Assembly: GCA_944320555.1 (NCBI GenBank)
Contig: CALUHX010000003.1
Span: 1 to 64,000 of the forward strand
DNA from: an uncultured Butyricimonas sp.
GTDB lineage: Bacteria; Bacteroidota; Bacteroidia; Bacteroidales; Marinifilaceae
Reading direction: 5' to 3'
DNA length: 64,000 bases
The notes beneath the pieces were generated by a model. The model was not told the origin of the DNA, made no database searches, and was given only the letters and a program-made list of their open reading frames with translations. The translations under genes were made by a program, and so were the position numbers. Shown here in pieces: positions 1 through 64,000 of this stretch (its first letter is position 1; each line of letters begins with the position of its first letter).

Positions 1-46
1 TTTAGTCGCTTTCATTCCATTAGAAAAGCTGCACCAGCGGACTTAA

Positions 47-373
47 CAGATTTTAGTACATTTATCACCACACAGAGTTTTTGAATGTTTGAATTATTTC
101 AATAATAGCGAATTGCAATTATTCATCTGTGATAATTATATACATCTCAAAAATTACACAAAAGCTTTACAGCATTCAAAAATAGCTTCCGCTATGGTCC
201 CTGCAAGATTTTATCCCTTATATTATCAATTTATAATAGCACAAGAAATGCAAGACACATCGCAATCTATTAGAATTGCCAAGCAGATACTTGATAAGCA
301 TGAGAAAGTTAATAACGTTTCAATTAAAATGTTGAAAATACAAATGAGGCGTTATGTACAGAGTATTGAATAA
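47..373 (+). pseudogene. C-terminal TPR fragment of an O-antigen polymerase/ligase-like protein
   Basis: The open frame after the TAA at 44-46 encodes a helical repeat sequence ending in a stop at 371-373. The stretch ASAMVPARFYPLY and the following helix match what I know of the tetratricopeptide tail of Bacteroidetes Wzy/WaaL-like membrane proteins, which polymerise or ligate O-antigen at the inner membrane. No transmembrane part is present: upstream sequence belongs to the window edge or is broken by the in-frame stop, and the other frame runs to a TGA at 82-84. No good start codon is visible (first candidate is TTG at 89). Most likely a decayed or frameshifted remnant; the left edge of the window prevents a firm decision. 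Confidence 0.45.
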
Positions 374-423
374 CAATTAAGCATTAATCTGTTTGACTAT
401 TTTTTTCTATTGTGTTAATAAGT

Positions 424-457
424 AAAAGAGAATAGTGTTGAAACTCTTTTTTTACCT
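424..457 (+). terminator. Possible weak terminator after the TPR fragment
   Basis: AAAAGAG (424-430) can pair with CTCTTTT (444-450), and more T follows. The stem is short and AT-rich, so this is tentative. Confidence 0.25.
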
Positions 458-589
458 TCTTCGCTTTTCAGAAAGATTCTTTTGACTCGAGTAAAAAGTA
501 ATGTTTTGTGTAGACAACTAATTTGTCTTTTATGTCATGAAAGAAAAGGAGATAGCTATCTGAGGAGTAAAAATGAGTAAGAAAATTTG

Positions 590-627
590 TTTTGATATAG
601 TTCTCTCTTTTTTAATTCATATCAAAA
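590..627. repeat. 9-bp inverted repeat before the RteC-like gene
   Basis: TTTTGATAT (590-598) and ATATCAAAA (619-627) are perfect inverted arms 20 bases apart. The right arm ends 12 bases before the start codon at 640. It could be an operator or an mRNA hairpin at the start site. The rest of 374-639 is AT-rich and shows no gene. Confidence 0.4.
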
Positions 628-639
628 AATCAAATTAAC

Positions 640-1324
640 ATGAAACAACAACCACTCAGAAATTACCTGCAATTCACGCAGAACACCCTCGTGCGCGTCA
701 CGGGGCGCAATCCCCTCGCCTTCACTGTAAACGGTTGCGAGGACATCCACCAATTCCGCCAGCGGCTGCTCGACCTCCAGTTCGATTTCGCCGCCGCCGC
801 GCGGCCCCTCCTCGACCCCGGCAGGGAAGACCCCGCCGCCCTCCGATGCCTCCGACTCCAACTGCAAGCCTTGAAACCTTTCTTCCGCTTCGACGAGGAG
901 GGCCGGCCTTCCCGACCCGCCATCGCCGTCGAGGAGAGGGGGAAAAAAGACGGCGGTCCACGCCGCTCCCCTCCGCCGGGCGCTCGCCCCCTTCGTCGCC
1001 GCCCAGTGGGAATCCGTCGCCTTCCTCCTCACCCTCCTCGGGAGGGACGACCCCGGCGACGCTTTCCCATTCCGTTACGCTGGTCCGCGCGCCGAGCTGC
1101 TCCAGTTCCTCCACGCCTTCATCCTCTGCGGCAAAATCGTCCCAACGGCCCCGCACGCTCACCCCAACGACTGCTACCGCCACCTCCTCGCCCTCTTCCA
1201 CCTCCCCGTCCCCGACAACCTCTCCGACGCCCTCGCCAAAGCCCTCTCCCGCGTCAACCCCGCCCGCCCCATCGAGTCCCTCCTCGACGACTACCGCCGC
1301 CTCCACCCCGACGCCACGCGCTGA
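640..1324 (+). pseudogene. RteC-like protein gene with a +1 frameshift
   Basis: The first frame (640 to about 940) starts MKQQPLRNYLQFT and reads like a normal protein, then turns into Pro/Arg nonsense. Frame 2 from about 944 to the TGA at 1322-1324 is clearly protein-like (VAAQWESVAFLLTLLGRDD, ELLQFLHAFILCGK, SLLDDYRRL). Removing one base in the G5A6 run at 938-948 joins both parts into about 227 residues. The C-terminal half, with an ELLQFLHAFILCGKI segment and a helical tail, resembles the C-terminal domain of RteC-type regulators of Bacteroides conjugative elements; that assignment is tentative. A single extra base in a homopolymer may be a real mutation or an assembly error. Confidence 0.5.
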
Positions 1325-1342
1325 CCCCTCACCACTCTCCAA

Positions 1343-1371
1343 CCTTGCGGACACATAAAAGGCCCGCAAGG
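1343..1371 (+). terminator. Hairpin after the RteC-like gene
   Basis: CCTTGCGG (1343-1350) and CCGCAAGG (1364-1371) form a perfect 8-bp stem 18 bases after the stop codon. There is no T-tract, so terminator function is uncertain. Confidence 0.3.
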
Positions 1372-1438
1372 CCTCTCCAATCCACGTCCGCAATCCGCGA
1401 CGCTCACAAGCCCCACAAACCCAATCCGCCGACAAACC

Positions 1439-1834
1439 TTATTCCCTGAAAAAATCCCCGATATCCCTCTGGGACAACTCCCCGCTCGCAATCACATTCC
1501 CCCTCACCCTCTCCAAATCCTCCCCCGTCAAAAAAGCCCTCACCGCACACTCCTCCCCCTCGAACACCGCCCTCCTTATCTTCAGCGGCCGCGCGCAATT
1601 GACATAAGAATCATAATTCAAAAACGAATACGTCTCATGCAGAATCGTTATCTGCCGTTTCTACAGCCGCAGCCTCCGCTGAATGAACGGGTTGACTTGG
1701 GAATTGATAAGCGCCGAACAAACAAAAACCTCGTCAGCAGAAACTCCCGCCACGATATAAAATTTATCGTGGTCCACCCCCGGCATCGGGCCATGAAGCA
1801 CGGCTCCCGCCTTAATCTCATCGCGACGGGCCAT
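1439..1834 (-). pseudogene. Small PemK/MazF-like protein gene with internal amber codon
   Basis: Reading leftwards from the ATG at 1834-1832, the frame gives 131 codons to a TAA at 1441-1439: MARRDEIKAGAVLHG, DHDKFYIVAGV, VFVCSALINSQVNPF, TILHETYSFLNYDSYVNC, SGELSQRDIGDFF. The frame is interrupted only by TAG at codon 58 (1663-1661). The layout (basic start, 'xHDKFyivaGv', a VCSALINS strand, then YSFLNYDSYV) recalls small PemK/MazF-type or related toxin-like proteins of Bacteroidetes, but I do not recognise it with certainty. No antitoxin gene is visible next to it. Either a nonsense-mutated pseudogene or a sequencing error. Confidence 0.5.
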
Positions 1835-1925
1835 AAGCGAAATTCATAAACCGGGCGGTATCCGCCACAAAACAAAACCATCCTCCCCTCCTCCCTCCGG
1901 AACCTTTTCCTTCCCCACCCCCTAT

Positions 1926-1962
1926 AAAAAGGCGAACTTCATTCGACGAGGGAATGAAGTTC
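1926..1962 (-). terminator. Terminator of the small RNA and Abi transcripts
   Basis: GAACTTCATTC and GAATGAAGTTC form a perfect 11-bp stem with a 7-base loop (1962-1934), followed in the minus-strand sense by GCC and five T (1930-1926). Confidence 0.8.
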
Positions 1963-2018
1963 TACACGGTTTTTATAGTGCAATGTGTAGCGACGAGGGC
2001 ATACACCGGCACTTTTCT
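1926..2018 (-). ncRNA. Candidate small RNA downstream of the Abi gene
   Basis: A canonical promoter (2056-2025) and a strong rho-independent terminator (1962-1926) bracket about 93 bases with no open frame of note. The RNA can fold a 5-bp hairpin GUGUA/UACAC (2006-2002 with 1989-1985) and the 11-bp terminator hairpin. The sequence CCCUCGUCG occurs twice, in the loop of the first hairpin (1999-1991) and in the apex of the terminator hairpin (1952-1944). UACAC can instead pair with the later GUGUAG (1967-1962), so two exclusive folds exist. It lies 17 bases after the Abi stop codon plus promoter, so it could also be made from the Abi message. It could be an antitoxin or guide-like partner of the HEPN protein; this is inference from position only. 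Confidence 0.5.
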
Positions 2019-2024
2019 TGTGGA

Positions 2025-2056
2025 CAAAGATACACTTAATTCTGTCTTTCTCCAAA
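2025..2056 (-). promoter_or_regulatory. Bacteroidetes-type promoter for the small RNA
   Basis: TTTG at 2056-2053, a 20-base spacer, and TATCTTTG at 2032-2025 match the -33/-7 consensus exactly. Transcription would start near 2018, just past the 3' end of the Abi gene. Confidence 0.7.
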
Positions 2057-2073
2057 TCTCTCAGAACTTTTTT

Positions 2074-2943
2074 TTATTCCCAAAACAACTTCCGCACTCC
2101 CGCAAATTTCTTTTCCGCCTCCTTGATAGCCAATTCAATATTTTCTCGCATTTCTTTTTCTCTTGTTTTAGAGACTCTCTGTAAGAAAAAAGCGACCACT
2201 TCAACAACAGACCACAAATTATAATTGTTCTCCCTCGGAACAGTAAACGCCGGCCCTTTTTTCACGCCCTTCCGCAATTTCAAGTCAAACAACACATTCC
2301 CATGAGCGCACAAATTGCGAATCACCCTTATCGTTTCCAGATAATTTTCAAAAACAACGGTCTTGTTCACTCCGAAACACCTACTAATCAACAATCTGTC
2401 ATCAACCGACTTCAAATTTTGGTAAAGCATGCACACCTCTCCCAGCGACATATATTCTATCGTTTTCCAAGCAGGCGCAAACTTGTCGTTGATATATTTC
2501 TTGTGATGCCGCATGATCACTTCCTTTTTAGAAATCAAGCCGTAAACATCTTTCTCAAAGCTTCTGACATAATCCTCTTTCATCACATTCCTGTCGACAA
2601 ACCACGTGGGGGATTCCTTATACCGATTGGATATGTGGTAAATAATCGTCGTCCGCAAAGCGATTTCTATCCGAGTGAGATAACGGATTAAAATGTGTCG
2701 CAAATCGAAATCCAAATAATACAAGGCCACCGCGTCACCAAACCGTGTTCCCGCCTTGTAGCGATGCTTCCGATTGTGCAGATTGGGATACCCTATCTCA
2801 AAAGGGAACAAGTAGAACCCCAACCGGTAATATCCGATGTCCAACAGGATTTCCTTTGCTTTCTCCTCGTCGTCAATAATCACGCCCCGTTCCCTTAATT
2901 TGGCGATTTGCTCGACCACCGATGTCGCTGTCTTGATTTCCAT
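2074..2943 (-). CDS. Abi_2 (AbiD/AbiF-type) HEPN protein
   Basis: A 289-residue protein of the Abi_2 family, known from lactococcal abortive-infection proteins AbiD/AbiF. Family members carry a HEPN-type RNase centre; here R209 and H214 in RNLCAH fit the RxxxxH motif, and R97/H103 (RTTIIYH) may be a second one. No signal peptide or membrane segment is seen. The ATG at 2943-2941 (MEIKTATSVV) is chosen because a consensus promoter sits at 3002-2972, which excludes the upstream ATG at 3012. Expected role: cytosolic RNA cleavage that arrests growth on phage infection, or the toxin of a toxin-antitoxin pair. A small RNA with its own promoter follows immediately. Neighbours on the left are broken genes, consistent with a defence island. 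Confidence 0.8.
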   Translation of the reverse strand: MEIKTATSVVEQIAKLRERGVIIDDEEKAKEILLDIGYYRLGFYLFPFEIGYPNLHNRKHRYKAGTRFGDAVALYYLDFDLRHILIRYLTRIEIALRTTIIYHISNRYKESPTWFVDRNVMKEDYVRSFEKDVYGLISKKEVIMRHHKKYINDKFAPAWKTIEYMSLGEVCMLYQNLKSVDDRLLISRCFGVNKTVVFENYLETIRVIRNLCAHGNVLFDLKLRKGVKKGPAFTVPRENNYNLWSVVEVVAFFLQRVSKTREKEMRENIELAIKEAEKKFAGVRKLFWE

Positions 2944-2971
2944 TTTAATCCATTCATCAAATTGCGTTTTG

Positions 2972-3002
2972 CAAATATAAGCAAAAAATCCCTTCAAGCA
3001 AA
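2972..3002 (-). promoter_or_regulatory. Promoter of the Abi gene
   Basis: TTTG (3002-2999), a 19-base spacer and TATATTTG (2979-2972) match the Bacteroidetes consensus. The start codon at 2943 lies about 22 bases after the predicted start site. Confidence 0.7.
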
Positions 3003-3364
3003 CGGCAGCCAAGCAAAAGGCGGCGCATGGAAAAAAGCGCGGGGTGTGTTTACTCCAAAGCGGTGCGCCCGTGCGTTCCGCTCACTCCCAAGAAGCTTTC
3101 TCCGCGAAAGGAGGACCACTGAGGCGGAACGGCCTCCCCGACGACGGAAGGACAAGCAAGAATCTCGGAGAAAATTCCCGTTCCGAAACAGGCAATACCC
3201 TATCGCACAACAAGAAACACTCAAAAGGCACCCTACCCCTTTTTATTGTCACGAAAGGTTAAACAATCTTTCACCGTCCCCGCAAAACGGGCGGAGCGCA
3301 AGGCGCGAAGGCTTTCCCAAGGCCGCCGCAAGGGGGGTATGCCAAAAATCCCGAACCGCCGCCT

Positions 3365-3372
3365 TACCTTTG
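3365..3372 (+). promoter_or_regulatory. -7 promoter box for the DUF6266-like gene
   Basis: TACCTTTG matches TAnnTTTG. No TTTG is found at the expected -33 distance, so confidence is limited. Confidence 0.35.
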
Positions 3373-3482
3373 GAACATCAACAAGAAACAAAACATGGAA
3401 CAACACACAAACTCGAACATCATGGAGACAAACACTCGCCGCGTCCGCGCCAGACCTCCGCCGTGGTTCCGCCAGACATCCC

Positions 3483-3537
3483 GGGCATTTGCGGGGCATT
3501 TGCCGAGAATCACCGGAGTTTCCCGACTCGGGAAAAA
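3483..3537. repeat. Degenerate 11-bp tandem repeats
   Basis: Consecutive 11-base units GGGCATTTGCG, GGGCATTTGCC, GAGAATCACCG, GAGTTTCCCGA, CTCGGGAAAAA; the first two differ at one base. The block GGGGCATTTG...GAGTTTC recurs on the minus strand near 39.1 kb with one extra 11-base unit between the two anchors. Confidence 0.5.
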
Positions 3538-3649
3538 CACCCCGAAGCCTCCGGAAAAACTCCGGAAACCCGGCCCATCCCCGACGAGGACACGGGGAAA
3601 AAGAGCACGAGACACCATAAAAATCAAATTCACAAAAAACACAAAAACC

Positions 3650-4315
3650 ATGAACAGAAAAACAAGACATCTCACTGTGGAGACCTTACCCAGAAGAGCG
3701 GGAGACTACATCATCTACAACCGGCTGGGCACCCCCTGCCTCCGCCGCCTGCCCAAGAATTTCCACCCGGAAAGCCACTTCACGGAGGCGCACCGCGTCA
3801 ACCAAGACCGCATCCGCTATCTCGTGTCGCTTTACCAGGCGCTGGAGGGGACAAAGGCAAGGGAATCCTGGCGCGACGCGCCGAAGCAAGCGGGACAGAC
3901 GGGCTACAACGCCTTCGTCAGCCGCAACTACGCCGCCTTCAACGCGAAAGAGGCCGTGGCCGACCACGCCCGGCTGACGCTGAGCGACGGAAGGCTGCGC
4001 CATCCGCTCGGCCTCGGGGCCAGAGTCCGCGGCGAGCGGGAAATCGCGTTCGAATGGGAGACGCAGGACGACCAGCTGCTGGGAGCCCAAAGCGACCGCC
4101 CGCGGGTCATCCTCATGCCGGACGACGGCTCCTACGGCATCATCGCCCGGGAGTCGCTCGAGGCCAAACGGAAAGACGGGCGGGTCGTCGTGACGCTATC
4201 CCCGGAGGAGGGCCGCCCCCCGTTCGCCTACCTCTACTGGGAGTCGCGGGACGGACGGCGCTTCTCCCCCACGCAATTCCTACTCATAGCATGGGACGGA
4301 GGAGGGGAACCGTAA
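3650..4315 (+). CDS. DUF6266-like hypothetical protein
   Basis: A 221-residue protein starting MNRKTRHLTVETL. The N-terminal half has the pattern DYIIYNRLGTPCLRRLPK, ...WRDAPKQAGQTGYNAFVSRNY, and the C-terminal half has alternating beta-like segments (LTLSDGRLRHPLG, FEWETQDDQLLGAQ, AYLYWESRDGRRFSPTQF). This recalls DUF6266 proteins, which are common in Bacteroidetes and have no established function; some resemble phage tail or surface-associated proteins. No signal peptide is seen. The ATG at 3650 follows CAAAAACC and is chosen because residues before it are low-complexity Arg/Pro sequence. The assignment is from memory of the pattern and is tentative. Confidence 0.5.
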   Translation: MNRKTRHLTVETLPRRAGDYIIYNRLGTPCLRRLPKNFHPESHFTEAHRVNQDRIRYLVSLYQALEGTKARESWRDAPKQAGQTGYNAFVSRNYAAFNAKEAVADHARLTLSDGRLRHPLGLGARVRGEREIAFEWETQDDQLLGAQSDRPRVILMPDDGSYGIIARESLEAKRKDGRVVVTLSPEEGRPPFAYLYWESRDGRRFSPTQFLLIAWDGGGEP

Positions 4316-4551
4316 ATTTCAGGCGGGGAAGCCGCCGTTCCCGAGAAAAGGGACGGTGTCGAAACGCCGTCTCCATACCCCCACCCCCTTTCGGGGCATT
4401 CCCCCCGCTTTGGGGAGGGAGTTGAACGGCGCCGCCGTCCAGGCATCCAACCACTCCCCCAAAACAAGGGAGGCGGCCGCGAAGCTGACGGAGGGGCATG
4501 ATTGGCCATTCCGACACGGCTCCTTCCCCGCAGGCGGCCGGCGACGGGAAA
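4316..4551. other. GC-rich intergenic DNA resembling a dispersed repeat
   Basis: The stretch has opposed C-rich and G-rich tracts (CCCCCTTTCGGGG..., CTTTGGGGAGGGAG, CTCCCCCAAAACAAGGGAGG) and no convincing reading frame. Its composition resembles non-coding repeats found between genes in other gut Bacteroidetes; this cannot be tested from one window. Confidence 0.3.
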
Positions 4552-5223
4552 TCACACGCGGCTGAGGATGTCCTCGAGGCTCTGGAAATGGTTCTGGTAG
4601 TCCTCGGCGCTGCGGCGGATGACCTCGTAGGCCTCCTCCTTGTTGTAGACGTGGGTGATTTCCGTGTGGCGTTCCTCGCCGGGGAGGTCCTTGTAGGTGA
4701 GGAAATAGTGGCGCAGGCGGTCGACCACGATGTGCGGCAGCTCGGAGATGTCGTTGTAGATGCTGTACGTGGCGTCGTGCTTGAGGACGGCAATGATTTT
4801 ATCGTCGGCCTCGTCGCGGTCCAGCATGCGGAAGCCGCCGAGGGGGCGCACGTCGGCGATGATGTCGCCGTGGGAGATGGTCTTCTCCGTGAGCACGCAG
4901 ATGTCGAGGGGGTCGCCGTCGCCGTGTATGTCGGTGCGCCCGGTCTGCTGCATGCAGTACTCCGCCACGCGGTCGCCGCAATAGGTCTGCGGCAGGAAGC
5001 CGTAAAGGGCGGGGACGACGTTGGAGTATTTTTGCGGGCGGTCAATCTTGATGTAGCCGCTCACCTTGTCGAGCTCGTATTTCACGGTGTCCGTGGGCAC
5101 CATCTCGATGAAAGCCGTGACCACCGCCGGGAAGTCGGGGCCGATGTCCAGCCCGTGCCAGGGGTGCGACTTGTAGCGCAGTCCCATCAGCCGAGCGATA
5201 GGGTCGTTAATTTTGTTTCCCAT
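4552..5223 (-). CDS. ppa: Inorganic pyrophosphatase, family I
   Basis: Hydrolyses pyrophosphate to phosphate in the cytosol and so pulls biosynthetic reactions forward. The 223-residue protein shows the family I signature DGDPLDICVL (near residues 101-110), with the metal-binding aspartates, followed by GGFRMLDRDEADDKI with the conserved D-x4-D pair. The N-terminal extension before VPTDTVKYELDK is longer than in E. coli Ppa, as in other Bacteroidetes enzymes. The gene is transcribed away from the accessory region; gmhA lies 29 bases upstream on the same strand and may share its transcript. Confidence 0.95.
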   Translation of the reverse strand: MGNKINDPIARLMGLRYKSHPWHGLDIGPDFPAVVTAFIEMVPTDTVKYELDKVSGYIKIDRPQKYSNVVPALYGFLPQTYCGDRVAEYCMQQTGRTDIHGDGDPLDICVLTEKTISHGDIIADVRPLGGFRMLDRDEADDKIIAVLKHDATYSIYNDISELPHIVVDRLRHYFLTYKDLPGEERHTEITHVYNKEEAYEVIRRSAEDYQNHFQSLEDILSRV

Positions 5224-5252
5224 AGTTTTAGCAATTTAAGTTCATATTCCGT

Positions 5253-5861
5253 TTATTGTCCGAGGGCGTCGTCCCCGTCTCCGGAGAGGCCGAGGCGGCG
5301 CTCGATTTCCTCTATCAGGATGTGGATGACCTTGATGTGAATCTCCTGCACCCGGTCGGAGTGGCCCCGCCAGGGGACGAGGACGTTCACGTCGCAGAGG
5401 CCGTTCATCTTTCCGCCGTCTTTTCCCGTGAGGCCGACAACCTTCATGCCGCGGCTCCGGGCCGCCTCCACGGCCAGAAGGACGTTGGGGGAGTTGCCGG
5501 AGGTGCTGATGGCCAGCAGGGCGTCGCCCGGCCTGCCGAGGGCCTCCACGTGGCGGGAGAACACGCGGTCGAAGCCGAAGTCGTTGCCCACGCACGTGAG
5601 GTGGGTGGGGTCGGAGACGGCGATGGCGGGAAGCGCGGGGCGGTCCTCCCGGAAACGCCCGGTCAGCTCCTCGGCGAAGTGCATGGCGTCGGCCATGGAA
5701 CCGCCGTTGCCGCAGCTCATCACCTTGCCCCCCGCGCGCAACACGCCGACGAGCAGCTCCGCCGCGGCGTCGACGGCGGCCATGTTCCGCCCGTCCCCGA
5801 CGAAGTCGGAGAGCAGGCGGCGGGCGTCCTCGAAACTCTTTCTGATATTGTCTATGCTCAT
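5253..5861 (-). CDS. gmhA: Phosphoheptose isomerase (SIS domain)
   Basis: Converts sedoheptulose 7-phosphate to D-glycero-D-manno-heptose 7-phosphate, the first step of ADP-heptose synthesis for lipopolysaccharide. The SIS fold is clear: [19 protein letters not shown], then [18 protein letters not shown] (phosphosugar-binding loop) and a C-terminal [13 protein letters not shown] helix. The ATG at 5861-5859 ([10 protein letters not shown]) gives 202 residues, close to the family length; the frame is open 11 codons further but those run into the oxyR end. It lies 13 bases after oxyR, so both are probably on one message. Confidence 0.85.
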
Positions 5862-5874
5862 GTTTCCTATCCGT

Positions 5875-6819
5875 TTATTTCCTCCATTCGACAATCCTTC
5901 CCCTCTCCTTGTTCAACATTTCGGGAGGGACGACCTGCCGGATTTCGGCACAAAGTAATTCAATCAATTTCTGTTTCGTGTAGTGACGGGAGTAGATGAC
6001 GCTGACCTCGCGCAAGGGATGGTAGGAGGTGAAGGCGCGCACCTGCCGCCGTTTCTCCTCGCCCATGTAGAGCAAGGCCAGCTCCGGTATCAAGGTGAAT
6101 CCGCCCTCGCGGTCGACAATCTTCATGAGAGTGTCCAGCGAGTTGCTTTCGAACGCGAAAGGCAGGACTCCGTGGTGCCCGGAGCGCGTCTCGCAAAGAT
6201 TAATCACCTGGTCGCGGAAGCAATGGCCGTCGCCCAGCATCCACATCTCGGGGGTGGCGATGTCCGACGGCTCCAGGGCGGGTTTGGCCAACAACTCGTG
6301 GCCGGGATGGGCGTACACCATCATCTGCTCGTAGAACACCGGACGCTCGATGATTTTGTCGTCGCGGAAGGGAGTCACGAACACTCCGGCATCGAGCGTG
6401 TCGCATTTCAGCCTCCGGATGATTTCCTCCGAGACAAGCTCCTCCACTTCCACGTTCACGGCGGGGTATTTGCGGATGTAATCGCCGATGAACATGGGCA
6501 GGAGGTAAGGGGCCAGGGTGGGGATGATTCCGATTTTCAACGAGCCCGCCACCTCCTCCCTGTCCTCGTTAATCATCTCCTGAAGGCGCCGGGTGGCCGC
6601 CACGGCGAGCCGCGCCTGCCCGATGAGGCGGGCGCCGATGTCGGTGGGGACCACCGGCTGCCGGCTGCGGTCGAAGATAAGCACGCCCAAGTCCTCCTCC
6701 AGCTTTTTGATTTGCATGCTCAAGGTCGGCTGGGTGACAAAGCATTTCTCGGCGGCCATCGCGAAATGGCGGCACTCGTCGACGGCGATGATGTATTCCA
6801 ATTGAGTCAGGGTAACCAT
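5875..6819 (-). CDS. oxyR: OxyR-type LysR regulator, peroxide sensor
   Basis: A 314-residue LysR-family protein with an N-terminal winged helix (residues 3-60; [20 protein letters not shown]) and a periplasmic-binding-like sensor domain. The motif [14 protein letters not shown] places cysteines at 200 and 209, matching the redox pair C199/C208 of E. coli OxyR, so peroxide sensing by disulfide formation is expected. The start at MVTLTQLEY is the usual one for the family; five extra codons upstream are less likely. It is followed after 13 bases by gmhA. A -7 box lies at 6856-6849. No catalase or Dps gene is next to it. Confidence 0.9.
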
Positions 6820-6848
6820 ATCTTCAACAAGCAATTTTTATCCCATCG

Positions 6849-6856
6849 CAAACTTA
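6849..6856 (-). promoter_or_regulatory. -7 promoter box of oxyR
   Basis: TAAGTTTG fits TAnnTTTG, 29 bases before the start codon. The nearest TTTG upstream (6872-6869) is only 12 bases away, so the -33 element is unclear. Confidence 0.4.
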
Positions 6857-6891
6857 CTATTTTTTGGACAAAAATCGCGCGCTTCGCCCCT

Positions 6892-8034
6892 TTAATCAAA
6901 AAAGTCTTTCATTTTCGAGAAAATGCTTTTCTTTTCGGAGCCTCCCGGCCGGAATCCCTCGCTCTCTTTCATTTTTTCCACCAGTTTTTTGTCGTCCTTG
7001 GAAAGGGTCTTCGGAATCCAGACGCTCACCTTGACCAGCAAGTCGCCCTTGCCGTAGCCGTTTATGTCCGGCAGACCCTTGCCCCGCAGGCGGAGGATTT
7101 TGCCCGGCTGGGTGCCCGGCTCTATTTTCACCTTCGCCTTGCCCTCGATGGTGGGGATTTCGACGGTTTCCCCGAGGACGGCCTCCGGGAAGCTCACAAA
7201 GACGTTGTAGAGAAGGTCGTTGCCGTCGCGAATCAAATCCGGATGCACCTCTTCCTCTATCAAGACAATCAAATCGCCGTTCACGCCCCCGCGCCGGGCC
7301 GCGTTGCCTTTGCCGGAAAGCGAGAGTTGCATGCCGTCGGCCACGCCCGCGGGGATGTTCAGCGTAATCACTTCCTCGGACAAGAGGACACCCTCGCCGC
7401 CGCAATGGGGGCATTTGTCGTTTATTATCCGTCCCTCGCCGCCGCAGGTGGGGCAGGTGGAGGTGGTCTGCATGGCGCCGAGGATGGTGTTCTGGACACG
7501 GGTCACCTGGCCGGTGCCCTTGCAGGTGGAACAGGTGGAGTAAGACTTGCCGTCCTTGGCTCCCGTGCCGTTGCAATGCTGACACGCGACGTATTTCTTC
7601 ACTTTGATTTTTTTCTCCACGCCCGCGGCAATCTCCTCCAGGTTCAATTTCACCTTCACCCGCAGGTTGGAGCCGCGGTTGACCCGCCGGGCGGAACGTC
7701 CGCCACCGCCGAAGCCACCGAATCCGCCAAAACTGCCGAAGATGTCGCCGAAGTGGGCAAAGATGTCGTCCATGCTCATGCCGCCACCGCCGAAGCCTCC
7801 GGCCCCGCCACCGACTCCGGCGTGCCCGAACTGGTCATAGCGGCGTCTTTTCTCCTCGTTGCTCAGCACATCGTAGGCCTCGGCGGCCTCCTTGAACTTT
7901 TCCTCCGCTTCCTTGTCGCCCGGGTTTCTGTCCGGATGGTATTTCAAGGCTAATTTCCTGTACGCTTTCTTGATTTCGGCGGCGTCGGCGTTTTTGGCCA
8001 CCCCTAACACTTCGTAGTAATCTCGTTTTTCCAT
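6892..8034 (-). CDS. dnaJ: Chaperone DnaJ (Hsp40)
   Basis: Co-chaperone that delivers unfolded clients to DnaK and stimulates its ATPase. All class I domains are present in 380 residues: J domain with HPD at 33-35, a Gly/Phe-rich linker (about 76-125) with GGFGGGG repeats, a zinc domain with four CxxCxGxG repeats ([32 protein letters not shown]), and the C-terminal substrate-binding region. grpE is 31 bases upstream, so they form a grpE-dnaJ operon. dnaK is not in the window. Confidence 0.97.
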
Positions 8035-8065
8035 CGCGTTCTTGTAGATTTATTGACGCCTGCCC

Positions 8066-8638
8066 TTATTCCCCCACCACGACTTTGGCAAAGCGTATCA
8101 CTTTGTCATTCAAATAATATCCTTTTTGGACACAATCTATCACTTTCCCTTTCAACTCGGGAGCCGGTGCCGGAATCAGCGTCACGGCCTCGTGGAGGTC
8201 GGTGTCGAAATCCGCTCCCGCGGTGGGGATTTCCTTCACGCCGTTTTGAGCCAGGAACTCCTTGAAATTGGCGTAAATCAAATCCACGCCCGCCTTCAAG
8301 GCAGCCACGTCCGTGGCGGTGTCCATGCTTTGCAGGGCCCGCTCGAAATTGTCCACGACGGGCAGCACGTTGAGGAGCACTTGCTCGCCGGCGGATTTCG
8401 TCAGTTCCATCTTCTCTTTCAGGGTGCGCTTCCGGTAATTGTCGAACTCGGCGGAGAGGCGCAGGTACTTGTCGTTCATCTCCGCCAGTTTGCGGCCCAT
8501 TTCCTCCACTTTTTCTTCCTCTTTGGAAAGCGTTTGCCCGCCTTGGGTCTCACTCGTCTTGTTCTCGTCTCCGGATGTCTTCACTTCCTTTTCCTCCTTC
8601 GCCTCCTTTTCAGGAGTTATATTTTTGTCTTTTGCCAT
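8066..8638 (-). CDS. grpE: Nucleotide exchange factor GrpE
   Basis: Releases ADP from DnaK. The 190-residue protein has an acidic/lysine-rich disordered start (KEAKEEKEVKTSGDENK), a long coiled coil (about 45-95, ending RLSAEFDNYRKRTLKEK) and the compact beta domain ending in VIDCVQKGYYLNDKVIRFAKV, the conserved GrpE C-terminal signature. First gene of the grpE-dnaJ operon. The upstream region contains several TTGGCA/TGCCAA half-sites (8681-8760) that may carry its heat-shock control. Confidence 0.96.
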   Translation of the reverse strand: MAKDKNITPEKEAKEEKEVKTSGDENKTSETQGGQTLSKEEEKVEEMGRKLAEMNDKYLRLSAEFDNYRKRTLKEKMELTKSAGEQVLLNVLPVVDNFERALQSMDTATDVAALKAGVDLIYANFKEFLAQNGVKEIPTAGADFDTDLHEAVTLIPAPAPELKGKVIDCVQKGYYLNDKVIRFAKVVVGE

Positions 8639-8680
8639 ATCTTTGTTTTTTAATTACACTCTATCAACTATCCACCTGTT

Positions 8681-8760
8681 TACAAATTCTCTGCCAAAAG
8701 GACGGTTTGCCATATTGGCAACGAGGAGCGGTGACAGATTGGCACGAATGGCAGTCCGTC
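8681..8760 (-). promoter_or_regulatory. TTGGCA half-site cluster before grpE
   Basis: In the minus-strand sense, TTGGCAGAGAATTTGTA (8697-8681) resembles a sigma-54 -24/-12 promoter with one mismatch in the -12 GC. Further upstream are an inverted pair TTGCCA/TGGCAA with 3-base spacer (8707-8721) and two more copies (plus-strand TTGGCA near 8738 and TGGCA near 8748). No CIRCE element is seen. A role in heat-shock control is inference. Confidence 0.35.
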
Positions 8761-9456
8761 TCACAACGTCCCCTCGTCGGCAAAGCTGTAATAGCCGCCA
8801 AGGCACACTATCAGATGGTCCAAAAGGTTAATGTCCAACAGTTTTCCGGCTTCCCGCACTTTCTTGGTCAACGCCATGTCCTGCGGACTGGGCCGCAAAT
8901 TGCCGCTGGGATGGTTGTGGGCAATCACTATCGCCGACGCCCTCGACTCCAAGACCCGCCGGAAAAGCATGCGCACATCAATCATCGTGCCATCCCATCC
9001 ACCGGAGAACAAGCGCTCGCATCCCTTGACACGGCATCCCACGCTCAGGAGCACGACCCAAAATTCCTCGTGGTCCAAGTCGGACATCCGGGGACGCAGG
9101 TAGTTGTAAATGTCCAGGCTCGTGTTCAAGACGGGCGATTCTCCGGCTTCCGCCAAAGCCCTGCGCCTGCCCAGCTCCATCGCCGCAATCACAGCCGCGG
9201 CCTTGGCCAACCCCATCCCCTTGTAACGGGAAGATAGCTCATCCAAGGAGAGACGGGCAAGACGGTTCAAGTCGTTGCCGCAGTCGGCAAGGATGCGGCG
9301 GGCAAGATCCAAAGCCGACTCTCCTCCCGAACCGGAACGCAGCAGAATGGCCAGCAGTTCGTTCGTGGAAAGGGCGGAGGCCCCTTTGACCGCCATTTTC
9401 TCCCGCGGCCTGTCATCTTCCGACCACGAGCTGATTGGTATGTATTCGTTTCCCAT
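8761..9456 (-). CDS. radC: RadC/JAB-domain protein
   Basis: A 231-residue member of the RadC family. The N-terminal half carries a helix-hairpin-helix-like region (LSTNELLAILLRSG, GMGLAKAAAVIAAMELGRR) and the C-terminal half the JAB/MPN metalloprotease-like fold with the metal motif HNHPSGNLRPSPQD. The historical link to DNA repair is doubtful and the true substrate is unknown. Complete and of normal length. It ends 122 bases before the grpE start, reading the same way, but with the half-site cluster in between. Confidence 0.92.
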   Translation of the reverse strand: MGNEYIPISSWSEDDRPREKMAVKGASALSTNELLAILLRSGSGGESALDLARRILADCGNDLNRLARLSLDELSSRYKGMGLAKAAAVIAAMELGRRRALAEAGESPVLNTSLDIYNYLRPRMSDLDHEEFWVVLLSVGCRVKGCERLFSGGWDGTMIDVRMLFRRVLESRASAIVIAHNHPSGNLRPSPQDMALTKKVREAGKLLDINLLDHLIVCLGGYYSFADEGTL

Positions 9457-9488
9457 GCGCGCCGTGTTTTTATGTCATCTCATCAAAA

Positions 9489-9562
9489 AACAAGACATCT
9501 TGAGAAACAAGCCCTCAAGATATCTATAAAACAATAAAGGTAACATCTTTGTGATTGTTACC
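9489..9562 (-). terminator. Two tandem terminator hairpins after rpsT
   Basis: In minus-strand sense, GGTAACA/TGTTACC (9562-9539) is followed by TTTATTGTTTT, and ATCTTGAG/CTCAAGAT (9521-9497) by GTCTTGTTTTTT. Together they should end the tRNA-rpsT transcript before radC. Confidence 0.65.
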
Positions 9563-9589
9563 TTGTATCTTTACTAATAATCAAATAGC

Positions 9590-9841
9590 TTACAGGTTGT
9601 TCACGTGCAACGCCAACTTGGAAGTGATATTTGCAGCCTTGTTCTTGTGAATGATGTTTCTTTTAGCCAATTTAGCCAACATGGACTCCACCTTGGGGAG
9701 CATTGCCATGGCCTCATTCTTGTCCGTCATCATGCGCAACTTACGCACAGCATTTCTCGCCGTCTTCGCATAATAACGGTTGTGCAATCTTCTCTTTTCT
9801 GCTTGCCGTATTCTTTTTTTTGCCGATTGATGATTCGCCAT
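9590..9841 (-). CDS. rpsT: 30S ribosomal protein S20
   Basis: Primary 16S rRNA-binding protein of the small subunit. The 83 residues start [18 protein letters not shown] and show the typical all-helical, Lys/Arg-rich S20 composition up to LALHVNNL. It lies 26 bases after tRNA-Glu(UUC) and probably shares the promoter at 10077-10047 with both tRNA genes. Confidence 0.97.
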
Positions 9842-9867
9842 CTCTTTAATAATTTAATTCAACTTTG

Positions 9868-9939
9868 TAGCCCGTACGAGAATCGAACTCGTGTTTCAAG
9901 AATGAAAATCTTGCGTCCTAACCCCTAGACGAACGGGCC
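9868..9939 (-). tRNA. tRNA-Glu (anticodon UUC)
   Basis: 72-nt cloverleaf. Acceptor GGCCCGT pairs with ACGGGCT, anticodon stem CAAGA/TCTTG encloses TTTTCAT (anticodon TTC), and the T arm is CGAGTTCGATTCTCG. The CCA end is not encoded. Confidence 0.95.
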
Positions 9940-9955
9940 GTCTTTATCACGCTTG

Positions 9956-10027
9956 TAGCCCATACGAGAATCGAACTCGTGTTTTAAGAATGAGAATCTT
10001 ACGTCCTAACCCCTAGACGAATGGGCC
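9956..10027 (-). tRNA. tRNA-Glu (anticodon CUC)
   Basis: 72-nt cloverleaf nearly identical to its neighbour 16 bases away. Acceptor GGCCCAT pairs with ATGGGCT; anticodon stem TAAGA/TCTTA encloses TTCTCAT, so the anticodon is CTC, reading GAG. Compensated changes (C-G to T-A in both stems) point to an old functional duplicate. Confidence 0.93.
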
Positions 10028-10046
10028 ATTGTTGGTTTTGCGGTTG

Positions 10047-10077
10047 CAAATATACGGCATTTTTCATTCCCGCCAAA
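10047..10077 (-). promoter_or_regulatory. Promoter of the tRNA-Glu pair and rpsT
   Basis: TTTG (10077-10074), 19-base spacer, TATATTTG (10054-10047); transcription would begin about 13 bases before the first tRNA. Confidence 0.7.
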
Positions 10078-10225
10078 CAATTCGCAAAGAATATTTTTCA
10101 AATAACAGCAAACAAATCAACAAACACATGATTATTAACATAATACACCACAACAACCAAATCCGATTTTCTGCGGACTGGCACAGTTTTTCCCTTTTTC
10201 GCACCCTACTTTTATTGAGTTTTCG

Positions 10226-10233
10226 TACTTTTG
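10226..10233 (+). promoter_or_regulatory. -7 promoter box of rsmI
   Basis: TACTTTTG fits TAnnTTTG, 30 bases before the ATG at 10264. No clear TTTG at -33. The 10078-10225 stretch upstream shows nothing else recognisable. Confidence 0.5.
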
Positions 10234-10263
10234 CCATACAAAAACAACCAAGTTTTTCAATTT

Positions 10264-10938
10264 ATGGCGAAACTTTATCTCGTTCCGACACCTGTCGGGA
10301 ACCTTGAGGACATCACATTAAGGGCCCTACGCATATTGAAGGAAGTCCAACTGGTCCTTGCCGAAGACACGCGGACTTCGTCCGTACTGATGAAGCATTA
10401 CGGCATCGGCACCCCGTTATTGTCGCATCACAAATTCAACGAGCACCAACAAGTGGAGCGCATCGCGGAGCGCATCGAGAAAGGGGAAGACGTGGCGCTT
10501 ATCAGCGACGCAGGCACCCCCGGCATCAGCGACCCCGGCTTTTTGCTCGTGCGCACATGCGTGGAACATGGCATTGAGACGGAATGCCTCCCCGGGGCGA
10601 CAGCTTTCGTCCCCGCTTTGGTGAACTCCGGCTTTCCCTGTGACCGCTTCTGTTTTGAGGGTTTCCTGCCCCAAAAGAAGGGACGGTTGACGAAATTCCG
10701 CCAACTGGCCGAGGAAGAGCGTACCATGATTTTCTACGAGTCGCCGTTCCGGCTTGTGAAGACGCTGGAGCAGATGGCGGAACATTTCGGCGAAGAACGC
10801 CCCGCATGCGTGGCCCGCGAAATCAGTAAAATACACGAGGACTTCCAACGAGGCTCTCTCAAGGAACTCGCCGGGCATTTTAACGAAACGGGCGTGAAGG
10901 GAGAGATTGTTTTAATCGTGGCCGGGAAACGCCCGTGA
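10264..10938 (+). CDS. rsmI: 16S rRNA (cytidine-1402-2'-O)-methyltransferase
   Basis: Methylates the 2'-O of C1402 in the ribosomal P site using S-adenosylmethionine. The tetrapyrrole-methylase fold is plain: LYLVPTPVGNLEDITLRAL at the start, LAEDTRTSSVLMKHYGI, ISDAGTPGISDPGFLLV and GATAFVPALVNSGFP. The start MAKLYLVPTP at 10264 follows directly from the -7 box; an upstream TTG is inside that box. 224 residues; E. coli RsmI is about 286, so the C-terminal domain is short, as in other Bacteroidetes. Convergent with eno across a shared terminator. Confidence 0.93.
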   Translation: MAKLYLVPTPVGNLEDITLRALRILKEVQLVLAEDTRTSSVLMKHYGIGTPLLSHHKFNEHQQVERIAERIEKGEDVALISDAGTPGISDPGFLLVRTCVEHGIETECLPGATAFVPALVNSGFPCDRFCFEGFLPQKKGRLTKFRQLAEEERTMIFYESPFRLVKTLEQMAEHFGEERPACVAREISKIHEDFQRGSLKELAGHFNETGVKGEIVLIVAGKRP

Positions 10939-10959
10939 AACACCCGCCACATGAACAAG

Positions 10960-10992
10960 AAGCCCCGTCAACACGAAGGTCAACGGGGCTTT
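10960..10992. terminator. Bidirectional terminator between rsmI and eno
   Basis: AAGCCCCGT and ACGGGGCTT form a 9-bp stem; T residues follow on the plus strand (TTTG) and A/T runs are modest on the other. It sits between two converging genes. Confidence 0.65.
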
Positions 10993-11012
10993 GTCTCACA
11001 CTCGCTTTCTTA

Positions 11013-12395
<1,383 letters not shown>

Positions 12396-12413
12396 TCATA
12401 TTTCATCCAAGAT

Positions 12414-12911
12414 TTACTCTGCTTTGGCCGGAGTCTCTGACGCAGTCTCCACGGGAGCCTCTGCTGCCGGAGCCTCTTCCTTTTTGGCAGAAGAACTTCT
12501 TCTGCGGCGAGTAGTCTTCTTCACTTCTTCTTTCTTCACGTCCGTATACGTGGTGTTATAATCGACCAACTCGATCATACACATTTCAGCGTTGTCGCCC
12601 AAACGGTTACCCAACTTCAAAATACGCGTGTATCCGCCCGGACGGTTGGCGATTTTCTGAGCCACCTCTCCGAACAATTCAGACACGACTTCTTTTTGCC
12701 TGAGGTAAGAAAAGACGATTCTTCGAGAATGCGTCGTGTCCTCTTTGCTTTTTGTCAAGAGCGGCTCAACGTACAGTCTTAAGGCCTTAGCTTTAGCTAA
12801 TGTCGTTCGGATTCTCTTGTGAAGAATCAAAGAACAAGCCATATTCGAAAGCAATGCTTTTCTATGGGCACTCTTTCTGCCTAAGTGGTTTATTTTCCTA
12901 TTATGTCTCAT
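12414..12911 (-). CDS. rplQ: 50S ribosomal protein L17
   Basis: Large-subunit protein near the exit tunnel. Residues 1-125 are standard L17 ([20 protein letters not shown], then [19 protein letters not shown]). A tail of about 40 residues is added: a basic run [16 protein letters not shown], then Ala/Glu/Pro-rich sequence. E. coli L17 has 127 residues, so this 165-residue form carries an extension of the kind common in Bacteroidetes. Last gene of the array, 5 bases after rpoA. Confidence 0.96.
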
Positions 12912-12916
12912 TTTAC

Positions 12917-13909
12917 TTATTCTTTGTCTAATTTATACTTGGCAACGTCCATACCGAATTCAAGGTTGTTAGCCTCCAACAAAGCTTCCAATTCCGTCAA
13001 AGATTTCTTTCCAAAGTTTCTGAACTTCAGCAAGTCGTTCTTGTTGAATTGAACAAGCTCACCCAATGTCTCTACTTCTGCCGACTTTAAGCAATTCAAG
13101 GCACGCACGGAAAGGTCCATGTCCACCAATTTGGTTTTCAACAATTGGCGCATATGCAAAACTTCCTCGTCAAACTCCTCATTTCCATATTTGTCTTCGG
13201 CCTCCAATGTGATCTTTTCATCCGAGAACAACATAAAATGATGAATCAATATTTTTGCGGCCTCCTTCAATGCGTCTGTCGGAGTAATAGAACCATCAGT
13301 CTCTATCTCGAAAAGAAGGCGCTCATAATCAGTCTTTCCTTCTACACGATAATTCTCCACCTCATATTTCACATTCCTAATCGGAGTGTAAATCGCATCA
13401 ATGGGAATAAATCCCATTTCCGCGTCCGCCGGCATGTTCTCTGCGGAAGGCACATAACCGCGTCCCTTTTGGATGGTCAATTCCATTTCAAGAGAGGTCG
13501 ACGGGTCCATGTTGCATATCACCAAGTCAGGATTAAGAATCTCAAAACTCTGAAGAACCTTGTTCAAATCCCCGGCCGTGAAAGCATCTTGTCCCGAAAC
13601 AACCGCAGTTACTTTTTCGGTCTCAACATCGTCTACTTTTCTCTTAAACCGAACTTGTTTCAAATTCAAAATGATTTCGGTCACATCCTCAATCACTCCT
13701 GGAATTGTCGCAAACTCGTGCTCTACACCTTGAATTTTAATTCCGGTAATCGCAAAGCCTTCCAAAGAAGACAACAAAATTCTACGTAAAGGATTACCTA
13801 TTGTGATACCATAACCAGGCTCCAACGGACGGAATTCGAATTTCCCGAATTTGTCCGACGACTCGAGCATGATTACTTTGTCCGGTTTCTGGAAAGCCAA
13901 TATTGCCAT
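12917..13909 (-). CDS. rpoA: RNA polymerase alpha subunit
   Basis: Dimer that nucleates RNA polymerase assembly and contacts upstream promoter DNA and activators. The N-terminal domain (about 1-230) has [20 protein letters not shown] and the dimerisation segments; the C-terminal domain (about 255-320) has the HhH motif [19 protein letters not shown]. 330 residues, close to the E. coli length of 329. Sits between rpsD and rplQ as in the alpha operon. Confidence 0.98.
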
Positions 13910-13923
13910 ATATACTAAATTTA

Positions 13924-14532
13924 TTACTTGGAATACAATTCTACGATTAACTGCTCTTTAATATTTTCCGGAATGTCTGTTCTGTCCGGAATATTAAGTA
14001 GCTTTCCGCTCATGGAAGCCGCATCCCATTCCAACCAAGAATATTTGCTGCTTCTATTACCTCTTAGGGACTCGTTAATCACCTCCAAGGCCTTGGATTT
14101 CTCTCTCACAGCAACAATGTCTCCCGGACGAATGTTGCACGAAGGAATATTGCATACATGTCCGTTCACCGTTATGTGCCTGTGAGAAACTAATTGACGG
14201 GCAGCGGCTCTCGTGGGAGCGATTCCCAAACGATAGACAATGTTATCCAAGCGACACTCCAACAATTGAAGCAGGATTTCACCCGTAACACCTTTCTTGC
14301 TTTCAGCTTTTTCAAACAAGATTCGGAATTGTCTTTCCAACAAGCCGTAAGTATATTTTGCCTTTTGCTTTTCCCTCAATTGAGTTCCGTACTCAGAAAT
14401 TTTTTTCCGGCGGTGGGCCGCTCCATGCTGTCCGGGAGGATAATTCTTATGTTCCAACACTTTATCCGGTCCAAAAATGGGCTCACCAAATTTTCTTGCT
14501 ATCTTAGACTTCGGTCCTGTATATCTAGCCAT
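13924..14532 (-). CDS. rpsD: 30S ribosomal protein S4
   Basis: Binds the 5' domain of 16S rRNA early in assembly and can act as translational repressor in other bacteria. 202 residues, with the S4 RNA-binding domain around 92-155 ([28 protein letters not shown]). The N-terminus [17 protein letters not shown] lacks the zinc-binding CxxC pattern found in some S4 proteins, so this is the cysteine-free form. 14 bases upstream of rpoA. Confidence 0.97.
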
Positions 14533-14566
14533 CTCTATTTGATTTAAAAATTAAACCCAAAATTAA

Positions 14567-14956
14567 TTATACTCTTCTCCGTTTGGGAGGACGACATCCA
14601 TTATGCGGAAGCGGGGTCACATCTACAATTTCAGCAACTTCGATTCCACAAGCGTGGATTGCGCGGATTGCGGACTCTCTTCCATTACCCGGACCTTTGA
14701 CATATACCTTTACTTTTCTCATCCCCAAATCAAAAGCGACTTTGCCACAATCCGTGGCCGCCATCTGAGCCGCATAGGGGGTGTTTTTCTTCGATCCTCT
14801 AAATCCCATCTTACCTGCGGACGACCAAGAAATGACTTGGCCGCTAGAATTCGTCATCGAGATAATGATGTTATTAAAAGATGAATGTACGTGTGCTTGT
14901 CCCACGGCCTCTACTTTAACTAGCCGTTTCTTACTTGATGTAGACTTCTTTGCCAT
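14567..14956 (-). CDS. rpsK: 30S ribosomal protein S11
   Basis: Lines the mRNA path at the platform with S7 and S18. 129 residues with conserved [39 protein letters not shown] and the C-terminal [18 protein letters not shown]. Confidence 0.97.
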
Positions 14957-14974
14957 AATTCAATCTCTAATCAA

Positions 14975-15352
14975 TTATTTCGTTGCCTTTTTCTTGTTAG
15001 CAACAGTTTTCTTTTTACCCTTTCTCGTACGGGCGTTGTTCTTCGTGCTTTGTCCTCTCACAGGGAGTCCAAGACGATGCCTTATTCCCCGATAACAACC
15101 GATATCCATCAGCCGTTTGATGTTCATCTGAATGGACGACCTCAACTCTCCTTCTACCTTGTACTCTGTGTTGATAATCTGACGTACGGCAGCTAGTTGA
15201 TCATCATTCCAATCTTTCACCTTAATGTCAAAATCGATGCCGGCCTTTTCTAATATGGTCCTGGCACTACTTCTACCTATACCAAAGATATAGGTCAGAG
15301 CTATTTCCCCTCTCTTGTTCGAGGGCAAATCTACACCAACGATTCTAGCCAT
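14975..15352 (-). CDS. rpsM: 30S ribosomal protein S13
   Basis: Head protein that forms bridges to the 50S subunit and contacts P-site tRNA. 125 residues: [20 protein letters not shown], the helix-two-turn-helix region, [17 protein letters not shown] and a Lys-rich tail ([15 protein letters not shown]). Confidence 0.97.
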
Positions 15353-15387
15353 AAATCTCTTTTACTCGTTATACTTTAAATTAATAA

Positions 15388-15504
15388 TCAACCCTGACGT
15401 TGTTTAAACTTCGGGTTCTTTTTGCAAATGACGTACAAAACGCCTTTTCTTCTTACAATTTTACAATCAGCACTGCGCTTCTTGATAGATGCTCTTACCT
15501 TCAT
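15388..15504 (-). CDS. rpmJ: 50S ribosomal protein L36
   Basis: A 38-residue protein: start [10 protein letters not shown], then [15 protein letters not shown] and end NPKFKQRQG. Of the zinc-ribbon ligands of classical L36 only two cysteines remain (positions 14 and 27) and the usual first cysteine and histidine are absent, so it is probably a zinc-independent version. It is too short for most gene finders but stands in the normal position between infA and rpsM. Confidence 0.95.
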
Positions 15505-15515
15505 CGCTAAACAAT

Positions 15516-15737
15516 TTAATTTTTATACCTGAAAGTTATCCGCCCTTTCGTGAGATCATAAGGTGACATGTCAACCCTCACCCTGTCTCCCGGAAGGATT
15601 TTTATGTAATGCATCCGCATCTTACCCGATATGTGGGCTGTTATCACATGCCCATTCTCAAGTTCGACACGGAACATCGCATTAGATAATGCTTCTGTTA
15701 TTACTCCATCTTGCTCTATAGACGGCTGTTTCGCCAT
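15516..15737 (-). CDS. infA: Translation initiation factor IF-1
   Basis: OB-fold factor that blocks the ribosomal A site during initiation. 73 residues: [60 protein letters not shown]. Six bases after map, 11 before rpmJ. Confidence 0.97.
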
Positions 15738-15743
15738 GCTTTT

Positions 15744-16517
15744 TCAGTTTAAAAGATTATCCTCAATAAATTCAAACGTCGATAATATATCTGCTTCTCC
15801 TTTCCCCACCGCCACGGTATGCTCAAAATGAGCCGCAGGCAATTGATCCCGCGTCGCCATTGTCCACCCGTCTGTCTTACGACTTACTCCTCGCTCCCCC
15901 AAATTTATTATCGGCTCTATGGCAATGACCATTCCAGTCTTCAACTTGCACCCTTGTCCCTCTCTCCCATAATTCGGAATTTGAGGTTCTTCATGCAAAC
16001 TCCTTCCCACGCCATGGCCAACCAACTCCTTCACGACAGAAAAACCATTCGCTTCCGCATGAGACTGTATGGCATGACCGATATCTCCCACTCGCTTTCC
16101 CGCCACCGCCTGCCCAATCCCTAAAGCCAAGCAATGTCTCGTCACCTGCAAAAGCTTTTTCACCTCCTCACTAATCTCTCCTACTGCAAAAGTATAGGCG
16201 CTGTCGCCATAAAAACCATTCTTCACAACTCCGCAATCAACAGATACGATATCACCTTCTTTCAAACACCGGGAAGAGGGGATTCCATGCACAACCTCGT
16301 CATTTATCGAAATGCAAAGCGTGTTCGGAAATCCTCCTTGACCAAGAAAACCGGGAATGCCCCCCTCCGAACGGATAAAATCTTCCGCAATTTCATCCAG
16401 CTCTAACGTGGAAACACCCGGAAGAATATGTTTAGATATTTCTCCCAGTGTCTTTCCAACTAAGCGGTTGCTTTCTCGCAATAACTCAATCTCCTCCTGT
16501 GTCTTCAAAAAAATCAT
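15744..16517 (-). CDS. map: Methionine aminopeptidase, type I
   Basis: Removes the initiator methionine from new proteins whose second residue is small. 257 residues with the five metal ligands: two aspartates in SVDCGVVKNGFYGDSAYTF, histidine in ELVGHGVGRSLHEEPQIPNY, glutamate in MVIAIEPI, and glutamate in AAHFEHTVAV. Located between secY and infA, its usual place in spc-type gene orders. Confidence 0.96.
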   Translation of the reverse strand: MIFLKTQEEIELLRESNRLVGKTLGEISKHILPGVSTLELDEIAEDFIRSEGGIPGFLGQGGFPNTLCISINDEVVHGIPSSRCLKEGDIVSVDCGVVKNGFYGDSAYTFAVGEISEEVKKLLQVTRHCLALGIGQAVAGKRVGDIGHAIQSHAEANGFSVVKELVGHGVGRSLHEEPQIPNYGREGQGCKLKTGMVIAIEPIINLGERGVSRKTDGWTMATRDQLPAAHFEHTVAVGKGEADILSTFEFIEDNLLN

Positions 16518-16540
16518 GCCGCAAAATTACAAATTATTTT

Positions 16541-17881
16541 TCAATACGCAGCAGGTCCTCCAGGATTTCTACCCTTGATACGTCCAGACTTCATTAATCC
16601 ATCATAATGACGCATCAACAAATGAGATTCTATCTGTTGCAATGTATCCAACACGACTCCCACAAGAATCAACAACGAGGTCCCTCCATAAAATTGTGCG
16701 AACTGCTGGTTAACGCCCGCAATCTGAGCAAATGCCGGCAATATCGCCACAATTCCCAAGAATATAGACCCCGGTAAGGTGATTCTAGACATTATCGTGT
16801 CCAAAAACTCCATCGTCTTCCTGCCTGGCTTCACTCCCGGAATAAATCCGCCATTCTTCTTCATGTCCTCCGACATTTGCATCGGATTCACAGTGATTGC
16901 GGTATAGAAATAAGTGAATGCGACAATCAACACAAAGAAAGTGAAGTTATACCAAAAGCCGGTGAAATTAGAAAAAGCAGCAGCAAAACCAGACAAAGAC
17001 TCCGAATTCGCATAGTTAATCAAGGAAACCGGCAACAACATGATGGCCTGGGCAAAAATAATAGGCATTACGCCTGCGGCGTTAATCTTCAATGGTATAT
17101 ATTGACGGACACCGCCATATTGCTTATTTCCCACTATTCTTTTCGCATATTGCACTGGCACTTTGCGCGTCCCTTGAACCAACAAAATAGACCCACAAAA
17201 TACCAAAAACAAAATAATCAACTCAATTAACAAAGCGACTAAACCGCCTCCTTGCTGAGTGACTCTCGAAGTAAGTTCTGCAAAAAATGCAAACGGCAAG
17301 CGGGCAATAATACCAATCATGATGATAATGGAAACTCCATTGCCAATCCCTTTGTCCGTAATCCTTTCTCCTAGCCACAAAACAAACATGGAACCTGCGG
17401 CCATGATGATTATTGAAGAAATTGTAAAGAAAGCTCCTTTAAGCATAAAAGCCTCGGCGGGCAATTGTGCATGCAAGTTCGTGAGATACGCAGAACCTTG
17501 TAAAATCAAGATTATCAAAGTAAGATACCGCGTAATTTGATTGATTTTGCGACGGCCGCTCTCCCCTTCTTTCTGTAAACGTTGAAAATAAGGAACAGCT
17601 ATCCCTAACAACTGCACCACAATCGAGGCGGAAATATAAGGCATAATTCCCAAGGCAAAAACGGACGCGTTTGAAAATGCTCCTCCCGAAAACATGTCCA
17701 ACAAGCCCAAAACGCCACTTGCGGTCTGATCTTTCAAGGCTTGCAACTGATGAGGATCAATACCCGGTAATACTACTTCTGTTCCTAATCTATAAACGAG
17801 AATAAGCCCAAGCGTAGTTAAAATCCTAGTCCTGAGCTCCTCGATTTTCCAAATGTTCTTTAAAGTATCAAATAACTTCAT
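16541..17881 (-). CDS. secY: Protein translocase subunit SecY
   Basis: Channel subunit of the Sec translocon in the inner membrane. 446 residues with ten hydrophobic segments; recognisable features are RILTTLGLILVYRLGTEVVLPG at the first segment, the plug-region MFSGGAFSNASVFALGIMPY and the conserved cytosolic loop GFIPGVKPGRKTMEFLD. A 100-base gap separates it from rplO, the largest in the second half of the array, and contains a possible promoter box. Confidence 0.97.
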   Translation of the reverse strand: MKLFDTLKNIWKIEELRTRILTTLGLILVYRLGTEVVLPGIDPHQLQALKDQTASGVLGLLDMFSGGAFSNASVFALGIMPYISASIVVQLLGIAVPYFQRLQKEGESGRRKINQITRYLTLIILILQGSAYLTNLHAQLPAEAFMLKGAFFTISSIIIMAAGSMFVLWLGERITDKGIGNGVSIIIMIGIIARLPFAFFAELTSRVTQQGGGLVALLIELIILFLVFCGSILLVQGTRKVPVQYAKRIVGNKQYGGVRQYIPLKINAAGVMPIIFAQAIMLLPVSLINYANSESLSGFAAAFSNFTGFWYNFTFFVLIVAFTYFYTAITVNPMQMSEDMKKNGGFIPGVKPGRKTMEFLDTIMSRITLPGSIFLGIVAILPAFAQIAGVNQQFAQFYGGTSLLILVGVVLDTLQQIESHLLMRHYDGLMKSGRIKGRNPGGPAAY

Positions 17882-17928
17882 ACGTCTTTCTTTTAAGGCA
17901 TTAAATCTGGGTCGTATTAAAATTGCTT

Positions 17929-17936
17929 CAAAAATA
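17929..17936 (-). promoter_or_regulatory. Possible internal promoter box before secY
   Basis: TATTTTTG fits TAnnTTTG in minus-strand sense, 48 bases before the secY start. A GTTG lies 18 bases further upstream. Tentative. Confidence 0.3.
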
Positions 17937-17981
17937 GTAAATCTATTTTGAAAACAACTTTAATAACCCAAATTTTTAATC

Positions 17982-18428
17982 TTACAACTTAACTACCGTT
18001 CCTCCCACAGCCTCAATAGCCTCCACCGCTTTGGCGGAAAAAGCGTCAGCCTTAACCTCTAGCTTCGTCGTCAAAGTGCCATCTCCCAATATTTTAAGAA
18101 GATCGTTCTTCGACATCAAACCGGCCTGAATCAAAACGTCTTTATCAATCATTGTAAGATTATTCTTTTCTGCCAATTCTTGTAGCATGCCGACATTAAT
18201 GGCTTTATACTCTATCCTGTTGATATTCTTGAAGCCAAACTTCGGCAAACGTCTTTGCAACGGCATTTGGCCTCCCTCAAAACCAATCTTGGACTTAAAT
18301 CCCGATCTAGATTTAGCCCCCTTATGTCCTCTCGTAGAAGTACCTCCTTTTCCTGAGCCTTGGCCTCGACCAATCCGTTTCACCTTGTGTGTTGATCCGG
18401 CTGCAGGTTTCAAGTTACTTAAATCCAT
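17982..18428 (-). CDS. rplO: 50S ribosomal protein L15
   Basis: Late-assembly protein that reaches into 23S rRNA. 148 residues with the Gly/Arg-rich N-terminal extension (RIGRGQGSGKGGTSTRGHKG) and GFEGGQMPLQRRLPKFGF. Confidence 0.97.
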   Translation of the reverse strand: MDLSNLKPAAGSTHKVKRIGRGQGSGKGGTSTRGHKGAKSRSGFKSKIGFEGGQMPLQRRLPKFGFKNINRIEYKAINVGMLQELAEKNNLTMIDKDVLIQAGLMSKNDLLKILGDGTLTTKLEVKADAFSAKAVEAIEAVGGTVVKL

Positions 18429-18459
18429 CGTATACTAATTTAAAAAACAGGTTTAACAA

Positions 18460-18642
18460 TCATTTCACCTCTTCCACACGAACAAGGTGTCTCACTTTTG
18501 CGACCATGCCCAAGATTGGTGCATTAGCTTCATGCTCCACACTACTGCTAATTTTCCCTAATCCTAGCGCATCAAGAGTAGCCCGCTGGCGTTTGTCACG
18601 CCCGATTCTACTTCTTACCAAGGTAATTTTTATCTTTGCCAT
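18460..18642 (-). CDS. rpmD: 50S ribosomal protein L30
   Basis: 60-residue protein [20 protein letters not shown], with [16 protein letters not shown], typical of the short bacterial L30. Between rpsE (14 bases) and rplO (31 bases). Confidence 0.95.
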
Positions 18643-18656
18643 AGTCCGTACTTCTA

Positions 18657-19166
18657 TTATCCGTTAAATACTTTATCGAGACTTATTCCCCTTTGCTGTG
18701 CAATCATACGGGCATCTCTCAATTGCTTTAATGCAGCGAACGTAGCTTTCACCAAATTATGAGGATTGGAGGACCCTTTACATTTAGCCAACACGTCCTT
18801 CACTCCCACACTCTCCAATACCGCACGCATGGCACCTCCTGCCACTAATCCTGTACCAGAAGAAGCGGGACGCATAAACACACGGGCTCCGCCGAATTTA
18901 GCTGTTTGTTCATGAGGCAGCGTGCCGTTCAAAATCGGAATCTTTATCAAATTCTTCTTGGCAGCCTCCACGCCTTTGGAAATTGCCATTGTTACCTCAT
19001 TGGCTTTACCCAATCCGTAACCGACAACTCCGTGCTCATCACCAACCACTACAATAGCAGAAAAACTGAAGGTTCTACCACCTTTGGTAACTTTAGTCAC
19101 ACGATTAATGGCAACCAACCTGTCTTTTAATTCCAAGTCAGACGTATTACTTATCTTTTGTTCCAT
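18657..19166 (-). CDS. rpsE: 30S ribosomal protein S5
   Basis: Accuracy-related protein at the mRNA entry site. 169 residues: double-stranded-RNA-binding-like part with [20 protein letters not shown] and [19 protein letters not shown], then the C-terminal part with [20 protein letters not shown]. Confidence 0.97.
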
Positions 19167-19178
19167 TCTTGCCTACTT

Positions 19179-19535
19179 TTAAAATTTAAGACCTCCGTTA
19201 CGAGCAGCATCTGCCAATGCTTTTACTCGTCCATGATACAAATAACCATTTCTGTCAAACACGACCTTCTCTATGCCCGCAGCTTTAGCTTTTTCTGCGA
19301 GCAACGCCCCCAAATATTGAGCTTGCTCGGTCTTCGTTCCCTTCTTCTCTGCGATTTCCTTACAAAGCGAAGATGCAGAAACCAATGTCTTGCCGGCATT
19401 ATCATCTACCAACTGAGCAGAAATTTGCTTGTTTGAACGAAATACAGACAAACGCGGTCTTTCTGCCGTTCCGAAAACAACCTTGCGGATTCTTTTCTTT
19501 ATTCTAATTCTTCTTTCTACCTTTGTTAAAGCCAT
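19179..19535 (-). CDS. rplR: 50S ribosomal protein L18
   Basis: Binds 5S rRNA with L5. 118 residues: basic N-terminus [38 protein letters not shown] and the end [17 protein letters not shown]. Confidence 0.97.
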
Positions 19536-19556
19536 AACATTACTCTTTACAGGTGA

Positions 19557-20111
19557 TTAAACTTTAGCTGACTTACCAGCCTTACGACGAAGTACCTCGC
19601 CCACAAATTTAATACCTTTGCCTTTATAAGGTTCCGGCTTGCGGAATGAACGAATCTTCGCTGCTACCTGACCAATAAGTTGCTTGTCGCAACTCTCCAA
19701 CGTAATAATTGGATTAGAACGCTTCTCATTGAGCACACTTACTTTCACCTCTTTCGGTAAAACGAAATAAATTCCATGAGAATAACCTAATCCCAATTCC
19801 AACACCTGGCCGTCTGCGTTCGCTCTATAACCCACGCCAACCAACTCTTGCTTTATTGTGTAGCCTTCAGAAACTCCTACGACCATATTGTGAATCAATG
19901 CGCGATAAAGGCCATGCAACGCCCTGTGTGTTTTGTCATCCGACGGACGTTCCACTATCACATGTTGATTTTCAACTTTCACGATTATCTCTTTATGCAC
20001 GGGTTGAAGCAATTCGCCTTTCGGACCCTTGACAAAAACCGTGTTATCAGGCTTTACAGTTACTGTAACACCTTGTGGTATAGCTATTGGCAATTTTCCT
20101 ATTCGTGACAT
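19557..20111 (-). CDS. rplF: 50S ribosomal protein L6
   Basis: Stabilises the GTPase-associated region near the sarcin-ricin loop. 184 residues, two similar alpha/beta domains; MSRIGKLPIAIPQGVTVTV at the start and the signature EPYKGKGIKFVGEVLRRK near the end. Confidence 0.97.
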   Translation of the reverse strand: MSRIGKLPIAIPQGVTVTVKPDNTVFVKGPKGELLQPVHKEIIVKVENQHVIVERPSDDKTHRALHGLYRALIHNMVVGVSEGYTIKQELVGVGYRANADGQVLELGLGYSHGIYFVLPKEVKVSVLNEKRSNPIITLESCDKQLIGQVAAKIRSFRKPEPYKGKGIKFVGEVLRRKAGKSAKV

Positions 20112-20123
20112 CTTACACCCTTT

Positions 20124-20519
20124 TTAATAAACATAACACAAAACTTCACCGCCGACATTCTTTTGACGGGCTTCTTTATCTGTCATTACCCCCATCGAGG
20201 TTGACAAGATAGCAATCCCCAGACCGTTCAACACGCGAGGCATGTCATCCACATTTGTATAACGCCTCAGTCCTGGTTTTGAAACTCGCGTCAATGCTCT
20301 TATTGCGGGTGCTTTCGTTTCTGGATGATACTTCAAGGCAATCTTTATATTGCTTCGTACACCATCCTGTTCAAACTTATAATTCAATATATATCCCTTC
20401 TCTTTCAAGATTTTGGTCATCTCTTGCTTCAATCTCGACCCTGGAATCTCTACAACCTTGTGACCAGCTCTTATCGCATTCCGAATGCGAGTAAGAAAAT
20501 CTGCTATTGGATCTGTCAT
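20124..20519 (-). CDS. rpsH: 30S ribosomal protein S8
   Basis: Central-domain 16S rRNA binder; in E. coli also the translational repressor of the spc operon. 131 residues: [20 protein letters not shown], and the C-terminal [19 protein letters not shown] with the conserved STS..G loop. Confidence 0.97.
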
Positions 20520-20535
20520 CTCTTTCTAATTTTAA

Positions 20536-20805
20536 TTACCAACTAGCCTTTTTCACTCCCGGTATAAGCCCTGCGGAAGCCATCTCGCGGAACTGAATCC
20601 TGCTTATACCAAACTGTCTCATATAACCTCTCGGTCTGCCTGTCAGTTTGCATCTGTTATGCAAACGAACTCGACTCGAATTCTTTGGGAGAAGGCTTAA
20701 TCCTACATAATCTCCCTCCTCCTTTAATTTTGCCCGTTTTGCAGCATACTTTTCTACCAATTTTGCACGCTTCACTTCACGAGCTTTCATTGATTCTTTT
20801 GCCAT
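20536..20805 (-). CDS. rpsN: 30S ribosomal protein S14
   Basis: 89-residue form, longer than the zinc-containing 61-residue S14. The core [20 protein letters not shown] has only one cysteine, so it is the zinc-independent type. [20 protein letters not shown] at the start. Confidence 0.96.
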
Positions 20806-20816
20806 TTCGTACTCCT

Positions 20817-21365
20817 TTAGTTCTTTTTAAATGGTAATCCAAACTCTCTCAACAGAGCAAAACCTTCTTCGTCGGTATTAGCCGAAGTCACGAACGTAAT
20901 ATTCATACCCATAATCTTATGAACATTGTCCAACACGATTTCAGGGAATATTATTTGCTCCTCTATTCCTAATGTGTAATTTCCTCTTCCGTCAAGCTTA
21001 TTGTTTATACCCTTAAAATCCCGGATTCGCGGGAGTGCGGACACAATAAGCCTCTCCAAAAATTCATACATTCGGTCCTTACGCAACGTGACGCGCACGC
21101 CTATCGCCATCCCTTTACGCAACTTGAAATTAGAAATATCCTTGGTCGACATGCAAGCGACTGGCTTCTGGCCCGTTATAGCCGCAATCTCATTCATTGA
21201 GAACTCAAGGATCTTCTTGTCTTGGATGGATGACCCCACGCCTTGGTTGATTACTATCTTCTCCAACCGAGGTGCCTGCATAACTGACTTGTATCCGAAC
21301 TCTTTCATCAAAGTCGGTACAATTTCTTCGTTATACTTCTTCTTGTAATTTGGTACGTATTTCAT
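20817..21365 (-). CDS. rplE: 50S ribosomal protein L5
   Basis: Central protuberance protein that binds 5S rRNA and touches P-site tRNA. 182 residues with [39 protein letters not shown] and the C-terminal [20 protein letters not shown]. It is preceded by a 120-base gap that holds a promoter and a hairpin, unusual within this tightly packed array. Confidence 0.97.
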
Positions 21366-21419
21366 CTAAACTAATTATAATTAAAATGCCTCACGGCACG
21401 ATTATTCAAATTTGCGGCG

Positions 21420-21451
21420 CAAAGCTACAAACTTAAATTATTAATTGCAAA
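21420..21451 (-). promoter_or_regulatory. Internal promoter before rplE
   Basis: TTTG (21451-21448), 20-base spacer, TAGCTTTG (21427-21420): an exact consensus match inside the ribosomal array. The -33 element lies within one arm of the hairpin at 21439-21478. Confidence 0.6.
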
Positions 21452-21478
21452 TTGTTTCGTCAACAACTTGCAATTAAT
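21439..21478. repeat. Hairpin between rplX and rplE
   Basis: ATTAATTGCAA and TTGCAATTAAT are perfect 11-base inverted arms; inside them TTGTT pairs with AACAA after one mismatch. No T-tract follows in the transcription direction, so it is more likely a processing or regulatory element than a terminator. Confidence 0.55.
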
Positions 21479-21485
21479 TTATGAG

Positions 21486-21809
21486 TTACTTCAATTCTAC
21501 TCCGGATTTCTTAGCGTATCTCACTAATTTTCCCTCTGCGTTTCTTCTACGTCCGATACGCGTCGGCTTGCCGGTAGAAGGATCCACCACATTCAGGTTC
21601 GAGATGTGAATCGGGGCTTCTTTCTTTATGATGCCTCCTTGCGGATGTGCAGCGTTAGGCTTCGTATGTTTGCTCACCATATTAATCCCCTCTACTATAG
21701 CCCGCTCTTCTTTCGGCAATACGGCAAGCACTTTCCCCTGCTTCCCCTTGTCTTCTCCTGTATTCACCTGAACCAAATCACCTTTCTTTATATGAAACTT
21801 TCTATTCAT
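21486..21809 (-). CDS. rplX: 50S ribosomal protein L24
   Basis: Assembly initiator near the tunnel exit. 107 residues: KOW motif [20 protein letters not shown] at 10-30 and [20 protein letters not shown]. Confidence 0.97.
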
Positions 21810-21827
21810 CGTTCATAAATTTAATGA

Positions 21828-22193
21828 TTAAAGTACTTCTGGGGCTAATGACACAATCTTGGCATATCCCTCACGAACTTCCCTAGCTACAGGTCCGAAG
21901 ATACGGGTTCCCCTCATCTCTCCAGCATTATTTAACAATACGCACGCATTGTCGTCAAACCGGATATAAGATCCGTCCGGACGTCTGTATTCCTTACTTA
22001 CTCGAACAACCACCGCCTTGCTGACGGAACCTTTCTTCACGTCACCATTGGGTAAAGCGTTCTTCACGGCAACAACGATTTTATCGCCAACCCGGGCATA
22101 TCTTTTCCTCGTACCGCCCAAAACACGGATACAAAGCACCTCTTTGGCGCCGCTGTTGTCTGCCACAGTCAATCTGGTTTCTTGTTGTATCAT
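21828..22193 (-). CDS. rplN: 50S ribosomal protein L14
   Basis: Forms an intersubunit bridge and binds the silencing factor RsfS in other bacteria. 121 residues: [40 protein letters not shown] and [20 protein letters not shown]. Confidence 0.97.
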
Positions 22194-22195
22194 GA

Positions 22196-22450
22196 TTACT
22201 TAGCTCTTTCAACAATTTCAACTAATCTCCATCTTTTGGTTTTACTCAAAGGACGGGTTTCCATAATTCTCACGGTATCACCTATATTGCATTCATTTTT
22301 CTCATCGTGAGCAGTGAATTTTTTAGTCTTGCTAACGAATTTCCCGTAAATCGGGTGCTTCTCCTTGAAATGAACAGCAACAGTGATAGATTTATCCATC
22401 TTGTTGCTCACAACAAGACCGACACGCTCTTTTCTCAAATTTCTTTCCAT
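22196..22450 (-). CDS. rpsQ: 30S ribosomal protein S17
   Basis: OB-fold primary binder of 16S rRNA. 84 residues: [39 protein letters not shown] and [20 protein letters not shown]. Two bases separate it from rplN. Confidence 0.97.
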
Positions 22451-22457
22451 CGTACTA

Positions 22458-22655
22458 TTACTTTACTGTTAATTCACGTTTACGCAACTCTGTCAACAAT
22501 CTTGCAATATTCTTTCTCGCCATACGAATTTGCATCGGGTTCTCAAGAGGAGAAACTGCATGATTCAATCTCAATTTCAACAATGCGTTCCTTTCCGCAT
22601 TGATTTTTTCCTTTATCTCTTCAGTGGTTAAATCTCTAATTTCAGATGCTTTCAT
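22458..22655 (-). CDS. rpmC: 50S ribosomal protein L29
   Basis: Two-helix protein at the tunnel exit near the SRP docking site. 65 residues: [20 protein letters not shown] and the end [14 protein letters not shown]. Confidence 0.96.
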
Positions 22656-22698
22656 TTTTGAAACTTTTTAGTCATGAAACTTTTAATCACTTTTCCGC

Positions 22699-23118
22699 TT
22701 ACTCAGCGTAATCACGTCTAACCACGAACTTTGTAGCGATTGGTAACTTCTGAGCTGCTAAACGCAACGCCTCTTTCGCCACCTCATAAGGCACCCCGTC
22801 CGCCTCAAAAAGAATACGCCCGGGAGTAACGGGAGCGACAAAACCTTCTGGAGATCCTTTACCCTTACCCATACGAACCTCTGCGGGCTTCTTCGTAATA
22901 GGCTTGTCAGGGAATATCCGAATCCAAATCTGACCTTGTCTTTGCATATAACGGGTCACTGCGACACGGGCTGCTTCTATCTGACGTTGTTCTATCCACA
23001 TACTTTCCAACGCCTTAATCCCGAAAGAACCGAATGCCAGTTCATGTCCTCTTTGGGCATTCCCTTTCATGCGTCCCTTTTGAGATCTTCTGTATTTAGT
23101 CCTTTTTGGCTGTAACAT
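22699..23118 (-). CDS. rplP: 50S ribosomal protein L16
   Basis: Organises the A-site tRNA region of 23S rRNA. 139 residues: [40 protein letters not shown] and [20 protein letters not shown]. Confidence 0.97.
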
Positions 23119-23146
23119 AGTTTTTCTCTAATTAAAATGTTCAAAA

Positions 23147-23872
23147 CTACTTCTTTCTCTTCTTGAATCCGCCTTTCTTTCCGCCATTGTTCGGGCGGTT
23201 GTTCTCTTTGGAACTTCCCAGCAAAGAATTTGGAACCAACTCGCGCTTCCCATAGACTTCGCCTTTGCAAATCCAAACTTTGATACCCAATTGTCCGTAA
23301 GTGGTCAATGCCTCAGCTTGAGCGTAATCAATATCGGCTCGGAATGTATGCAGAGGAATCCGTCCCTCCTTATAAATCTCTGCCCTTGCCATCTCGGCTC
23401 CGTTCAAACGGCCTGAAATCAAAATCTTGATTCCTTCCGCACCCATCCTCATGGCAGAAGCGATAGCCATCTTGATTGCCCTGCGGTAAGCGACACGCCC
23501 TTCAAGCTGGCGGGCGATATTGTTACCCACAATCACTGCGTCCAATTCCGGACGTTTGATTTCAAATATATTAATTTGAACTTCCTTATCGGTGATCTTT
23601 TTCAACTCTTCCTTCAACTTGTCCACTTCTTGACCGCCTTTACCAATGATGATACCCGGACGAGCAGTATTAATCGTTATAGTGATGAGTTTCAAAGTCC
23701 TCTCGATAACAATCTTAGCGATACTGGCTTTGGCGAGACGGGCGTTCAGATATTTCCTGATTTTATAATCTTCCACCAACTTGTCACCATAGTTCTTACC
23801 GCCAAACCAATTGGAATCCCATCCTCTGATGATTCCTAATCTATTGCTTATTGGATTAACTTTCTGTCCCAT
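23147..23872 (-). CDS. rpsC: 30S ribosomal protein S3
   Basis: mRNA-entry protein with helicase-related basic residues. 241 residues: KH domain with [20 protein letters not shown], then [20 protein letters not shown] and [16 protein letters not shown]. The tail ends in an Asn/Gly/Lys-rich stretch ([18 protein letters not shown]), longer than in E. coli. Confidence 0.97.
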
Positions 23873-23878
23873 GCTAAC

Positions 23879-24298
23879 TTATTCTTTTGTAATGTTTTCA
23901 ACAGCTGTTTTGCTTCCGAGCACAATCGTTACATGATTCGAACGCTTGCGAATTCTGTGAGCCCGACCTTGCGGAGCCGGTCTCAATCTCTTCAACATGC
24001 CGGCACCGTCAACGAAGATTTCCTTCACGAACAAGGAAGCGTCTTCAACACGTTTACCTTCATTTTTGGCTTCCCAATTTGCGACAGCTGAAAGCAACAA
24101 CTTTTCAACTCTACGAGCAGCTTCTTTCGGACAAAACTTAAGCATATCCAAAGCCTTTTGTACTTCCACTCCGCGAACTAAATCCGCCACCAATCTCATT
24201 TTCTGAGGCGACGTAGGACAATTGCGAAGAATAGCAAAAGCCTTTTCTTTCTTGGCTTCTTTATATTGGTTTGCTCTTAATCTTTTTCTTGCACCCAT
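23879..24298 (-). CDS. rplV: 50S ribosomal protein L22
   Basis: Its beta-hairpin lines the peptide exit tunnel. 139 residues, with [20 protein letters not shown] and [20 protein letters not shown], the conserved hairpin tip. A macrolide-resistance site in other bacteria; no deletion is evident in the hairpin. Confidence 0.97.
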
Positions 24299-24333
24299 TT
24301 TAATACATTTTCTTTAGTTCAACATTCCATGCT

Positions 24334-24603
24334 TTACTTCTTCTTCTTGTCAGCATGGCCTCTAAATGTACGTGTCGGCGCAAACTCACCCAACTTATGA
24401 CCTACCATGTTTTCAGTCACAAAAACTGGAATAAATTTATTACCGTTGTGTACTGCGATAGTGTGCCCCACGAAATCAGGAGAAATCATGGAATGACGAG
24501 CCCAGGTTTTAATAACCGACTTCTTATTGGACTCATTCATCGCCAATATTTTTTTCTCTAATTTGAAATCAATAAAAGGGCCTTTTTTTAACGAACGACT
24601 CAT
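24334..24603 (-). CDS. rpsS: 30S ribosomal protein S19
   Basis: Head protein that pairs with S13. 89 residues: [40 protein letters not shown], and [18 protein letters not shown]. Confidence 0.97.
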
Positions 24604-24622
24604 AACATCAATAATTAATCAG

Positions 24623-25447
24623 TTATTTTTTCCTTCTTTCTACGATAAACTTATTCGAAAGGTTCTTCGGAGCTCTCGTCTTGTAGCCCTTAGCTAACAA
24701 GCCTTTCCGAGAACGCGGATGTCCTCCTGAAGCACGTCCTTCTCCACCACCCATCGGGTGATCCACCGGGTTCATTACAACACCTCTGTTTCGAGGGCGA
24801 CGTCCCAACCAACGGGAACGTCCTGCTTTACCGGAACGCACCAACGCATGGTCTGAGTTTGAAACAGTTCCAACCGTCGCGCGGCATGTCAACAACACCA
24901 TACGAACTTCTCCAGAGGGCAACTTGATCGAAGCATACTTCCCTTCTCTCGCCACCAACTGAGCATAAGATCCGGCACTACGGGCCATCACAGCCCCCTG
25001 GCCCGGATGCAACTCAATGTTATGAATAATCGTTCCCAACGGTATCTCAGATAAGAACAATGTGTTCCCCACTTCCGGAGCCACGCCTGCACCGCTCACC
25101 ACAGTTTGATTCACTTGCAAACCATCCGGAGCTATCATGTAACGTTTCTCTCCATCCGCATACACCAACAAAGCGATAAACGCCGTGCGATTCGGATCAT
25201 ATTCTATCGTCGCAACGCGAGCCGGAACATTATCCTTGTCACGCTTGAAATCTATCACTCTGTATCTTCGTTTATGACCACCACCTATATATCTCATTGT
25301 CATTTTACCGGAGTTATTACGACCGCCGGTCTTCTTTATTGGTCTCAACAATGATTTCTCAGGTCTATCTGTAGTCAACTGGTCACGACGAAGACCAATC
25401 TTATGTCTCTGACCAGGAGTTACAGGATTATATTTCTTTACAGCCAT
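24623..25447 (-). CDS. rplB: 50S ribosomal protein L2
   Basis: Needed for subunit association and the peptidyl-transferase region. 274 residues: [40 protein letters not shown] and the signature [20 protein letters not shown] with the conserved histidine. Confidence 0.97.
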
Positions 25448-25452
25448 CTCAA

Positions 25453-25752
25453 TTAAATATTGCTAAAAAAATCAATACTATCACCTTTTGCCAAGGTCAC
25501 AATCGCTTTCTTGAACGAAGCAGTTCTACCTGTGATAACACCGGCTTTCGTGTAACGGGATTTCACGCGCCCTTGATAAATCATTGTGTTAACAGCCTTT
25601 ACGGTAACACCGTACATTTTCTCAACTGCGGCCTTTATCTCATACTTATTCGCTGCTTTATCCACAACAAAAGCAACCTTATTCTCTTTCTCAGTCAATG
25701 CAGAGATCTTCTCTGACAATATGGGCTTTACTATTACTTCATCGATTCTCAT
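25453..25752 (-). CDS. rplW: 50S ribosomal protein L23
   Basis: Tunnel-exit docking site for trigger factor and SRP. 99 residues: [40 protein letters not shown]. Five bases from rplB and 3 from rplD. Confidence 0.96.
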
Positions 25753-25755
25753 CTC

Positions 25756-26394
25756 TTACTCTACATTAAGATTGAACATTTCATTCAGGCCCTTGACTGA
25801 GCTTTCTTCGAACACAAGACTCTTAGCCCTCATAATATTATAAGTAGCCAAATCGCAAACTCTCATAACATCCACGTATTGTAGATTCCGAGCCGACAAC
25901 AACACATTGTTGTTCACGGCACTCATCACCAACAAAATGTTACGGTTCTCCAATTTCAAATTATTCATCAACTGAATCATCTGCTTCGTCTTCGGAGCCT
26001 CAAAATGCAAATCCTCAACGATAGTCACTGCTTGTTCCGCAGCCTTGACAGACAACGCTGACTTACGGGCCAATCTTTTCAGCTTCTTGTTCAACTTGAA
26101 GCTATAGTCTCTTGGTACGGGGCCAAACACTCTACCACCACCTCTGAACAACGGATTCTTGATTCCGCCACAACGAGCTCCTCCTGTACCTTTCTGCTTT
26201 TTCAACTTCTTGGTACTACCAGAAACCTCATTTCTCTGTTTTGATTTGTGAGTTCCTTGGCGGTGATTTGCCAGAAACTGCTTTACATCAAGGTAAATAG
26301 CGTGTTCATTAGGCTCTATTCCAAAGATAGCGTCATCCAACACAATCTTCCTGCCTGTCTCTTGTCCGGCAATGTTTAATACACTTAACTCCAT
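25756..26394 (-). CDS. rplD: 50S ribosomal protein L4
   Basis: Tunnel protein; in E. coli also represses the S10 operon. 212 residues with the internal loop KKLKKQKGTGGARCGGIKNP and GGGRVFGPVPRDYSFKLNKK. Its start codon overlaps the rplC stop codon by one base, so the two are translationally coupled. Whether L4 autoregulation exists here is not visible. Confidence 0.97.
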   Translation of the reverse strand: MELSVLNIAGQETGRKIVLDDAIFGIEPNEHAIYLDVKQFLANHRQGTHKSKQRNEVSGSTKKLKKQKGTGGARCGGIKNPLFRGGGRVFGPVPRDYSFKLNKKLKRLARKSALSVKAAEQAVTIVEDLHFEAPKTKQMIQLMNNLKLENRNILLVMSAVNNNVLLSARNLQYVDVMRVCDLATYNIMRAKSLVFEESSVKGLNEMFNLNVE

Positions 26395-27011
26395 TACTTC
26401 TCAATAATTACGTATGAACCTTTAGCTCCGGGAATGGATCCCTTCACCAACAACAAATTATTTTCGGCTATCACTTTCAACACTCGCAAATTCTGCACGG
26501 TTACTCGGTCTCCGCCCATACGTCCGCCCATTCGCATTCCTTTGAACACGCGAGACGGCGTAGAACATGCTCCAATAGACCCCGGCTTCCTTTGACGGTT
26601 GTGCTGTCCGTGGGTAGCCTCTCCCACTCCGCCGAAACCATGGCGTTTCACAACACCTTGGAAACCTTTTCCTTTTGTGGTTCCGACAACATCAACGAAC
26701 TCTGTTCCTTCAAACAAAGTCACGTCAATCACATCGCCTAACTTGTACTCGGCATCATACCCAGAGAATTCCACTAACTTTCTCTTCGGAGTTGTGCCGG
26801 CCTTCTTAAAATGTCCACATAGCGGCTTCGTTGTGTTTTTCTCTTTCTTTTCGTCAAATCCCAACTGAAGTGCTGCGTAACCGTCCTTTTCAATTGTCTT
26901 TACTTGGGTTACTACACATGGACCGGCCTCAATCACAGTGCATGGAATACTTTTTCCCTCAACACTGAATACGGAAGTCATTCCGACTTTTTTTCCAATT
27001 AAACCTGGCAT
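26394..27011 (-). CDS. rplC: 50S ribosomal protein L3
   Basis: Early-assembly protein near the peptidyl-transferase centre. 205 residues: [37 protein letters not shown] and [20 protein letters not shown]. The glutamine in [11 protein letters not shown] corresponds to the methylated site in E. coli L3. Confidence 0.97.
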
Positions 27012-27072
27012 CTCTTTTTCTTTTTTTTATTAGGTTTCAATTCTCAAATAACGACATAGGTTTTCGCCGTTA

Positions 27073-27378
27073 TCACACTTTAATCTCTACTTCAACACCA
27101 CTTGGCAATTCAAGCTTCATCAAGGCGTCAATCGTACCCGCAGTAGAACTGTAGATATCGATCAATCTCTTAAATGTGCATACCAAAAATTGTTCACGGC
27201 TCTTTTTGTTCACGAACGTTGAGCGGTTAACAGTAAATATTCCCTTGTGCGTCGGAAGTGGAATAGGCCCACTCACCACCGCCCCTGTAGCCTTTACTGT
27301 CTTCACAATCTTCTCTGCAGACTTGTCAACCAAGTTGTGATCGTAAGATTTCAACTTAATTCTGATTTTTTGGCTCAT
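27073..27378 (-). CDS. rpsJ: 30S ribosomal protein S10
   Basis: Head protein that doubles as NusE in antitermination. 101 residues: [40 protein letters not shown]. The loop residues linked to tetracycline or tigecycline tolerance in other bacteria look ordinary. 61 bases separate it from rplC. Confidence 0.97.
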
Positions 27379-27394
27379 TGTTTCTATTTATGAA

Positions 27395-29497
27395 TTATAA
27401 CAGATCTACTCTACCATTGTTTTTCTCTACTACTTCCTTTGCGATTCCCTTCGGCACCTCTGCGTAATGAGAGAACTCCATCGAAGAACTTGCACGTCCG
27501 GAAGACAAAGTTCTCAAAACTGTCACATAACCGAATTGCTCTGCCAAAGGCACCTTGGCCTCGATAACACGGGCTCCCGCTCTAGACTCCATGCCTTCAA
27601 CTTGGCCGCGACGACGGTTCAAGTCTCCAATGATGTCTCCCATGTACTCCTCCGGAGTCACAACTTCCAACTTCATAATCGGCTCCAGCAATACAGGACG
27701 GGCTTTTTGAGCTGCCTCTTTATAACCAATCTTGGCGGCCATCTCAAACGAAAGGGCATCGGAATCCACCGGATGGAAAGAACCGTCCAGCAAAGTAATC
27801 TTCAAGCTTTCCAACGGATAACCAGCCAAAACGCCATTCTCCATCGCATCCTTGAATCCTTTCTCCACGGAAGGAATAAACTCCTTAGGCACATTGCCAC
27901 CCTTCACCTCGTTCACAAAAGTCAAACCTTCTTTGCCGTCCTCCGCCGGTTCCATACGGAAAATAATATCGGCGAACTTTCCACGACCTCCGGTTTGCTT
28001 CTTGAACACATGACGATGCTCAACCGTGCCGGTAATAGCCTCCTTGTATGCGACTTGAGGAGCTCCTTGATTACACTCTACCTTGAACTCCCGCTTCAAA
28101 CGGTCAAGGATAATATCCAAGTGCAACTCGCCCATACCACTGATTACCGTCTGACCGGAATCCTCGTCCGTCTTCACGCGGAATGTCGGGTCTTCTTCGG
28201 CCAATTTCGCCAAAGCCATGCCCAGCTTGTCGGTGTCCTTTTGAGTAAGCGGCTCGACTGCGATTCCGATCACAGGTTCCGGGAAAGTCATGCTTTCCAA
28301 CACAATCGGATTCTCCTCCGAACACAACGTGTCTCCGGTCCGAATATCCTTGAATCCGACACACGCGCAAATATCGCCTGCTTCGATGACATCCTTCGGT
28401 TGTTGTTTGTTGGAGTGCATTTGGAACAAACGGGAAATACGCTCCTTCTTTTCCGTGCGTGGATTATACACATAAGAACCGGACTCTATCTTTCCGGAAT
28501 ACACGCGCGTGTAACACAAACGTCCCACGAATGGGTCGGTTGCGATCTTAAAGGCCAAAGCGGAAAGCGGAGCGTCCGGATCGATTGGGAACGTCACAGG
28601 CTCATCGGTTCTGGGCCGTTTGCCTGCGGCCGCCGGAATGTCCAAAGGATTCGGCAAATAAGCGATTACCGCATCCAACAAATTCTGTACTCCTTTATTC
28701 TTAAAGGCGGAACCGCACATCACCGGACAAAAATCCATTGCGATAACAGCTTTCCGCACCACTGCCTTCAACTCCTCTACCGTGATTGAGTCCGGATCGT
28801 CAAAGAAACGCTCCATCAAAGCCTCATCCTGCACGGCTACAGCTTCCACCAACTTCTCCCTCCATTCCGCAGCCTCTGCCATCATGTTCGCAGGAATATC
28901 CTTCACCGTAGCGGTCATTTCTCCGTTCTCCCACACATACGCCTTCATCTCAATCAAATCGATCACTCCTTGGAAAGCCTCCTCTGCTCCGATCGGCAAT
29001 TGCAAAGGCACGGGATTGGCGTGCAATTTTTCACGAATCTCGCGAACGGCTTTAAAGAAATCTGCGCCGGAACGGTCCATCTTGTTCACAAAAGCAATTC
29101 TCGGGACCCCGTACTTGTTTGCCTGACGCCAAACGGTCTCCGATTGTGCTTCCACGCCGCCCACTGCGCAAAACAACGCCACAGCGCCGTCCAAAACACG
29201 CAAAGAACGCTCCACCTCCACAGTGAAGTCAACGTGCCCCGGAGTATCGATAATATTAATTTTATATTGATGATCCTGATAATTCCAAAAACAAGTCGTG
29301 GCGGCAGAAGTAATCGTGATACCTCTTTCCTGCTCCTGAACCATCCAGTCCATAGTCGCAGTGCCGTCATGTGTTTCACCTATCTTGTGATTCACGCCTG
29401 TGAAATACAGGATTCGTTCTGTCGTTGTAGTCTTCCCGGCATCAATGTGAGCCATGATACCGATATTTCTCGTATAATGTAAATCTCTTTTTGCCAT
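27395..29497 (-). CDS. fusA: Elongation factor G
   Basis: GTPase that moves tRNAs and mRNA after peptide bond formation. 700 residues with G1 [19 protein letters not shown], switch [14 protein letters not shown]3 DTPGHVDF, G4 NKMDRSG, and domain IV with [20 protein letters not shown]. The full-length, canonical pattern and its position between rpsG and rpsJ mark it as the housekeeping EF-G rather than an EF-G2-type paralogue. No tuf gene follows, unlike the E. coli str operon. Confidence 0.98.
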
Positions 29498-29516
29498 CTT
29501 CTTTCCTTACTCCTCT

Positions 29517-29996
29517 TTAAAACCTGAAATGTGCGAATGCCCTGTTGGCCTCTGCCATACGATGGATATCCTCTTTCCTCTTGAAAGCGGCTCCCTCTTC
29601 TTTGTAGGCTGCCATAATTTCCGCAGCTAACTTCTCCGCCATGTTTCGGCCACTCCTTTTGCGAGAATACAATATCATGTTCTTTACGGAAATGGCTCTT
29701 TTCCGAGTCGGATTGATTTCCGTCGGGACTTGGAATGTGGCTCCGCCCACGCGGCGGCTCTTCACTTCCACTTGCGGAGTAATATTCTCCAAGGCCTGCT
29801 TCCAAATATCCAATGCGGACTTTTCTTCCTTTTTGGCCATCTTCTCCTCTACGATATCAATCGCGTCGTAGAAAATCCTATAGGCGATAGACTTCTTCCC
29901 GTCTACCATCAAATCGTTAACAAACCGGGTAACCAACTCATCATTATACTTCGGATCCGGCAACAAAATTCTTTTTTTCGGTTTCGATTTTCTCAT
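29517..29996 (-). CDS. rpsG: 30S ribosomal protein S7
   Basis: Organises the 3' major domain of 16S rRNA and contacts E-site tRNA. The ATG at 29996-29994 ([19 protein letters not shown]) gives 159 residues, the usual Bacteroidetes length; the open frame upstream to 30059 adds 21 residues unlike any S7. Conserved [19 protein letters not shown] and [20 protein letters not shown]. Confidence 0.95.
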
Positions 29997-30115
29997 CTCT
30001 TCAAGTTTACGAATTTGTTCGTTCGCTGCCCTTTCGGTCTTCAGCGGTCTCCCGACCATTTACTCAACTTTAAGGAACAACCCATAAACAACTCCCAATT
30101 AATTAATAACTCTTT

Positions 30116-30532
30116 TTACTTTTTGCCTTTTGCAGGAGCAGCAGCTGCGCCGCCTTTCCCGGCTTTTGGTTTTTTGGCCCCATACTTGGAACGTCCTTGC
30201 AAACGCCCGTTCACTCCGGCGGCGTCCAACGTCCCGCGTACCAAGTGATAACGAACTCCCGGAAGGTCTTTCACACGACCGCCCCGCACCAGCACGATAG
30301 AGTGCTCCTGCAAGTTATGGCCTTCTCCCGGAATGTAGGCATTCACCTCTTTGCCATTGGTCAATCTAACCCTGGCCACCTTTCTCATGGCCGAATTCGG
30401 CTTTTTCGGGGTCGTCGTGTAAACACGTACACACACACCCCGCTTTTGCGGACAGCCGTCCAAAGCTGGAGACTTGCTCTTGTCCACAATCTTCTTTCTT
30501 CCTTTTCTTACTAACTGTTGAATAGTTGGCAT
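30116..30532 (-). CDS. rpsL: 30S ribosomal protein S12
   Basis: Decoding-centre protein. 138 residues: [58 protein letters not shown]. Both lysines where streptomycin-resistance mutations occur (in TPKKPNS and GRVKDLPG) are wild type. The C-terminus has a 14-residue Ala/Gly/Lys extension ([14 protein letters not shown]). First gene of the array; rpoB/rpoC are not upstream of it here. Confidence 0.97.
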
Positions 30533-30574
30533 ACAAGTACTTTTAGTTTAATTACTTTTATTCAATTTGGCCTG

Positions 30575-30606
30575 CAAATGTACGCACTTAAAATCACACC
30601 ACCAAA
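30575..30606 (-). promoter_or_regulatory. Main promoter of the ribosomal protein array
   Basis: TTTG (30606-30603), 20-base spacer, TACATTTG (30582-30575), an exact consensus match 43 bases before the rpsL start codon. Confidence 0.75.
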
Positions 30607-30695
30607 CTTTTCCAACATTTTTTCTTCAGAAAAACAAAAGATTTTGAGAACGTTAGGACTCGCTTCCCCGTCCCCTCCTGGGCCGCGCGCCTGAA

Positions 30696-31337
30696 TCACC
30701 ATTCCCATCTCTTCTTTTTCCCGCTCACGATATTGCCCACTTCCCGCTCCAAATACTCCACCCGCTGCCGCAACGACTCCAACTGCGGCTTCCTGACAAC
30801 CCGCCTGTAACCGGTGTCTTTGTTCATGAAAGCCAAAGGCAACACCCAGTCATTTTGCTTGCACCAGTCCATCAAATAAACCAACGTCAACACATTGCTT
30901 TGATACAACGCTTCGTCCCGCTCTCGTCTCGCCTCTCGATAAGCTGCGCTGGAGGCCTCCAAACGGCGATAAATGGCTGTCTTTTCTCGAGACGACATAT
31001 TGACCGCATATTCCGACTCCCTCATAAGCACTTCCAGCAGCACTTTGTCTTTCGCCTCGAACTCCTCCCTCAACACTCGCAACTCCGGATAGCGCTCAAC
31101 AAACTTCTCCGGCAAAACCTGAATGGAATAAATCGCAGGAGTCTCTTGAGCCACCCGCACCCATTCCAAATAAGTTTTCAACTCCAACTGATTCAACTTC
31201 AATCTCGCCGAAACAAGCTCCTTCTCCAACTTTTTCAACAAACGCAACTCTTTCCTCTCATCGGAAGCCATGGTCACTCCGTAACATCCCAACAGGATTA
31301 CCACAAAAACCACCTTAAACACATTATTTCTCATCAT
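30696..31337 (-). CDS. Secreted coiled-coil protein of unknown function
   Basis: A 213-residue protein with a clear signal peptide (NVFKVVFVVILLGCYGVTMA, cut likely before SDERK). The rest is highly charged and helical: LRLLKKLEKELVSARLKLNQ and a second coiled coil near residues 125-150 (RRLEASSAAYREARRERDE), then LESLRQRVEYLEREVGNI at the end. No enzymatic motif is seen. I do not recognise the family. A periplasmic or outer-membrane-associated structural role is possible. It sits between rpsL and an MFS gene without obvious partners. Confidence 0.65.
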   Translation of the reverse strand: MMRNNVFKVVFVVILLGCYGVTMASDERKELRLLKKLEKELVSARLKLNQLELKTYLEWVRVAQETPAIYSIQVLPEKFVERYPELRVLREEFEAKDKVLLEVLMRESEYAVNMSSREKTAIYRRLEASSAAYREARRERDEALYQSNVLTLVYLMDWCKQNDWVLPLAFMNKDTGYRRVVRKPQLESLRQRVEYLEREVGNIVSGKKKRWEW

Positions 31338-31486
31338 AGTCTATCTTTTTTAATTATCCGTTCCCTCCCTTCAGTTTATCCACAAAACTATCACAATTTT
31401 CACAAAAAAACAACCACCTGCGTGCTGCGCATGAAAATATTTTCACTTTTTGCCACAGTCATCATCTTTATTACAACAATTTTCTT

Positions 31487-31494
31487 TACTTTTG
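31487..31494 (+). promoter_or_regulatory. -7 promoter box of the MFS-ROK operon
   Basis: TACTTTTG fits TAnnTTTG, 46 bases before the MFS start codon. No convincing -33 element. Confidence 0.45.
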
Positions 31495-31540
31495 AATCCT
31501 ATCCATCATGATTCTAACAACACAATAATAACATTACATT

Positions 31541-32701
31541 ATGACGAACAACTCTTCAACCCCCTTATCCAAAATCCTACCCGTGCTGTTCGGCTTTTTC
31601 ATCATGGGCTTTGTTGATGTCGTGGGCACGCTGACAGCCTATGCGAAACAAGAATTCAACCTGAGCGAGACTCTCGCAGGGTTCATTCCTTCCATGATTT
31701 TCATCTGGTTCCTGCTGCTCAGCGTCCCCACCGCCTCGCTCATGAACAAAATCGGACGCAAAAAGACCGTGCAGCTCAGCAATGTCATCACCATCATCGG
31801 AATGATTATTCCTTTCATCTCGTTCAATTTCCACAACTGTATGCTCGCCTGCGTCCTCTTGGGAATAGGCAACACCATCCTGCAGGTTTCTTTGAACCCG
31901 CTGCTCACCAACGTCGTGAAGGGCGACATGCTCTCCAGTTCGCTCACGGCCGGGCAAGTCGTGAAAGCCGTCTCGGCCGTGTGCGCCCCATTCATCGCCC
32001 TCTTTGCCACCAACACTTTGGGCAACTGGCAATACATCTTCCCCATCTACGCCGTCATCACCATCGTGTCCTCCCTGTGGCTGCTGGCCACCCCCATCCG
32101 GGAGGAAGCCCCCGGCAAGGCCTCGTCCTCTCTTGCGAGTTCCTTCCGCCTCCTTTCCGACCGTACAGTGTTGCTTTGCTTCATCGGCATCTTGTTTGTC
32201 GTCGGAGTCGATGTGGGCATGAACACCGTCACCCCAAAACTGCTCATCGAACGGGCTGGCATGGAATACACCAACGCCACGCTCGGCATTAGCGTCTACT
32301 CGCTTTGCCGCACCATAGGCGCCCTGATTGGAGCCGCCATGTTGCTAAAAATGTCCGACATGAAATATTACAAGATACACATCTTCATCGCCCTCCTCGC
32401 CATTGCCGTCCTTTTCTTCGCTCAGGCGGAAATAGCCATCCTTGCGTTGGTGGGAGTCATCGGTTATGCGTGCTCCAGCATTTTCTCCGTCATTTTCTCC
32501 ATCGCACTCAAGGCGCGTCCCGAAAAAGCGAACGAAATCTCCGGACTCATGGTCACGGGCATTTGCGGCGGTGCCATTATCCCTCCCGCCATGGGCATTC
32601 TCAGCGACGCCACGGGCTCGCAGGTCGGCTCCGTCCTTGTCATCTCGATTTGCATCCTTTACCTTGTCACTTTTTCGTTAACCGCAAAAACAACTAAATA
32701 A
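31541..32701 (+). CDS. MFS transporter, probable sugar importer
   Basis: A 386-residue inner-membrane protein with about 12 hydrophobic segments in two halves. The loop between segments 2 and 3 (LMNKIGRKKTVQLSN) is the MFS G-x3-D/N-R-x-G-R-K-type motif, and FGFFIMGFVDVVGTLTAYAK at segment 1 resembles the FucP/GlcP (FHS) sugar:proton symporters of Bacteroidetes. The ROK kinase gene starts 2 bases after its stop, so import and phosphorylation of the same sugar are likely coupled. Substrate (glucose, mannose or an amino sugar) cannot be told. Confidence 0.8.
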   Translation: MTNNSSTPLSKILPVLFGFFIMGFVDVVGTLTAYAKQEFNLSETLAGFIPSMIFIWFLLLSVPTASLMNKIGRKKTVQLSNVITIIGMIIPFISFNFHNCMLACVLLGIGNTILQVSLNPLLTNVVKGDMLSSSLTAGQVVKAVSAVCAPFIALFATNTLGNWQYIFPIYAVITIVSSLWLLATPIREEAPGKASSSLASSFRLLSDRTVLLCFIGILFVVGVDVGMNTVTPKLLIERAGMEYTNATLGISVYSLCRTIGALIGAAMLLKMSDMKYYKIHIFIALLAIAVLFFAQAEIAILALVGVIGYACSSIFSVIFSIALKARPEKANEISGLMVTGICGGAIIPPAMGILSDATGSQVGSVLVISICILYLVTFSLTAKTTK

Positions 32702-32703
32702 TC

Positions 32704-33807
32704 ATGTACAGCAACGACAACCGAATCGTCGTCACCCTCGACGCGGGCGGGACCAACTTCGTGTTCGGCGCCCTGAAAGGATACCAAGAAATCGTTCCTC
32801 CGCTCACTCTTCCCTCCCGGGCCGCGCGGTTGGACACCTGCATCAACTCGTTTGTGCAAGGCTTTTCGTCCGTCATCGACCGGCTCGACGAGCCTCCCGT
32901 GGCCATCAGTTTCGCATTCCCCGGTCCGGCCGACTACCCCCAAGGAATCATCGGCGGCTACCTGCCCAATTTCCCGTCATTCCGCGACGGCGTGGCCTTG
33001 GGCCCCTTCCTTTCAAAAAAATTCAACCTCCCGGTCTTCATTAACAACGACGGGGACCTTTACGCTTACGGCGAAGCCCTCGCCGGCACATTGCCCGCGA
33101 CAAACCGCAAACTACGGGAAGCCGGGAGTAACAAACAATACCGTAACCTCATCGGCTACACCATCGGCACCGGCCTCGGCATAGGAATCGTCATCGACGG
33201 CCATCTCAACCGCGGGGATAACTCCTGCGTCGAAACCTTCTGCCTGCCTCTCAAAAACCATCCCGGCATCATGCTCGAAGACGGGGCCTCCATTCGGGCC
33301 GTGCAACGCGTCTACGGAGAACTGTCCGGCACCCGCAATCACGGCTTCTCCCCAAAAGACATCTACGACATCGCCAAAGGCATCCTCCCCGGCGACCAAT
33401 CCGCCGCCATCGGCAGTTTCGAAGAACTGGGGACCATTCTCGGCGATGCCATCGCCACCTCCGCCACCCTCATCGACGGACTTGTGGTCATCGGCGGAGG
33501 CATATCCGCTGCCCGTGAATTCTTCATGCCCGCCCTCTTGCGGGAAATGCGCGGCAAAATAAAAACCATGAGTGGCGACGAACTCAACCGCGTGCAAATG
33601 AAAGTCTACGACCTCGACGACGATTCCCAATTCGCTGCGTTTGCCCGTGGCGATTCTCGGGAAATCGAAATCTACGGCTCGTCCGACAAAATCGTCTACG
33701 ACCCCCAAAAACGCATCGGAGTCATGACCACCAAGATCGGCACCAACCGCGCCATCGCCCTTGGCGCCTACGCCTTCGCCCTTCATCAAATCGACTCCCG
33801 CCTATGA
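32704..33807 (+). CDS. ROK-family sugar kinase
   Basis: A 367-residue actin-fold kinase. The phosphate-1 loop is VTLDAGGTNFVFGAL, the catalytic aspartate is in INNDGDLYAYGEAL, and the second phosphate loop is IGYTIGTGLGIGIVIDGHL. The usual ROK zinc motif (CxCGxxGCxE) is missing; in its place stands GDNSCVETFCLPLKNHPG, so it belongs to a divergent subgroup without the standard zinc site. Expected to phosphorylate a hexose in the cytosol after uptake by the preceding MFS protein. Confidence 0.85.
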   Translation: MYSNDNRIVVTLDAGGTNFVFGALKGYQEIVPPLTLPSRAARLDTCINSFVQGFSSVIDRLDEPPVAISFAFPGPADYPQGIIGGYLPNFPSFRDGVALGPFLSKKFNLPVFINNDGDLYAYGEALAGTLPATNRKLREAGSNKQYRNLIGYTIGTGLGIGIVIDGHLNRGDNSCVETFCLPLKNHPGIMLEDGASIRAVQRVYGELSGTRNHGFSPKDIYDIAKGILPGDQSAAIGSFEELGTILGDAIATSATLIDGLVVIGGGISAAREFFMPALLREMRGKIKTMSGDELNRVQMKVYDLDDDSQFAAFARGDSREIEIYGSSDKIVYDPQKRIGVMTTKIGTNRAIALGAYAFALHQIDSRL

Positions 33808-33817
33808 TTCAACACAA

Positions 33818-33861
33818 TTGCGTGCGGGAAACGTGAAATCTCCCACGTCCCCCGCACGCAA
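33818..33861. terminator. Hairpin after the ROK kinase
   Basis: TTGCGTGCGGG (33818-33828) and CCCGCACGCAA (33851-33861) form a perfect 11-bp stem just after the stop codon. No T-tract follows, so termination is plausible but not certain. Confidence 0.5.
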
Positions 33862-33884
33862 CCACCTATCCTCCTCCAACAATT

Positions 33885-33928
33885 ACACTTTTCAATAGAA
33901 TTATCTCATCAAAAACGACACTTTTCAA
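33885..33928. repeat. Direct repeat ACACTTTTCAA, 33 bases apart
   Basis: Two exact 11-base copies at 33885-33895 and 33918-33928, i.e. three 11-base steps apart. They lie downstream of both flanking genes. The rest of 33862-34007 shows nothing else. Confidence 0.4.
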
Positions 33929-34007
33929 ACAAATTCCCCTTTCATCTATCGACAAACGAGGTGGCACCCACATCCTCCATCCGTCTCCCTGCCTCCTCAT
34001 CTGCACC

Positions 34008-35753
34008 TTATCGACCCACTTCCTCCAATGCGGCCAACTCCCACGCCCGGTAAACCACGGCAATGTAACGCACCGTCGTTCCCCCGGCGGAAGCCTCCGC
34101 CTTTCCCTCTCCGGCGTATTGCCGCAGCTGTTCCCGGGCCCCCTCCAGCTTTGCCGCCACCTCCCCGTCCGAGGCGTCATGCTTCAAATATTTGAACTCC
34201 ACCAAATAGCTGCACCTCATCTCCGGATGCCTCAGCAAATTGGGCGACATCCACAAGTCCGCATACCCCTTGTTCATCTCCCGCTCCGGCCATATCACGA
34301 AATAACTCGTCAGATTCATGTACACCAAATGCAGCGTCTGCACCGCCTTCTCCCCCTCCAGATAGTCCCGCACGCTCGTCTGCTCCCTCAACTCCTCCGC
34401 AAAATACTCGAACACCGCACGCCACTCCCCACGGTAAGCCATGCCCTTCATCAACTCCCTCAGGCGAGCGGCCTTCACATCAAACACGTCCGCCTCCCGG
34501 TATCCCTGCTCGATGTACGAAAACAGAATCTGCCGTATCGTCAGGTTGGGCACACGCAACACCGTTTCGCCCTCGTCCACACGGTCTATCGTCAATATCC
34601 CAAAATAGAACAGTAGCGACGTGAAATTGTCCGGTTTCACCAACTCCTCCGCCGAGAAACTCGGCACAATGTCCAACGCCACCTCCCCCTGCTCCGCTAT
34701 CTCCCGTATCCGCGAGAAATTCCCGTTCAGCCGCTTGTCCAAGATAATCAAATGCCGCAGCTTCCCGTAATCCGTCCTCACGTTCACGTCCACCATCGCA
34801 TCCGGAACCACACCGTTGCTCACCAACGAATTCACGAAATAAAGCACCATGTCCGGATTGTACATCCTCACACCGCAACAACTCTTCGAGAAGCAATAAT
34901 TGTCATACCACTCCCGCATCACATCCAGCGTCTCCTCCGTCCCGCCGCTCCAACATCCTTCCCCCTTGTAGTATTCCAACATCTCCCGCACCTCGTCCTC
35001 CGTGAAACCAAGCACCTCGTTGAACCGCGGCTCCGTCGTGACCATCGATGCGATGTTGAATCCGCTCGTCACGTCGTCCAATGTCACCGGTGAAACTCCA
35101 GTGATGAACATCCGCTTCACGGAAGCCCCGGCACCCGTCGCCACCCCCTTTATTTTATTGAAAAAGAAGCGGAAGAAGCCCGCCCCGTGCGTCAACGCCC
35201 GGTAACGTCCGTGCCCATGTCTCGAAAGCGCCACGTTCGTGAAATTGTCGTACTCATCTATAATAAGGTATATCGGCAATCCTGCTCGCTTGCAACATAC
35301 TCCCACATACTCCAAGCGGCTCTCTGCGTTAGGCCTCCGGGCATATCCCTCCAAATACCCCTCTCCGGGCAAATGCCCGTATTTTGCATTAAAGTCGTCG
35401 AAACAATTGGCAGCGTGCTCCTCGAACGATGCGCTCAGCGCCTCCGGGTCGGGATTCACCATTGCGAAGTTGAATTTCAAAATCAAATAGGAATTCCGCT
35501 CCTCCGTCGGATGCTGCCCGATATAATATTTTCCGAACAATTCATCAAAACTGTCACGCATGGCCATGTCGTAATACGACTCCAACACCGCCAGCCACAG
35601 CGACTTCCCGAACCGCTTCGGTCGTATCAGGAAAAGGAAGTGCGGAGCCCGCTCCACCTCCTCGATAAACCGAGTCTTGTCCACATAATAATAATTCTCC
35701 ATGGAAATCAACGGGAAGTCACTAATACCGTAAGGTATTTTCATTGTCGCCAT
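34008..35753 (-). CDS. AAA-ATPase-like/PD-(D/E)XK nuclease-like protein
   Basis: A 581-residue protein of a family very common in Bacteroidetes (AAA-ATPase-like domain plus DUF1703-type nuclease fold). Residues 1-45 read PYGISDFPLISMENYYYVDKTRFIEEVE and LIRPKRFGKSL, a variant Walker A; LPIYLIIDEYDNF is Walker B. The C-terminal part has SYLVEFKYLKHD, the E-x-K of the PD-(D/E)XK fold, after YADLWMSPN. The start MATMKIPYG lies just after a consensus promoter and an AAGGAG ribosome-binding site. Function is unproven; roles in mobile-element or phage conflict are suspected for the family. Confidence 0.85.
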   Translation of the reverse strand: MATMKIPYGISDFPLISMENYYYVDKTRFIEEVERAPHFLFLIRPKRFGKSLWLAVLESYYDMAMRDSFDELFGKYYIGQHPTEERNSYLILKFNFAMVNPDPEALSASFEEHAANCFDDFNAKYGHLPGEGYLEGYARRPNAESRLEYVGVCCKRAGLPIYLIIDEYDNFTNVALSRHGHGRYRALTHGAGFFRFFFNKIKGVATGAGASVKRMFITGVSPVTLDDVTSGFNIASMVTTEPRFNEVLGFTEDEVREMLEYYKGEGCWSGGTEETLDVMREWYDNYCFSKSCCGVRMYNPDMVLYFVNSLVSNGVVPDAMVDVNVRTDYGKLRHLIILDKRLNGNFSRIREIAEQGEVALDIVPSFSAEELVKPDNFTSLLFYFGILTIDRVDEGETVLRVPNLTIRQILFSYIEQGYREADVFDVKAARLRELMKGMAYRGEWRAVFEYFAEELREQTSVRDYLEGEKAVQTLHLVYMNLTSYFVIWPEREMNKGYADLWMSPNLLRHPEMRCSYLVEFKYLKHDASDGEVAAKLEGAREQLRQYAGEGKAEASAGGTTVRYIAVVYRAWELAALEEVGR

Positions 35754-35784
35754 GACGTTTCTCCTTTTTAATGTTAGCACACCA

Positions 35785-35817
35785 CAAATATACGGATATT
35801 TCCCCAAATCGACCAAA
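35785..35817 (-). promoter_or_regulatory. Promoter of the AAA-ATPase-like gene
   Basis: TTTG (35817-35814), 21-base spacer, TATATTTG (35792-35785). An AAGGAG site lies between it and the start codon. Confidence 0.65.
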
Positions 35818-35947
35818 CCTCTTCCCCTCTCCCCATCCTTTCCCCCTTTGCCGCCGACCGGCCATGCCATACATTCCGGACTCCTCCTCAGGCTGCGACA
35901 TCCCGTCGAATTCTCTTTCCATCCGCCCACCTCCCAAAGTCACCCGT

Positions 35948-37288
35948 TCACATTCCCGGCAAAGCCCGCAGCGTGGCCGCCGTCGCCGGATCGGACGGAC
36001 GGCTCATGTTGGCGTTCACGAACCGCCCTTCCCGGTCCACAAGCAAGAAGCGGGGTATCCCCTTGCACTGAATAGAATCCATATAACTCCTGTCGTCCCC
36101 CATGAACAACTGCGTGCCGCCCATCGGATTCCGGTCCAAAAACCGCTCCCAACTTTCCCGGTCGCCGTCGCATGAAATTCCCACAAAGACAATATTCCGT
36201 CCCTCGAACTCCCGCTCCAACTCCCGCAAAGCGGGAATCTCCGCATTACACGGGCCGCACCACGTCGCCCATAAATCAATGAACACATAACGCCCCCGGA
36301 AATCGGACAGGCTCACCCGCCGCCCCTCCCGGTCCTCGAACGTGAACGCCACGGCGGGCTGCCCCCGGAACAACCGCCGGTTGGCGGCATACGCCCGCTC
36401 GTAAGCGGCCGCGTAATCCGGCCTCCCCACCGTCCTCCGGAACACCGAATCCATCTCCTCCGCATCCTCCATGCCTTTCTGCCGCGCGTAATCCATAACG
36501 CTCCGGTAAACCACCTCCTCCACTAACCTCGCATCCCGGAACTTCTCCGTCACTCCTCCCAACACGCTCAACAACCGCTCATAAGGCGTCCCCGTCCCTC
36601 CCTCCGCCATCGCCCGCACGTCCAACGTCCGCCTCACCGCCTCCGGATATTCCGGGATTCCCCACGCCTCCTCGTCCTCCGTCAAGGCCGCGCGCAACTC
36701 CGCCACCGTCGAGTCCGACAACACCTTCCCGTCCCCAAGCCCGCCGTACAATGCGAACGAGGCCAATTGCAAGCTCCTCATCCACCGCAACCGCCTCGCC
36801 TCCCGTTCCGCGAACTCTCCTTCGGGAGACAACTCCCGCAACGCCGCCTCCCGCTCTCCGACCACATTCCGCAACTTCCCCCGGAAAGCCTCCTCCGGCA
36901 TCCGCCCGTAATCCGTGAAATAAATCTCCCACACATAACGCCGGTTCAAATAACCGCTCTCCGCGGCTCCAGCCCCCTCGAAACGCCACTCGTTCCACTT
37001 CAGCGTCGCCGTCCAAGGCCGCCCCGCCTCCATCCACACCACGGCGGGCATGTCGCCCACCCACACCCGGGCGTACTCCCCACCGTCAAGCGCCGTCGAA
37101 AACACTGCCTCCCTCACCGTGTCCGCCACTGCGAACTCCAACCGTTGCCGACTCCCCGGCAACTCCACCTCCACCGGCCTGTCGTCGTCCGCCGGCATCC
37201 GAAACACGAAAGTCGTCTCCCGCTTCCCATCGCAACCTCCGGCCACCGCCATCAACACGGCCATAAACAATACAATCTTTTTCATCAT
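35948..37288 (-). CDS. TlpA-like thioredoxin-fold lipoprotein
   Basis: 446 residues. The N-terminus (KKIVLFMAVLMAVAGGC) is a lipoprotein signal with cysteine about position 19. A middle region of about 260 residues, unlike known domains to me, precedes a C-terminal TlpA/ResA-like domain (about 300-446): LSDFRGRYVFIDLWATWCGPC with the CxxC pair, FVGISCDGD, and the cis-proline segment KGIPRFLLVD. Likely anchored in the periplasm or outer membrane and acting on disulfides. It ends the row of three thioredoxin-fold genes after the SusCD operon; 25 bases from its paralogue, with which it shares the tail motif MSRPSDPAT. Confidence 0.8.
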   Translation of the reverse strand: MMKKIVLFMAVLMAVAGGCDGKRETTFVFRMPADDDRPVEVELPGSRQRLEFAVADTVREAVFSTALDGGEYARVWVGDMPAVVWMEAGRPWTATLKWNEWRFEGAGAAESGYLNRRYVWEIYFTDYGRMPEEAFRGKLRNVVGEREAALRELSPEGEFAEREARRLRWMRSLQLASFALYGGLGDGKVLSDSTVAELRAALTEDEEAWGIPEYPEAVRRTLDVRAMAEGGTGTPYERLLSVLGGVTEKFRDARLVEEVVYRSVMDYARQKGMEDAEEMDSVFRRTVGRPDYAAAYERAYAANRRLFRGQPAVAFTFEDREGRRVSLSDFRGRYVFIDLWATWCGPCNAEIPALRELEREFEGRNIVFVGISCDGDRESWERFLDRNPMGGTQLFMGDDRSYMDSIQCKGIPRFLLVDREGRFVNANMSRPSDPATAATLRALPGM

Positions 37289-37313
37289 GTCACACCATCA
37301 TTAAAATCCGACA

Positions 37314-37859
37314 TTACTTCTTCTTCTTTTCCCGTTTCGCCTTCCCCGCCGCCTTGTCGATTCCCGGCAACTCCTTCAAATACGCCTCCGTCGCCGGATC
37401 CGACGGACGACTCATCTCCGCCCTCAACACCCGTCCCCGCCGGTCTATCAAAATAAACCGGGGAATCCTGTCCACCCCAAAAGCCTTCTCGAACGCGGCG
37501 TCCCCCGCCGTCCACCACTGCTCTCCCTCCATCATCCGCACCGCCCCTTGCCAACGAAACTCCGTCTGGTCGCAGGAAATCCCCACAAACACAATGTTCC
37601 GCCCCTTCAACCGCTTCTCCAACTCCTGCAAACGCAGATACTCCCGCCTACAAGGATAACACCACGACGCCCACACGTCAATGTACACATAACTCCCTCT
37701 GAACTCCCCAAGCGTCCGCTCCCGTCCCTCCGTGTCCTTAAACCGGAACTCCGGGCAACGCTTCCCCTCCCGGACGGCCGTCGTGTCCGCCCGCTCCGCG
37801 GCCGACGCCACTCCCGACATCGCCGCCAACATCAAAATCAACATCAGTAATCTGCTCAT
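37314..37859 (-). CDS. TlpA-like thioredoxin-fold exported protein
   Basis: 181 residues with a signal peptide (LLMLILMLAAMSGVASA) and one TlpA domain: LGEFRGSYVYIDVWASWCYP holds the first part of the WCYPC active site, followed by VFVGISCDQTEF and DRIPRFILID. The dipeptide between the cysteines (Tyr-Pro) differs from the Gly-Pro of its neighbours. The end is a Lys-rich tail (AAGKAKREKKKK). Probably a tandem duplicate of the TlpA domain in the next gene. Confidence 0.8.
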   Translation of the reverse strand: MSRLLMLILMLAAMSGVASAAERADTTAVREGKRCPEFRFKDTEGRERTLGEFRGSYVYIDVWASWCYPCRREYLRLQELEKRLKGRNIVFVGISCDQTEFRWQGAVRMMEGEQWWTAGDAAFEKAFGVDRIPRFILIDRRGRVLRAEMSRPSDPATEAYLKELPGIDKAAGKAKREKKKK

Positions 37860-37910
37860 AACATCGCCATAATCGTCGAATATTTCGCCATTGTCCTCGA
37901 TTCTAATTTT

Positions 37911-38999
37911 TCACAACGCCGGGATAACCTCCTCCGCAAAATGCTTCAAGCCGTCTTTCAGCGCAACGCTTGTCACTCGATTGGAAAGTTCCATCGTCAG
38001 CGTCGCCAATGCCTTCCGTTGATCTGCCGACCACTTGCCTTTCAGGGCGACCAGCGGCTGAAAGTAAAGATAGGCCACCTTCTTCTCGTCCAGCGTCGGG
38101 AAAAGCTTAGTCACGGCAGCAAATGCCTCGTCGGCATCTTTCGCCTTCATACCTTTCGCCAAAGCGACAAGTTCTGTCAGATACTGGGCATCCGGCAAAG
38201 CGATAGAATCCAGCATCTGCTCTATCGCCCGAACGTCCTCGAGGGAAGCTCCCCGATTGCGTCCCCGCACGATGTCCTCCAGCCGGGTTTCCAAAATGCC
38301 ATACACCCGCCGGTTGACCACCGCCTCGCCCACGCCCTTGCGGAAAGCGTCCACATGGCTCAACAGGTAGGACTCGTTCTCCGAACCGTCAGGCGTAAGC
38401 ATCGGACTCTCGTAAATGAACCAATAAGAAGAATAAGTTCTTGCCCCTTCGTTCAATGTAGGCATCAACTCCGCCAACACCCGCTGAGCCTGTTCAGTGT
38501 TACCAGCCGCATCCAATGCTTGCAAATAAGACACCAGAAAACTGGTCATACGAAGCCCTCCAGCGTACAAGGAATCCATCCGCACCGTCGGACTCTCACC
38601 CGCCAGCATCTTCACCCGCGCCACAAAATCCGCCCCCGAAAACACCGCCCCCACATGGCGGTTCTTCAACGAGCCGTCCGCATTCACCAACAGAAAGGTC
38701 GGATAAGTGTCTACGGCATACTTCCTCGCCAACTCCGGACCCTCACCCCGCTCCATGTCGATTTGCAGGCACACAAACCGGGCGTTCAGATACTCGCCCA
38801 CCTCCGCCAGCGGCAGCACCTCATCCGCCATCATCTTGCAAGGGCCGCACCACGTGGTGTAGCAATCCACGAACACCATTTTTCCATCCGCCTTGGCCTT
38901 CTCCAAAGCCTCGCGGAAGCTCAACTGCTGAAAATTCGTCTGGGCGAACACCATCCCACCCATCACCACACACAAAAACAACAATACAAACTTTCTCAT
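37911..38999 (-). CDS. Thioredoxin-domain exported protein
   Basis: 362 residues from MRKFVLLFLCVVMGGMVFAQ (signal peptide). A thioredoxin domain follows directly (about 20-135): ALEKAKADGKMVFVDCYTTW and CGPCKMM give the CGPC active site, and DTYPTFLLV the cis-proline. The remaining 220 residues are helical and of unknown type (ALDAAGNTEQAQRVLAELMP). The C-terminal part resembles repeats seen in other Bacteroidetes thioredoxin proteins near SusCD genes. An AUG three codons upstream is also possible. First of three consecutive thioredoxin-fold genes. Confidence 0.8.
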   Translation of the reverse strand: MRKFVLLFLCVVMGGMVFAQTNFQQLSFREALEKAKADGKMVFVDCYTTWCGPCKMMADEVLPLAEVGEYLNARFVCLQIDMERGEGPELARKYAVDTYPTFLLVNADGSLKNRHVGAVFSGADFVARVKMLAGESPTVRMDSLYAGGLRMTSFLVSYLQALDAAGNTEQAQRVLAELMPTLNEGARTYSSYWFIYESPMLTPDGSENESYLLSHVDAFRKGVGEAVVNRRVYGILETRLEDIVRGRNRGASLEDVRAIEQMLDSIALPDAQYLTELVALAKGMKAKDADEAFAAVTKLFPTLDEKKVAYLYFQPLVALKGKWSADQRKALATLTMELSNRVTSVALKDGLKHFAEEVIPAL

Positions 39000-39278
39000 G
39001 TCAATCAATTCTTTATTTTTAATTCATTTCTACTCCATAGCTCCGCCACATCTCCGCCAGAAATTCGCCAGATTTGCCGGGAATATATAAAGCATTTACG
39101 GAGCCGCGAAACTCGACAGACTCACCACAAACACCCCACAAATGCCCCACAAAGCAGGCGAATCCCCGGCGAAAGCATGGCGTTGCCCTCTCTTTTCCAA
39201 CAGGCGAACGACAATCCAAACTCCAAAGGGACAACATCCGCAAGTCTTTTTCCCCTCGTCCCAACAGCCTGTCAAGAT
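39000..39278. other. Intergenic DNA between the SusCD operon end and the thioredoxin genes
   Basis: No reading frame of note. It holds the 11-bp repeat array at 39110-39153. No promoter with both boxes is visible for the thioredoxin genes, which may depend on read-through from the SusCD operon. Confidence 0.5.
39110..39153. repeat. 11-bp tandem repeats
   Basis: Four 11-base units: AACTCGACAGA, CTCACCACAAA, CACCCCACAAA, TGCCCCACAAA. On the minus strand they read TTTGTGGGGCA, TTTGTGGGGTG, TTTGTGGTGAG, TCTGTCGAGTT. Related to the array at 3483-3537. Confidence 0.6.
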
Positions 39279-39318
39279 AAAAAAGGAGGACACCCGCACG
39301 CACCAACAGGCATCCTCC
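39279..39318 (-). terminator. Terminator of the SusCD operon
   Basis: In minus-strand sense GGAGGA (39318-39313) pairs with TCCTCC (39290-39285), extended by weaker pairs, and is followed by six T (39284-39279). It lies directly after the stop codon of the PKD-like lipoprotein gene. Confidence 0.6.
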
Positions 39319-39326
39319 CAAAAGGG

Positions 39327-40919
39327 TTAGCTGTAAATATAAACGTCGTTGCTATACTCGAAACTGGGCGCAAACCAAGACATAAACCTCACTTTTCCCG
39401 TTCCGGTAATCGTCTTTTCCGGCAGGAGCGTCAAGTTGTCCAGCACCACGTCGAAGCAATTCACCGTGTATTCATCGCCGGAAGATGTGGCCACCACCAA
39501 ATAAGTGAAGCGATAGTCATACATGTCGCCCAGCCAAGAAGCCGTATTGTAAGCGTATGTGTTGTTGATGAATTTACAATACGTCACCTCGCCGCTGAAG
39601 GAATAGACATCCATCACGAACTCGTCACGGTCGATGTCGTAGTATGAAAGCACGTTGTCCTTGATGAAATACATGATGTTGCGGGTCTGGTGCATCGTGT
39701 AGAAATCGGCATCGGCGAACTCCGGACAACGGGAAACCGGAATCTCCCGGGCAAAACGGATAGGCCCGTACGTGGCTGAGGCCATCTCGTAATTGTTCAA
39801 GCCGTACAACCACACATTCGCGGCATCGTCCCGCTTTTGCATCAAAGCGTAAAGCGTTCCATTATTCGTCTGCATCTCGGGATCGACACTCCCGTCCGTT
39901 TGCCCGAAATACAGCATGTCGGCGTTCATGTTGTTGGGGGAAATCCGCAAATCGTCCGCATCCCGGTAAGTGTCCGGGAAATACTTGATTTCCATCGTCG
40001 TGGAAAATGTGCCAGAGGGATAAATCACGCCAAACGAGCAATTCTTGTCGTCATAGACCACGAATTTGTTGGCATATCCCCAGCATACCAGATAAGGAGC
40101 CAGATGGTAATCGCCCAGCAACGGGGGCATGAATGTCGGGGTCCGTGTCTTCAACAAACACACTTGCCCATCGTAAATCAATCCGGCCAAGCTGGATTGA
40201 TACATAAAAGCCTCAATATTGCTTGTGGAAAAATCGGGCACCTCATAAAACAACTCATCACTTGTCGCCAGCACCTTCTCGTCCGCCACGCGGTACATCA
40301 AAATGTCCTTCTGACTAACCGGCACCAAACAGGTTTGAGCGTCTTCTTCTATCCCCGTTTCCGGATTCACGTACTTATACGTCCCATCCGTCCAAAGCAG
40401 GGACACCGGCCGCCCCTGCATGGGGGCACCCAATGCCAACGACAACTGATCCTCGGCAAATTCGATGGTGTCGCCGCCTTGAATCAGCTGCATGTCCATG
40501 TCGGTGTTCCCGTCCGCCGTCTCTTTCAGGATAAGCCAACCGTGATTGATGCGGGGCACGACCGTGTAATAGAACGTGAGCACGGACTGGATGCCCGTCT
40601 CCACATGGGTGGCCTCCACATTGAACGTAATGGTGCCGGTGGTGTCCACTCGGTATTGGAGGGTATTCTCCTCCGAAATCAACGTAGCCACCGTGTCGCG
40701 GTAAATGAACCATTGGTAGGTACATTCCACCTCCGAGCCGCCCATGGTGGCGACGGGAGTCAACTCCAACATTTCCCCGGCACCGATGTTGCCTCCCGAA
40801 ATGTTCTCAATGACCAAATCGGGAATGGGATGGATGGTATTGTCTTTGTCGTAACAGGCCACGGTGAGCAACATACCCACCAACAAGGCCGCAAATCCAT
40901 ATAATGTGTATCTTTTCAT
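39327..40919 (-). CDS. PKD-like family lipoprotein of the SusCD operon
   Basis: 530 residues with a lipoprotein signal (MKRYTLYGFAALLVGMLLTV then AC). An Ig/PKD-like domain (about 30-120, CTYQWFIYRDT and FNVEATHVETG) precedes a large beta-rich domain (INHGWLILKETADGNTDMDM and many Tyr/Trp/Asp strands), as in the PKD-like lipoproteins that accompany some SusCD pairs. It probably sits on the cell surface and helps bind the substrate. 27 bases after the DUF4843 gene, last of the operon before the terminator. Confidence 0.8.
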   Translation of the reverse strand: MKRYTLYGFAALLVGMLLTVACYDKDNTIHPIPDLVIENISGGNIGAGEMLELTPVATMGGSEVECTYQWFIYRDTVATLISEENTLQYRVDTTGTITFNVEATHVETGIQSVLTFYYTVVPRINHGWLILKETADGNTDMDMQLIQGGDTIEFAEDQLSLALGAPMQGRPVSLLWTDGTYKYVNPETGIEEDAQTCLVPVSQKDILMYRVADEKVLATSDELFYEVPDFSTSNIEAFMYQSSLAGLIYDGQVCLLKTRTPTFMPPLLGDYHLAPYLVCWGYANKFVVYDDKNCSFGVIYPSGTFSTTMEIKYFPDTYRDADDLRISPNNMNADMLYFGQTDGSVDPEMQTNNGTLYALMQKRDDAANVWLYGLNNYEMASATYGPIRFAREIPVSRCPEFADADFYTMHQTRNIMYFIKDNVLSYYDIDRDEFVMDVYSFSGEVTYCKFINNTYAYNTASWLGDMYDYRFTYLVVATSSGDEYTVNCFDVVLDNLTLLPEKTITGTGKVRFMSWFAPSFEYSNDVYIYS

Positions 40920-40946
40920 ATCAATATCTTCTTTTGTTTGTAATCA

Positions 40947-41771
40947 TTAAAAGAAAGCAACCGTCGAGAACGTTATTTCCGTGGCGGCGTCGTCCGGATT
41001 GTCCCGCAAAGGCGGCAATCCCTGCGCGGCGCGCTCGGCGTTCACCCGCTTGAGTTCACGATTGAACACATAGAGGTAATAATTCTTGTCGTCCAAAGTC
41101 AATGTCCCGATAAACTCGTCATCCCACGGCTCGCCCGTCACCTCTATCATAAACTCATGGCGCATGGCGCTCCATGTGCCGGCAAAGAACCAATCGTTCC
41201 AAGCACTCGGCCTCGACAAGCAATCAGCTATGCGCAACTCGACACTGCACAATTCCTCCACTCCGGCATACAAATCCTCGGAATCCGCTATGCGGAAGAA
41301 AAGCGTGTAGGTGGTGTCGCTCAACGTCTCGTCGCGCAGGACAATCACCGGAATCCGCGCTTCCATTTCCCCCGGCTCAAGGGTCAGCCAAGGCGCCATC
41401 CGCTCGTCGTCGAAGGGCACGTAATGCACGCCCGGCTCCGCCTGGCGGGGTATCACCCGCAACACGGAATCGACCACGCCGCCGTCCGCTCCATATTCAA
41501 ACCTCCACTCGGTGCCCTCGTATTGTTCCAGCTTGATGCGGCAGGAATGGTCGGGCACCAATCCCAAGGGACGCACGGTGAACCACACGGTGTCCTGTGT
41601 CACCGTCTCATCCTGTCCAATAAAAGAATAGGCATATTCATTCGGGTTAAGGCTGCTATTGTCCAACACGAATTGCACGCCAATCCAGTCGGTGTTGTAT
41701 TTCGGCAAGGATTCCTCGCAAGCCAAACAACCCAACGCCACGCTTATCGATAAGATAAATTTCCGTATCAT
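40947..41771 (-). CDS. DUF4843 lipoprotein
   Basis: 274 residues, lipoprotein signal MIRKFILSISVALGCLAC. The body follows the DUF4843 pattern: WIGVQFVLDNSSLNPNEYAY, DTVWFTVRPLGLVPD, a central LTLEPGEMEARIPVIVLRD, and a C-terminal SAWNDWFFAGTWS. Such proteins occur next to SusD and PKD-like lipoproteins; their role is presumed to be surface substrate binding. Spacing of 19 and 27 bases to the flanking genes supports one transcript. Confidence 0.85.
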   Translation of the reverse strand: MIRKFILSISVALGCLACEESLPKYNTDWIGVQFVLDNSSLNPNEYAYSFIGQDETVTQDTVWFTVRPLGLVPDHSCRIKLEQYEGTEWRFEYGADGGVVDSVLRVIPRQAEPGVHYVPFDDERMAPWLTLEPGEMEARIPVIVLRDETLSDTTYTLFFRIADSEDLYAGVEELCSVELRIADCLSRPSAWNDWFFAGTWSAMRHEFMIEVTGEPWDDEFIGTLTLDDKNYYLYVFNRELKRVNAERAAQGLPPLRDNPDDAATEITFSTVAFF

Positions 41772-41790
41772 AATCCACTGTCTTTTTCTG

Positions 41791-43155
41791 TTAGTTATCC
41801 GAACTCAATTCTCCCGTCGGCAATGGCAACACATACACGTCGGCTCCGCATTGCTTGGAAGCCCAACGCATGGTGACCGTGCCGAAACGCTTGTAGACGA
41901 AGAACATCTGTCCCTCGGCATAGAACTCGCGCAAGTATTCCGCCGTCAATATCTCCTCCCGGTTGGCGTCCGTGAGCGTCTCGGCGACCACCCCGCGGGA
42001 AATCAGGTATTCGCTGTAAGCGGCGTTGGCCTCTTCCAACGGGGCGCACTCCGCAATAATCAAATACATCTCCGACAAACGAATCAAGGGCACGTACATA
42101 TCCGGGTTCTGCACTTCCGTGTCGAAAGAGGCCCAGTTGTCGTACTTGTTCGTGGAACGGAATCCGGAGCCGTCGTCGGGAAAGAAAAGCGAAAGGCGGA
42201 TGTCGCCCGCGGGATACAATTCCGTCAGATAAGAGGTACGCTGACTAAACTGGGCAAGGTCGCCATCGGCAAGCATGTTGTCGTTGAATTCCTCCAACTC
42301 CAATCCAAAAAGTTGCTCGCTGCCATAAAACACCCGGTCGTATTGATTCAAATCGGCCTGCGTGCCCAACTGGAACACGGACAAACCCTCCCCGTCGACA
42401 GCGTCCTTCACCAAACGGGCATAACGCAACGCCTCGTCGTTCTCGCCCAACCACAAGTGGACACGCGCCTGCAAGCCCAGCACGGCGTAATAGTTCATCC
42501 GATTCTTGTAAACAGACGCGACGGACTCGAATTGGGTCAACAGCACCTCGGCGGAGTCCAAATCGGCGCAAAGGTCATCCATATAATCCCGGTAAGTGGA
42601 GTAAGGATAAGCCTCCAATTGAACCGTCGTCTCGTAAGGCAAGTACTCGTAAGCGTCGTTCACCTGCGAAGGCATCGGTCCCCACAGACGGATGAGGTCG
42701 AAATGAATGAACGCCCGCAAAGCAAGCGCCTCCCCTTTGTACATCGTGTACTCGTCGTTGGACAGCACTCCGTCCTGCGTTTCCATGTATTCCAACATCA
42801 GATTCAAGTTGGCAATCACCTCGTATTGCTGCAAGAACAATGTCCCCAGCATGCCGTCCACCAGACTTTCCCGATAGTTGTGCGTGGCCAACTCGTAAGA
42901 AGTGCCTCCGTCCACCGTGACGTTCCACAGATTGGCCATCAACTCGACCGCCCCGACCACCATGCCGCCATCCGGCGAATAATTGTCCCGCATCACGGTG
43001 TAGCACCCCATCAAAGCGTCGTAGAACCCCGCCTGGGTTTTGAACATCTCGTCCTTGGTCACCTGCGTCTCCGGCTGGATGGTGAGCCATTCCTGGCAAG
43101 AGGAGAAGGCAAACAAGGCGCAAAGCAGTATCGCTAAATTCTTTATCTTTTTCAT
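41791..43155 (-). CDS. SusD/RagB-family outer-membrane lipoprotein
   Basis: 454 residues. Lipoprotein signal MKKIKNLAILLCALFAFSSC, then QEWLTIQPETQVTKDEMFKT and FYDALMGCYTVMRDNY, the typical SusD N-terminal helices; AYEYLPYETTVQ and YMDDLCADLDSAEVLL belong to the TPR scaffold. SusD forms the lid of the SusC pore and captures the nutrient at the surface. 16 bases after susC. Confidence 0.93.
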   Translation of the reverse strand: MKKIKNLAILLCALFAFSSCQEWLTIQPETQVTKDEMFKTQAGFYDALMGCYTVMRDNYSPDGGMVVGAVELMANLWNVTVDGGTSYELATHNYRESLVDGMLGTLFLQQYEVIANLNLMLEYMETQDGVLSNDEYTMYKGEALALRAFIHFDLIRLWGPMPSQVNDAYEYLPYETTVQLEAYPYSTYRDYMDDLCADLDSAEVLLTQFESVASVYKNRMNYYAVLGLQARVHLWLGENDEALRYARLVKDAVDGEGLSVFQLGTQADLNQYDRVFYGSEQLFGLELEEFNDNMLADGDLAQFSQRTSYLTELYPAGDIRLSLFFPDDGSGFRSTNKYDNWASFDTEVQNPDMYVPLIRLSEMYLIIAECAPLEEANAAYSEYLISRGVVAETLTDANREEILTAEYLREFYAEGQMFFVYKRFGTVTMRWASKQCGADVYVLPLPTGELSSDN

Positions 43156-43171
43156 ATCGCTCGTTGTTTAA

Positions 43172-46100
43172 TTAGAAGGTACATGATATCGAAATGGAAG
43201 GTTTCACGGAGAAGGGATAAGCCGTGCCCCGTTCCTGCTCGATGGTGGAAAGGTAAAGCAAATCCATCATGCTGGCGGAGATGTTCAACCGTTCCATGCC
43301 CAAATATTTACACATCCGCCGCGGGAAATCATACGACAGATTGAGATTCCGCCAAATGAACGTGGACTCGTCCATCACGAAACGGTCATTGGCGTCCGTG
43401 TTTCTCGTGTTGGCAAGCCCTTTGTAGCGGGTAACGTCGCCGGGCTTTTCCCACCGTTCGGTCAACACCCGCCTGTCCACATTCACTTGCACGTATGCGT
43501 TCTCCACCTTGTTCAGCAAGGTCGAGTTCAATTTCTGCCCGCCCAAACGCAACTCAAAACCGGCATTGAGCGAGAAGGACTTGTAGCGGAACATGGTGCT
43601 GAAACGCCCATTGAGTTTCGGCATGTCCACGCCCACCTTGTACTTGGCAAACATGTCGGGAGTGGTGGAAGCCCTTCCGTTGCGGTCCAGATAAAGCACC
43701 TCGCCCGTCAAAGCGTCCACTCCGGGAGAGATAAAGGCATATATCGCCTCCATCGGCTCTCCTTCACGGTATTGATAATAGTAGGAACTGCTGGATTGGT
43801 TGTTCACCTCGCTCTCGATGCGCTCTTTCATCTTCTCGGACAATTTGACGATGGTATTCTTGTTCCACGAAGAGGCCGCACGCACCGACCAGACGATGTT
43901 TTTGTTCCGCAAAAGATTGACCGACAAATTGATTTCGCCACCCACATTGCGCAACACACCCACGTTTTCCATAAAAGAGTCGAATCCATGGGAATAGGTC
44001 AAGCCCACGTCGGCGATAAAGTTTTGCGTTTCCTTATGGTAGTAGTTACCCGTGATGGAGAGAATCTCGTTGAAAAGGGTGACATCCAAACCGATGTTGT
44101 GCTGGTAGGTGTCCTGCCAACGGAGCCTGTCGTTGCCGATGCCCATGAGCATGGCACCCATCGTGCCGTCGTAACGTTGGTCGCGGTCGTACTCGTAAGT
44201 GGTCAACGTCTGATAAGGATCGGAGGGGAGCGCGCTGTTCACTCCGTAAGAATAACGCAGGCGGAGCAGGTTCACCCAAGGCAGGTTTTCCTGCACGAAA
44301 TTCTCCTGGCTGACCGTATAACCCAAACCGACACTCCAGAAGGGAGCAAACCGATTCTCGGAACCGAAGGAGGACGAGCCATCCAAACGGTAGGAGAAAT
44401 CAAAGAAGTAGCGGCTGTCGTAATTGTAGTTGCCCGTGAACACAAACCCGGCGGTGCGGTTCTTCGTATCCGTGGCCGTGGGACGCTCCGTGGCATAACC
44501 GGCGGCGTTGGAAATGTCGGTCAGATGGTCGTTGGCGAATCCACGCACCCAAATACTGTATTGCAGGTTCTTCGTCTCATACAAACTTCCGTCGATACCC
44601 GCGAACACGCTATGCCGTCCAAAGGTGTTTCCATAGCTCGCATTAAAATTCCACTGCCAGGAGCTGTTCTCTCCATAACCCCAGGTATAACTTCCCATGC
44701 CATCCGGGTCAGACACTTGGTTAAAGTCGTTACTCGATTTCGGAGAGAATTGGTCGGAACGGTCGGTATGCTTGGAAAAGCCGATATTGGTGCGCAACTT
44801 CAGCCCCTTCACCACATCCCATTCGATAGTGAAAGCGTTACGGATGTCCGTGTACTTCTCTTTATCGAATTTGTTGATGGAGGCTTCCCAAAGCGGATTG
44901 GCCGTCGTGGTCACTCCAGTAGAGGAACCAAAAGTCATAAAAGATCTCACCAACCGTCCTTCATCATCGTATGGATAGAAATAAGGATTCAACCGCACAT
45001 ATTCCGAAAACGTGCCATACGGACTGTCCTCTGAATTGTTCAAGCCAAGAGTGAAGCTATTCGTGAAGCGGATGTTCTTGAACAGATAGCTGATGGTGAG
45101 CCCGCCATTGAAATTGTTGCGGAACGAGCCTTTCATGGCGCCCGCCACGCAGTTGTAGGAAAGGTTCATGGAATAGCGGAAATTCTCGTCGCCGCCGTTG
45201 AAATTCAGCATATATTGCTGGCCGACACCCGTGCGCACCGGCTTGCCAATCCAGTAGGTGTCCACGCCCTCGGCCACGGCCTTCACGTTCTGGCGGTAAA
45301 GTATCTCCCGCTCGGAGCTGTTGTACAATCCCGCGCGCACCTCAAGGTCCAACTTCTCCTGTGCGTTCAACAAATTATAGCTGGAAAGGTCGGGGATTTC
45401 GATGTTCATACCCACCGTGGCGGACACTCGCAATTTCCCCTGTCGGGGCTTGGAGGAAGTGATAACCACCACGCCATTGGCTCCGCGGGCCCCGTACATG
45501 GCGGTGGAACTGGCATCCTTCAAGATGGTGATGGATTCCACGTCGGAAGGGTTCAAATCCATGACGCGCTCCAACGTCACCTCGAAACCATCGAGAATAA
45601 AAAGCGGTTGGTTCAACTCGGCCCGGGCGAGAGTTTGCAAATTCGTGATATCCGGCAAACCGGAAATTCCTCGTATTTGAATTTCCGGCAAAACATTCGG
45701 ATCACTCCCGTAAGTATTATTTTCCCGGATGACAAACGCCGGGTCGATGTTGTTCAACGTTTGTAACAAATTCCTATTTCCAAATGCCATTATCTCGTCC
45801 TTGGTAACATGGGTCACGGCCCCCGTGAAACTCTCCTTGGGTTTGTCAAAAATACCAGTCACCACCACCTCATCGATCTCAGCGATATCGATTTTCATAA
45901 CCACATCCAACACTTTCGTCTTCTCGTTCACCTCTATTTCCTTTTTCTGATAACCCACGAACGAAAAAATAAGCGTAAGACTATCCCTTCTAGGAAGATC
46001 TATGTCAAACTTTCCTTCTTCGTCCGTGACAAAACCAATCGTGGTACCCTTTACTTGAATCGTCACTCCAGGCATAGTCATCCCATCATTATCCTTCACT

Positions 46101-46522
46101 GTTCCCGAAACATTAAAATTATCCGGAGTTTCCTTTTTTGTCTTCTCATCCTCCTCGTCCGGGGCGGGAGCGATGACGATGAGGCTGCCGCTGAACTCGA
46201 AGGTCAGGCCCGTGCCGGCCAGCACCCGGTGCAGGACGCTCTCCACCGTCTCGCCGACGGCCTTCACGGAGACAGTCCCCAACTGCCGCACCTGTTCCGT
46301 GTTAAACATGAAATACAAGCTCGTCTGCCGCTGAATCTCGCCGCAAAGCTCATCCAACGACACGTCTTTCAGATCCAAGTTCACCCGTTCCTGCTGCGCC
46401 AGCGTGGAAGCCGACAGCCCACAGGTGAACACAAACATCAATACCGCAAAAAGTTTCATAGGCAACAACATTTTTTTGCCACCATATCGACAAAGATGTC
46501 GACAGATTCGTTTTTTCGTCAT
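43172..46522 (-). CDS. SusC/RagA-family TonB-dependent transporter with STN domain
   Basis: 1116 residues. After a signal peptide (MKLFAVLMFVFTCGLSAST) comes an STN signalling domain (about 45-115, LDLKDVSLDELCGEIQRQTS), a carboxypeptidase-regulatory-like domain (FNVSGTVKDNDGMTMPGVTI), a TonB box (IDEVVVTG), the plug (TILKDASSTAMYGARGANGV) and the 22-strand barrel ending SISCTF. The STN domain lets the transporter signal through the FecR protein encoded upstream to the ECF sigma factor, so substrate import should switch on the operon. The first of two possible starts is used; MLLPMKLF, 17 codons on, is an alternative. Full-length, no frameshift. Confidence 0.95.
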   Translation of the reverse strand: MTKKRICRHLCRYGGKKMLLPMKLFAVLMFVFTCGLSASTLAQQERVNLDLKDVSLDELCGEIQRQTSLYFMFNTEQVRQLGTVSVKAVGETVESVLHRVLAGTGLTFEFSGSLIVIAPAPDEEDEKTKKETPDNFNVSGTVKDNDGMTMPGVTIQVKGTTIGFVTDEEGKFDIDLPRRDSLTLIFSFVGYQKKEIEVNEKTKVLDVVMKIDIAEIDEVVVTGIFDKPKESFTGAVTHVTKDEIMAFGNRNLLQTLNNIDPAFVIRENNTYGSDPNVLPEIQIRGISGLPDITNLQTLARAELNQPLFILDGFEVTLERVMDLNPSDVESITILKDASSTAMYGARGANGVVVITSSKPRQGKLRVSATVGMNIEIPDLSSYNLLNAQEKLDLEVRAGLYNSSEREILYRQNVKAVAEGVDTYWIGKPVRTGVGQQYMLNFNGGDENFRYSMNLSYNCVAGAMKGSFRNNFNGGLTISYLFKNIRFTNSFTLGLNNSEDSPYGTFSEYVRLNPYFYPYDDEGRLVRSFMTFGSSTGVTTTANPLWEASINKFDKEKYTDIRNAFTIEWDVVKGLKLRTNIGFSKHTDRSDQFSPKSSNDFNQVSDPDGMGSYTWGYGENSSWQWNFNASYGNTFGRHSVFAGIDGSLYETKNLQYSIWVRGFANDHLTDISNAAGYATERPTATDTKNRTAGFVFTGNYNYDSRYFFDFSYRLDGSSSFGSENRFAPFWSVGLGYTVSQENFVQENLPWVNLLRLRYSYGVNSALPSDPYQTLTTYEYDRDQRYDGTMGAMLMGIGNDRLRWQDTYQHNIGLDVTLFNEILSITGNYYHKETQNFIADVGLTYSHGFDSFMENVGVLRNVGGEINLSVNLLRNKNIVWSVRAASSWNKNTIVKLSEKMKERIESEVNNQSSSSYYYQYREGEPMEAIYAFISPGVDALTGEVLYLDRNGRASTTPDMFAKYKVGVDMPKLNGRFSTMFRYKSFSLNAGFELRLGGQKLNSTLLNKVENAYVQVNVDRRVLTERWEKPGDVTRYKGLANTRNTDANDRFVMDESTFIWRNLNLSYDFPRRMCKYLGMERLNISASMMDLLYLSTIEQERGTAYPFSVKPSISISCTF

Positions 46523-46626
46523 ATATTTGTACTATTAATTGTTACTCGTGGCACACCCGCCTCGCGAACACGAGTGGGCCACATTATCACACTCTCGGAG
46601 AATGCGCCAACATTCTCCGTTTTCTT

Positions 46627-47790
46627 TTATCTCGTCACGACAACCGTCTGTCCCTCCACCCGCAACCGGGTCCCCACCATACGGTTTATCGCGTTCAATA
46701 TCACCTCTATGTCGTCATATTTCCGGATATGCCCCGTGAAATGCAACGCCTTCACCGCCTCGTCCCGCCACTCCACGTCCACGTCGTACCACCGCGACAC
46801 CACCTCCAGAATACGCTCCAGATTCTCGTCCTTGAACACGAACTGCCCCTCCTTCCAAGCGATATAGGGAAACACCTCCACGTCGCGGACCTCTTGCAAC
46901 TCCCCCCGCCCGTCGTACACCGCCAACTGCGAGGGACGCAACATCCGCTCCTCCGGCGACTCCACTCCCGACACACCCACACTTCCCTCCACCAGCACCG
47001 CCTGCGTCCCCGCCCCCGGATAGGCGTTCACGTTAAACTCCGTCCCGTAAGCCCTCACCCGCGTCGCCCCCGCTTTCACCACGAAAGGACGCGCACTGTC
47101 CGTCGCCACCTCGAAGTAAGCCTCCCCGGAAAGACACACCTCCCGACTTCCGCCCGAGAACGTCACCGGATAACGCAGCTCCGATGCCGCGTTCAACCGC
47201 ACCACAGTCCCGTCCGCCAGCGTCACGCCATACTCCCCGCCCCTCGGCGTCCGCAGCGTGTTCATCCGCACAGGCTCGTCGGCAGCCTTCCGCTCCCCGC
47301 CGTCCCGGTACACGATTCCTCCCCCTTCATTGGTGGCCACCATGCCCGGCTCCACTTCTATCCGCCGCTCCCCGCCGGGAAGCAGGGCCACAGCCGTCCC
47401 GTCGTCCATGATCAACTCCGCTTTGTAACCGCCCGGCTCCACCCGGGCCACGACGGCTGGTCGCTCCTCCTCCCGCATCCACTCCCTCACTCCATACGCC
47501 GCCAAGCACAAAGGAATCGCCAAAACCGCGGCGTACCTCCAGACCGACCGCCACGTCCTGCGGCGGCGAGCCTCCCGGATGTAACGCAAATAACGCCTCA
47601 GCTCCCGTTCCTCCCGCTCGGAAGAAGGGAGCACTCCGCTCGTCAGATTCCACGCCTTCTTCATCTGCTCGAAATAACGGCCGTTCTCCGGACGCTCCTC
47701 CACCCAACGGGCCACCTCCAGCATCTCCGCCGGAGTCGCCGTCCCGTCCAACACTTTAATTATACGCTCGTCTCTTTTATCTGTGTCCAT
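46627..47790 (-). CDS. FecR-type anti-sigma factor
   Basis: 387 residues. A cytosolic sigma-binding N-terminus (1-80) with LDGTATPAEMLEVARWVEER, one membrane segment (about 84-101, WRYAAVLAIPLCLAAYGV), the periplasmic FecR domain (LRTPRGGEYGVTLADGTVVR, EVCLSGEAYFEVATDSARPF) and a C-terminal DUF4974/STN-interacting part (ILEVVSRWYDVDVEW, HFTGHIRKYDDIEVILNAIN). It should hold the ECF sigma factor until SusC signals. 104 bases separate it from susC. Confidence 0.93.
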   Translation of the reverse strand: MDTDKRDERIIKVLDGTATPAEMLEVARWVEERPENGRYFEQMKKAWNLTSGVLPSSEREERELRRYLRYIREARRRRTWRSVWRYAAVLAIPLCLAAYGVREWMREEERPAVVARVEPGGYKAELIMDDGTAVALLPGGERRIEVEPGMVATNEGGGIVYRDGGERKAADEPVRMNTLRTPRGGEYGVTLADGTVVRLNAASELRYPVTFSGGSREVCLSGEAYFEVATDSARPFVVKAGATRVRAYGTEFNVNAYPGAGTQAVLVEGSVGVSGVESPEERMLRPSQLAVYDGRGELQEVRDVEVFPYIAWKEGQFVFKDENLERILEVVSRWYDVDVEWRDEAVKALHFTGHIRKYDDIEVILNAINRMVGTRLRVEGQTVVVTR

Positions 47791-47812
47791 AATGTCGTCC
47801 TTTTACACCCCT

Positions 47813-47838
47813 ATAACAACCGAAAGACGATTTACCCC
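47813..47838 (-). promoter_or_regulatory. Possible ECF sigma promoter before fecR
   Basis: In minus-strand sense GGGGTAAATCG, TCTTTCG, GTTGTTAT lies 23 bases before the fecR start, and ATAGGGGT occurs twice around it. The GGGGTAA/GTTGT pair is similar to what I recall before other Bacteroidetes FecR genes. Function as the promoter for the cognate sigma factor is inference. Confidence 0.35.
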
Positions 47839-48101
47839 TATGCCAAAACCAAAAAAAATTTCACCGCCACCCATTTTTCTCCAAAACCGACATTCCCCTC
47901 CCCCAATCGCAAGGAAGCAAGTAGCATGCACGCAGGGGAAAACGGCATGCAAACGGCGCGACTTAGACTCACTTTAATAAGTCAATCCCATGCCTGAATT
48001 TTGTCGATAGCCATTTCTTATCGCCACCCGCCCGCCACTTACCCCCTGCTCCATCCCTACCTACTCCCCCGCCTACTTCCTTCCCGCACATCACGCACAC
48101 T

Positions 48102-48123
48102 TCTCCCACATATCTCCCACCCA
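48102..48123. repeat. 11-bp tandem repeat pair
   Basis: TCTCCCACATA and TCTCCCACCCA are adjacent. C-rich sequence to the left (48047-48101) shows a weaker 11-base periodicity. Confidence 0.4.
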
Positions 48124-48178
48124 TGCCCCAATTCCAAGAGAAAACATGACGTTTTTATACTTATTTTTCTCCAATAAT

Positions 48179-48222
48179 ACTCGGAGATAACTCGGAGCAA
48201 AGTCGTAGATGAGTCGCATTTG
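48179..48222. repeat. 11-bp tandem repeats, four units
   Basis: ACTCGGAGATA, ACTCGGAGCAA, AGTCGTAGATG, AGTCGCATTTG in direct succession; the first two share eight of eleven bases. Confidence 0.6.
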
Positions 48223-48237
48223 AATTAGGCATGACTG

Positions 48238-48270
48238 GGATATGTGTAGGATATGTGTGGGATATATAGA
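48238..48270. repeat. 11-bp tandem repeats, three units
   Basis: GGATATGTGTA, GGATATGTGTG, GGATATATAGA in direct succession, ending 15 bases past the 3' end of the sigma gene. Confidence 0.6.
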
Positions 48271-48285
48271 AGAGGCCGCCGGGGG

Positions 48286-48873
48286 TCAATTGTTCAGCCA
48301 GACGAGCAGGCACAAGAGCCATTCCAGTTCCTTCCGCAACTTGGAGAGGGCCGTGGTCATTTGATTTTCGACCGTCTTGATGGAGATTTGCAATTTGTCG
48401 GCGATTTCCTTGTTGGACAATCCGTCCACCTTGCCCAGCACAAACACTTCCCGGCAACGCTCCGGCAATCCTTGGACGGCAAGGTCGATGGCCCGCTTCA
48501 ATTCCTCGTCCTGCAAGGCGAGCTCCGCCTCCGGCGTCTCGACGACCCGGGAAAAATAAAACTCCTCCAACTCCTTGTTCACGTAGTCCTGCTCCACCCG
48601 CCTGTGCTTGAGCTCGTTCATGCAACTGTTATACACCGTCTTATACAAGTATGGCTTCAGGTCGATTCCCGCATGCAAGGCCTTTCTCCGCTCATAAAGG
48701 CGGCAAAATGTCTCCTGCACCACATCGTTCGCCCCCTCCGCGTCATGCAGCAGGCGGCTCGCGTAATTCAGCAGCATCGCATAATATTGCTTAAAAACAT
48801 AGGCGAAAGCCGCCTCCTCCCCTCTGGTCAAAGCGGCTATCAATTGTCCCTCGCTCTGAAACACCTTGTCCAT
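48286..48873 (-). CDS. ECF RNA polymerase sigma factor
   Basis: 195 residues with sigma region 2 (about 20-90, EEAAFAYVFKQYYAMLLNYA, DVVQETFCRLYERR) and region 4 (about 125-185, LPERCREVFVLGKVDGLSNK and EIADKLQISIKTVENQMTTA). It belongs to the Bacteroidetes group that works with FecR and STN-SusC proteins. It directs transcription of the downstream fecR-susCD genes when released. Its start is 21 bases after the DUF4923 gene, so the two may be co-transcribed from upstream. Confidence 0.93.
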   Translation of the reverse strand: MDKVFQSEGQLIAALTRGEEAAFAYVFKQYYAMLLNYASRLLHDAEGANDVVQETFCRLYERRKALHAGIDLKPYLYKTVYNSCMNELKHRRVEQDYVNKELEEFYFSRVVETPEAELALQDEELKRAIDLAVQGLPERCREVFVLGKVDGLSNKEIADKLQISIKTVENQMTTALSKLRKELEWLLCLLVWLNN

Positions 48874-48894
48874 GCGTCCCTGTTCCGTGTCACG

Positions 48895-49512
48895 TCAAAA
48901 ACCCCATTTGGAGACGGATTGCTCGTCCCCCACCTTCTCCAACTCAAACCCCAGCATCAAGCCGTCGTAATTGTCGGCCAAAGAGTTCACGGCAGACGCG
49001 GTGGAGTTTATTTTCGAGACCAGATTGGTCAATGCCTGCAGGGCGGACATCAGTTTGTCGGCGTTGAATTGCAAACTCATGGTCGATCCCAGCACTTCCA
49101 CATGGGCTTTCACCGAGACACCCACCTTGGTTTTCAAGGTCAGCGTCTTGCTTTCCGCGTCGAAGGAGTAAGTCCCGTTCGAGGTGGCGCGTTTCAATTG
49201 CAGGGTATAGGTGCTGTCCGCGTTGAAGACCAGCATGCAACTGTCCAGTCCGATTTTGTTATAGACAGGCTCCAGCTTCTGCTCGATTTTCGCGGACACT
49301 GCCTCTCCGCCCGCCTTCGCCAACAAGTTGTCGCTCTCGAACTGGCATTCCGGGGCGACGAACACCCATGTCCCCACGACGCTGTTTCCCGTCGTCAACT
49401 TGTCGTCGACAACCGTTTTCACCACTCCCGACAAAATGGACTTCCAGTCCTGGGCGTTCGCCGCCATGACGCCCGCGCCCATCAACATCGCAATCAACAC
49501 TAATTTTCTCAT
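48895..49512 (-). CDS. DUF4923 family exported protein
   Basis: 205 residues with signal peptide MRKLVLIAMLMGAGVMAANA, then QDWKSILSGVVKTVVDDKLT and VVGTWVFVAPECQFESDNLL, the pattern of lipocalin-like DUF4923 proteins. The core alternates beta strands (YTLQLKRATSNGTYSFDAES, KTLTLKTKVGVSV). Function is unknown. The ATG is within the divergent region shared with typA. Whether its co-location with the sigma gene has meaning is unclear. Confidence 0.8.
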   Translation of the reverse strand: MRKLVLIAMLMGAGVMAANAQDWKSILSGVVKTVVDDKLTTGNSVVGTWVFVAPECQFESDNLLAKAGGEAVSAKIEQKLEPVYNKIGLDSCMLVFNADSTYTLQLKRATSNGTYSFDAESKTLTLKTKVGVSVKAHVEVLGSTMSLQFNADKLMSALQALTNLVSKINSTASAVNSLADNYDGLMLGFELEKVGDEQSVSKWGF

Positions 49513-49661
49513 TGCCTTTTATCTTATACTACATTAAACATTCTTTTCGTGAGGAAATTCTTCCCTTTCATATATGTACATTTTACGTCAATCCGACTCA
49601 ATTCCACCACAAAAATAACACATTTCCTTTTACACTCCGCCTTCAACTGCGGAAAAATCGC

Positions 49662-49669
49662 TATCTTCG
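49662..49669 (+). promoter_or_regulatory. -7-like promoter box of typA
   Basis: TATCTTCG is one base off TAnnTTTG and lies 26 bases before the typA start. No TTTG at the -33 distance. Confidence 0.35.
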
Positions 49670-49694
49670 CGGCGTTTTAGAGCAAATTATCAAC

Positions 49695-51509
49695 ATGCAG
49701 AAGATTAGGAACATCGCGATTATCGCGCACGTCGATCACGGGAAAACGACACTGGTCGACAAAATGATATTTCAAGGACATTTATTCAGAGAGACCGAAA
49801 ACACGGGGGAGCTGCTCCTCGACAACAACGACCTTGAACGGGAACGAGGCATAACCATTCTTGCCAAGAACGTGTCCGTTCACTACAAAGACTACAAGAT
49901 AAACATCATCGACACGCCGGGCCACTCCGACTTCGGAGGAGAGGTGGAGCGGGTGCTCAACATGGCAGACGGCGTGCTGCTGCTCGTCGACGCTTTCGAG
50001 GGGACCATGCCGCAGACGCGCTTCGTGCTGCAGAAGGCCCTCGCCCTCGGGAAAAAGCCCATCGTGGTCATCAACAAGGTCGACAAGCCCAACTGCCGCC
50101 CCGATTTCGTCTACGAGCAAGTGTTCGACCTGATGTTCGCCCTCGACGCCACGGAAGACCAGCTGAACTTCACGGTCATTTACGGAAGCGCCAAGCAGGG
50201 ATGGATGTCGCGCGACTGGCGGAAACCCACGAAGGACATCACGCCGCTGCTCGACGCCATCATCGAGGACATCCCCGCCCCGGAAGTCCGGGAGGGAACG
50301 CCGCAATTGCTCATCACTTCGCTGGAATACTCCTCCTACGTGGGCCGCATCGCCATCGGCAAGCTCACGCGGGGAACCCTCAAGGCGGGCATGCCCGTCA
50401 CGCTCTGCAAACGGGACGGCGTGACCCGCGTGAAAACACGCATCAAGGACCTCATGACCTTCGAGGGGATGGGCAAACAGAAAGTGGAGGAGGTGCAATG
50501 CGGGGAAATCTGCGCGCTGGTAGGCATCGAGGGATTCGAAATCGGCGACACCGTCGCGGACTTCGAGAACCCGGAGCCGCTCGACCCCATCGCCATCGAC
50601 GAGCCGACAATGAGCATGCTTTTCACCATCAACGACTCGCCGTTCTTCGGACGGGACGGCAAGTATGTGACCTCCCGCCACCTGAAAGAGCGGCTCGACC
50701 GGGAACTGGAGAAAAACCTCGCCCTGCGGGTGGAGCCGGGGCCGTCGTCGGACTCGTTCATCGTCTACGGACGGGGCGTGCTCCACTTGAGCGTGCTCAT
50801 CGAGACGATGCGCCGCGAGGGCTACGAGTTGCAAGTGGGACAGCCCAAGGTTATCATCAAAGAAATCAATGGCGTGAAGTGCGAGCCGGTGGAGGAGCTC
50901 ACCATCGACCTCCCGGAGGACGTTTCGGGGAAGGCCATCGAGATGGTCAGCCAACGCAAAGGCTCCATGACCAACATGGAACGCCGGGGCGACCGGACCC
51001 ACCTGACGTTCACCATCCCGTCGAGGGGAATCATCGGGCTTCGCAGCAGCCTGCTCACCGCCACGGCGGGCGAGGCCGTCATCGCGCACAGGCTTAAGGG
51101 CTTCGAGCCATACATGGGCGACATCGAGATGCGCACGAACGGCTCGCTCATCGCCATGGAAACGGGAGACTCGTTCGCCTACGCCATCAACAAACTGCAA
51201 GACCGCGGCAAGTTCTTCATCAATCCCGGAGACGAGGTGTACGCAGGCCAAGTCATCGGCGAGAGCACCCGGCAGGACGACATCGTAATCAACGTCTGCA
51301 AGTCGAAGAAACTGACCAACATGCGGGCCAGCGGCTCGGACGAGAAGACCAACATCGCCCCGCCCGTCATCTTCAGCCTAGAGGAGGCGCTGGAGTACAT
51401 CAAAGAGGACGAGTACGTGGAGGTGACCCCCAAGGCCATGCGCCTGCGCAAAATCATCCTCGACGACACGGAGCGCAAACGCCGCGCCCGCTCCGCAAGC
51501 GCGGAATGA
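49695..51509 (+). CDS. typA: Ribosome-binding GTPase TypA/BipA
   Basis: Translational GTPase that helps 50S assembly and stress adaptation, especially in the cold. 604 residues from [21 protein letters not shown]1 AHVDHGKTT, switch [13 protein letters not shown]3 [16 protein letters not shown]4 NKVDKPN, and the BipA-specific C-terminal domain with [19 protein letters not shown] and [20 protein letters not shown]. The open frame to 49512 upstream precedes the promoter and is not used. A terminator follows 34 bases after the stop. Confidence 0.96.
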
Positions 51510-51542
51510 CCGAGCTTTCAAGCAAGCCACATAAAAACGCAA

Positions 51543-51579
51543 GGGGGTGAGTCAAAAGTCCGGCTCACCCCTCTTTTTA
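51543..51579 (+). terminator. Terminator of typA
   Basis: GGGGTGAG (51544-51551) pairs with CTCACCCC (51564-51571) and is followed by TCTTTTTAT. Confidence 0.85.
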
Positions 51580-51788
51580 TCCGTACTCCCAATGGAGTTT
51601 TGTTTCAAACATTCAATCCTTACAAAGGAAACTCTCCTTTGAGCGCCCTCCCTTTTCATGTCACCGTGCCGTCCCCGGCTTGACCGCAAAAACGCATCAA
51701 AACGGCATTTTGAGAAAGGCGCGCCGAAATGCGATTTTCGTATCCCCTTCCCCACCGGGCTGCTTCCTTAGGGGAATACGACTACTAT

Positions 51789-51830
51789 CTTGGGGGCAGG
51801 GGGCGGGTAACTTGGGGGCAGCTTGGGGCA
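51789..51830 (+). repeat. G-run direct repeats, possible quadruplex
   Basis: CTTGGGGGCAG at 51789-51799 and again at 51811-51821, then CTTGGGGCA at 51822-51830, with GGGGG and GGG runs in between. Five G runs of three or more within 40 bases fit an intramolecular G-quadruplex on the plus strand. Confidence 0.5.
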
Positions 51831-51865
51831 AAAGAATAGTTTCCGAATAATTTGGCATTGGATTT

Positions 51866-51920
51866 CTATTGATTTATCAATAGCAAGTCAATAGGAGGTC
51901 AATAGGAAGTCAATAGCAAC
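51866..51920. repeat. Palindrome followed by four 11-bp tandem repeats
   Basis: CTATTGAT and ATCAATAG form an inverted repeat with a 2-base centre (51866-51883). From 51877 come TCAATAGCAAG, TCAATAGGAGG, TCAATAGGAAG, TCAATAGCAAC, the cleanest 11-base array in the window. The heptamer TCAATAG is invariant. Confidence 0.75.
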
Positions 51921-52110
51921 TCCCCGGCTACAGGCAAGCAACACGCCTCCTACCCCCCGGCTTCCACCCTTCCCGCCCTCACCCGCGCCTCCCCTCCACC
52001 CGCAGGCGAGGCCTCACTTTATCTACACGCAAAGAATTGATTGACAATGCAATACAGACACAAAGAACGCAGAGAGACACGCGCGGAGTCGGCGATTTCG
52101 GAAAAAGCGT

Positions 52111-52118
52111 TACATTTG
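52111..52118 (+). promoter_or_regulatory. -7 promoter box of the first phosphatase gene
   Basis: TACATTTG fits TAnnTTTG, 21 bases before the ATG at 52139. The -33 element is not obvious. Confidence 0.45.
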
Positions 52119-52138
52119 TGTTGGCTAATTTGAATGTT

Positions 52139-52666
52139 ATGAATGTTACATTGATTAGGCACACCCGGGTGAATGTGGCACCGGGCATGTGTTACGGGCG
52201 AACAGACGTGGACGTGGCGGCCTCTTTTCCGGAAGAGGCGGAGCGAGTGAGAACGGCCATCTCCGAACAGCGCTTTGACGCAGTGTGGAGCAGTCCCTTG
52301 CAACGCTGCCGCAAACTGGCGGCCTTTTGCGGTTATCCCTCCCCGTTCGTGGACGAGCGGCTGCGGGAATTGGATTTTGGAGACTGGGAGGGACAGCTTT
52401 GGAAGGAGATCCGCGACCCCCGTTTGCAGGAATGGTTCGACAACTGGTTGTCGACCAAGGCGGGAGGAGGGGAAAGCTTTCTGGAACAATACGCGAGGGT
52501 CGCGGAGTTCTTGGACGAATTGCGCCGGCGGCCTTTCCAAAAAGTGGCGGTGTTCGCACACGGCGGCACCATCCGGGCGGCGCTAGTGTATGCCGGAGTG
52601 TGCAACTTCAACCAGATTTTCTCTGACATGGTGGATTACGGCAGCGTCACGGAAATAGAAATCTAA
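52139..52666 (+). CDS. Histidine phosphatase family protein (CobC-like)
   Basis: 175 residues. The catalytic motif is MNVTLIRHTRV (RH at 7-8), the second histidine lies in VAVFAHGGTIRAALVY, and WSSPLQRCRKLAAF with LRELDFGDWEGQLW completes the phosphoglycerate-mutase-like fold. The closest functional group is alpha-ribazole-5'-phosphate phosphatase (CobC) of cobalamin synthesis, but no cobalamin genes are nearby, so the substrate is open. Start chosen after the promoter; upstream codons to 52037 are not protein-like. Its stop overlaps the end of the convergent gene by 4 bases. Confidence 0.8.
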   Translation: MNVTLIRHTRVNVAPGMCYGRTDVDVAASFPEEAERVRTAISEQRFDAVWSSPLQRCRKLAAFCGYPSPFVDERLRELDFGDWEGQLWKEIRDPRLQEWFDNWLSTKAGGGESFLEQYARVAEFLDELRRRPFQKVAVFAHGGTIRAALVYAGVCNFNQIFSDMVDYGSVTEIEI

Positions 52667-53235
52667 GGCTGCAGGGCGCGGTCGACTTCCGCGATGGCGG
52701 CGGCGAGGATTGCCTCCGGGTCGTTACCCCAGATGTCGAGGCCTTCGGCCCGGTGACAACGAACGTCCGGGATGCCATAGAAACGGGTGGCGAGGGCTTT
52801 TATGTAATCGAAACCGAAATCCGCGCCTGCCGTCGGTCCTCCGGCCGTGGTCGCGTAAATAAGCCTTCGGGTGCGGCACAAGCCCTGCGGACGTCCTTCG
52901 GGCGTGTAGCGGAACGTCAGTCCGCAGACAGTCACCGCCTCGAGATAGTCTTTAAGAAGCGCGGGAAACATGAGGTCCCAATAGGGGGCGGCCACGACAA
53001 TTTGGTCGGCCGCGGCGAATTGACGGGCGTGCCGGAAAACGGGAGCGTTCCATTCACCCCGCCTCGCAAGCGCGTCTCTTTCCTGGAGCCTTTGCCAGTT
53101 GAGAGGGAAAATCTCCGCTTGCTGAAGATTGATTTCCTCAATCCCGCCATCGAGCCTTTCCAGAATGTGCCGGGCGAGCAAAAGCGTGCGCGACTCCGGA
53201 CGCACGCACGCGTTCACGAATAATATCTTGTCCAT
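52663..53235 (-). CDS. Flavodoxin-fold NAD(P)H oxidoreductase
   Basis: 190 residues with the FMN-reductase/NQO-type fold: ILFVNACVRPESRTLLLARH (phosphate-binding start), AADQIVVAAPYWDLMFPALL (FMN ring contact) and YATTAGGPTAGADFGFDYIK. Similar to small quinone or azo reductases of the AzoR group, so a cytosolic two-electron reduction with FMN is expected. Convergent with, and overlapping by 4 bases, the preceding phosphatase gene. A -7-like TATCTTTA lies at 53270-53263. Confidence 0.8.
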   Translation of the reverse strand: MDKILFVNACVRPESRTLLLARHILERLDGGIEEINLQQAEIFPLNWQRLQERDALARRGEWNAPVFRHARQFAAADQIVVAAPYWDLMFPALLKDYLEAVTVCGLTFRYTPEGRPQGLCRTRRLIYATTAGGPTAGADFGFDYIKALATRFYGIPDVRCHRAEGLDIWGNDPEAILAAAIAEVDRALQP

Positions 53236-53437
53236 ATTCCGTTGTCTTTGTGTATGCGGGGCTAAAGATAGAAATTATTTCCGGATCACGGATGGCCCGC
53301 CATGAAAAACGCGGATCACCCTTTCCTTCAAGACAAAGGGAGGACTCCGGCAGGGGAAGCGCGGGCATTTGACGCGGCCGCTTGGAGAAAAATCAAAACA
53401 AATGGAGCCTCACCGAACAACGGCAGCCATCGTTTAT

Positions 53438-53445
53438 TACTTTTG
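53438..53445 (+). promoter_or_regulatory. -7 promoter box of the second phosphatase gene
   Basis: TACTTTTG fits TAnnTTTG, 26 bases before the ATG at 53471. Confidence 0.45.
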
Positions 53446-53470
53446 TAGTTTCTAAAAAAACGAAACAAAC

Positions 53471-53989
53471 ATGGTAGAACTTATTCTCAGCCGACACGGA
53501 GAAACCATCGAAAACCAGCAAGGCCTGCTGCAAGGACGCATGCCGGGCACGCTGTCTCCCAGGGGGATTCGGCAAGCGGAAGGACTGGCGGAACTGTTGG
53601 CCGCCGAACATCTGGACTCGGTCGTATGCAGCGACCTGGCCCGCAGCCGGGACACGGCGGCAATCGTCGCCGCAAGGCACGGCTTGTCTCCCGTCGCAAC
53701 GCCCCTTTTGCAAGAAATGGACTGGGGCGGCAACACCGGCAAACGGATGGCCGACATCGACTGGCGCAACCTTCCCGCCGGAGCAGAAACGCCAGAGGAA
53801 CTGAGGCAAAGGGCGGCCCGCTTCCTCGCATGGCTGCGCGCCGACTTCAACGGCCAAACCGTGGCGGCCATCGGACACGGGGTAATAAACCGCGCCGTCG
53901 AGGCCATTTGCCTGAATCTGCCGACAGAGGCCATGCTCGACCTTCCCATCATGGGAAACACCGAATGCAAGCGATTCACAATCAAATAA
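53471..53989 (+). CDS. Histidine phosphatase family protein
   Basis: 172 residues: LILSRHGETIENQQGLLQGR is the catalytic RHG motif, SDLARSRDTAAIVA and LLQEMDWGGNTGKRM carry the other conserved positions, and AAIGHGVINRAVEA the second histidine. It resembles phosphoglycerate-mutase-like broad phosphatases (PhoE/GpmB type) more than CobC. A paralogue of the gene at 52139 but not close in sequence. The outer-membrane gene starts 85 bases after it. Confidence 0.85.
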   Translation: MVELILSRHGETIENQQGLLQGRMPGTLSPRGIRQAEGLAELLAAEHLDSVVCSDLARSRDTAAIVAARHGLSPVATPLLQEMDWGGNTGKRMADIDWRNLPAGAETPEELRQRAARFLAWLRADFNGQTVAAIGHGVINRAVEAICLNLPTEAMLDLPIMGNTECKRFTIK

Positions 53990-54074
53990 AGGGCGACGAC
54001 GTGCGCCGACGGCCTTTCCCCCGTTGGCACGGATATTGCATGAAAGCACGAACAACACACAACAGAACGAGAGC

Positions 54075-55259
54075 ATGACGAGGACACTTTTACACGCGGG
54101 CATCGCAATGGCCATCGGGCTCGGAAGCCTGACGGCACACGAGAGCCACGGAGCGGAACCGCCGAAAAGAACCACACACGCCACCGACAGTTCGGAGGTC
54201 AAAAAGCGAGACAACTTTTTCAAGCGCGTCTACCGTTATTTTGAAGAATCAAACGACGTGAAAGAAGAAAAGCGGTTTGACTTCTCAATCATCGGCGGTC
54301 CCCATTTCTCGAACGACACGAAGCTGGGCATCGGGATGGTTGCGTCGGGGCTCTACCGCATCGACCGGGAGGACAAGAGCATTTCCCCCTCGAACGTGTC
54401 ATTGTACGGGGACATCACCACCACGGGGTTCTACCTAATCGGCATACGGGGCAACACGATTTTTCCACAAGCCCGCTACCGCATCGACGCCAACCTCTAT
54501 TTTTTCTCGTTTCCCAGCCAGTTTTGGGGAATCGGCTACGACCTGGGGAAAAACAATGACGGCTGGATCAGCTACAAGCGGCTGGAAAACCAATTGAAGT
54601 TCGACTTCCTCGCGAGAGTGGCCGGCAACATATACGCGGGGCCGACCGTCATATTCCGCAACGTGAACGGGAAAGACTTTGACGACATCAGCCTGCTCCG
54701 CGGGCAAGACCGCAACATCGGAAGTTTCGGACTGGGGGCCATCGCGGAATACGACACGCGGGATTTTATTCCCAACCCCAGCCGGGGAATTTACATACGG
54801 ATAGAGCAGCAGTTTTTTCCCGACTTTTTGGGCAACGACTACGACTTCAACCGCACGTCGGCCGAGTTCCGTTTTTACAAAAACATCTGGAAAGGCTGCA
54901 CGCTGGCGGGCGAAATCCAGGGCGTGTTCAACTACGGGAACGTACCGTGGAGCATGATGGCCCTGCTGGGCGGCTCCGCCCGCATGCGGGGATATTACGA
55001 AGGACAATACCGGGACAACAGCATGGTGCAGACCCAGGCGGAACTGCGGCAACACATCTACAACCGGCACGGCGTGACGGCGTGGATAGGAGCCGGGAAC
55101 GTGTTCCCGGACATCAAAAGTTTCAAATGGCGGCAAACCCTTCCTTCTTACGGAATCGGCTACCGCTGGGAATTTAAAAATCGAGTAAACGTAAGATTGG
55201 ACTATGGATTCGGGAAAGGCGTCAGCGCATTCTACTTCAGCATTAACGAGGCTTTTTAA
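54075..55259 (+). CDS. BamA/TamA-type outer-membrane barrel without POTRA domains
   Basis: 394 residues starting MTRTLLHAGIAMAIGLGSL (signal peptide ending near SHGA). After a short charged linker (VKKRDNFFKRVYRYFEES) comes a 16-strand-like barrel: FDFSIIGGPHFSNDTKLGIG, RNIGSFGLGAIAEYDTRDFI with PNPSRG, and GGSARMRGYYEGQYRDN, which carries the RGY-type motif of the D15/Omp85 family. No POTRA domain is present, so it is not BamA itself; related short barrels include patatin-less and lipid-related Omp85 proteins. The next gene starts within its last 56 bases. Confidence 0.75.
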   Translation: MTRTLLHAGIAMAIGLGSLTAHESHGAEPPKRTTHATDSSEVKKRDNFFKRVYRYFEESNDVKEEKRFDFSIIGGPHFSNDTKLGIGMVASGLYRIDREDKSISPSNVSLYGDITTTGFYLIGIRGNTIFPQARYRIDANLYFFSFPSQFWGIGYDLGKNNDGWISYKRLENQLKFDFLARVAGNIYAGPTVIFRNVNGKDFDDISLLRGQDRNIGSFGLGAIAEYDTRDFIPNPSRGIYIRIEQQFFPDFLGNDYDFNRTSAEFRFYKNIWKGCTLAGEIQGVFNYGNVPWSMMALLGGSARMRGYYEGQYRDNSMVQTQAELRQHIYNRHGVTAWIGAGNVFPDIKSFKWRQTLPSYGIGYRWEFKNRVNVRLDYGFGKGVSAFYFSINEAF

Positions 55260-56958
55260 AGGAATAACCCTATTGGCGAGAAATCCGCGGGGCCTCTTTT
55301 GGCTTTTCGTGGGCGTGAACATGGTTCCAAGCGCCTGCCTCGTGTTCACGGAACCGCTTTCAGCCATCGGGCGGGTTATTTTGCTGTCGGCCCCGCTCGG
55401 GGCGTACCTCCTCCTGTTCTCCCTGTCGCGGCGGACGGGAGTGACGCAGTTGTGGCTGATTCCGCTGCTGGTGTTCCACGCGTTCCAGCTGGTGCTGTTT
55501 TATTTGTACGGCGAATCCGTCATCGCGGCGGACATGTTCCTGAACCTGCCCACGACCAACGCCACCGAAGCCGGAGAACTGCTGGACAGCCTGTGGCCGG
55601 CCATCATCCTCGTGTGTGTCCTGTACATCCCCACCATCTTCATGGCGGCATGGAGCGTCAAATTGAAAACGGCCATGCCAAGGGGCTTCAGGAGGCGGAT
55701 GATTGTCTCTGGAGTTGCCGTGTGCGCGCTTACCGGAGGGTTGGCGACGGTGGAAACGACACGGAACAAAGACTACTCGGTGAGAGACGACCTCTATCCG
55801 GCGAACATTTTCTACAACTTGTGGTACGCCGTCCACAAATGGCAGCGAAGCGAGGCCTATCCGGAAACCTCCCGGGACTTCACTTTCCACGCCCGGCGGG
55901 ACACGAGCCCCGGAGGGCGGGAGATATACGTGCTGGTCATCGGCGAAGCCTCCCGCGCCGAGAATTGGGAACTGTTCGGTTATGAACGGCCAACAAATCC
56001 TCTTCTGCGAGAAATGGGAAACCTGATTCCCTTCCAAGACGCCATCACCCAGTCAAACACCACGCACAAAAGCGTGCCGCTCATCTTGTCCGCCGCCAAT
56101 GCCAGCCACTACGAACGACTTTACACGCACAAAAGCGTCATCACCGCATTCAAAGAGGTGGGGTTCAAGACGGTGTTCCTCTCGAACCAAGTGCCGAACC
56201 GCTCGTTCACCGACTATTTCGCGGCGGAGGCGGACGTGTTGGTCAACGTGCGCACGCCCCTGGAGGGCGGCCTGCTCACGGTCAACAACTACGACGAGGC
56301 CATGCTCCCCTTGATGAGGCGCTGCATAGACTCCCTGCAGGGCAATCTTTTCATCGTGATGCACACTTACGGCTCGCATTTCAACTATAAAGAGCGCTAC
56401 CCGGAAGGTTTCGGGCGTTTCAAGCCCGACAACGCCATGGAGATAGAGCTAAAGAACAAGGCGGAACTTATCAACGCTTACGACAACAGCGTCCTGTACA
56501 CCGACCGTTTCCTGCATTCCACCATGCGTATTCTGGAAGAAACGGGAAGCGACGCCGTGCTGTTCTACACTCCGGACCACGGGGAGGATTTGTTGGACGA
56601 CAGGCGGAAGAAATTCCTGCACGCCTCCCCCAATCCCACGTATTACCAACTGCATATCCCCATGCTCGTATGGTTTTCTGAAAATTTCAAGACGGCGAGA
56701 CCGGAATGTTACCGCGCCGCCCAAAAGAATTGCCACGCTCCGGTGGCCACGAACATCGTGTTCCACACGCTACTCGACCTGGCACAGATACAGACACCTT
56801 ATTTGGACCCCACCTCCTCCGTTGTCAATCCCCAATTCACCGCCCGTCCCCGCATGTATCTCAACGACCACGACCAGCCGGTCAACTATTACCGCGCCGG
56901 GCTGAAACAGGAGGACCGCGACATGATAGACAAGCGAGGGATGGACCACTCGGAATGA
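55204..56958 (+). CDS. Phosphoethanolamine transferase (EptA-like)
   Basis: 584 residues. Four to five membrane segments in the first 185 residues, then a periplasmic alkaline-phosphatase-fold domain with metal ligand E248 in VIGEASRAENWELFGYERPT, the nucleophile threonine in QSNTTHKSVPLILS (T286 or T287), and TPDHGEDLLDDRR near the end. It should transfer phosphoethanolamine to lipid A or another envelope sugar, which in other bacteria lowers sensitivity to cationic peptides such as polymyxin. The start at 55204 gives a 56-base overlap with the barrel gene; a later start would lose little. The ATG is the first in frame. Confidence 0.85.
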   Translation: MDSGKASAHSTSALTRLFKGITLLARNPRGLFWLFVGVNMVPSACLVFTEPLSAIGRVILLSAPLGAYLLLFSLSRRTGVTQLWLIPLLVFHAFQLVLFYLYGESVIAADMFLNLPTTNATEAGELLDSLWPAIILVCVLYIPTIFMAAWSVKLKTAMPRGFRRRMIVSGVAVCALTGGLATVETTRNKDYSVRDDLYPANIFYNLWYAVHKWQRSEAYPETSRDFTFHARRDTSPGGREIYVLVIGEASRAENWELFGYERPTNPLLREMGNLIPFQDAITQSNTTHKSVPLILSAANASHYERLYTHKSVITAFKEVGFKTVFLSNQVPNRSFTDYFAAEADVLVNVRTPLEGGLLTVNNYDEAMLPLMRRCIDSLQGNLFIVMHTYGSHFNYKERYPEGFGRFKPDNAMEIELKNKAELINAYDNSVLYTDRFLHSTMRILEETGSDAVLFYTPDHGEDLLDDRRKKFLHASPNPTYYQLHIPMLVWFSENFKTARPECYRAAQKNCHAPVATNIVFHTLLDLAQIQTPYLDPTSSVVNPQFTARPRMYLNDHDQPVNYYRAGLKQEDRDMIDKRGMDHSE

Positions 56959-56969
56959 AAAAAAAGCAG

Positions 56970-56977
56970 TATATTTG
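56970..56977 (+). promoter_or_regulatory. -7 promoter box of asd
   Basis: TATATTTG fits TAnnTTTG, 36 bases before the asd start. No -33 TTTG. Confidence 0.5.
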
Positions 56978-57012
56978 ACGGCAATTTAATCACATCAAAC
57001 AAACAAAAGAAT

Positions 57013-58011
57013 ATGAAAGTAGCAGTCGTAGGCGCAACAGGCCTCGTGGGGAGGAAAATGTTGCAAGTATTGGAGGAAAGAGATTTCCCCGTCTCAGAAC
57101 TAATTCCCGTAGCCAGCGAACGTTCCATCGGGAAAGAGGTGACATTCCGCGGCAAAACGCACAAAGTAACCGGCATGCAACAAGCCATAGCCATGCGTCC
57201 CGACATAGCTATTTTCTCGGCCGGAGGCGACACGTCGCTGGAATGGGCCCCCCGATTCGCGGAAGCCGGGACCACAGTGGTCGACAATTCTTCCGCCTGG
57301 CGCATGGACCCGACAAAGAAACTGATTATTCCGGAAATCAACGCCGACATCCTGACGGCGGAGGACAAAATCATCGCCAACCCGAACTGCTCCACCATCC
57401 AAATGCTAGTGGCCCTCGCCCCTCTGCACAAGGCTTACGGCATCCGCCGCATCGTGGTGTCCACCTACCAATCCGTCACGGGCAGCGGCCTGAAAGGCAT
57501 ACGCCAGTTGGAAGACGAGCGGGCGGGCAGGCAGGCCGCCAAGGCATACGCCCACGAGATTGACAGGAATTGTTTGCCGCATTGCGATTCTTTCACAGAA
57601 AACGGCTACACGAAAGAGGAGATGAAACTCATCAACGAAACCCGCAAAATATTCGACGACCCCGACATCAAAGTAACCGCCACCGCCGTGCGGGTGCCTG
57701 TCGTCGGAGGGCATTCCGAAAGCATAAACGTGGAATTTCTCCACGACTTCGAGCTCAACGAGGTGAGGAGATTGTTACAAACAGCTCCGGGCATCGTGTT
57801 GCAAGACGACCCCGCCAACGCTTTATACCCGATGGCCATCACCGCGCACGAACACGACGAGGTGTTCGTGGGACGGCTCCGCCGGGATTTTTCCCAACCC
57901 AACAGCCTGAACCTTTGGGTCGTGGCCGACAACCTCCGCAAAGGCGCGGCCACGAACGCCATCCAAATAGCGGAACACTTATACCGACACGGATTGGTCG
58001 CGAAGGCGTAA
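57013..58011 (+). CDS. asd: Aspartate-semialdehyde dehydrogenase
   Basis: Makes aspartate semialdehyde from aspartyl phosphate with NADPH, feeding lysine/diaminopimelate, threonine and methionine synthesis. 332 residues: Rossmann start MKVAVVGATGLVGRKMLQVL, the catalytic cysteine in IIANPNCSTIQMLVAL, QSVTGSGLKGIRQLEDE, and the active-site histidine in VPVVGGHSESINVEFL. Stands alone between the transferase gene and a strong palindrome. Confidence 0.96.
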   Translation: MKVAVVGATGLVGRKMLQVLEERDFPVSELIPVASERSIGKEVTFRGKTHKVTGMQQAIAMRPDIAIFSAGGDTSLEWAPRFAEAGTTVVDNSSAWRMDPTKKLIIPEINADILTAEDKIIANPNCSTIQMLVALAPLHKAYGIRRIVVSTYQSVTGSGLKGIRQLEDERAGRQAAKAYAHEIDRNCLPHCDSFTENGYTKEEMKLINETRKIFDDPDIKVTATAVRVPVVGGHSESINVEFLHDFELNEVRRLLQTAPGIVLQDDPANALYPMAITAHEHDEVFVGRLRRDFSQPNSLNLWVVADNLRKGAATNAIQIAEHLYRHGLVAKA

Positions 58012-58022
58012 GCCACTTCCAC

Positions 58023-58066
58023 AAGAGGGTCCGCGGACGGGCGCTTGCCCGTCCGCGGACCCTCTT
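58023..58066. terminator. 20-bp-stem palindrome between asd and the PPTase gene
   Basis: AAGAGGGTCCGCGGACGGGC pairs perfectly with its complement across a 4-base loop (GCTT, 58043-58046). Each arm itself contains the palindrome GTCCGCGGAC. It lies between converging genes; the T-tract is short on both sides. Confidence 0.65.
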
Positions 58067-58089
58067 CATGTCAACGCGCAAGACCGCAT

Positions 58090-58758
58090 TCATTCCCGCC
58101 ATAAGGCGAATTCTTGCCATTCAACGGGCTCTCCGCTTTCAGAACAAAGATAGCAGGCATATTCCCCGTCCACCGGACACTCCCGCACACACACCGGCAA
58201 AAGCGCGTCTCCCTCAAAGACTCCTATTTTGTCATGCGAAAACTCCACCCGGAAGCTGTTTAGCGGACGGGCCAGTCCCGTGCCGACATATTTCAAAAAA
58301 GCCTCCTTGACGGACCAATAATCGAAAAAACGACGGTCCCGCCCGTCCTCCGGCAAACGCTCCAAGCAAGCCAACTCTTCCGGATGGAAAAAACGACGGG
58401 CGACGCCCAGCCGGGCCTTTCCCCGCCGCTCTATATCGACACCCAAGTCCTGGTCGGACACAGCGCACACCACATAGTCTCCCGAATGCGAGACGTTAAA
58501 AAAGATACCCTTCCGCTTCTCCACATAAGGCTTTCCCCCTTGGGGACGGACGATGGAATACGCGGAACGCTCCAGTCCCCAACACTGGCGAATCGCCTCG
58601 CCCACCATAATCTCTCCCGTCAACCGACGCGACACGACGGAGCGGTTGCGACACAAAGCGACCTCGTCCCGCACTTCGGGAAGCACCCGTTCCCGCATGC
58701 GCTCAAGAAATCCGCCGTCAAATTTCTCAGGAAGCCGTGTATAAAACAACTTTAGCAT
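58090..58758 (-). CDS. 4'-phosphopantetheinyl transferase (Sfp-like)
   Basis: 222 residues from MLKLFYTRLPEKFD. The family signature is present: QDLGVDIERRGKARLGVARR (magnesium-binding D-x-E) and FFDYWSVKEAFLKYVGTGL. KPYVEKRKGIFFNVSHSGDY is the upstream P3-type motif. It converts apo carrier proteins to holo form with coenzyme A. It is an Sfp-type enzyme rather than AcpS. Upstream open codons to 58935 precede the -7 box at 58770-58763 and are excluded. Confidence 0.9.
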   Translation of the reverse strand: MLKLFYTRLPEKFDGGFLERMRERVLPEVRDEVALCRNRSVVSRRLTGEIMVGEAIRQCWGLERSAYSIVRPQGGKPYVEKRKGIFFNVSHSGDYVVCAVSDQDLGVDIERRGKARLGVARRFFHPEELACLERLPEDGRDRRFFDYWSVKEAFLKYVGTGLARPLNSFRVEFSHDKIGVFEGDALLPVCVRECPVDGEYACYLCSESGEPVEWQEFALWRE

Positions 58759-58762
58759 AGAA

Positions 58763-58770
58763 CAAATATA
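58763..58770 (-). promoter_or_regulatory. -7 promoter box of the PPTase gene
   Basis: TATATTTG fits TAnnTTTG, only 4 bases before the ATG at 58758. The predicted start site would fall at or after the ATG, so the true start may be slightly downstream or another promoter is used. Confidence 0.35.
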
Positions 58771-58895
58771 AATAAGGTCTTCCGTTTTCGCACGCGTTTT
58801 CCTCGCAATCCCAGCGGCGGCAAGGCCTTTTAACCATACTTTAAGAGTGCCGCCGAGCAAAATTAAGAAAATATTTGCATTTATCCGCTCAAAAA

Positions 58896-58927
58896 CTTGT
58901 TTATATCGTTTTTGTGTCCTACCTTTG
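58896..58927 (+). promoter_or_regulatory. Promoter of the first tonB gene
   Basis: CTTG (58896-58899), 20-base spacer, TACCTTTG (58920-58927). Confidence 0.6.
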
Positions 58928-58973
58928 AACTGCAAAATTAACGTTTAAATAACATATTCTTAAAACGAACGCC

Positions 58974-59666
58974 ATGGAAGCAAAGAAGACAGAAAAAGCC
59001 AATTTGGAAAACAAGCGATTCATTTTCCAAGAGATAGGCCTGATTGCAGCCTTGGCTATATTATTTTGCGCATTTGAATCGAAATACTATCAGGAAGAAG
59101 CAAAGGAAATCATCATCCCCGCCACCGCGGAGGAAGTGTATGAAGTGTTGCCTATTTTTGTGCCCCAGCGTGCCGCCCAGCCATTGCCCAAATTGACGCA
59201 ACTTCCGCTCATAGACATCATGGAAGTCGTGGACGAGCTGGACATTTCCGAACAAGACATTGAGCTGAACGACGCCATCGTCTCTCCCGTCGAGGGATCG
59301 GCAAACGGCGGCGATGGATGGAGCGAAATGGGCTTCGAGGAGGGGGAAACCGGAGAAAACGACATATTCATCGTGGTCGAAAAGAATCCCCGCTTCAATG
59401 GAGACTTGAACGAATGGCTGAGCCGCCATTTGAAATATCCGGCAATGGCAAGGGAGAACAACATCCAGGGGCGGGTCTACGTGACGTTTATCGTCGAGAA
59501 AGACGGGAGCATCACGAACGTGGAAATACTCCGGTCCGCCGACCCCGTACTGGACGCGGAGGCCTTAAGGGTCGTGAAGTCCATGCCGAAATGGGAACCC
59601 GGCAAACAACGCAACATGGCCGTACGGGTCAAGTTCACTTTGCCCATCACATTCCGCCTTCAATGA
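58974..59666 (+). CDS. Energy transducer TonB
   Basis: 230 residues. Short cytosolic N-terminus, one membrane anchor (IFQEIGLIAALAILFCAF), a periplasmic linker, and the C-terminal TonB domain (about 135-230): FNGDLNEWLSRHLKYPAMAR, VYVTFIVEKDGSITNVEILR, MPKWEPGKQRNMAVRVKFTL. It links the proton gradient to outer-membrane transporters such as SusC. The linker lacks the long Pro-rich run of its paralogue. It has its own promoter and terminator. No exbB/exbD in the window. Confidence 0.9.
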   Translation: MEAKKTEKANLENKRFIFQEIGLIAALAILFCAFESKYYQEEAKEIIIPATAEEVYEVLPIFVPQRAAQPLPKLTQLPLIDIMEVVDELDISEQDIELNDAIVSPVEGSANGGDGWSEMGFEEGETGENDIFIVVEKNPRFNGDLNEWLSRHLKYPAMARENNIQGRVYVTFIVEKDGSITNVEILRSADPVLDAEALRVVKSMPKWEPGKQRNMAVRVKFTLPITFRLQ

Positions 59667-59701
59667 ACATACAGTGATTTACATACAATACGAACATCCC
59701 G

Positions 59702-59735
59702 AAAAAGGACAGCCCCAAAGGCCGTCCTTTTTTTA
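59702..59735 (+). terminator. Terminator of the first tonB gene
   Basis: AAAAAGGAC-A-GCC and GGC-C-GTCCTTTTT form a stem with one internal mismatch and a CCAAA loop, ending in a T-tract. Confidence 0.8.
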
Positions 59736-59806
59736 AGCCCTCATTAAGAAACAAACGACTTCCCCGGCCCCGGATTAACATTTTCTTCAAAAAAAAGCCG
59801 CCAATA

Positions 59807-59838
59807 TTTGGTTTTTATTTGGATATGCCCTACCTTTA
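59807..59838 (+). promoter_or_regulatory. Promoter of the second tonB gene
   Basis: TTTG (59807-59810), 20-base spacer, TACCTTTA (59831-59838), one base off consensus. Confidence 0.6.
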
Positions 59839-59884
59839 CCCACAGAAAAATAAAGATTGAATTGTAACACATTAAACGAATGAC

Positions 59885-60595
59885 ATGGAAATAAAAAAAT
59901 CACCTAAGGCAGACCTTGAAGGGAAGAAAGGAATCTTCTTCGAGATAGGTTTGGTTCTGGCTTTAGGAGCTTTATTATCCGCTTTCTCGTTCAAGATGGA
60001 AACCAAAAAAGAGGAAGTGTTTGTGATGCCTCCTGAAGAGCCAGTGGAAGAGGAGATCATTCCGATCACTCAATCTATGATGAAACCACCTCCACCACCT
60101 CCTCCTGCCCCCAAACTGACCGACTTGATTGAAATCGTGGAAGACGACATTGAAATCGAGGACGAGTTGGAAATCGAGGACATGGAAGCCGATGTTGAAA
60201 ACTTCGACGCCGGTTCGTTGGATTGGAGCGGCAACGGAACAGGTTCGGCTGACGGTTTCTATGGCGGAGAAGAAGGTGGCGAAGCCGACGTCTTCATGGT
60301 TGTTGAGGACATGCCTCAATTCCCGGGCGGAGACGTGACTAAATGGCTGGCTAAAAACACCCGCTATCCGATGATCGCGCAAGAGAACGGTATCCAAGGA
60401 AAGGTATTTGTTCAATTCGTGATTGAGAAAGACGGAAGTATCAGTAACGTGAAAGTGTTGAGACCGGTGGACCCGTCGCTGGACAAAGAAGCCATCCGCG
60501 TGGTGTCTTCCATGCCGAAATGGAAGCCGGGAAAACAAAGAGGGAAAGCAGTGCGCGTTTCCTACACGGTACCCATCAACTTCCAATTGCAATAA
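59885..60595 (+). CDS. Energy transducer TonB, paralogue
   Basis: 236 residues of the same layout as its neighbour: anchor IFFEIGLVLALGALLSAFSF, then a periplasmic linker with a Pro run (MKPPPPPPPAP) and an acidic repeat region (EIVEDDIEIEDELEIEDMEA), and the TonB domain with FPGGDVTKWLAKNTRYPMIA and VFVQFVIEKDGSISNVKVLR. The two proteins share most of the C-terminal domain, so this is a tandem duplication. The Pro-rich linker is closer to classical TonB. Separate promoter and terminator suggest separate control. Confidence 0.9.
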   Translation: MEIKKSPKADLEGKKGIFFEIGLVLALGALLSAFSFKMETKKEEVFVMPPEEPVEEEIIPITQSMMKPPPPPPPAPKLTDLIEIVEDDIEIEDELEIEDMEADVENFDAGSLDWSGNGTGSADGFYGGEEGGEADVFMVVEDMPQFPGGDVTKWLAKNTRYPMIAQENGIQGKVFVQFVIEKDGSISNVKVLRPVDPSLDKEAIRVVSSMPKWKPGKQRGKAVRVSYTVPINFQLQ

Positions 60596-60612
60596 AAGTA
60601 GACAAATTCATA

Positions 60613-60648
60613 CCAAGGGGCTGTCTTTCAAAGTCAGCCCTTTTTTTA
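60613..60648 (+). terminator. Terminator of the second tonB gene
   Basis: AAGGGGCTG pairs with CAGCCCTT around a TCTTTCAAAGT centre, followed by seven T. Confidence 0.8.
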
Positions 60649-60656
60649 GCATTTTT

Positions 60657-61877
60657 ATGGGCGAATATTTTTACACAAAAAAAGAAACAGAAAAAGCAAT
60701 TCTTGTGGGCGTGGCATTACAATCTGAAAACGTCAGCTACGGCACCATGATGGAATATCTGGACGAATTATCGTTCCTTGCGGAAACCGCGGGAGCGGAA
60801 ACTGTCAAGGTATTCACTCAAAATCTCGACAAACCCATCACGGCCACGTTCATCGGAAAAGGAAAGCTGGAGGAGATAAAAAAATACGTGGAAGAACACG
60901 ACGTGGACCTCGTGATTTTCGACGACGAGCTGACCCCCACGCAATTGCGGAACATCGAGAAAGAGTTGCAAGGCAAAAAGATCCTGGACCGGACAAACTT
61001 AATCCTGGACATCTTCGCCAAACGGGCCAGGACCGCCGAAGCCAGAGCGCAAGTAGAATTGGCCCAATACCAATATTTGCTGCCAAGACTGGCGGGCATG
61101 TGGACCCACTTGGAACGGCAAAAAGGCGGCATTGGGCTGCGCGGACCGGGAGAAACGGAAATAGAGACAGACCGCCGTATCATCCGGGACAAAATCAGCC
61201 GTTTGAAAGAGCAACTGGAAAGAATCGACAAACAGATGACCACCCAACGGAAAAACCGGGGGAAATTGGTCCGGGTGGCATTGGTCGGCTACACCAACGT
61301 GGGCAAGTCCACGCTCATGAACTTGTTGAGCAAGTCGGACGTCTTTGCCGAGAACAAGCTGTTCGCCACTCTCGACACCACCGTCCGCAAAATCACCATC
61401 CGCAACGTCCCGCTCTTACTGGCTGACACGGTCGGATTTATCCGCAAACTACCCACCCATCTGGTCGAATCGTTCAAATCCACCTTGGACGAAGTACGGG
61501 AAGCGGATGTCATCCTCCATGTGGTGGACATCTCCCACCCCCATTTCGAGGAACAAATACAAGTCGTCAACGAAACGCTCTCCCAACTACTGACCACCCC
61601 CAAACCAACCATCACCGTCTTCAACAAAATCGACGCTTTCACCTTCGAGCCCAAGGCCGAGGACGACTTGACCCCCGTCGAACGGCAAAACTACAGCCTC
61701 GACGACCTCAAACAGATGTGGATGAGCAAACAAGGCGGCGAGACCGTATATATCTCCGCCCGGAACAAAGAAAACATCGAGGAATTGAAAGAAAAACTCT
61801 ATGCCGTCGTGAAAGAAATCCACTCGGCAAGATTCCCTTTCAACGATTTCCTCTATCAAGAATACGAAGAGGAGTGA
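60657..61877 (+). CDS. hflX: GTPase HflX
   Basis: Ribosome-associated GTPase that splits stalled or heat-damaged ribosomes. 406 residues: N-terminal HflX domain (FIGKGKLEEIKKYVEEHDVD, YQYLLPRLAGMWTHLERQKG, GIGLRGPGETEIETDRR), then the G domain with G1 VGYTNVGKSTLMNLL, G3 DTVGFIRKLPTHLVESFKST and G4 FNKIDAF. Its start is 9 bases past the terminator of tonB, and no other promoter is obvious; the ATG may be read from a promoter inside the tonB end. Confidence 0.95.
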   Translation: MGEYFYTKKETEKAILVGVALQSENVSYGTMMEYLDELSFLAETAGAETVKVFTQNLDKPITATFIGKGKLEEIKKYVEEHDVDLVIFDDELTPTQLRNIEKELQGKKILDRTNLILDIFAKRARTAEARAQVELAQYQYLLPRLAGMWTHLERQKGGIGLRGPGETEIETDRRIIRDKISRLKEQLERIDKQMTTQRKNRGKLVRVALVGYTNVGKSTLMNLLSKSDVFAENKLFATLDTTVRKITIRNVPLLLADTVGFIRKLPTHLVESFKSTLDEVREADVILHVVDISHPHFEEQIQVVNETLSQLLTTPKPTITVFNKIDAFTFEPKAEDDLTPVERQNYSLDDLKQMWMSKQGGETVYISARNKENIEELKEKLYAVVKEIHSARFPFNDFLYQEYEEE

Positions 61878-61928
61878 AAGCGACCGGAAAAGGTCCTTCA
61901 CCCCCTCTTTCCTCAAAAAACTTTGGAC

Positions 61929-61950
61929 GCTACGAGCCAGACCTCGTAGC
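61929..61950 (-). terminator. Hairpin between hflX and the tracrRNA terminator
   Basis: GCTACGAG and CTCGTAGC form a perfect 8-bp stem with a 6-base loop. On the minus strand a run of six T follows (61920-61915) after GTCCAAAG, so it could be a second, downstream terminator of the tracrRNA. On the plus strand there is no T-tract. Confidence 0.45.
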
Positions 61951-61973
61951 CGCCCCATATAACTATCGCAAAC

Positions 61974-62052
61974 AAAAATGCCCCCGTTAAGGCGAGGGCG
62001 ACCTAATGTTTTCACAACGGAATAATCCTTATTGTGACTTGCTTCAAATTAG
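61974..62052 (-). ncRNA. tracrRNA of a type II-C CRISPR-Cas9 system
   Basis: In minus-strand sense the RNA begins with an anti-repeat (ACTAATTTGAAGCAAGTCAC), continues with a hairpin CACAA...TTGTG around AAGGATTATTCC, then AAAAC, and ends in a terminator hairpin GCCCTCG/CGGGGGC (61999-61980) with five T. The AAGGATTATTCCGTTGTG segment is, as far as I recall, the conserved core of Bacteroidetes tracrRNAs. It pairs with the CRISPR repeat to load crRNA on Cas9. It is divergent from cas9, with start sites only about 70 bases apart. The predicted repeat would contain TTGTGACTTGCTTCAAATTA. Confidence 0.8.
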
Positions 62053-62057
62053 TAAAG

Positions 62058-62065
62058 CAAATATA
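62058..62065 (-). promoter_or_regulatory. -7 promoter box of the tracrRNA
   Basis: TATATTTG fits TAnnTTTG, six bases before the predicted 5' end. There is no TTTG at the -33 distance. Confidence 0.55.
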
Positions 62066-62085
62066 AAAAAAGAATCCGGACTCTG

Positions 62086-62116
62086 TTTGTTTTGCTCGAT
62101 TTATTTTTTATTTTTG
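62086..62116 (+). promoter_or_regulatory. Promoter of cas9
   Basis: TTTG (62086-62089), 19-base spacer, TATTTTTG (62109-62116). The cas9 ATG follows 16 bases later, giving a leader of about 10 bases. Confidence 0.6.
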
Positions 62117-62132
62117 AACAAAATTTGAAAGT

Positions 62133-64000
62133 ATGAAAAGAATCTTTGGATTAGACTTGGGCACAAACAGCATCGGATGGGCTGTCGTAAATGAAAAAGA
62201 AAACGATAAAGAGAAGTCCGCAATTATAAATATCGGCACAAGAGTCGTTCCTCTCAGCGCAGACGAACAAAACAATTTTGAGAAAGGCAAACCTCTAACG
62301 ACCAATGCAGAGAAAAGGCAAAAACGTTGCGCTCGCCTCAACCGACAACGTTATAAGCTGCGGCGGGAAAAACTGATTGCCATTTTGGAAGAAAACAATT
62401 TCATCTCCAAAGCAACCATATTGGCCGAAAACGGCCAAGGAACTACTTTTGAAACTTACCAGCTAAGAGCCAAAGCGGCCACTCAAGAAGTAACCCTCGA
62501 AGAACTCGCCCGAGTATTACTAATGATTAATAAAAAACGCGGCTACAAAAGCAACCGCAAAACCCAATCGCAAGAAGAAGGCCGGCCAATAGACGGAATA
62601 GCCGCCGCACAAATACTAATGGGAAAAAAGCTCACCCCCGGTCAATATAGCCTCTCCCTGTTGGAACAAGGCAAAAAATACCTCCCCGACTTCTATCATT
62701 CAGACCTGCAAGCAGAATTCGAACAAATCTGGAATTTCCAGCAGCAATTTTATCCTGAAATACTTACAGACAGCCTAAAAAACGAACTCGTCGGCAAAAA
62801 CAAAAAACAAACGTGGACAATATGCTCGAAGCCATTCGGAATAACAGGGATAAAACGAGAAAAGAAAGGCGAAGCCTTAAGAAAAGAAAATTATGAATGG
62901 CGTGCAAAAGCCCTTTCCCAAAAAATGGACTTGGAGCAGCTTGCCATTATCCTGCAAGAGATAAACGACCAATTAAAAGACTCAAGCGGATATTTAGGCA
63001 ATATCAGCGATCGAAGCAAAAAACTATTCTTCAACAATCAAACCATAGGGCAAACCCAAATGGAGGAATTAGTCCAAAATCCCAACAACAGCCTAAAAAA
63101 TCAAGTGTTCTATCGTCAAGACTACTTGAACGAGTTTGAAACGATATGGGAGACTCAGGCTAATTACCACAAAGAATTAACACCGGAATTAAAACACAAG
63201 ATACGCGACAAAATAATTTTTTATCAACGGCCTCTAAAGTCACAAAAAAAACGAATCAGTCATTGCGAATTTGAAAGCAAAGAAGTCGAGATAGATATCG
63301 ACGGGAAAAAGAAACAAAGGACCATCGGGCCGCGCGCATGTCCAAAATCGTCTCCACTTTATCAGGAATTCAGACTATGGCAGACAATAAACAACGTGCA
63401 AGTGTCGGGAATGGTTATTCCTGAAATTCAACTTGACCTCTTTGGCGAAAATATCAAATACAAACCCGGAAAACGTTTCCTCCTGCAAGACGAAAAAGAA
63501 AAACTGTTCAGAGAGCTTACCTTCAAGGAAAGGTTGTCCAAGAACGACATCTTGAAATTATTGTCGCTCGACCCGAAGGAAGTCGACCTTAAATTCAAAG
63601 AAATAAAAGGCAACACCACAATGTCGGCTTTGGCAAAAGCATGCCAAACCATTCTACGCATGAGCGGCCGCGAACAGCCCGACTTATCAAAAATCTCTGC
63701 CGACGAAGCGGTAAACGCCATTTCTTCCACCTTCAAGACTTTAGGCTACAACGACCAAATCCTATATTTCGACTCCTCGCTTAAAGGCAAAGCCCTCACT
63801 TCCCAACCGGCTTACGCACTATGGCATTTGCTCTACTCGTTTGAAGGAGACGATTCAGCGTTAGGAATCGACAAACTGACCAACAAAATATCAGAGCTTT
63901 ACGGCTTCAACAAAGAACACGCTACCGTCTTTGCGAAAATAATCTTTGAACCAGATTACGGCAGTTTAAGCGCAAAGGCCATACGCAAAATATTACCCCA
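62133..64000 (+). CDS. cas9: Cas9 (type II-C), N-terminal part, runs off the window
   Basis: RNA-guided DNA endonuclease of CRISPR-Cas immunity. The frame is open for 622 codons to the window end. RuvC-I is FGLDLGTNSIGWAVV with catalytic D8; the Arg-rich bridge helix is at about 60-82 (KRQKRCARLNRQRYKLRR), followed by LARVLLMINKKRGYKSNRK. The rest covers the recognition lobe (for example FYHSDLQAEFEQIWN, VFYRQDYLNEFETIWE). The HNH, RuvC-II/III and PAM-interacting parts lie beyond the edge. Family members in Bacteroidetes have about 1,400 residues. The HxxCPxS-type segment GPRACPKSSPLYQEF is typical for this group. cas1, cas2 and the array would be expected to the right. Confidence 0.95.
   Translation, partial: MKRIFGLDLGTNSIGWAVVNEKENDKEKSAIINIGTRVVPLSADEQNNFEKGKPLTTNAEKRQKRCARLNRQRYKLRREKLIAILEENNFISKATILAENGQGTTFETYQLRAKAATQEVTLEELARVLLMINKKRGYKSNRKTQSQEEGRPIDGIAAAQILMGKKLTPGQYSLSLLEQGKKYLPDFYHSDLQAEFEQIWNFQQQFYPEILTDSLKNELVGKNKKQTWTICSKPFGITGIKREKKGEALRKENYEWRAKALSQKMDLEQLAIILQEINDQLKDSSGYLGNISDRSKKLFFNNQTIGQTQMEELVQNPNNSLKNQVFYRQDYLNEFETIWETQANYHKELTPELKHKIRDKIIFYQRPLKSQKKRISHCEFESKEVEIDIDGKKKQRTIGPRACPKSSPLYQEFRLWQTINNVQVSGMVIPEIQLDLFGENIKYKPGKRFLLQDEKEKLFRELTFKERLSKNDILKLLSLDPKEVDLKFKEIKGNTTMSALAKACQTILRMSGREQPDLSKISADEAVNAISSTFKTLGYNDQILYFDSSLKGKALTSQPAYALWHLLYSFEGDDSALGIDKLTNKISELYGFNKEHATVFAKIIFEPDYGSLSAKAIRKILP

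Follow-up and report, generated by a model that had tools for sequence, protein, structure and literature searches.

One of the closest described systems to the locus analysed here is AbiF–RCd22 of the Clostridium difficile prophage phi027. It consists of an Abi_2 HEPN protein and an adjacent structured RNA of about 100–130 nt that ends in a terminator (PMC12373285). RCd22 lies upstream of abiF, shares its promoter and contains two abiF motifs (Rfam family RF03085). The RNA binds AbiF and neutralises it in trans, and toxicity and most RNA binding are lost when the equivalent HEPN residues of AbiF are changed (PMC12373285). An RNA antitoxin has also been shown for PbAbiF (8VZ6; reviewed in PMC12737573), whose partner is AbiFr. 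Phages, in turn, can carry imitations of such RNAs. Phage PhiTE encodes pseudo-ToxI, a mimic of a type III antitoxin RNA (PMC3475682), and the Racr RNA anti-CRISPRs are solitary phage copies of a defence protein's RNA partner (PMC10651486). A lone abiF RNA has been noted in cyanophage S-CREM1 and left unexplained there (PMC9964418).

The locus described here lies in a 64,000-nt stretch from an uncultured Butyricimonas sp., the whole of which we call the window. Like AbiF–RCd22, it pairs an Abi_2 HEPN protein with a neighbouring structured RNA that is followed by a terminator. Unlike RCd22, this RNA has one different hairpin and its own promoter, and it is mostly downstream of the gene in relatives.

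The Abi_2 protein and its neighbouring RNA

The abi_2 gene runs from 2943 to 2074 on the minus strand and encodes a 289-aa HEPN protein of the AbiD/F type, a putative toxin RNase. The protein matches the Abi_2 domain PF07751 (E=2e-43, 149 bits against a cut-off of 25.6) and the PADLOC model AbiD (E=5e-53). The chain holds a single HEPN motif, RNLCAH (residues 209–214; 2302–2319, minus strand), of which the R, N and H of RNxxxH are invariant across 40 aligned proteins. An AlphaFold2 model (pLDDT 93.9) has only one significant fold match in the PDB, PbAbiF (8vz6_A; E 3.6e-13, TM 0.80), and the sequence search agrees (8VZ6, E=4e-25). The HEPN motif falls in the same place in both proteins, aligned with R210/H215 of PbAbiF, and both have an RNA partner, a putative one in the case of the window protein. 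Identity over the fold alignment is 25%, the comparison being one of proteins. The gene has its own Bacteroidetes promoter, TTTG-N19-TATATTTG (3002–2972, minus strand). AbiD and AbiF were rejected as clade labels; the PADLOC AbiD model spans both of the Abi_2 clades discussed below, so this naming cannot separate them. Two frames beside the module look broken, one at 1834–1439 (minus strand) with an in-frame TAG and one at 640–1320 (plus strand) with an apparent frameshift near 945. A Pfam search of these two frames gave zero matches.

Just 3′ of the abi_2 stop codon is an exact Bacteroidetes promoter, TTTG-N20-TATCTTTG (2056–2025, minus strand), matched once in the window where 0.06 matches are expected. 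An 11-bp terminator hairpin at 1962–1934 (minus strand) is followed by T-rich DNA, GCCUUUUUAU; the terminator pattern alone is not above chance (2 found, 1.8 expected in the stretch scanned). From promoter and terminator together, a transcript of ~93 nt is predicted (2021–1929, minus strand). It has a stop in every frame and no convincing ORF, and its predicted fold beats 200 of 200 shuffles (z=-4.0). The HEPN protein, both promoters, the terminator and the non-coding RNA had all been proposed in a preliminary description of this DNA, and each was recovered. The first hairpin, 2013–1977, was not described there and is the conserved part of the RNA. It lies within a domain (2016–1969, minus strand) that is matched by covariance models and shows covariation. 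A near-invariant outer stem, AGUGC (2013–2009) with GCACU (1981–1977), leads through an internal loop to a covarying inner stem, GUGUA(U)GC/GCUACAC, and the domain also contains the conserved tail UAUAAAA. The abi_2 gene and the RNA are each present in one copy in the 3.6-Mb genome. A 9-base repeat, CCCUCGUCG, common to both loops of the window RNA (1962–1934 and 2008–1982), was given no weight because relatives do not keep it.

The RNA may be undescribed, as had been surmised, in that it is absent from Rfam 15 and from the papers searched. It had no Rfam 15 match at the gathering cut-off, and the matches near the locus at E up to 10 (snoRNAs, a lncRNA) are chance. The abiF RNA family RF03085 (cut-off 37 bits) gave no match in the window at gathering, none near the locus at E≤10 and none in 20 relatives. 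The literature search found no description of the RNA; the paper that traces Cas13 back to AbiF lay outside its reach and may hold an earlier mention.

The window RNA and RF03085 are alike in being two-part hairpins with an internal loop that adjoin abi_2, and they share the loop piece ACAA(U)GC. RF03085-like RNAs conserve their inner stem and loop and vary in the outer stem, whereas the window RNA does the reverse. Three features set the new RNA apart from abiF RNA: which helix is fixed in sequence, a promoter of its own, and the side of the gene on which it usually lies. Given this different architecture and the lack of an RF03085 match, the RNA may bind in another way than AbiFr does. With it, the AbiF/AbiD systems, the proposed source of Cas13 (PMC12737573), gain a second RNA family. 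Since the RNA gene usually lies downstream and has a promoter to itself, the two branches allow a comparison of binding rules. The link of AbiF-type proteins to neighbouring non-coding RNAs and to the ancestry of Cas13, which the preliminary description had brought up, agrees with the published work (PMC12373285, PMC12737573).

Conservation of the RNA and its link to one Abi_2 clade

A genome scan returned 17 Abi_2 relatives of 38–62% identity, and further searches added more. The same RNA adjoins relatives as distant as 37–38% protein identity, which is beyond chance. All close-clade Abi_2 genes with readable flanks adjoin the RNA, and it is downstream in nearly all. Right after the stop codon, nearly all close relatives have a TANNTTTG promoter box, then AGUGC-CC-stem-loop-stem-GCACU-(A/C/U)UAAAA, then a terminator. 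The box stands 14–23 bp 5′ of the RNA in nearly all loci. The terminators themselves vary between relatives, and the conserved hairpin precedes them as a separate unit. Three viral lineages (L082/L083, L085 and L092) have the RNA upstream of the gene and then a terminator. Two tandem RNA units, each with promoter and terminator, stand behind one abi_2 in L046/L047.

The outer stem is near-invariant, with 97.8% of cells pairing; its first pair is U-A in L014 and, by eye, C-G in L076/L077. The inner stem shows double changes at all five pairs. Such cells number 54, where shuffles give 23.6 +/- 3.9, and the covariation score is 0.321 against 0.128 (0/500 as good; slid controls ≤0.09), in an alignment that was fitted to the structure and with related sequences treated as independent. 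An alignment-free test, in which 3′ halves were swapped between loci, is not fitted in this way. Here the native inner stem has −3.86 kcal/mol against −2.40 +/- 0.29 for the swaps (1/2000 as good, 5 SD ahead), related sequences again counting as independent. RNAalifold on a MAFFT alignment gave the outer stem only, because the internal loop varies in length (2–3 nt), and the model-based and alignment-free tests were therefore used. Conservation beside Abi_2 homologues, with covarying stems, was one check that the preliminary description had proposed; the RNA is conserved there, and the inner stem of its first hairpin covaries.

A separate Abi_2 clade carries an abiF/RF03085-like RNA instead, usually upstream; in one member, L086, the abiF-like hairpin seems by eye to be downstream. 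In a tree of 41 proteins, one branch with support 100/100 divides the proteins by RNA type, window-type on one side and abiF-like upstream on the other. When viral relatives are included (55 rows), the abiF-RNA clade stays on one side of a branch, again at 100/100. Model R3, built for the abiF-like type, finds the sister-clade RNA and the RNA of C. difficile phage phiC2, and has no match in the window or in the close-clade loci searched.

The linkage also holds in reverse. When two overlapping draws of 395 genomes were searched with the RNA only, nearly all matches adjoined Abi_2 or, in L067, an Abi_2 remnant. The two orphans (L066:1501–1548 and L068:1501–1548) are chromosomal, and abi_2 is absent from the stretch around each. 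They lie near mobile-element genes, a transposase and a serine recombinase gene, and the L066 genome also holds a complete abi_2–RNA pair. A further match, in L070, lies inside a gene and is chance.

Function of the locus

We consider it probable that the locus is an AbiF-like two-gene module for toxin–antitoxin action or abortive infection that has a separate RNA family, whose RNA would bind and silence the HEPN RNase. The fold and sequence match to PbAbiF, the position of the motif and the C. difficile AbiF results together argue for a type III-like toxin–antitoxin module. In such a module Abi_2 would be the RNase toxin, probably as a homodimer whose interface brings the two RNxxxH motifs together. 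Made from its own strong promoter, the small RNA would fold into a hairpin with an outer and an inner stem, bind Abi_2 and hold the RNase off. Upon take-over of the cell by a phage, the RNA would be lost or fall short, the RNase would be freed and the infected cell would be stopped. Binding and neutralisation by the window RNA, dimerisation, and anti-phage action with a phage trigger are steps that we infer. As in type III systems, an antitoxin-like RNA gene adjoins the toxin gene. ToxIN-like systems have a tandem-repeat antitoxin upstream in one operon; here there is a single hairpin with its own promoter, downstream and free of repeats.

The preliminary description had offered two readings of the pair, an RNA antitoxin or an RNA-guided system. 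The antitoxin half is well supported and likely, on the grounds of conservation, covariation, strict linkage to one clade, side-switching and AbiF homology, and the orphan RNA copies in L066 and L068 count against it. The guided half found no support. An RNA whose guide steers the HEPN protein in the manner of Cas13 to targets would suit a downstream RNA gene, which resembles a CRISPR array in position, and Cas13 has been proposed to descend from Abi_2/AbiF proteins (PMC12737573). Yet there is no array and there are no CRISPR-like repeats in window positions 1–4500, a region that includes abi_2, the 289-aa chain has one HEPN motif and not two, and the RNA has no guide-like segment, its sequence outside the conserved hairpin being short and AU-rich. 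AbiF is moreover described as a toxin–antitoxin system without guided targeting (PMC12737573), and we regard a guided system as extremely unlikely.

The RNA could instead be no more than the transcription end of abi_2, that is a 3′ UTR with its terminator, or an attenuator acting in cis. It does follow the stop codon directly in most loci and has a terminator at its end, and the C. difficile AbiF RNA also works in cis through early termination (PMC12373285). We nonetheless find this unlikely. The promoter box 5′ of the RNA is kept in nearly all loci, and the conserved hairpin is separate from, and before, terminators that differ. Since the RNA is upstream in three lineages, it is not merely a 3′ UTR or leader; a leader or 3′ UTR could hardly switch sides and stay functional, whereas the change of side fits a separate RNA that acts on its neighbour's protein. 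Being small, promoter-driven and terminated, the RNA also resembles an sRNA, and it might be a trans-acting regulator that base-pairs with mRNAs of the host or a phage and that Abi_2 chaperones or processes. The inner-stem letters, however, are free to vary while pairing is kept, which is the opposite of an mRNA-pairing seed, and the linkage to Abi_2 is nearly exclusive; such a regulator is very unlikely.

Copies of the RNAs in phages

A first viral scan with a single protein found nothing. A pattern scan of viral contigs gave 21 matches, against 8 chance matches with a reversed control pattern, and L125 is the sole one of the 21 with Abi_2 next door. Fourteen others score 31–47 bits with model R2 and amount to about ten distinct copies once near-identical contigs are merged. 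PF07751 was absent from those 14 whole contigs (possibly incomplete) in a search with L125 as positive control. A second viral scan added strong copies in L134, L140 and L143 and weaker ones in L139 and L144. The lone window-type copies on contigs without Abi_2 (L111, L112, L113, L115, L119, L120, L122–L124, L126–L130, L134, L140 and L143) are candidate anti-Abi decoys. Other pattern matches were set aside as chance or simple repeats (L110/L114, L116/L121, L117, L118, L133, L135–L138, L141, L142 and L145–L149), and the matches in H86, a 735-kb phage, and in H88 are chance. Phage records related to the carriers, namely FpV4 (first 50 kb), elemoF (first 50 kb) and ctfjg026 (in part), had no copy.

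The lone copies stand among phage genes. The L111 copy is between the small and large terminase genes, the L122 copy is beside the major head protein gene and the L129 copy comes after an endolysin; the L112 and L120 contigs carry primase/helicase genes. The protein relatives of L122 and L120 are mostly from phages of Flavobacterium and other Bacteroidota, the host group of the system. The copy in L122/L126 is identical to L050's host RNA across the conserved stretch.

The abiF-like sister RNA is likewise found alone. A scan of viral contigs with its core, CGCTNCCCNTNAGAACAGCG, matched at least 120 contigs. Among 80 of the listed contigs (L163–L242), Abi_2 adjoined the RNA in one and was absent from the examined stretch in 79; L170, L176, L210 and L240 are examples of such lone RNAs. 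PF07751 was also absent from 48 whole contigs of 4.5–226 kb (43 with the sister RNA and five from the second window-RNA scan), with L193 as positive control. The sister-RNA phage copies checked had no Rfam match. A tRNA lies within 200 nt of the copy in 33 of the 79, often at 14–16 nt on the same strand inside a tRNA array.

The two RNA types also occur together. In L143 and L144 a window-type copy is directly beside an abiF-like RNA (R3 E=0.015 and 0.078, the only two R3 matches over 334 kb), and the same pairing is seen by eye in L140 and L139. These clusters are intergenic (L139:5000–5650; L143 around 2867–3014, minus strand; L144:540–640; L140:2250–2352).

The simplest account of the phage copies would be that these RNAs keep Abi_2 toxins inhibited. 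We lean towards the view that RNA decoys against the Abi_2/AbiF defence are widespread in phages, probably those of Bacteroidota, as lone copies and as mixed arrays of both kinds of antitoxin RNA, which would flood the HEPN toxin with inhibitor. The decoys would lie between virion genes or in tRNA arrays, where they could be trimmed as the tRNAs are processed, and their excess would keep the toxin off during infection. A serious if more tentative alternative is that the lone copies are remnants of lost modules, phage signals for transcription or processing, or tRNA-array elements unrelated to Abi_2. Several copies, L111 and L112 among them, are indeed just 3′ of a phage gene and 5′ of a terminator, many sister-RNA copies are within tRNA arrays, and blastn against a phage collection gave no named isolate matching the lone copies. 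Against this, the hallmarks of the antitoxin are kept while the stems covary; of the 53 distinct sister-RNA copies, 46 have outer arms that pair over at least 6 bp (mean 10.6, maximum 18 in 1000 shuffles). A remnant would decay, but the related phages L115, L120 and L127 share an identical RNA, with flanks that are 28–84% alike. Both RNA types are also present in the mixed arrays.

If they are decoys, the phage copies would be the main discovery here. Antitoxin RNA mimicry would then be a common counter-defence and not the oddity of one phage, and each phage's copies would reveal the Abi_2 systems of its hosts. Pseudo-ToxI acts in ToxIN, not Abi_2, and its repeats were expanded under selection, whereas the copies here are lone or mixed and occur in many uncultivated phages. 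The Racr RNAs differ in that they mimic CRISPR repeats and not toxin–antitoxin RNAs.

Further hairpins accompany some of the phage copies. The mixed clusters hold several, such as AGAAAUCCCUCUCC...GGGAGAGGGUUUCU in L143. In L115, L120 and L127 a second hairpin of the type GGUAAAUAAAUA...UAUUUAUUUAC is just upstream of the RNA copy, and its arms have changed and still pair.
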